Made by a program: the position numbers and the translations under genes
The notes under the pieces: model-generated
What the model was told of the DNA's origin: nothing
The model's database searches: none
Seen by the model: only the letters and a program-made list of their open reading frames with translations
Assembly (NCBI GenBank): GCA_012689325.1
Contig: JAAYEA010000174.1
Span: 1 to 34,129 of the forward strand
From: Chloroflexota bacterium
Lineage (GTDB): Bacteria; Chloroflexota; Anaerolineae; JAAYEA01
DNA: 34,129 nucleotides
Reading direction: 5' to 3'
Part shown: one piece after another, positions 1-34,129 of the stretch
Layout of the letters: every line of letters begins with the position of its first letter
Numbering within the stretch: the first letter of the stretch is position 1

Positions 1-68
1 GCAGAACGTGTTATAGTGCAGCCAGATCCTGACGGCAGGACGCCCACATCTCACAAGGAGGCTGAGAC

Positions 69-809
69 ATGAAAGACAAGCGGCTCAAGCTGGGCGTGAC
101 CTCGTACTCGGTCCGCAAGTTTCCGCTGGACGAGGCCATCGCCATCAACAAGCGGCTCGATGTGGAGTATATCTCGCTCAAGGACTTTCACCTGGCCCTG
201 GATTCCACGCCGGAACAGATCAAAACCGCCGCGGCCAAGGTGGCCGATGCGGGGATCAAGCTCGTGGGCTGCGGCGTGGTGTACATGCCCAACGACGAGG
301 CCTTCATCCGCAGGGTGTTCGAGTACGCCAAGACCGCCGGCATGGTGGTGATCACCGCCAGCCCCGATATCCCGGCGCTGCCCTTCTGCAACCAGATGGT
401 CCAGGAGTACGACATCAAGCTGGCGATCCACAACCACGGGCCGGGCGATAGCAAGTACCCGCTGCCGCTGGATGCCTATAACCTGGTCAAGGACATGGAT
501 CCGCGCATGGGCGTTTGCCCCGATATCGGCCACACCAAGCGTCTGGGCCAGGACCCCATCGAGCATATCCAGAAGGTCTTTAGCCGGATGCACGATTTCC
601 ATATCAAGGATGTGGATTCCGCCGTGCCGGAAGGCCGGACCTGCGAGATCGGCCGCGGCGTCATCGACATGAAGGCGGTGTTGCAGACCTTGCTGCGCCT
701 GGGCTACAAGGGCCATGTGGCGCTGGAATTCGAGAAGGACCCCGATGATCCGGTGCCGGGCATGGCCGAATCGTTGGGCTACGTCAAGGGCATGCTGGCG
801 CTGCTCTAG
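69..809 (+). CDS. Sugar phosphate isomerase/epimerase family protein (xylose-isomerase-like TIM barrel)
   Basis: The 246-residue protein has the size and pattern of the AP-endonuclease-2/xylose-isomerase-like TIM barrel family, cytoplasmic enzymes that isomerise or epimerise sugars, inositols or keto-sugars with a divalent metal. The likely metal and catalytic stations are visible in order: AIHNHG in the middle, CPDIGHTKR, DFHIKDVD, and VALEFEKD near the C-terminus, which ends the barrel with the expected glutamate. The ATG at 69 is chosen because AAGGAGG sits just upstream (about 55-61). A TATAGT box at 12-17 could be its -10, but the -35 region lies outside the window. It is followed by a strong hairpin and then a large heparinase-like gene on the same strand, which fits carbohydrate catabolism. 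The exact substrate cannot be read from the sequence. Confidence 0.85.
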   Translation: MKDKRLKLGVTSYSVRKFPLDEAIAINKRLDVEYISLKDFHLALDSTPEQIKTAAAKVADAGIKLVGCGVVYMPNDEAFIRRVFEYAKTAGMVVITASPDIPALPFCNQMVQEYDIKLAIHNHGPGDSKYPLPLDAYNLVKDMDPRMGVCPDIGHTKRLGQDPIEHIQKVFSRMHDFHIKDVDSAVPEGRTCEIGRGVIDMKAVLQTLLRLGYKGHVALEFEKDPDDPVPGMAESLGYVKGMLALL

Positions 810-841
810 CCAGCAGGCGGGGAATGACCAAGTGAGAAAAG

Positions 842-873
842 GGCCTATTCCTGATCGCCAGGAATAGGCCTTT
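842..873 (+). terminator. Intrinsic terminator-like hairpin after the isomerase gene
   Basis: A perfect 12-bp stem, GGCCTATTCCTG at 842-853 and its complement at 859-870, closes a 5-base loop. It is preceded by four A and followed by only three T. It could stop transcription partially, or separate two differently expressed genes of one operon, since the next gene starts 18 bases later. Confidence 0.65.
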
Positions 874-890
874 GCACATGGAGGTGCGAT

Positions 891-3449
891 ATGGTCGAGG
901 GTTTCCAACGCCAGGTGCCAGCGGGCGAGATCATCAAACCCTGGCTGATCCTGGGGCCTTTCTATGAGGACCTCTCTGCGCAGGTGCAGGGCCTGACCTA
1001 CTTTGAAAAGCGCGGCGCCTCGGTCGGCCATTCCGCCATGGCCGAGATCAACGAGCAGGCGCAGCCCCTACTGGCGGCGACCCCTTGCGAGGGGCAGGAA
1101 GATCGTTTCCGAGGCAAAGCGGAGCGCTGGGCCTTGGTGCGCCGCCCCGAAAAATATCTCTCCTGGGGCACCTATAACACCTCGAACCACCTGGGCGCGG
1201 CGTTCCTTTCCACGCGCCTCACGCCGGACCAGCCCGGCATGCGGCAATGGCGGCTGGTGACGCGCATGATCTCCCAGGCGCTCGTCTCTGTCAACGGCCG
1301 GGTCGTCTATGATACCGCGGGCCATCCCATCAATGCGGTGGGCGGCGTCTACGATTATCGCTTCGAGGCCCCCCTCTCGGCGGGCGAGAACGTGGTCAAC
1401 GTGGCCATCTTTCGGCTGGCGCGCATGGCCCAGGTGGGGTTCCGCCTGGAGGTCACGGATGGCGCGGTCAGCGCCGCCGTGCCGACGGACCCGGCTATCC
1501 CGGCGGCGGCGCGCGAGCAGGTGGAGCGCGAGCTGTCCAGCATCACCCTGGAGCGGGACATCTTTTATCCCGAGCATATCGTTGGCCCCAGGTTGGGGCT
1601 CGCGCCGGGTCCGCTGCCGCTCAAGGTGAGCTTGCTCGCCGATGGCAAGGTGATCCGCGAGGTTCAGGCTGCGGCGGCGGGCGTGGTCGCGCTATGCCGG
1701 GGGGACGAGCTGCCTGACGGCCTGTACCAGATCGCCTGCGCCTGGCAGGACGCCCAGGGCCGCCCTGTCACCTCCGCCAGTTATGAGATCCACAAGGCCA
1801 CGCCGGTGGCCGCGCCGCAGGGCTATGACCGCTACGACGAGCGCAAGCGGCTGGCCTTGGAGGTCTATGCCGGCAACATCGAGCGGCGGCCCATCTGGAC
1901 CGAGGTGGCGCGCTATGCCCTGGGCCAGTACGACCAGATCGACGAGGGCGCCATCCGCGAGACCTGCGAGTTCATCGCCGCGCGCAAGGACTGCGCCGAT
2001 TTCGTCATCCAGGGCATCCTGCGGCTGATGTATTGGGAGCGCGGGCGCGAGAGCCCCCAGCTCAGCCCGCAGATCAGCGCGATGATGAAGGACACGGTGC
2101 TGGGCTTCAAGTACTGGGTGGACGAGCCGGGCGACACGGTGATGTACATGGGCTCGGAGAACCACCGGCTGCTCTTCCACGTGGCCGAGTGGATGGCGGG
2201 CCAGCTCTTCCCCCTGGACGAGTTCACCAACAGCCGCCAGCGCGGCCTCTACCACGCCACCAAGGGCCGCATGTATATCACCGAGTGGCTGCGGCAGCGC
2301 GGGCGCTTCGGCTTTGACGAATGGCACTCCAATTCCTACTACCCCGTCAACATCGCGCCGCTGCTCAATGTCTATGATTTCGCCATCGGCGAGGACTATA
2401 AGCTGCAGCAGATGGCCGGGGCGGTGCTGGATTACGCCTTCTTTAACTTGGCCGCCGATAGCTTGCGGGGCGTTTTCGGCACCACCCACGGGCGCAGCTA
2501 TGGCATCAATCTCAAGTACCCCGATTTCGAGGGGACCTCGCCCACCTGCTGGGTGCTCTATGGGACCGGCTCGCTGGTCAAGGGCTCCAGCGGCATGTCG
2601 CCGGTGTCGCTGGCCAGCAGCCTCTACCGGCTGCCCCAGCTCCTGCATGACATCGCCAACGACGAGAGCGCGGTGGTCGAATCCAAGCAGCGCCAGGGCA
2701 TCTCGCGAGGGACCGCGCCCCACGCCGATTTCGTCGTCTATCGCACGCCCGACTATATGGTTTCCGGCCTGCAGGACCATCGCAAGGGCGAATACGAGTC
2801 CTCCACGCACGTGGCGCAGGTGACCCTGCAGAACAAGGTGAGCATCTTTTGGTCGTGCCCGCACACCTGCGGCGAGGGCTCCGGCCTGCGCCCCGACTAT
2901 TGGTCGGGCCACACCACCCTGCCGCGCGTCATCCAGCACCGCAACGTGATGTCGCTCACCTGGCGGCTGAGCGAGTTCGCCTGGATGACCCACTGCTTTT
3001 TCGAGCGGGCGCGCTTGGACGAGGTGCGCCTGGAGGGCCAGTGGGCCTTTGCCCGCGTCAACAAGGGCTATGTGGGCATCTATTCGCAGCACGGGATGCA
3101 GGTGGGCGACTATGGGCAATACGCCGGGCGCGAGCTGATCTGCACGGCCCCGGAGAACACCTGGATCGTCGAGTGCGGGCGGGAGGCGGACTGGGGGAGC
3201 TTTGACGCCTTTGTGCGGGCGCTCAAGGCAGCGCGCATCGAGGAGAAGGACGGCGCGCTCGCTTACGAGTCGCCCTCCATCGGGCGGTTCGTCACCGGCT
3301 GGGACGTCGCGCCCACGGTGGCTGGGCAGCCGATCCAGTTGCACGGCTACCCGCTGGTGGACAGCCCCTGGGCGCACGCCGACTTTGGCTCCGGCGAGTT
3401 GGTGATCCGCCACGGCGAGCAATTCCGCGAGGTCTGGTTCAACCAGTAG
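891..3449 (+). CDS. Large heparinase-like (alpha/alpha toroid) protein, possible polysaccharide lyase or hydrolase
   Basis: This 852-residue protein is not confidently assigned. Residues about 1-300 look beta-rich with an accessory, sandwich-like character. Residues about 320-600 look helical with many aromatic positions, and the C-terminal third is again beta-rich. This three-part layout is typical of toroid-type polysaccharide lyases and heparinase II/III-like proteins. An ENH motif (E423, N424, H425) and an EWHSNSYYP segment around residue 480 resemble substrate-cleft motifs of such toroids. I see no N-terminal signal peptide, so a cytoplasmic location is likely. GGAGGTG just before the ATG at 891 supports the start. 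The gene follows a sugar isomerase-like gene on the same strand, and the two may act on the same glycan-derived substrate. Catalytic function is inferred, not shown. Confidence 0.6.
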   Translation: MVEGFQRQVPAGEIIKPWLILGPFYEDLSAQVQGLTYFEKRGASVGHSAMAEINEQAQPLLAATPCEGQEDRFRGKAERWALVRRPEKYLSWGTYNTSNHLGAAFLSTRLTPDQPGMRQWRLVTRMISQALVSVNGRVVYDTAGHPINAVGGVYDYRFEAPLSAGENVVNVAIFRLARMAQVGFRLEVTDGAVSAAVPTDPAIPAAAREQVERELSSITLERDIFYPEHIVGPRLGLAPGPLPLKVSLLADGKVIREVQAAAAGVVALCRGDELPDGLYQIACAWQDAQGRPVTSASYEIHKATPVAAPQGYDRYDERKRLALEVYAGNIERRPIWTEVARYALGQYDQIDEGAIRETCEFIAARKDCADFVIQGILRLMYWERGRESPQLSPQISAMMKDTVLGFKYWVDEPGDTVMYMGSENHRLLFHVAEWMAGQLFPLDEFTNSRQRGLYHATKGRMYITEWLRQRGRFGFDEWHSNSYYPVNIAPLLNVYDFAIGEDYKLQQMAGAVLDYAFFNLAADSLRGVFGTTHGRSYGINLKYPDFEGTSPTCWVLYGTGSLVKGSSGMSPVSLASSLYRLPQLLHDIANDESAVVESKQRQGISRGTAPHADFVVYRTPDYMVSGLQDHRKGEYESSTHVAQVTLQNKVSIFWSCPHTCGEGSGLRPDYWSGHTTLPRVIQHRNVMSLTWRLSEFAWMTHCFFERARLDEVRLEGQWAFARVNKGYVGIYSQHGMQVGDYGQYAGRELICTAPENTWIVECGREADWGSFDAFVRALKAARIEEKDGALAYESPSIGRFVTGWDVAPTVAGQPIQLHGYPLVDSPWAHADFGSGELVIRHGEQFREVWFNQ

Positions 3450-3466
3450 CTTGCGCCAAGCAAGCG

Positions 3467-3500
3467 ACAAGCCCCGGAGGAATGCCTCCGGGGCTTGTTT
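3467..3500. terminator. Bidirectional terminator between convergent genes
   Basis: A perfect 14-bp stem (ACAAGCCCCGGAGG at 3467-3480, its complement at 3485-3498) with a 4-base loop lies between the convergent genes ending at 3449 (+) and 3521 (-). The plus strand continues with TT, so it probably serves mainly the upstream gene. Confidence 0.8.
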
Positions 3501-3520
3501 CGTTAGCGCGTAATCCGGGG

Positions 3521-3799
3521 TCAGCGCGACGCCGTGAGCAGGGTGGAGCGGCGAACCCGCGCCGAGATCTCTTGGGGCGCGCGCTCATCCAGCTCGAGCA
3601 GGCAACTGGCGGGCGCGCCGACGGCGCGCGCGATGCTGCCCAAGGCGGCCTTGAAGCCCTGGCGATAGGCCTGCATCAGGGCAGTGTTCTCCTCGTTGAG
3701 CGTCCCCGAGGCCAGGTAATAGTCCGCGTTGGTATTGGCCTCGTTGGTCGCGCTTAGGATCTGCGCCAGTTCCTCCACGCTCCAGATGTTGCGTCTCAT
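3521..3799 (-). CDS. Small conserved-looking hypothetical protein
   Basis: I do not recognise this 92-residue protein. The N-terminal half is polar and asparagine-rich (EELAQILSATNEANTNADYY). The middle is predicted helical (LMQAYRQGFKAALGSIARAVG) and the C-terminus is charged, with no signal peptide or membrane segment. The ATG at 3799 is preferred over the longer frame starting at 3865, because GGGGTGAG lies just before it and the extra 22 residues have no protein-like character. A weak promoter (TTTCCC, 17 bases, TATCAT at 3853-3858 on the minus strand) would give a leader of about 45 bases containing a 12-base perfect palindrome at 3819-3830. It stands alone, convergent with the heparinase-like gene and divergent from the gene at 3950. 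Confidence 0.6.
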   Translation of the reverse strand: MRRNIWSVEELAQILSATNEANTNADYYLASGTLNEENTALMQAYRQGFKAALGSIARAVGAPASCLLELDERAPQEISARVRRSTLLTASR

Positions 3800-3914
3800 G
3801 CCCTCACCCCTCGCCATAGCCATGCATGGCCAGACAGGCTGCCCGTACCTCCATGATACCAGCACGGGTTGGATGGGGAAATAGTACGCTGGTCCTATCT
3901 GGGTGGCTCCCTAT

Positions 3915-3943
3915 TTGTGCTCGGAGCCGCCCCGTTGTAGAAT
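3915..3943 (+). promoter_or_regulatory. Promoter placed for a leaderless transcript of the gene at 3950
   Basis: TTGTGC at 3915-3920, a 17-base spacer and TAGAAT at 3938-3943. The GTG start codon at 3950 begins exactly six bases after the -10 box, so transcription should start at or next to the start codon. No Shine-Dalgarno sequence precedes this GTG. Confidence 0.5.
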
Positions 3944-3949
3944 GCCGCT

Positions 3950-4270
3950 GTGAAATCCGGCGGGTGGCTCCACCGGGGCCGCGCCGCAGAGTGGGTGTGG
4001 AAAATGATGTGGGGCATGCCTTACGAGCAATACGAGCACACGGTTGACATGAGCACCCTCAGCGGAAAGGGGCGTGACTTTTGGGGCTTTGGCCGCAATG
4101 ACCTCGTCTATCAGGGCCATTTTCTTTTCGCCGAGGGAATCAACCTCTATGTGGCCCATCGCGGGCTGATCAAGGTGCTGCCCGTGATGCTGCTGAGGGG
4201 CTTTATGGCGCCGGAAGAGACCGCCGACGAGATCGCCCTGGCGATCGCCTGCGATGGGTCGGCCAACTGA
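3950..4270 (+). CDS. Hypothetical protein, probably leaderless
   Basis: This 106-residue protein is unrecognised. It has a basic, tryptophan-rich N-terminus (WLHRGRAAEWVWKMMWGMP), a central polar part with DFWGFGRNDLVYQGHFLF, and a moderately hydrophobic segment near residues 70-88 (GLIKVLPVMLLRGFM) too short and broken for a clear membrane helix. GTG at 3950 is taken as start because a -10 box lies six bases before it; an internal ATG at 4004 is the alternative. Its stop lies 16 bases before the next gene's preferred start, so the two are probably in one transcript with the HAD hydrolase and PPK2 genes. The lack of homologues known to me keeps confidence moderate. Confidence 0.5.
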   Translation: MKSGGWLHRGRAAEWVWKMMWGMPYEQYEHTVDMSTLSGKGRDFWGFGRNDLVYQGHFLFAEGINLYVAHRGLIKVLPVMLLRGFMAPEETADEIALAIACDGSAN

Positions 4271-4286
4271 GTTGAAAGGGAAAACC

Positions 4287-4970
4287 GTGGACAAGACGGC
4301 GATTCGCCTGGCCATGTTCGACATGGCGGGAACCACCATGGATGACGTGGTGGAGGGGCATCCCCTGGTCATCGGCGCGATGATGCGCGCCTTCGCCCAG
4401 CACGGCCTGGCGCTGGAGGCCAAGACGGTCAGCGGCCAGCGGGGCAAGGAGAAGCGCGAGATGGTGCAGGCGCTGTTGGCGGCCGTGTCCGGGCCGGCGG
4501 CGCTGGTGGACCCCATCTATGCCGCCTTTTTGGTCGAGCTGGATCGCGGCTTGCCGGGCGTGCGCGAGATGGCGGGCGCGCGGGAGGTCTTTGCTGCGCT
4601 CAAGGCGCGGGGTATCGCCATCGGCGCGGGGAGCGGCTTCCCCACCGAGGTGGTGGAGCGGATCGTGGCGCAGTTGCGCTGGGCGGAGGAGGGGCTGCTG
4701 GACTATTACGCCAGCTCCGAGCAGGTGGGAGCAGGCCGCCCCTCCCCGGCGATGATCCTGGATGCCATGGCCAAGCTGGGCGTGCGCGATCCGCGGGCGG
4801 TGGTCAAGATCGGCGACACGGTGATGGACGTGCTGGAGGGCAAGAACGCCGGCGTCTGGACGGTGGCGGTGCTTTCGGGCACGCAGACGCGGGAGCAGCT
4901 CGCCGCCGCCGGGCCGGATGCGATCCTGCCCAGCATACGCGAGCTGCCGGGGTGGCTAGAGTCAAGATAA
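4287..4970 (+). CDS. Phosphonatase-like HAD-superfamily hydrolase
   Basis: The protein begins AMFDMAGTT. D12 is the HAD nucleophile, and alanine replaces the usual second aspartate, the signature of phosphonoacetaldehyde hydrolase (PhnX, DWAGT) and the PhnX-like hydrolases. A KREMVQALL segment has a lysine (K55) that aligns by eye with the Schiff-base lysine of PhnX. SGFPTEV is motif II, and KIGDTVMDVLEGKNAG is the acidic motif IV. Length (227 residues) is normal for the PhnX-like group. I prefer GTG at 4287, which has AAAGGGAAA upstream, over an ATG at 4254 that lies inside the previous gene and has no ribosome site. Substrate may be a phosphonate or a sugar/phosphoester. Its neighbours are an unknown small gene upstream and a polyphosphate-dependent kinase downstream. 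Confidence 0.8.
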   Translation: MDKTAIRLAMFDMAGTTMDDVVEGHPLVIGAMMRAFAQHGLALEAKTVSGQRGKEKREMVQALLAAVSGPAALVDPIYAAFLVELDRGLPGVREMAGAREVFAALKARGIAIGAGSGFPTEVVERIVAQLRWAEEGLLDYYASSEQVGAGRPSPAMILDAMAKLGVRDPRAVVKIGDTVMDVLEGKNAGVWTVAVLSGTQTREQLAAAGPDAILPSIRELPGWLESR

Positions 4971-4985
4971 GGGAGGGTGCGCGCG

Positions 4986-5795
4986 ATGAAAGACTCCTAT
5001 GCGGTCAAGCCGGGAACCAAAGTCAAGCTGTCCGACTGGGACCCGGAGGATACCGGCGACGAGTTCCACAGCAAAAAAGAGGCGGAGAAAGAGCTGGAGC
5101 GCCTCCGCGCCAAGATGCGCGATCTTCAAGAGGTGATGTTCGCCGAGGACAAGCACCGGCTGCTGATCGTGCTGCAAGCCATGGACACCGGCGGCAAGGA
5201 TGGCGTGATCGAACACGTCATGCACGGCATCAACCCGCAGGGCTGCCAGGTGACCAGCTTTAAGGTGCCCACGGCGGAAGAGCTGGCCCACGACTATCTC
5301 TGGAGAATCCACCAGGCCGTGCCGGGCCGTCGCTACATCGGCATCTTTAACCGCTCCCACTATGAGGACGTGCTGGTGGTGCGGGTGCACAACCTGGCAC
5401 CGGAGAAGGTCTGGAAGCAGCGCTACAAGCAGATCAACCAGTTCGAAAAGCTGCTATCCGACACCGGCACGACCATCCTGAAATTCTACCTGCACATCTC
5501 CAAGGACGAGCAAAAGCGCCGGCTGGAGTCCCGCCGCGACACGCCGGACAAGCAGTGGAAGTTTTCCTTCGGCGACCTGAAGGAGCGGCAGTATTGGGGC
5601 GCCTACATGGCCGCCTACGAGGACGCGCTGACCCGCTGCAGCACGCCCTGGGCGCCCTGGCACATCGTCCCCGCCAACAAGAAATGGTACCGCAACCTGG
5701 TCATCGCGCGGACCATCGTCGAGACGCTCAAGTCGTTCGACATGAAGTATCCCGCGCCGGAGGAGGGCGTCGAGACGGCGGTGGTGCCGGATTAG
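4986..5795 (+). CDS. ppk2: Polyphosphate kinase 2, class III-like (polyphosphate:nucleotide phosphotransferase)
   Basis: This 269-residue protein matches the PPK2 family closely. It shows a Walker A-like AMDTGGKDG at residues 65-73, FNRSHYEDVLVVRVHNL from residue 121 (Walker B region), FYLHISKDEQKRRL, a DTPDKQWKFS lid segment, and PWHIVPANKKWYRN near the end. The spacing and the N-terminal YAVKPGTKVKLSDWDPEDT resemble class III PPK2 enzymes such as that of Meiothermus, which phosphorylate AMP and ADP with polyphosphate. GGGAGGG lies 8 bases before the ATG at 4986, so that start is preferred to the upstream GTG at 4977. The gene is cytoplasmic and follows the HAD hydrolase with a 15-base gap. 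It likely links polyphosphate to nucleotide recharging. Confidence 0.93.
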   Translation: MKDSYAVKPGTKVKLSDWDPEDTGDEFHSKKEAEKELERLRAKMRDLQEVMFAEDKHRLLIVLQAMDTGGKDGVIEHVMHGINPQGCQVTSFKVPTAEELAHDYLWRIHQAVPGRRYIGIFNRSHYEDVLVVRVHNLAPEKVWKQRYKQINQFEKLLSDTGTTILKFYLHISKDEQKRRLESRRDTPDKQWKFSFGDLKERQYWGAYMAAYEDALTRCSTPWAPWHIVPANKKWYRNLVIARTIVETLKSFDMKYPAPEEGVETAVVPD

Positions 5796-5809
5796 CGGCG
5801 ACCGCTAAT
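5791..5809. terminator. Short symmetrical hairpin carrying both stop codons of a convergent pair
   Basis: ATTAGCGG at 5791-5798 pairs perfectly with CCGCTAAT at 5802-5809 around a 3-base loop. The TAG of ppk2 (5793-5795) lies in the left arm and the TAG of the minus-strand URO-D gene (5805-5807 on plus) in the right arm. It has no long T tract, so termination strength is uncertain. Confidence 0.45.
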
Positions 5810-6953
5810 ACTGCCCGTACGTCCGCGCTACCTCCACCAGCTTGAATATATTCTCGTCCGGGGTGTCGCGCCCGCACTGGTCGCCGGTGGAGAGGATGAA
5901 CCCGCCGCCGGCGGCCGCGTCGTCGATGGCCTGCTTGGCGGCGCGCTCCACCTCCGCCGGGCTGCCCATGAGCATCACTTGCGTGGTGTGCAGGTTGCCC
6001 ATCAGGCCGATCTTGGCGCCAAAGGCCCGCTTCACCTCGTCGAGGTGGCAGTCGCCCATGGGCGGGATCTCCAGCGGGTTGATGCTGCTCAGGTCGCTCT
6101 CCTCCGCGGCCATGCGCACCAGGGCGTATTCCGGCCCGCAGCAATGGATCTGGCTGGGGATGCCCGCGGCCTTGCACAGCGCCGAGACCTCTTGCAGCGT
6201 CGGCAGCGAGAGCTCCCGAAAGATCGGCTCGGGGTTGGCGATCATGTGCCCGGACATGCCGATGAGGACGAAATCGGGCCCCAGCTTGAGCAACTCCTTG
6301 GTCCGGCGCACGATGCGCTCGTGCTCGGCCCGGCAGCGCGCCACGGTCCCGGCGTGATCGTCATAGTAGGCATAGATCGTCTCCGGCTCGCGGACGTTGA
6401 GCCCCGGCAGCCCCACGGCCAGGCTGACCACACCGGCGTCGCCCATCAGCCGCTTGGCCTCCAGAAACGCCTCCACCCCCTCGTAATGCGTCCGCGGCTC
6501 CACGTCCTCCCACTCGGTAGGCGCGCGCTCCGGCAAGTCCACCTTGGCCAGGGCCAGCCCCCGCGTGGGCGGGTTGTCGATGTAATAGATGTTGCAGGTC
6601 TCCGACCAGGTGTCCACGCCGTCGATGGTGGCGTGCTGGCGGGTATAGATGCGCTCCGGCGTGCGGCGGACGATGGCCTCGCGCCAGGCGGGCTCCTCGG
6701 CGGCCTCCTCGATCTCGTAGGGAAGCTGCACCGGCGCGTTGTCCAGCCAGCCGTCAAAGCCGAAATAGCGCACGGCGTTCAGATAGGCCTTCCAGCGCGG
6801 CGGGTCCTGGTAGAGATAGATATCCCAGAACGGCTTGCCGGTGAGCCGGCAGGGGATCATGTTCGAGATGTCGGGCGCCACCGGCACGGCGTCCGGCTGC
6901 CTGTTGCGCATGGCGGTGAGCATGCGCGCGCGGGAGGTCATGGTGAGAGGCAT
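5805..6953 (-). CDS. Uroporphyrinogen decarboxylase (URO-D/MtaA) superfamily protein
   Basis: The 382-residue protein has URO-D superfamily features: an N-terminal MTSRARMLTAMRNRQPDAVPVAP, a central FVLIGMSGHMIANPEPIF barrel strand, a zinc- or substrate-site IHCCG (H270, C271, C272) and a C-terminal GGFILSTGDQCGRDTP segment. In true HemE enzymes the N-terminal substrate motif is R-x-P-x-W-x-M-R-Q-A-G-R, which is absent here. This points to the MtaA/CmuA-like branch, which transfers methyl groups to or from corrinoids, or to an uncharacterised branch, rather than haem synthesis. ATG at 6953 is preferred because AAGGAG lies 8 bases before it; the longer frame from 7055 reads through a tRNA terminator. 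No corrinoid protein gene is adjacent, so the role stays open. Confidence 0.8.
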   Translation of the reverse strand: MPLTMTSRARMLTAMRNRQPDAVPVAPDISNMIPCRLTGKPFWDIYLYQDPPRWKAYLNAVRYFGFDGWLDNAPVQLPYEIEEAAEEPAWREAIVRRTPERIYTRQHATIDGVDTWSETCNIYYIDNPPTRGLALAKVDLPERAPTEWEDVEPRTHYEGVEAFLEAKRLMGDAGVVSLAVGLPGLNVREPETIYAYYDDHAGTVARCRAEHERIVRRTKELLKLGPDFVLIGMSGHMIANPEPIFRELSLPTLQEVSALCKAAGIPSQIHCCGPEYALVRMAAEESDLSSINPLEIPPMGDCHLDEVKRAFGAKIGLMGNLHTTQVMLMGSPAEVERAAKQAIDDAAAGGGFILSTGDQCGRDTPDENIFKLVEVARTYGQY

Positions 6954-6984
6954 GGGAGCAGCTCCTTGGGATCCTTGCTCGCAA

Positions 6985-7021
6985 TAAAAAAGGCCCGGCC
7001 AAATTGATAAAGCCGAGCCTT
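6985..7021 (-). terminator. Rho-independent terminator of the tRNA-Glu gene
   Basis: On the minus strand an AAGGCTCGGC stem pairs, with one mismatch, with GCCGGGCCTT and runs straight into TTTTTTATT. It starts 27 bases after the tRNA 3' end and lies before the URO-D gene, so it should insulate the two. Confidence 0.8.
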
Positions 7022-7047
7022 GGGTCATGGTAGGGTGTACCATGAAG

Positions 7048-7121
7048 TAGCGCATAGGGGATTCGAACCCCTGATCTCCTCCTTGAGAGGGAGGTGTCCT
7101 AGGCCGCTAGACGAATGCGCC
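7048..7121 (-). tRNA. tRNA-Glu (anticodon CUC)
   Basis: On the minus strand a 74-base cloverleaf can be drawn by eye. The acceptor stem GGCGCAT pairs with ATGCGCT (first pair G-U), the D arm contains TCTAGCGGCCTAGGA, the anticodon stem CCTCC/GGAGG closes the loop CTCTCAA with anticodon CTC, and the T arm is AGGGG-TTCGAAT-CCCCT. The D-loop and CTCTCAA loop match glutamate tRNAs and decode GAG. The CCA end is not encoded: CTT follows the discriminator A. A near-perfect promoter lies upstream and a terminator downstream, so it is probably a single-gene transcript. Confidence 0.95.
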
Positions 7122-7138
7122 CCGATTCAAGCGAGGGT

Positions 7139-7167
7139 ATTCTACCTGATTCCCCCAGATTTGTCAA
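7139..7167 (-). promoter_or_regulatory. Strong sigma-70-type promoter of tRNA-Glu
   Basis: On the minus strand: consensus TTGACA (plus 7162-7167), 17-base spacer, TAGAAT (plus 7139-7144). The predicted start is about 10 bases upstream of the mature tRNA 5' end at 7121. It diverges from the leaderless promoter at 7188-7216. Confidence 0.85.
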
Positions 7168-7187
7168 ATCTCGCTTCGCGCGCGGAT

Positions 7188-7216
7188 TTGCCCATTCCGG
7201 AACCAGACCCTATAAT
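7188..7216 (+). promoter_or_regulatory. Promoter for a leaderless ATL-selA transcript
   Basis: TTGCCC at 7188-7193, a 17-base spacer and a perfect TATAAT at 7211-7216. The ATG at 7223 begins six bases after the -10 box, so the first transcribed base should be at or beside the A of the start codon. No Shine-Dalgarno sequence is present. Confidence 0.75.
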
Positions 7217-7222
7217 CGGGGC

Positions 7223-7537
7223 ATGCAAGGATTCGCGCAACGGGTGTTCAAGCTCATCGCTCAGGTGCCGGAGGGGCAGGTGGTCACCTACGGGTCCATT
7301 GCGCGCGCCCTGGGAGAGCCGCAAGGGGCGCGCATGGTCGGCTGGGCCATGCATCAGTGCCCGGAGGGGCTGCCGTGGTACCGCGTGCTCAACAGCCAGG
7401 GGCGGGTCAGCCTGCCGGGCGAAGGCGGTGCGCTGCAACGGAGCCTGCTGGAGGATGAAGGAGTGGAATTCGACGAGCGCGACCGCGTGGACCTGGCGCG
7501 CTATCTCTGGGATGCCGAGGCGGAATATGCCGAGTGA
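7223..7537 (+). CDS. Alkyltransferase-like protein (ATL), MGMT-family DNA lesion sensor
   Basis: The 104-residue protein is the DNA-binding domain of the O6-methylguanine-DNA methyltransferase family. VPEGQVVTYGSIARALG is the helix-turn-helix region, with Y23 (base-flipping tyrosine) and R37 in ARMVGWAM (arginine finger). The methyl-acceptor motif PCHRV reads P51-W52-Y53-R54-V55, so the acceptor cysteine is replaced by tryptophan. This defines ATL proteins, which bind alkylated guanine without repairing it and hand the lesion to nucleotide excision repair. The short length (no N-terminal domain) is normal for ATLs. ATG at 7223 is chosen from the promoter position. The 3' end overlaps selA by 11 bases, so the two are co-transcribed and perhaps coupled. 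Confidence 0.92.
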   Translation: MQGFAQRVFKLIAQVPEGQVVTYGSIARALGEPQGARMVGWAMHQCPEGLPWYRVLNSQGRVSLPGEGGALQRSLLEDEGVEFDERDRVDLARYLWDAEAEYAE

Positions 7538-8894
7538 GCTGCGCAAGTTGCCCAGCGTGGATAGCGTGCTGCAACAGCCCGAGGCCCAGGCCGCCGTGCC
7601 GATCTACGGCCGCGAGCTGGTGTCCGGGGCGGTCCGGATGGCGCTGGACGAGGCGCGGCAGCGCGTGCTGGGCGGCGCGGCCTGCCCAGCGATGGCCGAG
7701 GTGCTCTCCGCCGTGGCCGACCGGCTGGCGGCGCTGGCCCAGCCCACCCTGCAACTCGTCATCAACGCCACGGGCGTGATCATTCACACCAATTTGGGGC
7801 GCGCGCCGCTGAGCGCGGCCACCATCGCGGCGATGCAACAGGCCGCCGTAGGGTACTCCAACCTGGAATATGACCTGGAGCAAGGGCAGCGCGGGTCGCG
7901 CTATGCCCACGCCGAGGGGCTGCTCTGCCGCCTGACGGGGGCTGAGGCGGCGCTTTTGGTGAATAACAACGCCGGGGCCGTCTTGTTGGCGCTCTCCGCG
8001 CTGGCCCAGGGGCGCGAGGTGGTGATCTCGCGCGGGCAGCTTGTGGAGATCGGCGGCGGGTTCCGCATCCCCGACGTGATGGCGCAGAGCGGGGCGCTGC
8101 TGCGTGAGGTGGGGACCACCAATCGTACCCGCCTGCGCGATTACGAGGCGGCCATCGGTGAGCAGACCGCCCTGCTCATGCGCGTTCATACCAGCAATTT
8201 CAAGATCATCGGGTTTGTGCAACAGGTCGAGCTGGACGAGCTGGTGCGCCTGGGCCGGGAGCGCCGCCTGCCCGTGGTGGACGATCTGGGCAGCGGCACG
8301 CTGCTGGACACCAGCCCCTATGGCCTGACCCACGAGCCGACGGTGCAAGAGAGCGTTGCCGCCGGGGCGGATATCGTCACCTTTAGCGGCGACAAGCTGC
8401 TGGGCGGCCCCCAAGCGGGGATCATCGTGGGCCGCGGCGAGCTGGTGGAGCGGCTGCGGCGGCACCCCCTCACCCGCGCGCTGCGGGTGGACAAGACCGC
8501 CATCGCCGGCATCCAGGCCAATCTGTTGCACTATCTCAAGGGCGAGGCGGCGCGCGAAATCCCCGTCTGGCGCATGATCGCCCTGCCGCTGGCCGAGCTG
8601 GAGGCCCGCGCGCAGGCGCTGGCGGCGCAGGCCGCGCGGCTGGGCGTGGCGGCGCAGGTGGTGGACGGCCAGTCGACCATCGGCGGGGGCTCCCTGCCCG
8701 GCGAGATGCTGCCCACCAGGTTGGTGGCGCTCCCGGTGCGCGGTGCCGATGCATTGGCTCGCGCGCTGCGCCGCGGGCAACCCGCCGTGGTGGGGCGCAT
8801 CGAGGATGATCGGCTGCTATTGGACCTGCGCACGGTGCTGCCGGGACAGGACGAGGCGCTGGCCGGCTGCCTGGCCCGGGCGCTGGCGAGTTAG
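7527..8894 (+). CDS. selA: L-seryl-tRNA(Sec) selenium transferase (SelA)
   Basis: SelA is a PLP enzyme that converts seryl-tRNA(Sec) to selenocysteyl-tRNA(Sec) using selenophosphate, normally as a decamer in the cytoplasm. The 455-residue protein shows family blocks in order: LRKLPSVDSVL at the N-terminus, VINATGVIIHTNLGRAPLS, YSNLEYDLEQGQRGSRY, LVNNNAGAVLL, ISRGQLVEIGGGFRIPDVM, VHTSNFKIIGF, VDDLGSG and FSGDKLLGGPQAG with PLP lysine K290. The ATG at 7527 has GAGGCGG upstream and overlaps the ATL stop codon. No selB, selD, tRNA-Sec or selenoprotein gene is visible in the window, so the rest of the pathway must lie elsewhere. Confidence 0.95.
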   Translation: MPSELRKLPSVDSVLQQPEAQAAVPIYGRELVSGAVRMALDEARQRVLGGAACPAMAEVLSAVADRLAALAQPTLQLVINATGVIIHTNLGRAPLSAATIAAMQQAAVGYSNLEYDLEQGQRGSRYAHAEGLLCRLTGAEAALLVNNNAGAVLLALSALAQGREVVISRGQLVEIGGGFRIPDVMAQSGALLREVGTTNRTRLRDYEAAIGEQTALLMRVHTSNFKIIGFVQQVELDELVRLGRERRLPVVDDLGSGTLLDTSPYGLTHEPTVQESVAAGADIVTFSGDKLLGGPQAGIIVGRGELVERLRRHPLTRALRVDKTAIAGIQANLLHYLKGEAAREIPVWRMIALPLAELEARAQALAAQAARLGVAAQVVDGQSTIGGGSLPGEMLPTRLVALPVRGADALARALRRGQPAVVGRIEDDRLLLDLRTVLPGQDEALAGCLARALAS

Positions 8895-8915
8895 CAAGAG
8901 AGAGGAATGCAACCC

Positions 8916-9905
8916 ATGTCTGAGGAGCAGATGCCCGTGGAGACGGGCGCGGAGGCCAGGGCGCAGCTCGAATCGGCCATCAGCGCCCGTCTGGCGACGC
9001 TGGATGAGGCGACCTTGCAAGAGCTGGGGCGCTGGGTGGAGGGGGCGAGCGCGCCGCCGAAACAGGCGCCGCTCAGCCGGCGGCAGTTCCTGGGCCAGGT
9101 CGCCGTGGGCGGGCTGGCTCTGGTGGCCTCCAACACCGCCACCTCCATAATCGCCCGGAAACAGGCGGCGGAAGAGGCCGCAGCAGAGGCCGCGGGTCAA
9201 GTGCGGGCCGAGCTGCAGCCCCGGGTCACCACCCTGCAGGACCTCCTGGCCCTATACGAAAAGCTCGAAAACATCGGGCTGGACGGCTCGCTCCTTGGCA
9301 GCCTGACCTCCATTCGGCCGATCTTGCAGGCGGTGCGCGAGGCCAGCAAGATCGTGGTGTTGGGGCTGACGGTGGTCGAGGCGGCGTTGGTCCAGCTCAA
9401 AAAGGCCGAGGCGGTGGTGCGCGATGGCATCGCCTTTGTGGAAGGGCTCGTGGATCGGCTGGAGGAAAAGGTGGCGGGGCTGTGGAAGCTGCTGGGCGAG
9501 GTGACCGGGGTGGCCGTGCCCATCTCGGACTCGCTCGGCGCCTTTTTCCGCAGCATCCTGGACAAGATCCCCTTTGGCATCGGGGCCAAGATCCAGCAGA
9601 TCATCGACTGGATCCAGGACCTGGTCTCGGCCCTGCCCGAGTCGCTGGCCGTGATGCGCGCCCAGTTGCTGGGGCCGCTGCGCCTGGATTGGTTCGATGA
9701 GGCGTCCGAGAACAACCTGGACGCCAGGCTCGTCAAGCCGCTGCGGGAGGAACTGCTGGCCCCCGCCAAGCGGCTGCTGGCCGAGACGGAGCGCCTGGAT
9801 AGCGACTGGGATATCCTGGTGCAGCAGCCGATGGATCAGGCGCTGCAGGCCCGCGCCGAGGTTCTCAGCGAGATCAAGGATTTCCGCGCCAACATGGCGG
9901 CCTGA
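8916..9905 (+). CDS. Unknown helical protein with an internal twin-arginine (Tat-like) motif
   Basis: This 329-residue protein is unrecognised. Residues 1-50 are polar and helical. S54-R55-R56-Q57-F58-L59 matches the Tat consensus S-R-R-x-F-L, followed by a hydrophobic run from about 61 to 80 (VAVGGLALVASN). Residues 85-329 are rich in alanine, leucine and charged residues, with long amphipathic helices and no cysteine. The plausible reading is a Tat substrate or membrane-anchored protein with an unusually long cytoplasmic N-region. ATG at 8916 is preferred over 8907 because AGAGGA then sits at normal spacing. It lies 21 bases after selA and is probably in the same transcript; a strong hairpin follows. 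Confidence 0.75.
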   Translation: MSEEQMPVETGAEARAQLESAISARLATLDEATLQELGRWVEGASAPPKQAPLSRRQFLGQVAVGGLALVASNTATSIIARKQAAEEAAAEAAGQVRAELQPRVTTLQDLLALYEKLENIGLDGSLLGSLTSIRPILQAVREASKIVVLGLTVVEAALVQLKKAEAVVRDGIAFVEGLVDRLEEKVAGLWKLLGEVTGVAVPISDSLGAFFRSILDKIPFGIGAKIQQIIDWIQDLVSALPESLAVMRAQLLGPLRLDWFDEASENNLDARLVKPLREELLAPAKRLLAETERLDSDWDILVQQPMDQALQARAEVLSEIKDFRANMAA

Positions 9906-9921
9906 TAGTTTACCAGATCAG

Positions 9922-9956
9922 AAAGCGCATCGCAGGTCGGTTCCGCGATGCGCTTT
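9922..9956. terminator. Bidirectional terminator between convergent operons
   Basis: AAAGCGCATCGC at 9922-9933 pairs perfectly with its complement at 9945-9956 across an 11-base loop, and the plus strand continues with further T residues. It ends the ATL-selA operon on plus and lies just past the stop of the minus-strand cupin gene at 9975. Confidence 0.9.
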
Positions 9957-9974
9957 TTGTTGGGGCTTGTCGGT

Positions 9975-10430
9975 TTACCCGTCCTTGCGCGCCCAGTCGT
10001 AGGGGATCTGGTCGGTGTGGGCGGGCAGGCGGTACTCGTCCGGCTGCTGATAGTTGTACATCTCGGTGGGCACGTTGACGATCAGCGCGACCTCTTCGCT
10101 GATGCCCTTGAAGCCGTGCATCACGCCCGGCGGGATCTTGACCAGCATGGGGTTCAGCGAGCCGATAAAGAACTCATTGATCTCGCCATGGGTGGGCGAC
10201 CCCTCCCGGCTATCGTAGAGCACCACCTTGGCCATGCCTTGCACGCAGATAAAGTGGTCGGTCTGAATCTTGTGGTAATGCCAGCCCTTCACCACGCCGG
10301 GATAGACGGCGGTGATGTACACCTGCCCGAACTTGTCATACTCTTCCCAGTCGGGGCGCAGCATCTCCATCAGGTATCCCCGCTCGTCCGGGATCACGCG
10401 CAGCTTTTTGGTCTTGACGCCCTCGATCAC
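9975..10430 (-). CDS. RmlC-like cupin (dTDP-4-dehydrorhamnose 3,5-epimerase family)
   Basis: The 151-residue protein is a single jelly-roll of the dTDP-sugar 3,5-epimerase family. It shows DERGYLMEMLR near the N-terminus, VVKGWHYHKIQTDHF with H51 and H53, MAKVVLYDSREGSPTHGE, and a VKIPPGVMHGF strand. True RmlC has G-L-H-Y-Q around its catalytic histidine. Here the W-H-Y-H pattern and the short length (151 versus about 180) suggest a related sugar or polyol cupin, not necessarily rhamnose synthesis. GTG at 10430 is chosen because AAGGAGG lies 7 bases before it. It is the third gene of the minus-strand operon after the M20 hydrolase and the EamA-PAP2 protein; no other rml genes are in the window. 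Confidence 0.8.
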   Translation of the reverse strand: MIEGVKTKKLRVIPDERGYLMEMLRPDWEEYDKFGQVYITAVYPGVVKGWHYHKIQTDHFICVQGMAKVVLYDSREGSPTHGEINEFFIGSLNPMLVKIPPGVMHGFKGISEEVALIVNVPTEMYNYQQPDEYRLPAHTDQIPYDWARKDG

Positions 10431-10464
10431 CGCAAGGCCTCCTTCTTGTTAGTTATCGCCCCGC

Positions 10465-11904
10465 TCACACCAGCCCGAAGGCTCGAAATACCAGCAGCGG
10501 GCCGCACAGCCCGACCAGGCCGCCGACGATGGTTTGCCAGCGGGTATGCGCGCCCACCGTGATGCGCGCCCAGGCCACCACCGGCACCAGCAGAAACGAG
10601 GGGGCGGCAAAGGGCCCCACCAGGATGGTGAGCATGGTGGAGAGCGCCGTGATGCCGATCATGTGCTGGCTCACCTTCCAGATAAAGGTGATGGCGATGC
10701 TGACCACGATGAGCGCCAGCCCCGTGGCAAAGACGGCCTGCAGGGCGCGCGGCCCCTGGCCGAACTGGAGCGCCACCAGCGGCAGCACCGCCGCCAGCAG
10801 GGCCATCACGATGAGCGGGAGTTGCACGCGCTCCTCGCGCCGGGTGATGTGCCAGTCGCTGATGCGCCCGCGGCGCCGCTGGTCCAACAGGAACAGGATG
10901 GGAAACCCCACGCTGACCGCCAGCACAAAGGCGGCCCAAGCGAGCCCTTCCCACGTCGAGCTGACGCCCTGCATGGCGGCCACCACGAAGACGATCCCCA
11001 GCCAATAGATGGGGTTGAGGAAATAGGAGACGAACTTGGCGGAGGCCATCGGCTCGCGCAATTCGGCGATGAACATGGCCAGCAAGATCATGCAGCCGCC
11101 GAACAGAGCCCTGGGCTCCAGGCGCTCCCCCATCAGCAAATAGCCAAAGATCGCGGCAAAGACCGGCTCCATGGCGAAAACCACGCCCGTGTGGGTGGGG
11201 GTCGTGTACTTGCTGACGCTGTTTTGCACGCCAAAGGCCAGGGCCGTGGCCAGGATGCCGGTAAAGGCGGCGGCGTTGAAAACATCTTGCGGCATGGGGA
11301 GGGGGATGCCCCCTTCAAAGTAGGAGGCAACGGCGCTGGCGGCTGCCACAAAGGCGATCTGCACGATGGTCAGGCCCAGCGCGTCGGTGCGGGGGGCCAG
11401 GAACCCCACCGCCGTGATATGCGCGCCAAACGAGATGGCGCAGCCCAACACCAGCAGGTCGCCGCGCTGGATCGACAGGTCGCCCTGGAGGGAGACCAGC
11501 GCCAGGCCGATGACCGCGACCGCCGTGGCCAGGAGGATTTGGCGCTTGGGCATCCGGCGCGTCCAGATGGCGGCGATGATGGGCACCGAGACGGTCTGCA
11601 ACCCTGTGATCAGCCCGGCCTTGGTGGCGCTGGTGTACTTGAGGCCGGTGGTTTGCAGCGTATAGCCGGCGAACAGGAGCAGCCCGATGAGCGCGCCCGC
11701 GCCCCAGCCCCACCAGCCCAAGGACTTGAGCCGCCGGCCAAAGAGGAGGAGCATCGCCAGCGTGGCCATGCCGAAACGGATGGCCAGAAAGCCAAAGACG
11801 GGGTACTTGCCCACCGCCTCTTGCACGGCGACAAAGGTGCTGCCCCAGATCAAGGTCACGAATAGGAGGGCCAGGTCGGCCCTGATTTGTCGCTTGCTCG
11901 TCAT
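10465..11904 (-). CDS. EamA/DMT-family transporter fused to a C-terminal PAP2-like membrane domain
   Basis: Residues 1 to about 283 form a ten-helix drug/metabolite transporter with two EamA repeats (DLALLFVTLIWGSTFVAVQE; GVQNSVSKYTTPTHTGVVFAMEPVFAAIFG). Residues about 290-479 form a second membrane domain. It contains GRISDWHITRREER, WKVSQHMIG with H414, and VAWARITVGAHTRWQ with R447 and H453, matching the C-terminal blocks of PAP2-type phosphatases (S-x-H and R-x5-H). The K-x6-R-P block is missing and the last aspartate is Q457, so phosphatase activity is doubtful. The frame is uninterrupted. The start at 11904 has GAGAG upstream. The gene lies 33 bases after the M20 gene and 34 before the cupin gene. 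Exported or recycled substrate is unknown. Confidence 0.85.
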   Translation of the reverse strand: MTSKRQIRADLALLFVTLIWGSTFVAVQEAVGKYPVFGFLAIRFGMATLAMLLLFGRRLKSLGWWGWGAGALIGLLLFAGYTLQTTGLKYTSATKAGLITGLQTVSVPIIAAIWTRRMPKRQILLATAVAVIGLALVSLQGDLSIQRGDLLVLGCAISFGAHITAVGFLAPRTDALGLTIVQIAFVAAASAVASYFEGGIPLPMPQDVFNAAAFTGILATALAFGVQNSVSKYTTPTHTGVVFAMEPVFAAIFGYLLMGERLEPRALFGGCMILLAMFIAELREPMASAKFVSYFLNPIYWLGIVFVVAAMQGVSSTWEGLAWAAFVLAVSVGFPILFLLDQRRRGRISDWHITRREERVQLPLIVMALLAAVLPLVALQFGQGPRALQAVFATGLALIVVSIAITFIWKVSQHMIGITALSTMLTILVGPFAAPSFLLVPVVAWARITVGAHTRWQTIVGGLVGLCGPLLVFRAFGLV

Positions 11905-11937
11905 AGATCTCTCACTCGACCGTCACAGACATGATCG

Positions 11938-13119
11938 TCAATTGCCCGCCTCGGCCAACCCCGGGTAGTGGCAGATGGCCGCCAGAAGCATCCGCGTCAA
12001 CAGGACAAGCTCGTCCACCGAGACGTGCTCGTTGCTGGAATGCGCGCCGTGCCCCACGCCCAAGTACCCGGCCGGAATCCCGGCCTCGCGGGTGAGGATG
12101 GAGACGTCGCCCACGCTGCGCTGCCCTACCTCCACCAACGGCTGGCCCAGAATATCCCTGGCCGCGGCTTGCAGGACGCACCGGGCCAGGTTGTCCTCGG
12201 CCATCCGGTATCCCTCGCGGGTCTTGCGCAGATCCAACGAGATGGTCACGTGGTGCTTGCGCGCCATCTCGTCCACCAGCTCCTCGAACTCGCGCTGGAT
12301 GTCGCGGTGGCTTTTCTCCGGCGCGTAGCGGCGCGTGCCCATGATCCGGCAGGTGGTGGGCAACCGGTTGTAAAAGTCGCCGCCCTCGAAAATGCCGATG
12401 AAAATGCTTTCCGGCCCCGTCAGGGGGATGTCCACGCGCGCCAGCTCGGCGTTCCGTTCCAGCAGGCGCCCCACCAGCTCGTGCCCCACCAAGATGGGGT
12501 GCGGCGCGCCAGGAGGGGCTTGCAGCTCGTGGACCACCTCGCCCTCGCGCCGGATGACGATTTCGAAGGTGCTTTGGCCCAGCCCCACGACTTCCAGCTC
12601 GCGGATGCGCCCCTCGGTGACGATGGCCATGTCGCCGTGGATGCCGTGGGCCACCAGCGCCGAAAGCCCCTCGCCGCGCCCCGTGGGCGCCTCGTGCAGG
12701 CCATGCGCCGTCAGCAGCAGGTTACCCTTCAGGCGGGCGCCCGATTCCATCAGCACCCGGGCCGCCTCGGCCATGGCGGTCAGCCCGCTCTTCATGTCCG
12801 TGGCACCGCGCCCGTGGATAATGCCATCGCGGCAATAGGGCGCCGCGTGCTCGGCTGGGATCGTGTCCAGATGCCCATCCAGTTGGAGGGTGGGTCCGGG
12901 CCCGCCGCGGAGCCGCGCGGCAAGGCTGGGGCTCTTGGGAAAGCGGTCGGCGACGTCGTAGCGCAGTTCCACTTCCAGCCCAATCCGCCGCAAATAGTCG
13001 GCGTAATGCTCGGTGACCTGGACCGAATCGCCGGTGGGGCTGGGGATCTGGACCAGGCTTAGCGCCAAATCCTGCAAGCGCTGCGCGCTGATGCGCCCCA
13101 AGAGCTCGCCGAGTTGCAT
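11938..13119 (-). CDS. M20-family metallohydrolase (ArgE/DapE-like)
   Basis: The 393-residue protein has the M20 fold: QLDGHLDTIP with H83 and D85, GRGATDMKSG with D108, and a dimerisation-type middle region. It ends with GHGAHSSNEHVSVDEL, which supplies the last metal-binding histidine. Where most M20 enzymes have a Glu-Glu pair (catalytic base plus metal ligand) this one has H142-E143 in AHGLHEAPTG. Family members usually remove acyl groups from amino acids. ATG at 13119 is chosen because GAGGAGGGGG precedes it; the extension to 13248 would cross the promoter. It is first in the operon with the EamA-PAP2 protein and the cupin, and diverges from an aminotransferase gene. Substrate unknown. 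Confidence 0.85.
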   Translation of the reverse strand: MQLGELLGRISAQRLQDLALSLVQIPSPTGDSVQVTEHYADYLRRIGLEVELRYDVADRFPKSPSLAARLRGGPGPTLQLDGHLDTIPAEHAAPYCRDGIIHGRGATDMKSGLTAMAEAARVLMESGARLKGNLLLTAHGLHEAPTGRGEGLSALVAHGIHGDMAIVTEGRIRELEVVGLGQSTFEIVIRREGEVVHELQAPPGAPHPILVGHELVGRLLERNAELARVDIPLTGPESIFIGIFEGGDFYNRLPTTCRIMGTRRYAPEKSHRDIQREFEELVDEMARKHHVTISLDLRKTREGYRMAEDNLARCVLQAAARDILGQPLVEVGQRSVGDVSILTREAGIPAGYLGVGHGAHSSNEHVSVDELVLLTRMLLAAICHYPGLAEAGN

Positions 13120-13154
13120 GACCCCCTCCTCGCGCCTGATCGCCGGATCATCGC

Positions 13155-13183
13155 TTGACCGAAAGCGCATTCTAGCATAAAAT
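13155..13183 (+). promoter_or_regulatory. Promoter of the aminotransferase-GHMP kinase-lysS operon
   Basis: TTGACC at 13155-13160, a 17-base spacer and TAAAAT at 13178-13183. The transcript would start near 13190 and have a leader of about 46 bases with AGGAGG before the ATG at 13236. The -10 box includes the ATG at 13182, which rules that codon out as the start. Confidence 0.85.
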
Positions 13184-13197
13184 GCCCCGGAGGTCAA
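13169..13197 (-). promoter_or_regulatory. Interlocked opposite promoter of the M20-EamA-cupin operon
   Basis: On the minus strand TTGACC (plus 13192-13197), a 17-base spacer and TAGAAT (plus 13169-13174). It overlaps the plus-strand promoter: the two -10 boxes lie side by side and the -35 boxes are at the outer ends, giving a symmetrical element. Confidence 0.85.
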
Positions 13198-13235
13198 AGC
13201 TATCCGTCGGCCAAGCCAACAGGAGGACGCTGCCC

Positions 13236-14630
13236 ATGCCGGAACCAAGTGCTCGGCTATCCCCAGAGCCGCCCGCCGGGTTCGGCGCGCTCTTGCCCCA
13301 CATGCGCACCGAGGCGCCCGGCCCGCGCTCCCGCGAGCTGGCGACGCTGCTGGAGCGGCACGAAGCGCCCACCGCCTCGACCCTGGCGCGCGGCCAGGTC
13401 CCCGTCTTTTGGGAGCGCACGCGAGACGCCAACATCCTCGATGTGGATGGCAACCTGTACGTGGACCTCACCGCCGGTTTCTGCGTGGCGGTGGCGGGGC
13501 ACTCTAATCCCCGGATCGTGGCCGCGCTGAGCGAGCAGGCCGCCGTCATGATGCACAGCCAGGGCGCCTCCAACCCCAACCCGCTGCGGGCCCGGCTGGC
13601 CCAGCGCCTGGCCGAGTTGGCCCCCGGCAACCTCTCTGTCTCGCACCTCGCCAATACGGGGGCGGAGGCCATCGAGGTGGCGCTCAAGACGGCGCGGCTG
13701 CACACGGGCCGCAGCATGGTGATCGCCTTCCAGGGCGGCTTTCATGGCAAGACCATCGGGGCGCTGGCCGCCACCTCGCAGAACTATTACCGCGCGCCGT
13801 TCCAGGGCGAATTGGGTGGGGTCGTCCACCTGCCCTATGCCTATTGCTATCGCTGCGCCTTTGGGCGTGAATACCCTGCCTGCGACACCTTTTGCGCCGA
13901 TTACGTGCGGCACGTCATCGAGATGCCCGATTCCGGCGTCGCGGATATCGCTGCCCTGGTGGTGGAGCCGGTGCAGGGGCATGGCGGCTGGATCGTGCCG
14001 CCGCCGAGCTTTCTGGCCAAGCTGCGTCGCATCTGCGACGACCACGGCATCCTGCTTATCGCCGACGAGATCATCACGGGCTGCGGGCGCACGGGCCGCC
14101 TGTTCGCCGTGGAGCATGCGGGGGTCGTGCCGGACATCTTGACGGTGGCCAAGGGGCTGGCTAGCGGCTTTCCCATCTCGGCCATGATCACCACCCCCGA
14201 GATCGCGGCGGCCTGGAAGCCGTTGCAGCATACCAGCACCTTCCTGGGCAACCCCGTGGGCTGCGCGGCGGCCCTCGCCTCCCTGGCCGAGATCACGGAG
14301 CGGGGGCTGGTGGCTCGCGCCGCCGAGATGGAGGGGCGTTTCCGGGAGCGCCTGGACCAGATGCAGCGACGCTGCGCCCTGATCGGCGACGTCCGCATCC
14401 TGGGCAGCATGGCCGGGATCGAGTTGGTGGAGGATCGCCGCACCAAAAAGCCCGCCGCTGCGCAGGCGGCCCGAGCGGTGGCGAACGCTCTGCAGCGCGG
14501 CGTGATGGCGACCAACCTGGGCGGGACCTACCATAACGTGATCAAGATGTCGCCGCCGCTGGTCATCACGTGGGAACAGCTATCGGTGGCGCTGGACCTG
14601 TTGGAAGAGAGCGTCCAGCAAGCCGCCTGA
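13236..14630 (+). CDS. Class III aminotransferase (4-aminobutyrate/omega-amino acid type)
   Basis: The 464-residue protein is a fold-type I PLP aminotransferase of class III. Visible motifs are NIDLTAGF-like VDLTAGFCVAVAGHS, NTGAEAIEVALK, FQGGFHGKT, the cysteine-rich CYRCAFGREYPACDTFC typical of the omega-aminotransferase branch, VEPVQGHGGW, IADEIITGCGRTG with D277, and TVAKGLASGFP with PLP lysine K306. It transfers amino groups from an omega-amino acid or similar donor to an alpha-keto acid; the true substrate is not evident. ATG at 13236 is preferred over 13182, which lies inside the -10 box, and AGGAGG is well spaced. It heads the operon with a GHMP kinase (36-base gap) and LysRS. Confidence 0.93.
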   Translation: MPEPSARLSPEPPAGFGALLPHMRTEAPGPRSRELATLLERHEAPTASTLARGQVPVFWERTRDANILDVDGNLYVDLTAGFCVAVAGHSNPRIVAALSEQAAVMMHSQGASNPNPLRARLAQRLAELAPGNLSVSHLANTGAEAIEVALKTARLHTGRSMVIAFQGGFHGKTIGALAATSQNYYRAPFQGELGGVVHLPYAYCYRCAFGREYPACDTFCADYVRHVIEMPDSGVADIAALVVEPVQGHGGWIVPPPSFLAKLRRICDDHGILLIADEIITGCGRTGRLFAVEHAGVVPDILTVAKGLASGFPISAMITTPEIAAAWKPLQHTSTFLGNPVGCAAALASLAEITERGLVARAAEMEGRFRERLDQMQRRCALIGDVRILGSMAGIELVEDRRTKKPAAAQAARAVANALQRGVMATNLGGTYHNVIKMSPPLVITWEQLSVALDLLEESVQQAA

Positions 14631-14666
14631 GCTCGAGTCGGGGAGATTGAAGGGGAGCGCGAGGCC

Positions 14667-15707
14667 ATGATCATCGAAGTGCGCACGCCGGCGCGAGCGG
14701 GGCTGATCGGCAACCCCTCCGACGGCTTTGGAGGGGTCACCATCTCGCTGACCTTTGACGCCTTTTGCGCCACGGTCCGGCTTTGGGAGTCGCCCGAGCT
14801 GGACATCCGCCCGTCGCAGCGCGACCGCGCCACCTTTGAAAGCCTGGACGACCTGGTCCACAACGTGCAGAACGATGGCTATTATGGCGGCGTGCGCCTG
14901 ATCAAGGCAGCGATCAAGGTCTTTTGCGACTATTGCCAGCGCCTGGGCATCGAGCTGGAGCAAAAGAACTTTACCATCGCGTACGATACCGATATCCCTT
15001 CCCGGGTCGGGCTGGCTGGCTCCAGCGCCATCGTGACCTCCGCGATGCGCGCGCTGATGCGCTACTATGGCGTGACCATCCCCAAGCAGATCCTGCCCAA
15101 CCTGATCCTCAGCGCCGAGTCGGACGAGCTCAAGATCGGGGCGGGGCTGCAGGATCGCGTGGCCCAGGTTTATGGCGGGCTGGTCTATATGGATTTCGGC
15201 GAAGAGCATATGCGGCGCGGCTTTGGACAGTACGAGAACCTGGACCTCAAGCTCTTGCCGCCGCTGTTCATCGCCTATGACGCCACCTCCTCGGAAGGGA
15301 CCGAAGTGGTGCACAATCCTCTGCGCGAGCGGTTTCAGAAGGGCGAGGCGGTGGTGGTGGATACGCTGAGCATCATCGCCGGCAACGCGCGCCAGTTCCG
15401 CCAGGCCCTGGAAGGGGGCGATCTCGCCGAGATGTATCGCCTCGTGGACGCCAATTTCGACCTGCGCGCCCAGATCATGGGGATTAACCCCCTGCACCGG
15501 CGGCTGGTCAACGTGGCGCGACGGGCGGGGGCGGCTTGTCACTTTTGCGGCTCCGGCGGCGCGGTGATCGGCATCTACCGCGATGAGGCGATGTACCGCG
15601 ACCTGGAAGAGGCGTATGCCAAGATCGGCGTGCCCATCCTCAAGCCGCGGGTCATCGAGTACCCCGAGCTGGGCCCGCATCCCATGAACGCACCCAAGCC
15701 CAAGTGA
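14667..15707 (+). CDS. GHMP-family sugar kinase, glucuronokinase-like
   Basis: The 346-residue protein has all three GHMP motifs: PARAGLIGNPSDGFGG at residues 8-23, the glycine/serine-rich phosphate loop SRVGLAGSSAIVTSA from residue 112, and CHFCGSGGAVIG near 291-302. GHMP kinases phosphorylate sugars or related alcohols with ATP in the cytoplasm. The phrasing around the loop (RVGLAGSSAIVTSAMRALMRYYG) resembles plant glucuronokinase, so a uronic acid or similar sugar C1-OH is a reasonable guess only. It sits 36 bases after the aminotransferase gene and 40 before lysS. Confidence 0.88.
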   Translation: MIIEVRTPARAGLIGNPSDGFGGVTISLTFDAFCATVRLWESPELDIRPSQRDRATFESLDDLVHNVQNDGYYGGVRLIKAAIKVFCDYCQRLGIELEQKNFTIAYDTDIPSRVGLAGSSAIVTSAMRALMRYYGVTIPKQILPNLILSAESDELKIGAGLQDRVAQVYGGLVYMDFGEEHMRRGFGQYENLDLKLLPPLFIAYDATSSEGTEVVHNPLRERFQKGEAVVVDTLSIIAGNARQFRQALEGGDLAEMYRLVDANFDLRAQIMGINPLHRRLVNVARRAGAACHFCGSGGAVIGIYRDEAMYRDLEEAYAKIGVPILKPRVIEYPELGPHPMNAPKPK

Positions 15708-15747
15708 GCAGCGCGCAGCGCTCCCAGAACCCATAAGGAGACTGATC

Positions 15748-17328
15748 ATGCCGAATTACCGATCGTGGCCCTTTGCCGAGGCGGACAAGCTGATTCGCCG
15801 GGCGCAGGACCTGGATCCCGCCAAGCCCGTCCGCTTCCAAACCGGCTTTGGGCCGAGCGGTCTGCCGCACATCGGCACCTTTGCCGAGGTGGCGCGGACC
15901 ACCTGGGTGCGCCACGCCTTCGAAACGCTCGCTCAACGTCCCACGCAGCTCATCGCCTTTAGCGACGACATGGACGGGCTGCGCAAGGTGCCGCTCAACG
16001 TGCCCAACCGGGAGATGCTGGCCGAGCATATCGGCAAGCCGCTTTGCCACATCCCTGATCCCTTTGGCTGCTGCGCCAGCTATTCCGCCCACATGAACGC
16101 CAAGCTGATCGAGTTCCTGAACACCTACGGGTTCGACTTTACGTTCCAAAGCTCGCAGGAGGCCTATGCGCGGGGCGACTTCAACGAGGGGCTGTCTATC
16201 CTGCTCGCCAAGGCGGAGCAGGTGCGCGCCCTGATCGTGCCGACGCTTAGCGAGGAGAACCAAGAGGACTGGTTCCCCTTCTTTCCCATCTGCGAAAACT
16301 GCGGCAGGGTTTATACCACGCGGGTGACGGAATATCACCCCGAGGACAACACGCTCGAGTACGCTTGCGATGGCGAGGTGCATGGCGTCATGGGCTGCGG
16401 GCACCAGGCGCGCACCTCGATCTTTAATGGCAAGGTCAAGGTCGGCTGGAAGGTGGACTGGGCGCTGCGCTGGTACACCTATGACATCGCCTACGAGATG
16501 TACGGCAAGGACCTCATCGAGTCCGCCAGGCTCTCCAGCCGGATCATCGGCGTGATGGGCAAGCGCCCGCCCATCGGCATGGTCTACGAGATGTTCCTGG
16601 ACCAGGAGGGCCGCAAGATCTCCAAGAGCGTGGGCAAGGGGTTGACCGTGGACGCCTGGACGACCTATGCGCCCATCGAGTCGCTGCTGTACTATTTGAT
16701 GCAGAGCCCCACCAAGGCCAAGCGCCTCTATTGGGAGATCGTGCCCAAGTGCGTGGACGACTATTTGGGCGAATTGCGCCGCTATCCCGCGCTGGACCCG
16801 GAGCAGGCGCCCGACTCGCCGGCCTGGCACATCTATAACCGGGGCCAGGGCGTGCCCGCCTATGGCGCGGGGATCGACTATACCACCGTCAACAACCTGC
16901 TTTCTGCGTTGGCCACCGACTCGGCGGACCTGGTGATCGAGTACCTGGAGCGTTACGACCCCAAGGCCGCGGGCTACCCGGAGATCATTCGCGACCTAGT
17001 GGACAAGGCGCTGAACTATTACCGCGACTTTATCCTGCCCACCAAGACCTACCGGAAGCCGGCGGAAGAGGAGCGGCGCTGGCTGCTGGACCTGCGCGAT
17101 CGGGTGATCGAGTACGATGGGCAGAGCGAGGACGAGCTGCAGGCCATCCCCTTCGATATCGCCAGGGAGAACGACGTGCCGGCGGCGGATTTCTTCCGGC
17201 TGTTCTACGAGGTGGTCTTGGGGCAGGACCGCGGCCCGCGCTTTGGGGCCTTTACCATGCTGGTGGGGAAGGACAAGGTCGCCGACCTGATCGCGCAGCG
17301 CTGTCAAGAGGAACCGAGCGGGAGCTGA
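15748..17328 (+). CDS. lysS: Lysyl-tRNA synthetase, class I
   Basis: The 526-residue protein is the class I type of LysRS, which charges tRNA-Lys with lysine and is common in archaea but only scattered in bacteria. FGPSGLPHIGTF carries the HIGH-like motif at residues 41-44, and DQEGRKISKSVGKG carries KMSKS as K290-S294. CENCGRVY and GVMGCGH segments are zinc-type insertions, and the helical anticodon-binding C-terminus follows. It is full length. AAGGAG stands 7 bases before the ATG at 15748. It is the last gene of the operon with the aminotransferase and GHMP kinase and is followed by a hairpin. Confidence 0.94.
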   Translation: MPNYRSWPFAEADKLIRRAQDLDPAKPVRFQTGFGPSGLPHIGTFAEVARTTWVRHAFETLAQRPTQLIAFSDDMDGLRKVPLNVPNREMLAEHIGKPLCHIPDPFGCCASYSAHMNAKLIEFLNTYGFDFTFQSSQEAYARGDFNEGLSILLAKAEQVRALIVPTLSEENQEDWFPFFPICENCGRVYTTRVTEYHPEDNTLEYACDGEVHGVMGCGHQARTSIFNGKVKVGWKVDWALRWYTYDIAYEMYGKDLIESARLSSRIIGVMGKRPPIGMVYEMFLDQEGRKISKSVGKGLTVDAWTTYAPIESLLYYLMQSPTKAKRLYWEIVPKCVDDYLGELRRYPALDPEQAPDSPAWHIYNRGQGVPAYGAGIDYTTVNNLLSALATDSADLVIEYLERYDPKAAGYPEIIRDLVDKALNYYRDFILPTKTYRKPAEEERRWLLDLRDRVIEYDGQSEDELQAIPFDIARENDVPAADFFRLFYEVVLGQDRGPRFGAFTMLVGKDKVADLIAQRCQEEPSGS

Positions 17329-17335
17329 AAGCAAG

Positions 17336-17364
17336 GGCCTCCCGGATCGAGGATCGGGGAGGCC
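17336..17364. terminator. GC-rich hairpin after lysS
   Basis: GGCCTCCC at 17336-17343 pairs with GGGAGGCC at 17357-17364. Inside, GATC pairs with GATC with one mismatch between, around a 3-base loop. No T tract follows on plus; on minus it is followed by CTTGCTTTC. It may end lysS or a minus-strand small RNA. Confidence 0.5.
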
Positions 17365-17392
17365 AACACCGAAAGGTATGTGATAATGAAGC

Positions 17393-17455
17393 GCCTTGCT
17401 CCCTGACATGCGCTGCCGGAGTGCTCAGCAGCCCCCTCATGCCGAGGAGCAAGGC
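17393..17455. repeat. Long nested inverted repeat in the lysS-mannosidase intergenic region
   Basis: GCCTTGCTCC at 17393-17402 and its exact complement at 17446-17455 enclose further pairing arms: a CATG/CATG-type segment of about six pairs, and GCTGC with GCAGC innermost on the minus strand. The result is an imperfect 63-base hairpin. A TATAAT box (17456-17461, plus) touches its right arm, and an opposite TATAAT (plus 17489-17494, minus) lies 33 bases outside. The 252-base region 17329-17580 contains no convincing protein gene, only this element, the hairpin at 17336 and the terminator at 17537. Confidence 0.6.
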
Positions 17456-17536
17456 TATAATCGGGTCGCTTGGACCACACTGCAATGCATTATACGCAGC
17501 CAAACTGACGAAAAAGTCACGGAATCGCTGAACGTC

Positions 17537-17565
17537 AAAGCGGGGGCCTTCGGAGCCCCCGCTTT
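17537..17565. terminator. Bidirectional terminator
   Basis: AAAGCGGGGGC at 17537-17547 pairs perfectly with GCCCCCGCTTT at 17555-17565 over a 7-base loop, followed on plus by ATGTTTT. On minus it lies 16 bases beyond the stop of the alpha-mannosidase gene, so it probably ends that gene as well as any plus-strand transcript. Confidence 0.88.
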
Positions 17566-17580
17566 ATGTTTTGCCTCGCC

Positions 17581-20500
17581 TTATCCGGCGCGCAGGATAA
17601 AGGTGCGGATCTCGTAGGGGGCGATGTCAAAGCGCAGCGCGTTATCCGCCACGCTCACCGGCGCGCGCCCCTCTTCGAGCAGGTTGCATTCCCAGGCTTC
17701 GTGGACGGGCAGGCCGAAGCGCAACGCCACCGGGCCGCGGTGGTTGTGGCATTCGTAAGCGCGCACCACCAGCTCGTCGCTGTCCTCGGCCATCTTGACC
17801 GCCTCGACGATGACCCCCTCGCCCTCCACCTGCACCAGCGCATGGCTGGCGGGCAGGCTCCCTCCCGCGCTGCCCTTGGCGGCGGCCAGCAGCGGCACGT
17901 TCAGCTCGTAGGCCGTGGGGATGGTCCCCTGCCGCCAATCGCCCTGGTGCGGGTAGAGGCTATAGGTGAACTCGTGGTGCCCGGCGTCGGCCTTGGGGTC
18001 GGGCAGCAGCGGCGACTTGAGCAGGGTCAGCCGCATGGTGTGGCCGCGGATGTCGTGGCCGTACTTGCAGTCGTTGAGCAGGCTCACGCCATAGCCGCCC
18101 TCGGAGAGGTCGGCCCACTTGTGGGCGCAGGTCTCAAAGCGCGCCCAGTCCCAGCTCGTGTTCCAGTGGGTGGGCCGCTCCACGTTGCCATATTGGATCT
18201 CGTAGGTGGCGCGGGGGCTATGGACGGCTACAGGGAAGGCCACCTTCAGCAGCGTCTGGCGCTCCTGCCAATCCACCTCGGTCTCGAAATCGATGCGCGG
18301 CATGTTCGCATACACCACGATTCGCTGGGTGATCGTCGAGCCCAGGAACTGCCGCTTCACCTGCAACTGGCCGCGCACCGGCCCTTGCTCCACCACCGCG
18401 ACCTCGGCGGGGTCGTCGGCGGCCCATTCCTTCTCCTGGTAAAAGATGTCGATGTCCCAGGCGTCGAAGCGCAGCGGCTTGTCCTCGAAGGCGAGGAAGC
18501 GGTTGGCGGCCTCGCCCTCGGCGACCACCTCACGGCCAGCTCGTTTGTCCCACAGCGAGGTGATCTGCCCTGCCGCGTTGAGCCGGATGCGCCAGAAGGG
18601 CGTCTCGATCTCGCCGGGCGTCACGCGCAGGGGGCTATTGGCGTCGGATGGCTGGGAGACCGGCTGCAGGCGATAGGCGTGCCAGCCGCACGGCGGGACG
18701 CCCTGGGCGGCGAAGAGCAGCTCTTTCCGCCCGCGCGACTCGATGACCTGGTAGGGGAGCGGCGTCTCGTCGGGCGCGATCAACTGGAACGCCGCGGGGG
18801 CATCCGCTGGCAGCTCGGCGCGGACCAGGTCGCGGCGCGGCCAGGAGGCGCTGTTAAAAACGAGGATGCTGCCTTGGGCCGCGTTCACCGCGCCGGCCAG
18901 CGCGGCCAGCGCCTCGTCGCGCACGCGCTCGCCGGACTGGCGCAATTGGGCGTATTGCTGCAAGCTCTCCCGATAGACCTCGTTGATGGACGAGCCGGGG
19001 ATGATGTCGTGGAACTGGTTGAGCAGGATCAACTCCCAGCCCTGGTTGAGCGCCTGGCGCGGGTAGGGGCGGCCCAGCAGCGTCGTGACTGCCGCGGCCA
19101 AAAGCTCGGCGTCGCGGTAGAGGAGCTCGCTCTTGCGGTTGGCGCGCTTGTTCCGCGCCTGGGTGGTGTAGGTGCCGCGGTGATATTCCAGGTAGAGCTC
19201 GCCTACCCACTTGGGGGCTTTGTCCGCGACGCGCTGGGCCAGGCGGTCGAAAAAGGCCTCGGGGTGGCCCAGCTTGATCCGCGGCATGGCGGGCATGTTG
19301 GCAAAGCGCTCGGCCCGCTCCAGCATCTCTTTGGTGGGGCCGCCGCCGCCATCGCCATAGCCGTAGGAGGTGAGGATCTCGTCGTTGATGCGCTTTTGCT
19401 GGTAGAGGTCCCACGTGGCCTTGATGTCTCGCGCCGAGACGAGGCCGTTATAGGTGGCCCACCAGGAGTGGTCGCTGGGCGTGGTGACGAAGTGGGTCAG
19501 CACCTCGGTGCCGTCGATCCCTTGCCAGTAAAAGGTGTCCACCGGCACGCGGTTGAACTGGTTCCAGGAGATCTTGGTGGTCATGAAATAGTCCACGCCG
19601 CTGCGTTTGAGGATCTGAGGCAGCGCCGCCGAGTAGCCGAACACGTCCGGCAGCCAGAGGAGGCGGGCGTTGACGCCCATCTCGCGCTGGAAGAAGCGCT
19701 TGCCAAAGAGGATCTGGCGCACCAGCGACTCGCCCGACGAGATGTTGCAGTCCGCCTCCACCCACATGGCGCCGGTGGCCGCCCACTGCCCATCCGCCAC
19801 TTTGCGCTTGATCCGCTCGTAAAGGGCGGGGTGGTCTTCCTTGATAAACTTGTAGAGCTGGGTCTGGCTCTGGGTAAAGACGTAATCGGGGTATTGCTCC
19901 ATCAGGTGCAGGGCGGTGGCAAAGGTGCGCGCCGTCTTTTCGCGGGTCACTTGCAGCGGCCAGAGCCAGGCCACGTCGATGTGCGCGTGGCCGGTGCCGA
20001 TCACCGTCGGCGCCTGGCCCGCGTCCATGGACTCGTACAGGTTGCGGCGCAGCGAATCCGCCGCCTGGGCCACCGAATCGCGAAAGGCGGGGCTGCCCGG
20101 CGCGCGCCAGTCCAGCAGGCGGAAGGCGTCGTCCAGGGCGTTGGTCATGGCGATCCGGCGATAGTCGTCCACCTCCAGCAGGCGGATCACCTCCAGCGCT
20201 GTGCTGGCGTCATAGTAGAGCTGCTCGGCCTGGGGGTCGATGATGCAGAGGTCGGCCTTTTGCCAGACCTGCTCGCGAAAGGCGGGGTTGGGGTCCATCT
20301 CGGGCGAGTCAGCCAGCAACTGGCGCACCTCCCAGGTCTTCCAGCCGGGGTAAGTGCCGCAGTAGGCATGGATGGCGAGGTGATGGGTCTCGCCCGCTTG
20401 CCAGCTCGCGGGCAGCAGCAGCTCCAAGTGGCGGGGATCGATGCCCTGCGCCTCCGCGCCGTCCAGGTACACCAGCGTCTCGAACCCGGCCAAGCCCCCG

Positions 20501-20793
20501 CCGCTGCGGTCGCCGCCGGGGATCAGGCGCAAACAAGTCCGCCCGGGCACGAACCAATCGGGAAGGGCCAGCTCGAGGCGGAACCAGTTGCGCCGGGCGT
20601 CGCCGCCCCAGGACTGTCCCACGCGGAAATCCTCCCAGGCGCTATCATCCAGGCCCGGGCTGGCCGCGCCGCCCACCTCGCCCACGTGCCGCTTGAAAGG
20701 CCCCAGGGGCTGGTTCTTGGCGCAGATAAACATCTCCAGCTCGGCGACGCGCTGTTCCAGCTTGTCGAGCGTGAAAGTATAGTCGGTGATCAT
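17581..20793 (-). CDS. GH38 class II alpha-mannosidase
   Basis: The 1070-residue protein has the domain order of bacterial GH38 enzymes: an N-terminal beta domain to about residue 250, the catalytic domain with GTGHAHIDVAWLWP (zinc ligands H269, D273 region), LLWLPDVFGY with nucleophile D383, and NQFHDIIPGSS, then a helical linker and long beta domains. It hydrolyses alpha-mannosides with retention. There is no signal peptide, so it should act in the cytoplasm on imported mannosides or internally recycled glycans. AAGGAGG lies 6 bases before the ATG at 20793, and it has its own promoter. It follows the glycan-assembly operon on the same strand, which suggests a link to surface mannose-containing glycans or mannoside use. 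Confidence 0.95.
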   Translation of the reverse strand: MITDYTFTLDKLEQRVAELEMFICAKNQPLGPFKRHVGEVGGAASPGLDDSAWEDFRVGQSWGGDARRNWFRLELALPDWFVPGRTCLRLIPGGDRSGGGLAGFETLVYLDGAEAQGIDPRHLELLLPASWQAGETHHLAIHAYCGTYPGWKTWEVRQLLADSPEMDPNPAFREQVWQKADLCIIDPQAEQLYYDASTALEVIRLLEVDDYRRIAMTNALDDAFRLLDWRAPGSPAFRDSVAQAADSLRRNLYESMDAGQAPTVIGTGHAHIDVAWLWPLQVTREKTARTFATALHLMEQYPDYVFTQSQTQLYKFIKEDHPALYERIKRKVADGQWAATGAMWVEADCNISSGESLVRQILFGKRFFQREMGVNARLLWLPDVFGYSAALPQILKRSGVDYFMTTKISWNQFNRVPVDTFYWQGIDGTEVLTHFVTTPSDHSWWATYNGLVSARDIKATWDLYQQKRINDEILTSYGYGDGGGGPTKEMLERAERFANMPAMPRIKLGHPEAFFDRLAQRVADKAPKWVGELYLEYHRGTYTTQARNKRANRKSELLYRDAELLAAAVTTLLGRPYPRQALNQGWELILLNQFHDIIPGSSINEVYRESLQQYAQLRQSGERVRDEALAALAGAVNAAQGSILVFNSASWPRRDLVRAELPADAPAAFQLIAPDETPLPYQVIESRGRKELLFAAQGVPPCGWHAYRLQPVSQPSDANSPLRVTPGEIETPFWRIRLNAAGQITSLWDKRAGREVVAEGEAANRFLAFEDKPLRFDAWDIDIFYQEKEWAADDPAEVAVVEQGPVRGQLQVKRQFLGSTITQRIVVYANMPRIDFETEVDWQERQTLLKVAFPVAVHSPRATYEIQYGNVERPTHWNTSWDWARFETCAHKWADLSEGGYGVSLLNDCKYGHDIRGHTMRLTLLKSPLLPDPKADAGHHEFTYSLYPHQGDWRQGTIPTAYELNVPLLAAAKGSAGGSLPASHALVQVEGEGVIVEAVKMAEDSDELVVRAYECHNHRGPVALRFGLPVHEAWECNLLEEGRAPVSVADNALRFDIAPYEIRTFILRAG

Positions 20794-20837
20794 GGCGATC
20801 CTCCTTGTGGAAGCGCGAATTCAGTCTTGGATGGCGC

Positions 20838-20867
20838 ATTATACGCGCGGGTGAACGGGCGTGTCAA
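20838..20867 (-). promoter_or_regulatory. Promoter of the alpha-mannosidase gene
   Basis: On the minus strand consensus TTGACA (plus 20862-20867), an 18-base spacer and perfect TATAAT (plus 20838-20843). The TGA within the -35 box (plus 20864-20866) is the stop codon of the upstream GT-C gene. The leader is about 40 bases. Confidence 0.8.
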
Positions 20868-22837
20868 TCCTGCGGGGCCAGGCGCAGCCAGGCAAAGGCC
20901 AGGCCCAAGAGCCGCGGGTCTTCGGGGTTCGCTGCGGCGGCTCCGGGGATATGGAAGGCGATCTCGTTGACCTCGTTGCGGCGAAGCAAGCGTCCGTCGA
21001 AGGCCAGGGCGCGCACCGCGGGCGAGATGGTGCCGCCGGCAAAGCTCGCGCGGCCGATCTCGACGCCGTTCACGAGGACCGTCACCTGTTGTTCTCCAAA
21101 GGCGCCGGAGGCGATTTCCAGTTGGTAGGCTCGGTCGAGATCTTCCTCACCCAGGCGGAAGAGGATGTGTGGGGTCTCGCACTGCGACCAGCGATAGCCG
21201 CCCTCGCGGCCCGACCAACCGGCAAAGACGGCGTTCTTGGCGCCGGGGTAGGCGGGCTGGCGCGTCGCCTGCATCATCATGGGAAAGTATAAGCGTGCCT
21301 CCGGCTGCTTGCTCGCGAGCTCGACCAACGAGCGGAGGATGCTGGCGGGCCTGAAGCCTTCCAGGTAGGCCTCGCGATCGGCGCCGCGGATGCCGTCGGG
21401 GTCGCTATCGTAGCTGATCTGGCTGCCCAGTTGATATAGCCCCACCTGCTGGCGGTCCATCTCCAGGCCGTCGCGCATATAGTCCAGGTTGCGCGTGCAG
21501 AGGTCCTCGCGGTTGGCCAGGAATTGCGGCATCTCCCAATCAAAGAGGTATTCCGGGTGGTTATCCACATCCGGAGGCATGATGGCGCCATTCCAGTGGG
21601 CGGTGTTGACGTCGAACAGCCCCAGGTAGGTGTTGACATAGATCGCCCAGGCCCCCAGCAGGATATAGGCCGCGGCGGCCAGCCAGCGGGCCCCGGGCCG
21701 GGCGTGGCGCTGCAGCTCTCGCCAGGAGAGCGTCGTGAGCAGGATCAGCGCCGGGATGGCCTCGGTGAGGATGCGCGGGCCAAACGAGTGCCCGCCCCAC
21801 CAGCGCGCGCCGCGGGACGAGATCACCAGGTGCGCGCCGAACCAGACGACACTCAGCCAGAATAGGGGTTGTTTGGCGAGGCGCTTGAGTTGGGCGAGCG
21901 CGGCCAGGATGGCCACGGCGAACATCGGGCTAAAGATCAGCACCCCGCGCGAGGGGCTGAGCAGGTGCGCATAGAAGGCGACCCACAGCGGGATGGCGGT
22001 GTGCGTGGCGAGGCGATCCACCGAATAGTACTGCGGGAAGGGGCTGCTGTGCTCGTAGGTGGAATAGCCGAGGAAGAGCAGCAGCAAGAACAAGGCGACT
22101 GTTGCGGCGGGCCAGAAGTGGCGCCGGCTGCGCCAGAATAGATAGAGCAGGACCACCAGGACAAAGCCCGCGGCAGAGGCCCGGCAAAAGTAGGCGCCGA
22201 ACAAGCAGATCCCCAGCCACACGGGCCGCGGCGTGGGCGCCAGGCCGGCCTCATGGCGGGCCAGCAGCCAGAGGGTCAGCAGCACAAAGAGGGTCGTAAA
22301 GTCGATGCTCCAGAGCGCCGTGCCCATGGTGCTGACCAGGGCGCTCCCCAGCGTCGAGATGGCGGCGATGGCCAGGCTGGACCAGGGGCCCACGAAGCAG
22401 CGGCAGAGGGCATAGACCAGCGGCGCCGCCAACGCGCAGAGGATCGCGGAAAGGACGTCCTGGGCCAGGTGGTTGTCGGCCAAGATGGCCATGTCATACC
22501 CCAGGGCGCGAACAACCGCCACGTAGGGAACCGCCAGCACCGACGAGCCGATGGGGTGAAAGTAGTAATAGTGCCCGTTTCGCTGGGCCAACGCGCCGGA
22601 CTCGGGGTACGTGGCGAAGGGCGGCTCGGCGGCCTCTTGGTAGGCATCCAGGCGGACGGTGCCGTGTTCGATGATGGCCTGCGACACCAGCAGGCTCAAG
22701 TGGGGGTCCGAGATGGCGTACGAGACGTGGTCCTGGTAGGTCAGGAGGCCGATCATGAGGCTCAGGGCCGCCACCAGCAGCGCGGGAAGGCGCGCCGCTC
22801 GGGCCAGGGCCGTCTCGGATCGCTTGTCTGGTGTCAT
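20864..22837 (-). CDS. Multi-pass membrane GT-C-like glycosyltransferase with C-terminal beta domain
   Basis: The 657-residue protein has an N-terminal part with about 11-12 predicted membrane helices. An acidic loop after the first helix (YAISDPHLSLLVSQAI) and HLLSPSRGVLIFSPMF resemble GT-C type integral membrane glycosyltransferases that use lipid-linked sugars. From about residue 430 the protein is soluble and probably extracytoplasmic. It ends in a roughly 100-residue beta-rich domain (LEIASGAFGEQQVTVLVNGVEIGRASF) that looks carbohydrate-binding. Its ATG overlaps the flippase stop codon as ATGA, so translation is coupled. It is probably part of surface polysaccharide or glycoprotein assembly; donor and acceptor are unknown. 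Confidence 0.75.
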   Translation of the reverse strand: MTPDKRSETALARAARLPALLVAALSLMIGLLTYQDHVSYAISDPHLSLLVSQAIIEHGTVRLDAYQEAAEPPFATYPESGALAQRNGHYYYFHPIGSSVLAVPYVAVVRALGYDMAILADNHLAQDVLSAILCALAAPLVYALCRCFVGPWSSLAIAAISTLGSALVSTMGTALWSIDFTTLFVLLTLWLLARHEAGLAPTPRPVWLGICLFGAYFCRASAAGFVLVVLLYLFWRSRRHFWPAATVALFLLLLFLGYSTYEHSSPFPQYYSVDRLATHTAIPLWVAFYAHLLSPSRGVLIFSPMFAVAILAALAQLKRLAKQPLFWLSVVWFGAHLVISSRGARWWGGHSFGPRILTEAIPALILLTTLSWRELQRHARPGARWLAAAAYILLGAWAIYVNTYLGLFDVNTAHWNGAIMPPDVDNHPEYLFDWEMPQFLANREDLCTRNLDYMRDGLEMDRQQVGLYQLGSQISYDSDPDGIRGADREAYLEGFRPASILRSLVELASKQPEARLYFPMMMQATRQPAYPGAKNAVFAGWSGREGGYRWSQCETPHILFRLGEEDLDRAYQLEIASGAFGEQQVTVLVNGVEIGRASFAGGTISPAVRALAFDGRLLRRNEVNEIAFHIPGAAAANPEDPRLLGLAFAWLRLAPQD

Positions 22838-24168
22838 GGAGCCGTCACCATCGCCGGCGCGTCGGCGCCGATTCTGCCGGCTCGGAGCGCGGGCCGTAAC
22901 CAGGCGAGGTACAAGATCGCGCCCCCAGCGGCCAAAACCCAGCCGCAGACGCCAAAGATCGCCATCACCTGGCCCGGCGTGGCGTGGAAAGCGGCCAGAA
23001 GGCCATATTGGACGATGGCGGTGATCACCAAGAGCGCCGCGAAGGGCCAGGGCTTCACGGCCAAGAAAAAGTTCATCCAGATCGAGGCCAGGGTGTAGCC
23101 CACCATGGCCGCGGCCATGCCGCCCAGCAGCGGCCCGGCGGCGGCATAGCTGGGCCCAAAGGCGAGGCGGATCATGGCGGGGCCCAGCCCCCAGAAAAAG
23201 AGGGCGAGCAAGGCCCCGGACACCGCCACCGCCGCCGACGTCAGGGCCAGCAGACGATCGGGCAGCCGCCCCTGCGCCACCTGCGCCACCGCCCGCGGAT
23301 ACATGGTCACCACCACGGCGCCGGGGAGCAGCGTCACCACGCGGCGCAGCAGCACGGCGGTGGCATAGCCGCCGGCCAGCTCGGCGGTAAAGCTGCGGTT
23401 GGCCCAGATCAGGTCGTTATTGAGCAAGAGCATGTAGGCGGCAAAGGCCACAAAGGCCGCCAGCGACAGCCGCAGCCCCTGGCTCAGCCGGTGGGGCGCC
23501 AGCTTGGGGGCGGGCTTCCAGATGGCGAACCCCAGAAAGGCCAGCCCGCACAGCACGGCCAGCGCCCCGCCGATGGGCATGGACACCAGCGCCCCCGCCG
23601 CGCCCATCCCCAGGGAGATCAGCGCGACGCCGGCGGCCACGCGCCCCAGGGCGTAGGCGGAGCGGGTCAGGCCAAAGGCCACAAAGCGCTCGCGCCCCTG
23701 CAGGATGCCTCCCACGACGGGACGCAACAGCGCAAACAGGGCGATGCTGGCGGTCAGCCGCACGGCGAATGGCGGCACATTCAGCCAGCGCGCCAGCGGC
23801 TCCTGTCCCAGCCAGAGGATCGCCGTCAGGGCGAGCCCGGCCCACAAGGCGTGGCGCCAGAAGGCGTGCAAGATGCTGCGGACGGACTCGGCGGAGCGGC
23901 CTGCGTCCTCGCGGACCTGCGACTCGGTCACAAAGCGCGCCACCACCGGCTGCAACACGCCGAATACCGTCATGGCGATGATCACCATGGCGTTGACCGT
24001 CTGGACGATGGCAAAGTCGCCCGGCGTCAGGGCGCGCCCCACATAGATGTGGAAGCCATAGTCCACGGCGTTGGTGGCCATGTCCACGGCGAACAGGAGC
24101 GCCGTCTGGCGGGCGAGTTGAGGCGCGCCGCGGCGCAGAGACAACAGACCCATCCCGAGTCCTCTCAT
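22834..24168 (-). CDS. Oligosaccharide flippase family membrane protein (Wzx/MOP-like)
   Basis: The protein of about 444 residues has the 12-14 helix pattern of polysaccharide flippases of the MOP superfamily. ARQTALLFAVDMATNAVDYGFHIYVGRAL is the first helix, GGILQGRERFVAFGL a cytoplasmic loop typical of the family, and WANRSFTAELAGGYATAVLLRR the second-half repeat. It should flip lipid-linked oligosaccharides to the outer face of the membrane. The start is uncertain: ATG at 24168 overlaps the upstream stop as ATGA, ATG at 24153 has AGAGGA at ideal spacing, and GTG at 24177 is a less likely longer choice. It is coupled on both sides by ATGA overlaps. Confidence 0.85.
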   Translation of the reverse strand: MRGLGMGLLSLRRGAPQLARQTALLFAVDMATNAVDYGFHIYVGRALTPGDFAIVQTVNAMVIIAMTVFGVLQPVVARFVTESQVREDAGRSAESVRSILHAFWRHALWAGLALTAILWLGQEPLARWLNVPPFAVRLTASIALFALLRPVVGGILQGRERFVAFGLTRSAYALGRVAAGVALISLGMGAAGALVSMPIGGALAVLCGLAFLGFAIWKPAPKLAPHRLSQGLRLSLAAFVAFAAYMLLLNNDLIWANRSFTAELAGGYATAVLLRRVVTLLPGAVVVTMYPRAVAQVAQGRLPDRLLALTSAAVAVSGALLALFFWGLGPAMIRLAFGPSYAAAGPLLGGMAAAMVGYTLASIWMNFFLAVKPWPFAALLVITAIVQYGLLAAFHATPGQVMAIFGVCGWVLAAGGAILYLAWLRPALRAGRIGADAPAMVTAP

Positions 24169-25712
24169 GGGGCGCACCCGGCCAGGGCATAGACCCTGAC
24201 CGTGGGGCCCTGCGTGACCCCCTCGACGGGCGCGACCTCGTGCAACAGCTCTCCGCAGGCGAAGAGGTCGCGATAGGTGGCGGCGTGCGCGGGGTACTGG
24301 GTCGCCTCGGCGAGGTAGCGGTCATACATTCGGCTGCTGGCCAGGGCGTAGGCGTAGCCGTCGCGGGCATAGGCGGCGATGGGTTGCCGGCCCAACGTGT
24401 CCACGGCCAGGACGTCATAGCGGGTGGGCAACACCCGGGCGGTATAGGCTTCGTGCACGATGCGCGCCCCGACGGCGATGTGCGCCTCGATCCAGCGCGT
24501 GGCCAGCGTGCGCGTGTCCTCCCGGTTCAGCTCGCGGATGGCCTGGAGGTCGCTACGGACCATCGGCGCGACGATCAGGAGCGGAAGGAGAACCCCCCAG
24601 GCCCAGGATGGCCACCGCCGCGCCAGGGGCCGCCCATCCAACAGCGCCGCCAGCCGGTCCAGCGCCAGCCCAGCATAGAGCGCCAGGAAGGGTAACAGCG
24701 GCGCGATCCAGCGCGCCCAGCGCAACGAGCCGTTGGCGATCACCAGGTAAAAAGGGACCATGAACGCGAGCAATACCCCATCGGCCCGCTTGGGCCGTCG
24801 AAGGGCGATCAGCAGCCCCGCCGCGGCCAGCAGCTCGATCAGCCAGCCGTAGCCCCAAGACAGGGGCTCGCGGAAATACCACCAATAGTTTTGCAGCCCC
24901 GGCAGCCGATTCGCCCCGACGTGGTCGGCGCGGAACTCGGCCCGGATGCTCGCCAGCGCCGTCTCCAACTCGGGCAGGAAAAAGGGGGTCAGCGCCACAA
25001 AGACGACCAGGGCCAAGGCGAAGCAGCCCCATAGCCGGATATCCAGCAGGCGGCGCCAGGCCGTCGAGCCCGGCTGCGGGCGGCTCAGGTGGGCGGCCAG
25101 GATGGGCAAGGCGGCGATCAGCGCCGGATACTTGGTGGCCAGCCCCGCGCCCAGGGCGATCCCGGCGGTGACGTAGAGCGAGGTCCGATCCTCTTGGGCC
25201 AGCCGAAGGGCCAGCCAGGCGAGCAGCGTCACGAAAAAGGTGAGGGGCACGTCCGAGGTCGCCAGCAGGCTCAGCCGCACGTGCAAGTAGCTGGCGGCGA
25301 GCAGCAGGACCGCATACAGGCCCACTCGCGGGCGAAAGGCCAGCGTACCGATCCGGTAGACCAGGTATACGGTCAGCGCGGCGCAGAGCATGGTCAGCGC
25401 CCGGCCCGCCACATAGAAAAAGGTGGGATCCTCCAGGGCCCAGGCGGCGAACGAAGCTGTGGAAAACGAGCTATCCAGGGCCGCGCGCAGCCAGGCGGCT
25501 CCCTGAAAGACCAGCCCAAGGATGTAACGCAGCGTGGAGGCGGGATGGGAGAACTTGTGCGGGCTCCAGTCGCCGGTGGTCACATAGCCGATGGCCTTGC
25601 CGACAATGTCCTCTTCGTCGATGGCGTAAAAGTAGGGCAGCCCCCAGAAGATGCCATAGAGGCGCACGGCGAGGGCGAGCAGAATGGCAACCCAGATCGC
25701 CTTGCGCGTCAT
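24165..25712 (-). CDS. Glycosyltransferase family 39-type membrane protein
   Basis: The 515-residue protein starts with a membrane helix followed by FYAIDEEDIVGKAIGYVTTGDW, the acidic loop of GT39/PMT-type enzymes, and HPASTLRYI. About ten further membrane helices follow, and the C-terminal part after about residue 400 lies outside. Such enzymes transfer sugars from polyprenyl-phosphate donors to lipids or proteins on the outer face. The ATG at 25712 has GGGGTG nearby. It is the first large gene of the minus-strand operon with the flippase and the GT-C-like enzyme, and may be preceded by a small membrane peptide gene. Confidence 0.88.
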   Translation of the reverse strand: MTRKAIWVAILLALAVRLYGIFWGLPYFYAIDEEDIVGKAIGYVTTGDWSPHKFSHPASTLRYILGLVFQGAAWLRAALDSSFSTASFAAWALEDPTFFYVAGRALTMLCAALTVYLVYRIGTLAFRPRVGLYAVLLLAASYLHVRLSLLATSDVPLTFFVTLLAWLALRLAQEDRTSLYVTAGIALGAGLATKYPALIAALPILAAHLSRPQPGSTAWRRLLDIRLWGCFALALVVFVALTPFFLPELETALASIRAEFRADHVGANRLPGLQNYWWYFREPLSWGYGWLIELLAAAGLLIALRRPKRADGVLLAFMVPFYLVIANGSLRWARWIAPLLPFLALYAGLALDRLAALLDGRPLARRWPSWAWGVLLPLLIVAPMVRSDLQAIRELNREDTRTLATRWIEAHIAVGARIVHEAYTARVLPTRYDVLAVDTLGRQPIAAYARDGYAYALASSRMYDRYLAEATQYPAHAATYRDLFACGELLHEVAPVEGVTQGPTVRVYALAGCAP

Positions 25713-25842
25713 GGGCGCACCCCTTGCGGGGCCAGACGGCCACGAAGGCTATCTGGCAGGCAGGGCGATCCGGGGCAGGGTGTCGGCTGCCGAGCGCTCT
25801 TGGGGCGTGGGGCGAAAAGGGTTAGGTCGGCGCGCGGAAAGG

Positions 25843-25959
25843 CTACCTCTGGTTGGGCGGGGCGTCGCTTTCGTCCAGAAATGCGTTGGTGGGCTGGTTG
25901 TCGAGCCATTTGGTGCCGATGAAGGTCAGGATCAACGCGATAATCACCACCAGTTCCAT
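25843..25959 (-). CDS. Possible 38-residue single-span membrane peptide
   Basis: On the minus strand ATG at 25959 is preceded by GGGGGA at good spacing and opens a 38-codon frame ending TAG at 25843. The peptide starts with a hydrophobic stretch ELVVIIALILTFIG, followed by a polar tail rich in N, D, P and Q. The layout suits a small membrane protein facing out or in with a short tail. It lies 130 bases before the GT39 gene on the same strand. The 411-base stretch 25713-26123 otherwise holds only the terminator at 26068 and a TTCACC/GGTGAA inverted repeat at 25998-26018. No homology is known to me; it is a candidate only. Confidence 0.4.
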   Translation of the reverse strand: MELVVIIALILTFIGTKWLDNQPTNAFLDESDAPPNQR

Positions 25960-26067
25960 CGCTGTCCCCCTGGGAAGAATCTGGGGCAACCCATATCTTC
26001 ACCAGGTAAGACGGTGAAAGCGGCGAAAGGATTCGTGACATCGCGCCTTTCTCTCTTTCAAGCGCAC

Positions 26068-26097
26068 AAGCGCCCTGCTTCCTGCTGCAGGGCGCTT
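26068..26097 (-). terminator. Hairpin terminator after the uronate-isomerase-like gene
   Basis: AAGCGCCCTGC at 26068-26078 pairs perfectly with its complement at 26087-26097 over an 8-base loop. It lies 26 bases beyond the stop codon of the minus-strand gene ending at 26124. The T run after it on minus is weak. Confidence 0.75.
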
Positions 26098-26123
26098 GGT
26101 TTCGATCTTGGGTCCAGGCCGCG

Positions 26124-27419
26124 CTAGGCCAGCTTGTAGACGCGCTTGACGTTGTTGATCAGCACGTCCTCGGCCAGTTGCAGGGCGCTCTCCACGCTCA
26201 GCGGGGCCATGTTCGGATGGATCTGGCTCCGCTCGATCCGGTTCGCCAGGGCCACGGCCAACTCGAACTTGTACATGCGGAACTTGGGCGCAACGAACTC
26301 GAGATAGTAGGCGTCCGAATAGTAGCCGATCAGCTTGCGATAGGGCACGGCGTTGAGCCGACGCTCCAGCTCGCGCGCGATATCGGTGGGCTGGTTCGAG
26401 TACCACCAGTGGCCGGAAGGCCACACATTGTGCCGGATCCACGCCGCCGCGGTCAGCTCCAGGCCGGAGGTGTCCGAGAGGACGGAGGTCGGGAAGGTGA
26501 CGTCGGCGTACTCGTTTAAGAGATAGTCGTAGCCCTTCATCGAGTTGACGGAGTCGAACAGGTCGGTGCCGCTGGGCACGCCCTGGGCGTAGGTGGTGCG
26601 GTTGACGCCGATCATCAGGTGGAAGGGGCGTCCGTACCGGCGGCAGCGCTCCGCCACCTGGTTCATGCCATAGGCCGCCCACAGCCCCTTTTCCTCCGCC
26701 GAAAGCGCCGCGCCCGTCACGGCCTTGGCCAGCACGCGCGCCGCGTCCTCCTCCGCGACGTAGCGGGTGACCAGGTTGGGCGGCGAGCTAAAGGCGGCGT
26801 AGGCCATGCCCAGCTCGGCGAACCGGGCAAAGGCCTTGTCCAGCCCGGCCTTGTACCCAGCCACGGTGCGGCCATCGGTCCCGGCGAACAGGCCGAGGGA
26901 GGCCCATTCCTTGGGCGAGCTGGCATAGTCCATGAAGGGGTCCACGCGCAGGCAAGGGACGTAAAAGCTCGTGTCCACGCCCGCCAGGTCCTCGTTATAC
27001 GCGTTGGTCAAAAAGACGCGCTTGATGTTGGATTTGCGGATCACGTCCTGGGGATAGGAGGGCTGATCGATGACCTGTTGCGCGCGGTCGAAGAGGCTCG
27101 CCCAGTTATCAGGGGCCCAATCCTGGCGGGAGATGCCGTACAGGTTCTGCGCGAGGGACAGCAGCCAGTCGTACTGCACCGTGTTCGAGATGATGGAGAG
27201 CTTTTCCAGCAGCGTCTTGGTAAAGCGCCGCGGGTCGTCGGTGGGAAAGCCGCCCGGCTGGAACTCGGTGGCGTTGACCAGCTCGGTGTAATAGTGATAG
27301 CTGAGGATCTCGGCGATGCTGAGCGCCGTGCTATGCCGGGGCCTGATGTGGGTGTGGGGATCGATAATGGGCAGCTTGTCGATCTCTTGCCAAAGCTGCT
27401 TGACCAGTGCGTTATTCAT
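26124..27419 (-). CDS. Uronate isomerase-like amidohydrolase-superfamily protein
   Basis: The 431-residue protein opens its barrel with LPIIDPHTHIRP (metal ligands H22, H24), as in UxaC glucuronate isomerase. It continues with RVFLTNAYNED and PCLRVDPF (compare the RpD strand of UxaC), PFHLMIGVNRT and HWWYSNQPTDIARELERRL. The end, LIGYYSDAYYLEFVAPKFR, corresponds to the UxaC TDSRSF region but lacks DSRSF itself. UxaC enzymes turn glucuronate into fructuronate. Here the altered end and the shorter length suggest a divergent sugar isomerase or hydrolase. ATG at 27419 has GGAGG upstream. It has its own promoter and terminator, so it is monocistronic. Confidence 0.75.
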   Translation of the reverse strand: MNNALVKQLWQEIDKLPIIDPHTHIRPRHSTALSIAEILSYHYYTELVNATEFQPGGFPTDDPRRFTKTLLEKLSIISNTVQYDWLLSLAQNLYGISRQDWAPDNWASLFDRAQQVIDQPSYPQDVIRKSNIKRVFLTNAYNEDLAGVDTSFYVPCLRVDPFMDYASSPKEWASLGLFAGTDGRTVAGYKAGLDKAFARFAELGMAYAAFSSPPNLVTRYVAEEDAARVLAKAVTGAALSAEEKGLWAAYGMNQVAERCRRYGRPFHLMIGVNRTTYAQGVPSGTDLFDSVNSMKGYDYLLNEYADVTFPTSVLSDTSGLELTAAAWIRHNVWPSGHWWYSNQPTDIARELERRLNAVPYRKLIGYYSDAYYLEFVAPKFRMYKFELAVALANRIERSQIHPNMAPLSVESALQLAEDVLINNVKRVYKLA

Positions 27420-27468
27420 CCAAACCTCCATATGGCGGCGCCGAGGCCGCCTTGATGATACTCATCGA

Positions 27469-27497
27469 ATTATGCCTCAAAGAAGGCTCGGGTCCAA
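27469..27497 (-). promoter_or_regulatory. Promoter of the uronate-isomerase-like gene
   Basis: On the minus strand TTGGAC (plus 27492-27497), 17 bases, CATAAT (plus 27469-27474). The leader of about 45 bases carries a GGCGGC/GCCGCC hairpin (plus 27434-27451) immediately before the ribosome site, which could hinder translation. Confidence 0.5.
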
Positions 27498-27510
27498 ATT
27501 CGGGTTGGCG

Positions 27511-29520
27511 TCACGCGCCATAGGGGACGGCCGCGGGCGGCGTGGGTTCGCCGATGGGCAGCCAGACGTGAAAGACGTGCTCGTCAGCGAGTTCTTCCGC
27601 CCAAATCTTGCCGCCGTGGGCCTGGACCGCCAGCCGGCAAAAGTACAGCCCCATCCCGGACGAACCCTCGGCATGAAAGGCTGCCTCGGCCTGGTTGGAG
27701 GCGGATTCCCAGAGCCGGTGAAACGACGGCTGTTGTCCCAGCGGCTTGGTGTGCTGGCTGGCAATCGAGATATGCACGCCCCCCGATTCGGGGCGGCCCC
27801 CGATGCTGACCCGGCCAGGCCGCACGCTGCGCTTGACGGCATAGTAAACGAGGTTCCCCAGGGTCCATTCCAGCAGGTCGCGATCGGCGTTAAAGACGGG
27901 GAGCGGGGCGGGGATATCCTCGGCGAAGGTCACGCCGCGCTCCTCGGCCTCAAAGCCATAGAATTGCCGGGCCGCCTCGATGAGCTGCGGCAACGAGATC
28001 GCCACGCGGTTGAGGGCATAGGCGCCGGCCTCGAGCTGGTTCACCGCCAGCAGGATAGAGGTCTTGCGTTCCAGTTGCACCACCCCCTCCAACGCCAACG
28101 TCAGCCCTTGCAGCGCATCCGGGTTGGTGCCATCGGGCAGAAACATCTGCGCCGCCTCGATGCCTACGTGGACGAGGCTGAGCGGATTGCGCAAGTCGTG
28201 CACGATGATGTAGCCCAGCTCCTCGTGCCAGCGCGCGACCTCTTGCTCTCGCGTCACGTCACGCCAGGCCACCAGGCGAGAAACCGGCTTGCCCGCAGGG
28301 TAGCGGACGGGAGCGACCAGGATGTCCAGGACCAGCGGCGGGCTGGCCTGCACCGTTACCACGAAACTGCGGCCTTCGGCGGCGGTGGCCAGGCTTGCGG
28401 CCAAGGAATGCCAGGTCGCTCCGGCGGGCGAAAGGACCTTCAGTCGACCGCCATAGTGCGCCAGCAACGCCGCGGCATCCTGGCCCAACACACCGCCCTC
28501 ATGCCGGTCAAAGAGCTGGGCGGCCGCGGCGTTGTAGAAAGCCACTTTGCCCTTGGCGTCGATCACGGTCATGCCGTTGCTGGAAGCGCTCAGCGCCGCC
28601 TCCAAGAGGTCGCGGTCCTCCCGCTGCCGCCGGTGAAGCAGGGCGTTCTGCAGGGCGGCTGCGGCGGGCACAGCCAGCGCCTCCAGCAGCGCCTGGTCTC
28701 CGGCGGTGAAGGCGCCCTCGGCCCTGTTCACGGCTTCGATGGCGCCGATTACCTGGGACTGGACGCGCAGCGGCACGGCGAGCAGGTTGCGCGTCTTGTA
28801 CTCGCAGACGCGGTCGATCCCGGAGTAAAAGCGCTGGTCGCGCTCGGCGTCGTTGCTCAGCACGCTCTGGTCGTGTTCGACGCACCAATTGGCGATGCCC
28901 CGCCCGATGGGCACCTGCAACCCCCCCAGGCTCTGCATCCCATCGCTGCTGGCCCAAAAGACCAGCCCGCCCTTGTCCTCATCCACCAGGAGCAACGAGG
29001 CGCTTTCCACGCGCAGGATCTCTTTGGTCTCCGCCAGGATCATGTCCAGCACCTGGTCGGGGTCCAGGCTGGCGGTGATGGCGTTGGTGGCCCGCTGCAA
29101 GGCCCGCATCTCCCGATCCTGGCGTTGCGCCTCTTCGTCGGCCCGGCGGCGAAACGCCTGGACCTCCGCGCGTCGCAGGGCGGCCTCCACCAGCGTGGGG
29201 GCGCACGGCTGGGGCAGATAGTCCCAGGCGCCGCTCGCCAGGGCTTGGCTGGCCTGGGTCGCGAGATCGTCCACGGGGATCAGGGCAATGGCCACGAGCA
29301 GGGGGTCTTGGGAGAGGATGCTGCGCAGTGCGCCGCCAGTCTCGCGGCTGGACCAATCGAGAACCAGGATATCCGCCTGACTCGCGCGCAGCGAGGCGGC
29401 GGCCTGAGCGATATCGGCGACCAGGATCACCTGGTGACCCATGGCCAGGGCTGCCTCGGCCACGTCGTGTTGCAGGGCGCCTTGGGGGTCTATGATGAGC
29501 AACCGCAACGGCTCGGCCAT
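27511..29520 (-). CDS. Receiver-GAF-PAS-histidine kinase, with degenerate receiver and ATP-binding domains
   Basis: The 669-residue protein lacks membrane helices. Residues 1-125 are receiver-like with D55 in LVLDW, but the usual Lys is Q104 in LPQP and the Asp-Asp pair is reduced to one. A GAF domain (about 150-315, LLVDEDKGGLVF to EAVNRAEGAFT) and a PAS domain (about 330-430, NGMTVIDAKGKVAFYN) follow. An H-box VHDLRNPLS has H441. In the ATPase domain the second N-box asparagine is Y560 and the G1 Asp is not recognisable, although GMGLYFCRLAVQAHGG is a good G2 box. The role is probably a soluble regulator sensing a small molecule. ATG at 29520 is preferred over 29619, which overlaps the promoter. 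The promoter is at 29618-29646. Confidence 0.85.
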   Translation of the reverse strand: MAEPLRLLIIDPQGALQHDVAEAALAMGHQVILVADIAQAAASLRASQADILVLDWSSRETGGALRSILSQDPLLVAIALIPVDDLATQASQALASGAWDYLPQPCAPTLVEAALRRAEVQAFRRRADEEAQRQDREMRALQRATNAITASLDPDQVLDMILAETKEILRVESASLLLVDEDKGGLVFWASSDGMQSLGGLQVPIGRGIANWCVEHDQSVLSNDAERDQRFYSGIDRVCEYKTRNLLAVPLRVQSQVIGAIEAVNRAEGAFTAGDQALLEALAVPAAAALQNALLHRRQREDRDLLEAALSASSNGMTVIDAKGKVAFYNAAAAQLFDRHEGGVLGQDAAALLAHYGGRLKVLSPAGATWHSLAASLATAAEGRSFVVTVQASPPLVLDILVAPVRYPAGKPVSRLVAWRDVTREQEVARWHEELGYIIVHDLRNPLSLVHVGIEAAQMFLPDGTNPDALQGLTLALEGVVQLERKTSILLAVNQLEAGAYALNRVAISLPQLIEAARQFYGFEAEERGVTFAEDIPAPLPVFNADRDLLEWTLGNLVYYAVKRSVRPGRVSIGGRPESGGVHISIASQHTKPLGQQPSFHRLWESASNQAEAAFHAEGSSGMGLYFCRLAVQAHGGKIWAEELADEHVFHVWLPIGEPTPPAAVPYGA

Positions 29521-29617
29521 GCTTCCATTCCTGCCTGCGTGAGTAGGATGCCGCTGGCCTGGCCGCTGGGGCGAGGCCTCGATAGCGCGAAACAAACGCG
29601 AACTCGTGCTGGGCCGC

Positions 29618-29646
29618 ATTATACCACCGAATCAGCGCTTTTTCAA
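29618..29646 (-). promoter_or_regulatory. Promoter of the hybrid kinase gene
   Basis: On the minus strand TTGAAA (plus 29641-29646), 17 bases, TATAAT (plus 29618-29623). The leader is about 90 bases. It points away from the promoter at 29688. Confidence 0.8.
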
Positions 29647-29666
29647 CTAACTCGTCAACTCCGGGC

Positions 29667-29684
29667 CGGCTGGCGCGCCAGCCG
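29667..29684. promoter_or_regulatory. Perfect 18-bp palindrome between divergent promoters (operator candidate)
   Basis: CGGCTGGCGCGCCAGCCG at 29667-29684 is its own reverse complement. It lies between the two -35 boxes (29641-29646 minus, 29688-29693 plus), ending three bases before the second, and outside both predicted transcripts. This favours a protein-binding site over an RNA hairpin. Confidence 0.5.
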
Positions 29685-29687
29685 CCA

Positions 29688-29715
29688 TTGACGGCGCCGC
29701 CCGGGCGAGTATAAT
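29688..29715 (+). promoter_or_regulatory. Promoter of the radical SAM-NTPase operon
   Basis: TTGACG at 29688-29693, a 16-base spacer and TATAAT at 29710-29715. Transcription should start near 29722, at the first base of the GGGAGGAGG ribosome site (29722-29730), so the leader is only about 17 bases. Confidence 0.85.
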
Positions 29716-29738
29716 CGAAGCGGGAGGAGGTGAGCAAG

Positions 29739-30752
29739 ATGCGCGAAGCCATGTTATACGCCAAGCTGGACCGCGAGCGGGTGCAATGCGCGCTGTGCGC
29801 CCACCGCTGCATCATCGCGCCCGACAAGTTGGGCATCTGCCAGGTGCGCCAGAATCGCCAGGGCGAGCTGGTCTCGCTGGTTTACGGCCAGGTGATCTCG
29901 CAGGCGGTGGATCCCATCGAAAAGAAGCCGCTGTTCCACTTTTTGCTGGGGACGGAAGCCTTTTCCGTGGCCACGGTGGGCTGCAATTTCCGTTGCACCT
30001 TTTGCCAGAACGCCGAGATCTCGCAGATGCCCGTGGATGACGGGCGGATCGTCGGGCGGAGCGCGTCGCCCGAGCAACTGGTGGCCGCCGCCAAGCGCTA
30101 TGGCTGCGCCAGCATTGCCTATACCTACACCGAGCCGACCATCGCCTTCGAGTACACCTACGAGGTCGCCACGCTGGCCCACCAAGAGGGCCTCAAGAAC
30201 GTCTATGTCACCAACGGCTACATGACCGGCGAGATGCTGCGCGCCTTCCACCCGCTGCTGGACGCGGCCAACGTGGACCTGAAGGCGTTTCGCGACGAGT
30301 TCTATCGCGCGCAGTGCGGGGCGCGCCTGCAGCCGGTGCTGGATAGCCTCAAGACGATGAAAGAGCTGGGCGTCTGGGTGGAGGTCACGACGCTGATCAT
30401 CCCCACGCTGAACGACGCGGAGGGCGAGCTGCGCGAGCTGGCCACCTTCATCGTCCAGGAGCTCGGCCCGGAGACCCCCTGGCACGTGAGCCGATTTCAC
30501 CCCACTTATCGCTTGCTGGACAAACCGGCCACGCCGCCCGCCACCCTGCACCGCGCCGCCGAGATCGGTCGCGAGGCCGGGCTGCATTATGTGTATGAGG
30601 GCAACATCCCCGGGCAAGGCGGGGAGAACACCCGCTGCCCGGGCTGCGGCCAGACGGTGATCCGCCGGCTCGGCTTTAGCGTGCTGGAAAACCACGTCCG
30701 TCAGGGCCAGTGCCCGCATTGCGGCGCGGCCATCGCCGGGGTCGGGCTATGA
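29739..30752 (+). CDS. AmmeMemoRadiSam-type radical SAM protein (PflA-related)
   Basis: The 337-residue protein has the radical SAM cluster C82-x3-C86-x2-C89 in VGCNFRCTFCQN. It starts with MREAMLYAKLDRERVQCALCAHRCII, whose extra cysteines are typical of the AmmeMemoRadiSam-system radical SAM group. LVYGQVISQAVDPIEKKPLFHFLLG, YTYTEPTIAFEY and WHVSRFHPTYR are other family blocks. The C-terminus carries two CxxC pairs (CPGCG, CPHCG), probably a zinc or cluster site. Its substrate is unknown in the family. The ATG at 29739 has GGGAGGAGG 8 bases upstream. The usual AMMECR1 and Memo partner genes are not in the window. It overlaps the next gene by ATGA. Confidence 0.92.
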   Translation: MREAMLYAKLDRERVQCALCAHRCIIAPDKLGICQVRQNRQGELVSLVYGQVISQAVDPIEKKPLFHFLLGTEAFSVATVGCNFRCTFCQNAEISQMPVDDGRIVGRSASPEQLVAAAKRYGCASIAYTYTEPTIAFEYTYEVATLAHQEGLKNVYVTNGYMTGEMLRAFHPLLDAANVDLKAFRDEFYRAQCGARLQPVLDSLKTMKELGVWVEVTTLIIPTLNDAEGELRELATFIVQELGPETPWHVSRFHPTYRLLDKPATPPATLHRAAEIGREAGLHYVYEGNIPGQGGENTRCPGCGQTVIRRLGFSVLENHVRQGQCPHCGAAIAGVGL

Positions 30753-31333
30753 CCGCCGAAACCGCGGGCGCCGCCATGTCCGTCAATGGCATCGTGACGG
30801 GGCGCATCGGCGTGGGCAAAACCACCGTCTGCCAGCAGGTGATCGCGCTGGCGCGGCAGCGGGGCCATATCGTGCACGGGCTCTTGACGCCCGCCATCAT
30901 CGGGCCGGACGGGCTTAAGGTCGGCATCTCGATCACCGACCTGTCCACCGGCCGCAGCCGCACCCTGGCGCGGATCGAGCAGGATGGCGCTGGCCTGCCG
31001 GTCGGCAAATACACCTTTGACCCGACCGTGCTGCGCTGGGGCTGCGCGGCGCTGGAGCGCGCGGCGGAGGGCGGCTGCGACCTGTTGCTGGTGGACGAGA
31101 TCGGCCCGCTGGAGCTGCTGCGGGGCCAGGGCTTTGTTCGCGCGGTGGAGATACTGGGGGCGGGCATCCTGCCCCACACATTGCTCGTGGTGCGGGAATC
31201 GCTGCTGGAGGCCATCCGGGCGCGCGCCGGAGGCGCGCCGCTTCTGGAATTCCAGGTGAGCGAGCAGAACCGCGATCACGTGGCCGCCGAGATCGTGGAT
31301 CGGCTATTCGCGAGGCCGGTCGCGGAGAAATAG
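30749..31333 (+). CDS. THEP1-type nucleoside triphosphatase
   Basis: The 194-residue protein is a small P-loop NTPase: GRIGVGKTT at residues 18-26 is the Walker A motif and LLLVDEIGPLELLRG the Walker B region, both typical of the THEP1/NTPase_1 family, which hydrolyses several NTPs. FQVSEQNRDHVAAEIVDRL ends the fold. The ATG at 30749 overlaps the radical SAM stop as ATGA and is chosen for that; an ATG at 30776 is possible. Translational coupling suggests it works with the radical SAM protein, for instance supplying nucleotide hydrolysis for a modification, but no known complex supports that. Confidence 0.88.
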   Translation: MTAETAGAAMSVNGIVTGRIGVGKTTVCQQVIALARQRGHIVHGLLTPAIIGPDGLKVGISITDLSTGRSRTLARIEQDGAGLPVGKYTFDPTVLRWGCAALERAAEGGCDLLLVDEIGPLELLRGQGFVRAVEILGAGILPHTLLVVRESLLEAIRARAGGAPLLEFQVSEQNRDHVAAEIVDRLFARPVAEK

Positions 31334-31367
31334 AACGCTCCCGCGTCATGAGCGATGCGGGAGCGTT
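31334..31367. terminator. Bidirectional terminator between convergent genes
   Basis: AACGCTCCCGC at 31334-31344 pairs perfectly with its complement at 31357-31367 over a 12-base loop. It begins immediately after the NTPase stop codon and lies 24 bases from the stop of the minus-strand amidohydrolase gene. It has no long T tract. Confidence 0.75.
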
Positions 31368-31390
31368 ATTGGCTCTTTGCTGGCGCCGGC

Positions 31391-32575
31391 TCAGGCGGCT
31401 GGGCGCTGGGGGAGCGGGGCCTCGCCCGTGAGGAAGCGGCGCGCGGTCTCGGCCAGGATGGCCGCGCCGTAAGCCAGGGCGCTCTCGTCGAGGTCAAAGG
31501 TGTCGCTGTGCCCCAGGCGTTCCTCTGTGCCGGGCATCGTGCCCAGGCGGAACATGGCGCCCGGTGCGGCCTCCGCCAGCAGCGAAAAGTCCTCGGCGCC
31601 CATCCCCTGCACCCGCGGCAGCAGCTTGTCGGCTCCAAAGAGGTCGGCGACCACCTGGCGCATGACGGCCACCACCTGCCCATCGTTCACCACGGAAGGC
31701 ACGCCCTTTTCGATGCGCAGCGCGTGGGTGGCGCCCAGTGCATCCGCCACGCCAAAGGCCCGCGCCAGCTCGCTGTGCAGTTGCGCGCGCACCTCCTCGC
31801 TCAGGCTGCGGATGGTACCGTTCAGCTCCACTTGCTGCGGGATGACGTTGGGGGCGACGCCGGCATGGATGCTGCCGATAGAGATCACCGCCGGCTGGAA
31901 GGGGTCGATCCGGCGCGAGACGATGCCGTTGAGGGCGTTGATCACCTGGGCGGTGATAAAGATCGGGTCGGTGCCGCGCTGCGGGTAGGCGCCGTGGCAG
32001 CCCTGGCCAACGATGGTGGCAAAGAAGGTGTCCACCGCCGCCGAGTTGGTGCCTGCCTCCACCTCAAAGTAGCCGGTGGGCAGCGAGGAGCCGACGTGCA
32101 GCGAAAGCACCGCGTCCACGCCCTTCATGGCTCCGTCCTCGATCATGCGCTCGGCGCCGCTTTTGCCCTCCTTATCCGCGCTCTCTTCGCAAGGCTGGAA
32201 AAGGAGGCGCACCTGGCCCGGCAACTGGAGGTCGCGCAGCAGCATGGCCACGCCCAAGAGGATGGCGGTATGGGCATCGTGGCCGCAGGCGTGCATCAGG
32301 CCGGGCACCTGGGAGGCGTAGGGGACCTGATTCACCTCTTGCAGCGGCAGGGCGTCCATATCGGCGCGCAGGGCGACCACCGGCGAGCCCTCGCCGAGGT
32401 AGCCGACCACGCCGGTCTTGCCCACGCCGGTGCGCGCGCGGACGCCCAGCTCGCGGAGCGTGTCCGCTACCAACTGGGCGGTGCGCGTCTCGCGAAAGCC
32501 CAGCTCGGGATGCTGATGGATGTCGCGCCGGAGGGCCACCAGGCGCTCCTGGATAGCCAGTGCCCGCTCGTACAT
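31391..32575 (-). CDS. M20-family amidohydrolase (hippurate/IAA-amino acid hydrolase type)
   Basis: The 394-residue protein has the amidohydrolase subgroup signature of M20: LRRDIHQHPELGFRE at the start, RADMDALPLQE, MHACGHDAHTA, FQPCEESADKEGKSGAERMIEDG, LHV, and the dimerisation domain with GQGCHGAYPQRGTDP. Near the end, GAEDFSLLAEAAPGAMFRLG supplies a metal ligand. Such enzymes cleave N-acyl amino acids or amides in the cytoplasm using two metals. ATG at 32575 is preferred because GGAGGAGAG precedes it; the longer start at 32626 would overlap the upstream gene. It follows the coiled-coil gene with a 47-base gap on the same strand, so the two may be co-transcribed. Confidence 0.93.
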   Translation of the reverse strand: MYERALAIQERLVALRRDIHQHPELGFRETRTAQLVADTLRELGVRARTGVGKTGVVGYLGEGSPVVALRADMDALPLQEVNQVPYASQVPGLMHACGHDAHTAILLGVAMLLRDLQLPGQVRLLFQPCEESADKEGKSGAERMIEDGAMKGVDAVLSLHVGSSLPTGYFEVEAGTNSAAVDTFFATIVGQGCHGAYPQRGTDPIFITAQVINALNGIVSRRIDPFQPAVISIGSIHAGVAPNVIPQQVELNGTIRSLSEEVRAQLHSELARAFGVADALGATHALRIEKGVPSVVNDGQVVAVMRQVVADLFGADKLLPRVQGMGAEDFSLLAEAAPGAMFRLGTMPGTEERLGHSDTFDLDESALAYGAAILAETARRFLTGEAPLPQRPAA

Positions 32576-32622
32576 TGGCGTCTCTCCTCCTCTTCGATCC
32601 ACAAAATGCCGGTCAGGCGGGG

Positions 32623-33282
32623 TCACGCTTCCGATGGCGGCTTGGTCTCGGGGGCGGCCTCAGGAGCCGCGGGCGCCTGCGCCTCAGCCAGCAAGGGCGG
32701 GTGCTCGGCGGAGCTCAACCGCCCCTCGGCCAGGAAGCGATCCAATAGCTTGCGCGCCTCTTCTTGCTGCAGGAACCCCGAGAGGAGCACTTGCTTGTAG
32801 CGGATGGCCTGGGCGTTGTCCCGCACCTGCTCATCCAGGCGATCCAGCAGCTTGCCGGTCAGATCCCCCACCAGGTCGCGGATCTGTTGCTGTTTCTCGG
32901 TCACCAGCTCGTGCAGCTGCTCGTTCTCCAAGAGGAGCGAGCTGATCACCTCGCGCTGGCCGCCGCCGAACATGCCCAGCAGGCCGCCCTGCGCCACTCG
33001 GTCCTTGAGGCGCTTGATCTCTTTGTCTTGCGCGCTGGCCTGCTGGCGTTGCTCGCGGAGCTGGGCCTCATAGTCGGCGATGATCTCGTCCTTGCTCTTG
33101 GAGAACGAGTCCAGGATGCGCGAGACGGCCTCTTCTTGCTGGCGGCGCTGGTCGGTCAGGCTTTTGTCATAGCGGCGCTTGGTGGCGGTGACGGCCGCCC
33201 ATACGGCCACCCCGCCCAAGATGGCGCAGATGATAAACGTCACAAGGACGCGCGTATCGAGCAGAACATCCCAGATGTTCAT
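32623..33282 (-). CDS. Unknown membrane-anchored coiled-coil protein
   Basis: The 219-residue protein has one N-terminal membrane helix (VLVTFIICAILGGVAVWAAV, residues about 13-32) followed by basic KRRY, so the rest is probably cytoplasmic. Residues 40-105 are strongly coiled-coil (QRRQQEEAVSRILDSFSKSKDE, EAQLREQRQQ). A short glycine-rich break, GGLLGMFGGGQ, follows near 100, then another helical region and an alanine/proline/glutamate-rich tail. It is not recognised as a known family; the layout is like small scaffold or stalk proteins. GGGGGA precedes the ATG at 33282 and a strong -10 box lies upstream. It is between recO and the amidohydrolase gene. Confidence 0.75.
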   Translation of the reverse strand: MNIWDVLLDTRVLVTFIICAILGGVAVWAAVTATKRRYDKSLTDQRRQQEEAVSRILDSFSKSKDEIIADYEAQLREQRQQASAQDKEIKRLKDRVAQGGLLGMFGGGQREVISSLLLENEQLHELVTEKQQQIRDLVGDLTGKLLDRLDEQVRDNAQAIRYKQVLLSGFLQQEEARKLLDRFLAEGRLSSAEHPPLLAEAQAPAAPEAAPETKPPSEA

Positions 33283-33322
33283 GTGATCCCCCTAGCGGAT
33301 AGGATTGCCCCTCATTTCGAAC

Positions 33323-33350
33323 ATTATAGGCCATCGCCTAGGATCGCCAA
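33323..33350 (-). promoter_or_regulatory. Promoter of the coiled-coil gene
   Basis: On the minus strand TATAAT (plus 33323-33328) with a poor -35, TTGGCG (plus 33345-33350, spacer 16). The -35 region overlaps the end of recO, which stops at 33338. The leader is about 34 bases. Confidence 0.55.
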
Positions 33351-34126
33351 ACGGGGGCCAGGTGGCGAGAGCTGCGCAAGAGGTTGAGGAACGCGGTGGA
33401 TTTGAGCCGTTTCTCCAGGTGGTAGGCGATATAGGCCTGCAAGATCCGCTCCATCTCGCGGTGGGTTTCGGCGCTGATGCGCACCCGGCGGCAGGCGGCA
33501 TAGTCGTTGCTCTGCAGGAAGCGCAGCACCTTGAGCGGGTTGAGCGCGATGGGGAGCGCGTCAGCCCGGCCCGCGCCGCAGGATGGACAGAGGAGGCCGC
33601 CCTCGCTGGGGCTGAAATAGTTGCGCTCCGGCCGGATCTCGTGGTCGCACTGCAGGCAGCGGAAGAGCTGCGGGCGGTAGCCGGTGTAGCTCAAAAGGCA
33701 GAGCTCGTAATAGCGGGTGGGCAGGTCCAGGTCGGTGTCGGTGCTGATCCAGCCCAGGGCGTTGATCAGGAGCGTATAGACAGGCTCGTTCTCTTCCTCC
33801 TCCTGGGCAAAGCTGTCCAGCAGCTCGCAGAGGTAGGAGGCATAGCCCAGGCGCCACAGATCCGTGCGCAGCGCCTGATAGGGCTCCACCACCTCGGCCT
33901 GGGAGATGATGTCCAGGTCGCGGCCGCGGGCGAGCAGCAGCCGAGTGCGCATAAAAGGCTCCAGGTGGCCGCTCTTGCGGCTGGTGGTCTTGCGGACGCC
34001 CTTGGCGATGGCGCGCAGCTTGCCCATGAGCGGGGTGTAGAGCGTGAGCAGGCGATCCGCCTCGCCGAAATCGGCGTACTTGAGCACGACGGCCTCGGTG
34101 CGGTATAGCCTTTCCTTGTCAACCAT
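33338..34126 (-). CDS. recO: DNA repair protein RecO
   Basis: RecO works with RecF and RecR to load RecA at gaps and to anneal single strands. The 262-residue protein begins with ERLYRTEAVVLKYADFGEADRLLTLYTP, the N-terminal OB-fold signature. It continues with GKLRAIAKGVRK and a helical domain, and holds a zinc finger of C157-x2-C160 and C180-x2-C183. The end is helical (YHLEKRLKSTAFL). Full-length start at ATG 34126 is supported by the alignment of the N-terminus. Only three bases lie beyond it in the window, so its ribosome site and promoter cannot be seen. Confidence 0.95.
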   Translation of the reverse strand: MVDKERLYRTEAVVLKYADFGEADRLLTLYTPLMGKLRAIAKGVRKTTSRKSGHLEPFMRTRLLLARGRDLDIISQAEVVEPYQALRTDLWRLGYASYLCELLDSFAQEEEENEPVYTLLINALGWISTDTDLDLPTRYYELCLLSYTGYRPQLFRCLQCDHEIRPERNYFSPSEGGLLCPSCGAGRADALPIALNPLKVLRFLQSNDYAACRRVRISAETHREMERILQAYIAYHLEKRLKSTAFLNLLRSSRHLAPVWRS

Positions 34127-34129
34127 GGC

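Follow-up and report, generated by a model that had tools for sequence, protein, structure and literature searches.

A single open reading frame in the 34,129-nucleotide stretch of DNA analysed here (the window) appears to encode two integral membrane proteins in a row: a transporter of the EamA/DMT family, whose substrates are largely unknown, and a C-terminal part that resembles PAP2 proteins. The locus raises the questions of whether the join is real, whether the second half belongs to the PAP2 superfamily, and what a protein built in this way might do. We find that the EamA-PAP2 fusion is real, that it is one polypeptide shared with related Anaerolineae, and that it is probably a working protein. 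The open-licence papers that we searched yielded no description of such a fusion.

One polypeptide in many genomes

The frame is intact and uninterrupted over its 479 residues and starts with ATG (Table 1). The initial annotation had read it as a ten-helix EamA transporter continued by a PAP2-like C-terminus, and Pfam, structure models and structural comparison bear this out. It had named a PAP2 fold at the C-terminus and the same fusion in other genomes as support, and both were found; halves separated by a frameshift, which it had named as refutation, did not occur among the fusions found, each of which is one frame without a stop. The fusion is not a chance or frameshift artefact, because residues 285-479 alone match other genomes (24 of the 60 searched, the window's own included), fold confidently and superpose on PAP2-superfamily structures, and because the same stop-free frame recurs in 17 of the 396 class genomes and at one further locus (L063). 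With 18 distinct proteins in a single frame free of stops, an assembly or frameshift artefact was ruled out.

The transporter half is unambiguous in Pfam, where the window protein scores 119 bits against EamA (PF00892; cut-off 28.2) over two repeats; all ten fusions scanned match the same family at E <= 0.01. In the full-length model (mean pLDDT 88) ten helices span residues 3-281, and the best matches among solved structures are SLC35B1 (Z 27.2, rmsd 2.7, 275 residues aligned) and the triose-phosphate translocator (Z 26.1). The ten-helix DMT fold over residues 1-284 is shared with these two and with LicB and YddG, which we take to be entry 5i20. Unlike the window protein, the matched DMT chains have 255-350 residues, and nearly all of them align to the transporter part alone. 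By Pfam and by fold this half is a member of the EamA/DMT family; transport itself is putative.

Table 1. Features of the fusion gene and its immediate neighbours in the window.
Feature	Position	Strand	Remarks
RmlC-like cupin, 151 aa, next gene downstream	9975..10430	-	34 bases from fusion
EamA-PAP2-like fusion gene	10465..11904	-	479 aa, stop included; orthologous fusions in other genomes
PAP2-superfamily domain, residues 285-479	10468..11052	-	model pLDDT 93.8; structural matches
Motif 3, residues 447-457, R-x5-H-x3-Q	10534..10566	-	R447, H453 63/63; Q457 62/63
Motif 2, residues 409-414, WKVSQH	10663..10680	-	K410 58/63; S412, H414 63/63
Motif 1, residues 346-359, GRISDWHITRREER, replaces K-x6-R-P	10828..10869	-	D350 58/63, R356 60/63, R359 63/63
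EamA/DMT ten-helix transporter half, residues 1-284	11053..11904	-	Pfam PF00892 119 bits; DMT fold
M20 (ArgE/DapE-like) hydrolase, next gene upstream	11938..13248	-	33 bases from fusion

The C-terminal half has a PAP2 fold

Against PF01569 (PAP2) the window protein scores 19.3 bits at residues 411-475, under the cut-off of 27.2. The orthologous fusion in genome G022 lies above it (35.2 bits), as do two of nine unfused relatives in one set (31.2 and 34.9) and two of four in another (36.8 and 27.3). Modelled together with 12 relatives, residues 285-479 reached a pLDDT of 93.8, and ranks 1 to 11 of the structural comparison all went to PAP2-superfamily entries, at Z scores from 12.3 to 7.9 that are to be read against the value of about 13 that helical bundles can reach by chance. 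The fold is nevertheless convincing because a single superfamily occupies the top ranks. The first match was G6PC1 with G6P (Z 12.3, rmsd 2.3, 120 residues aligned); others were LpxE (10.6), B. subtilis YodM (10.3), apo G6PC1 and Aur1 (9.9 each), human LPP1 (9.6), PgpB (9.1) and SMSr (7.9), with Aur1 and SMSr taken by us to be superfamily members. G6PC1 was also the best PDB profile match of the C-terminal half (E 5e-4). The full-length model matched LpxE (Z 13.4) and YodM (12.8), and G6PC1 was not among the entries listed for it. Foldseek gave no match under E 0.001 for the C-terminal half, and a search of solved structures with the window domain alone returned just an unrelated row. By the fold of the model, residues 285-479 are a PAP2-superfamily domain, as first proposed, although the window protein's own Pfam score is below the cut-off.

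A variant active site common to the subfamily

The sequence blocks picked out by the initial annotation are all in place (G346-RISD350, R355-REER359, S412-Q-H414, R447-x5-H453 and Q457), and the window protein does lack K-x6-R-P, the C1 motif of PAP2 proteins. We counted conservation over 63 C-terminal sequences, 17 fused and 46 not, with the divergent fusion of genome G214 (see below) outside the set; the 46 comprise 45 unfused proteins and one (L109) that is itself fused to DUF6545. R359, S412, H414, R447, H453 and G461 are invariant in all 63, an invariance that is partly by choice, since the rows were picked by similarity, and that holds for those rows only. Instead of C1 the family has D-x5-R-x2-R, in a loop two helices earlier, and a conserved lysine, K410, stands two residues before the serine of S-x-H. 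With R356, R359 and K410 conserved in these sequences, the C1 block seems to have been replaced rather than merely lost. The C2 motif S-G-H is not matched, as the window protein has S-Q-H and the glycine place varies across the 63 relatives, and neither is C3, R-x5-H-x3-D, which reads R-x5-H-x3-Q in 62 of the 63, the remaining one having Glu at position 457. Two positions set the fusions apart: Q413 (17/17 against 0/46) and A452 (17/17 against 6/46, the others having Arg or Lys in 34).

The claim of an altered active site stands as far as C1 is missing and Gln occupies the place of Asp; Q457, however, is no peculiarity of this protein. The alignment makes the exchange a trait of the whole group, not a sign of decay. 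Active human G6PC1 likewise ends its third motif in Gln, R-x5-H-x3-Q, in the part of PMC12264158 available, and in the profile alignment this Gln pairs with Q457. Since Gln is the family norm and is present in an active enzyme, Q457 is by itself no argument for a binding-only domain, and we rejected the idea that it marks the window protein as a degenerate or pseudo-enzyme. The third motif of DOLPP1 presumably ends in Gln as well. The loss of C1 is a separate matter. The activity of G6PC1 is abolished by K76N and falls to about 10% with R83Q (PMC12264158, in part), and in PgpB the C3 Asp matters, another study reportedly disagreeing for PGP (PMC7413402, in part); by analogy with these effects, a domain that has lost C1 could act in binding or as a transferase.

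Predicted orientation of the active site

Which side of the membrane the motifs face was absent from the initial annotation, and we add here a prediction of inverted topology. The model of the PAP2-like domain has seven membrane helices, preceded by one that looks amphipathic by eye. The ends of DMT proteins are thought to be cytoplasmic in mCST (PMC6508934), and the C-terminus of SepJ is cytoplasmic (PMC12096826), as far as the accessible parts of these papers go. If both termini of the DMT half are cytoplasmic, helix parity would bring motifs 1 to 3 to the cytoplasmic face.

Charge distributions point the same way. With the motif residues excluded, all 17 fusions and all 46 other proteins carry more lysine plus arginine on the side of the motifs, the helix borders of the unfused rows having been transferred from the window model, and the EamA loops carry 10.1 such residues inside against 4.4 outside. 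In related genomes, all 25 canonical PAP2 proteins compared (of 31 loci, the 6 that lacked the full pattern were excluded) hold Lys or Arg in the loop between C2 and C3, at a mean of 2.28, but none of the 17 fusions and 5 of the 46 others do. Counted crudely by hydropathy, four segments precede motif 2 in 15 of the 17 fusions and in 39 of 45 other proteins, against 0-3 in the canonical set; the count is too coarse to serve as a control. On the model and these sequence features, the active-site motifs are predicted to face the cytoplasm, opposite to PgpB, and the subfamily would be inverted. In the open-licence literature, a search for PAP2 together with inverted topology returned just work on the phosphatase UppP.

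Origin and maintenance of the fusion

At E <= 1e-10, a profile built from four fusion C-termini found matches in 163 of the 396 class genomes. The top 16 of these matches (E <= 5.3e-48) lie in frames of 361-594 residues; the next, at 1e-34, lies in a frame of 204. A profile of the whole fusion (E <= 1e-90) matched in 70 of the 396, running through the PAP2 part in 17 and ending at the transporter end in 53. A pattern-based scan of 84,980 species yielded 12 loci: three unfused Bacteroidota proteins and nine fusions, eight of them in metagenome-assembled genomes (MAGs) named Chloroflexi or Anaerolineae and one (L063) in a MAG named Actinobacteria. There are 18 distinct fusions in total, 17 from the class genomes, with G214 as the seventeenth, plus L063, and they span three family codes plus L063; two (L037 and L043) run into a contig edge on the transporter side. 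The PAP2-like subfamily itself was met in Chloroflexota, Bacteroidota and Actinomycetota.

Trees were built before the G214 fusion was found and include the 17 others. Repeated loci from one genome were dropped before alignment, and the unfused relatives, here as in the conservation and charge counts, are best-match loci, a subset of the 163 genomes. In these quick trees, which carry SH-aLRT values only and in which some long branches were flagged, the 17 fusions form one clade by their C-terminal part (63 rows; SH-aLRT 98), and in the transporter tree (44 rows) a weakly supported branch (69) sets them apart from the rest. A single fusion event would be the simplest reading.

Unfused counterparts of both halves are common: transporter orthologues, the 17 best of which are 46-54% identical, and PAP2-like proteins, mostly of about 200-290 residues. 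In the 11 genomes that hold both unfused halves at the thresholds used, each half is on a contig of its own. When 13 unfused members were made into a profile and run against 16 fusion genomes, every genome gave one match, always the fusion; by this search the fused copy is the sole member of the PAP2-like family in 16 of the 16 genomes tested. For six pairs, dN/dS was 0.10-0.43 in both halves, with dS above 1 in 9 of the 12 comparisons, and the C-terminal half was the less conserved in all six. By this sequence comparison, purifying selection acts on each half in the pairs tested.

Other arrangements of the PAP2-like domain were also seen. L109 (3172-5100, minus strand) encodes 643 residues, in which DUF6545 (PF20182, 124.9 bits) precedes the same PAP2-like domain. 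On plasmids of Rhodococcus (L196) and Corynebacterium bovis (L197) an unfused PAP2-like gene overlaps the gene immediately upstream, which encodes an unknown protein; HTH regulators lie near both, and in C. bovis an ImmA/IrrE peptidase does too.

The fusion of genome G214 (L199, G214:C344:2111-3577, plus strand) was missed at first because of its divergent C-terminus. It is a single frame of 500 residues in a genome of family code f36, like 13 other fusions, and its transporter half is well kept (407 bits) while its C-terminus is weak. In the alignment with the other fusions its motif 1 is lost, R356 is replaced by Pro, R359 by Gly, K410 by Ala, H453 by Asp and Q457 by Tyr; H414 is aligned to Ala, yet a shifted S-H remains, and S412, R447 and G461 are retained. 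As the alignment reads, most catalytic residues are lost and the fusion is retained in at least this one lineage, and catalysis is dispensable there. A fused PAP2-like domain can, by this example, outlive catalysis, and the loss in G214 makes the conservation in the other 17 fusions more telling.

Gene neighbourhood

The cupin and the M20 hydrolase had been put forward as operon partners of the fusion. Both are adjacent and on the same strand, but among 10 other fusion loci from 9 genomes no counterpart of the M20 gene lies beside the fusion, and the cupin recurs at one, in the sister genus G001, where a 91% identical copy sits directly downstream. By this comparison the operon partners are weak evidence for function.

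Further away in the window, a SelA protein (7020-8894, plus strand; TIGR00474, 589 bits) has homologues near the fusions of G001 and G022 (582-589 bits across the three, cut-off 268); in G022, SelA and the fusion stand tail to tail with a slight overlap. A GHMP kinase lies near the fusion in the same three genomes. The neighbouring frame at 8907-9905 (plus strand; 332 residues, no Pfam match, a Tat-like SRRQFLG stretch by eye) is 45% identical to a neighbour of the G001 fusion, and the frame at 5805-7055 (minus strand) matches the URO-D family at 64.8 bits and, weakly, the MtaA/CmuA methyltransferase model (46 bits, under its cut-off).

A pair of AAA (ChlI-like) and VWA genes lies upstream of the unfused transporter at 13 of 17 loci (L168-L184), with a 1.1 kb gap before the transporter at L178. 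Of the 17 fusions other than that of G214, 11 have the pair beside them, four do not (window, G001, G022 and G036) and two reach a contig edge first, which makes 11 of 15 readable loci; within family code f36 most fusions follow the pair; at L034-L045 the VWA part alone lies inside the locus. In G022 and G036 the pair was not found anywhere in the genome at E <= 1e-20. The cobaltochelatase model TIGR02442 (cut-off 779) is passed by one AAA-VWA protein, at 786 bits, and by none of the separate AAA and VWA genes scanned, and the large subunit CobN/ChlH was found in none of nine genomes tested (control hits in 5 of 14). Because CobN/ChlH is missing from these nine genomes and the pair from two fusion genomes, we did not build a function on the pair and did not adopt a role in cobalamin metabolism. 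The pair, seen also at L062-L066, looks in the nine genomes like an orphan chelatase-like motor linked to the transporter. Around 20 unfused PAP2-like loci no partner recurs at more than four (ABC ATPases, of which the two annotated are of different kinds).

A putative phosphohydrolase tethered to a transporter

We observe the fusion, its single clade, purifying selection on both halves, the PAP2 fold of the model, the conserved residues and the charge bias; from these we infer residue roles, catalytic activity, topology, coupling, its direction and a substrate class. In the reading we prefer, and to which we give not quite an even chance, the protein would be a cytoplasm-facing phosphohydrolase, its activity putative, tethered to a DMT transporter. 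An N-terminal ten-helix DMT (EamA) transporter with both ends cytoplasmic would be followed by a seven-helix PAP2-superfamily phosphohydrolase of a variant subfamily. Phosphate would be held by D350/R356/R359, K410/S412 and R447. H453 would act as the nucleophile, passing through a phosphohistidine, H414 as acid/base, and Q457 would stand in for the Asp of the relay, as Gln does in G6PC1. With motif 2 preceded by one more helix than in PgpB, the active site would open to the cytoplasm. A phosphorylated substrate, either available at the cytoplasmic face or imported by the transporter, would be dephosphorylated beside the transporter's inner mouth, and hydrolysis and transport would thereby be spatially coupled. 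As the class of substrate, we give prenyl or lipid phosphates about the same probability as soluble phospho-metabolites. It is tempting to generalise to an inverted PAP2 subfamily with the signature D-x5-R-x2-R...K-x-S-x-H...R-x5-H-x3-Q, one branch of which, fused to a DMT protein, would dephosphorylate and transport in parallel to the glucose-6-phosphatase/transporter pair; this broader picture we regard as rather unlikely.

The C-terminal domain might not be catalytic at all, and serve to gate or stabilise the transporter, either as a sensor of phospho-lipids or phospho-metabolites or as a structural element. The absence of K-x6-R-P, the exchange of Asp for Gln, the domain kept in the G214 fusion with most catalytic residues gone, and the fusion-specific Q413 and A452, which would mark a shift after fusion, can all be read in this way. 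We nevertheless consider it unlikely: binding alone would not demand that S412, H414, R447, H453 and R359 be invariant in fused and unfused members alike, and 45 of the 63 members had no fusion partner seen here. Alternatively, the two halves may merely share a polypeptide, for co-expression or as a membrane anchor, and have no functional coupling. That the unfused halves lie on different contigs in 11 genomes, that a second, unrelated partner exists in DUF6545, and that the G214 domain decayed while its transporter did not would suit such an arrangement, which is improbable in our view given that the fusion persists across three family codes, that purifying selection acts on both halves in the tested pairs and that no split version occurs among the fusions found.

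Two further possibilities keep the coupling and specify a substrate. The PAP2 part might dephosphorylate prenyl diphosphates at the inner leaflet and the DMT part flip the lipid product. The initial annotation had suggested that binding of a lipid phosphate or polyprenyl phosphate might be coupled to transport, and there is one lead in that direction: an unfused member with the same motifs on a Streptomyces zaomyceticus plasmid (L198, 4962-6694, plus strand) lies 62 bases before a polyprenyl synthetase gene. In addition, canonical PAP2 proteins act on C55-PP (PMC7413402, in part), and among SMR relatives of the DMT fold there are transporters of undecaprenyl phosphate aminoarabinose (PMC9574504, in part). 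Yet the synthetase is a neighbour at one of the four plasmid loci examined and not at the other three, a single-sequence search with it gave no match near 20 PAP2-like and 17 transporter loci, all unfused, or near 11 fusion loci, and such work could fall to two other PAP2 genes in the window genome, both above the Pfam threshold and one of them bearing the full canonical signature; we judge this reading quite unlikely. A system in which the PAP2 part dephosphorylates a cytoplasmic sugar or nucleotide phosphate and the DMT part exports the product is suggested by G6PC1 with G6P, the first structural and best PDB profile match and one that shares the Gln, and by SLC35B1 and the triose-phosphate translocator as best matches of the transporter half. 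Apo G6PC1, however, reaches just the 9.9 that places it level with LpxE, YodM, Aur1 and LPP1, the full-length model lists LpxE and YodM and not G6PC1, and DMT fold matches carry little substrate information, which leaves this version distinctly unlikely.

Relation to known proteins and implications

The window protein resembles PgpB, LpxE and B. subtilis YodM in its helical core, in its S-x-H and R-x5-H motifs and by superposition. It differs from them in lacking K-x6-R-P, in having Gln for the final Asp and in its fusion to a transporter; it has seven helices in the domain where they have six, and its motifs are predicted to be cytoplasmic where theirs are periplasmic, those of PgpB lying at the membrane-periplasm interface of a six-helix protein (PMC7413402, in part). 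G6PC1 is closer in structural and profile ranking and in its R-x5-H-x3-Q motif; its transporter is presumably a separate protein, SLC37A4. G6PC1 is described as working together with transport proteins. It retains K-x6-R-P and P-S-G-H, neither of which the window protein has, and, unlike the window domain, has nine helices and faces the ER lumen (PMC12264158, in the part available). Cyanobacterial SepJ offers a precedent for a DMT-type permease fused to an extra domain, with a cytoplasmic C-terminus; beyond the permease it has, as far as the available text of PMC12096826 describes it, a coiled coil and a linker where the window protein has its PAP2 domain.

Each half of the fusion is thus of a known kind, and what is new is the joint architecture together with a variant, probably inverted PAP2 part. 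In bacteria, PgpB and similar PAP2 lipid phosphatases do their work on the periplasmic side of the membrane. If the topology predicted here is right, a subfamily of phosphatases working at the inner leaflet or in the cytoplasm may be hidden under the same PAP2 annotation. Moreover, the fusion ties a putative phosphatase activity to a transporter, and identifying the substrate of either half would test the other.
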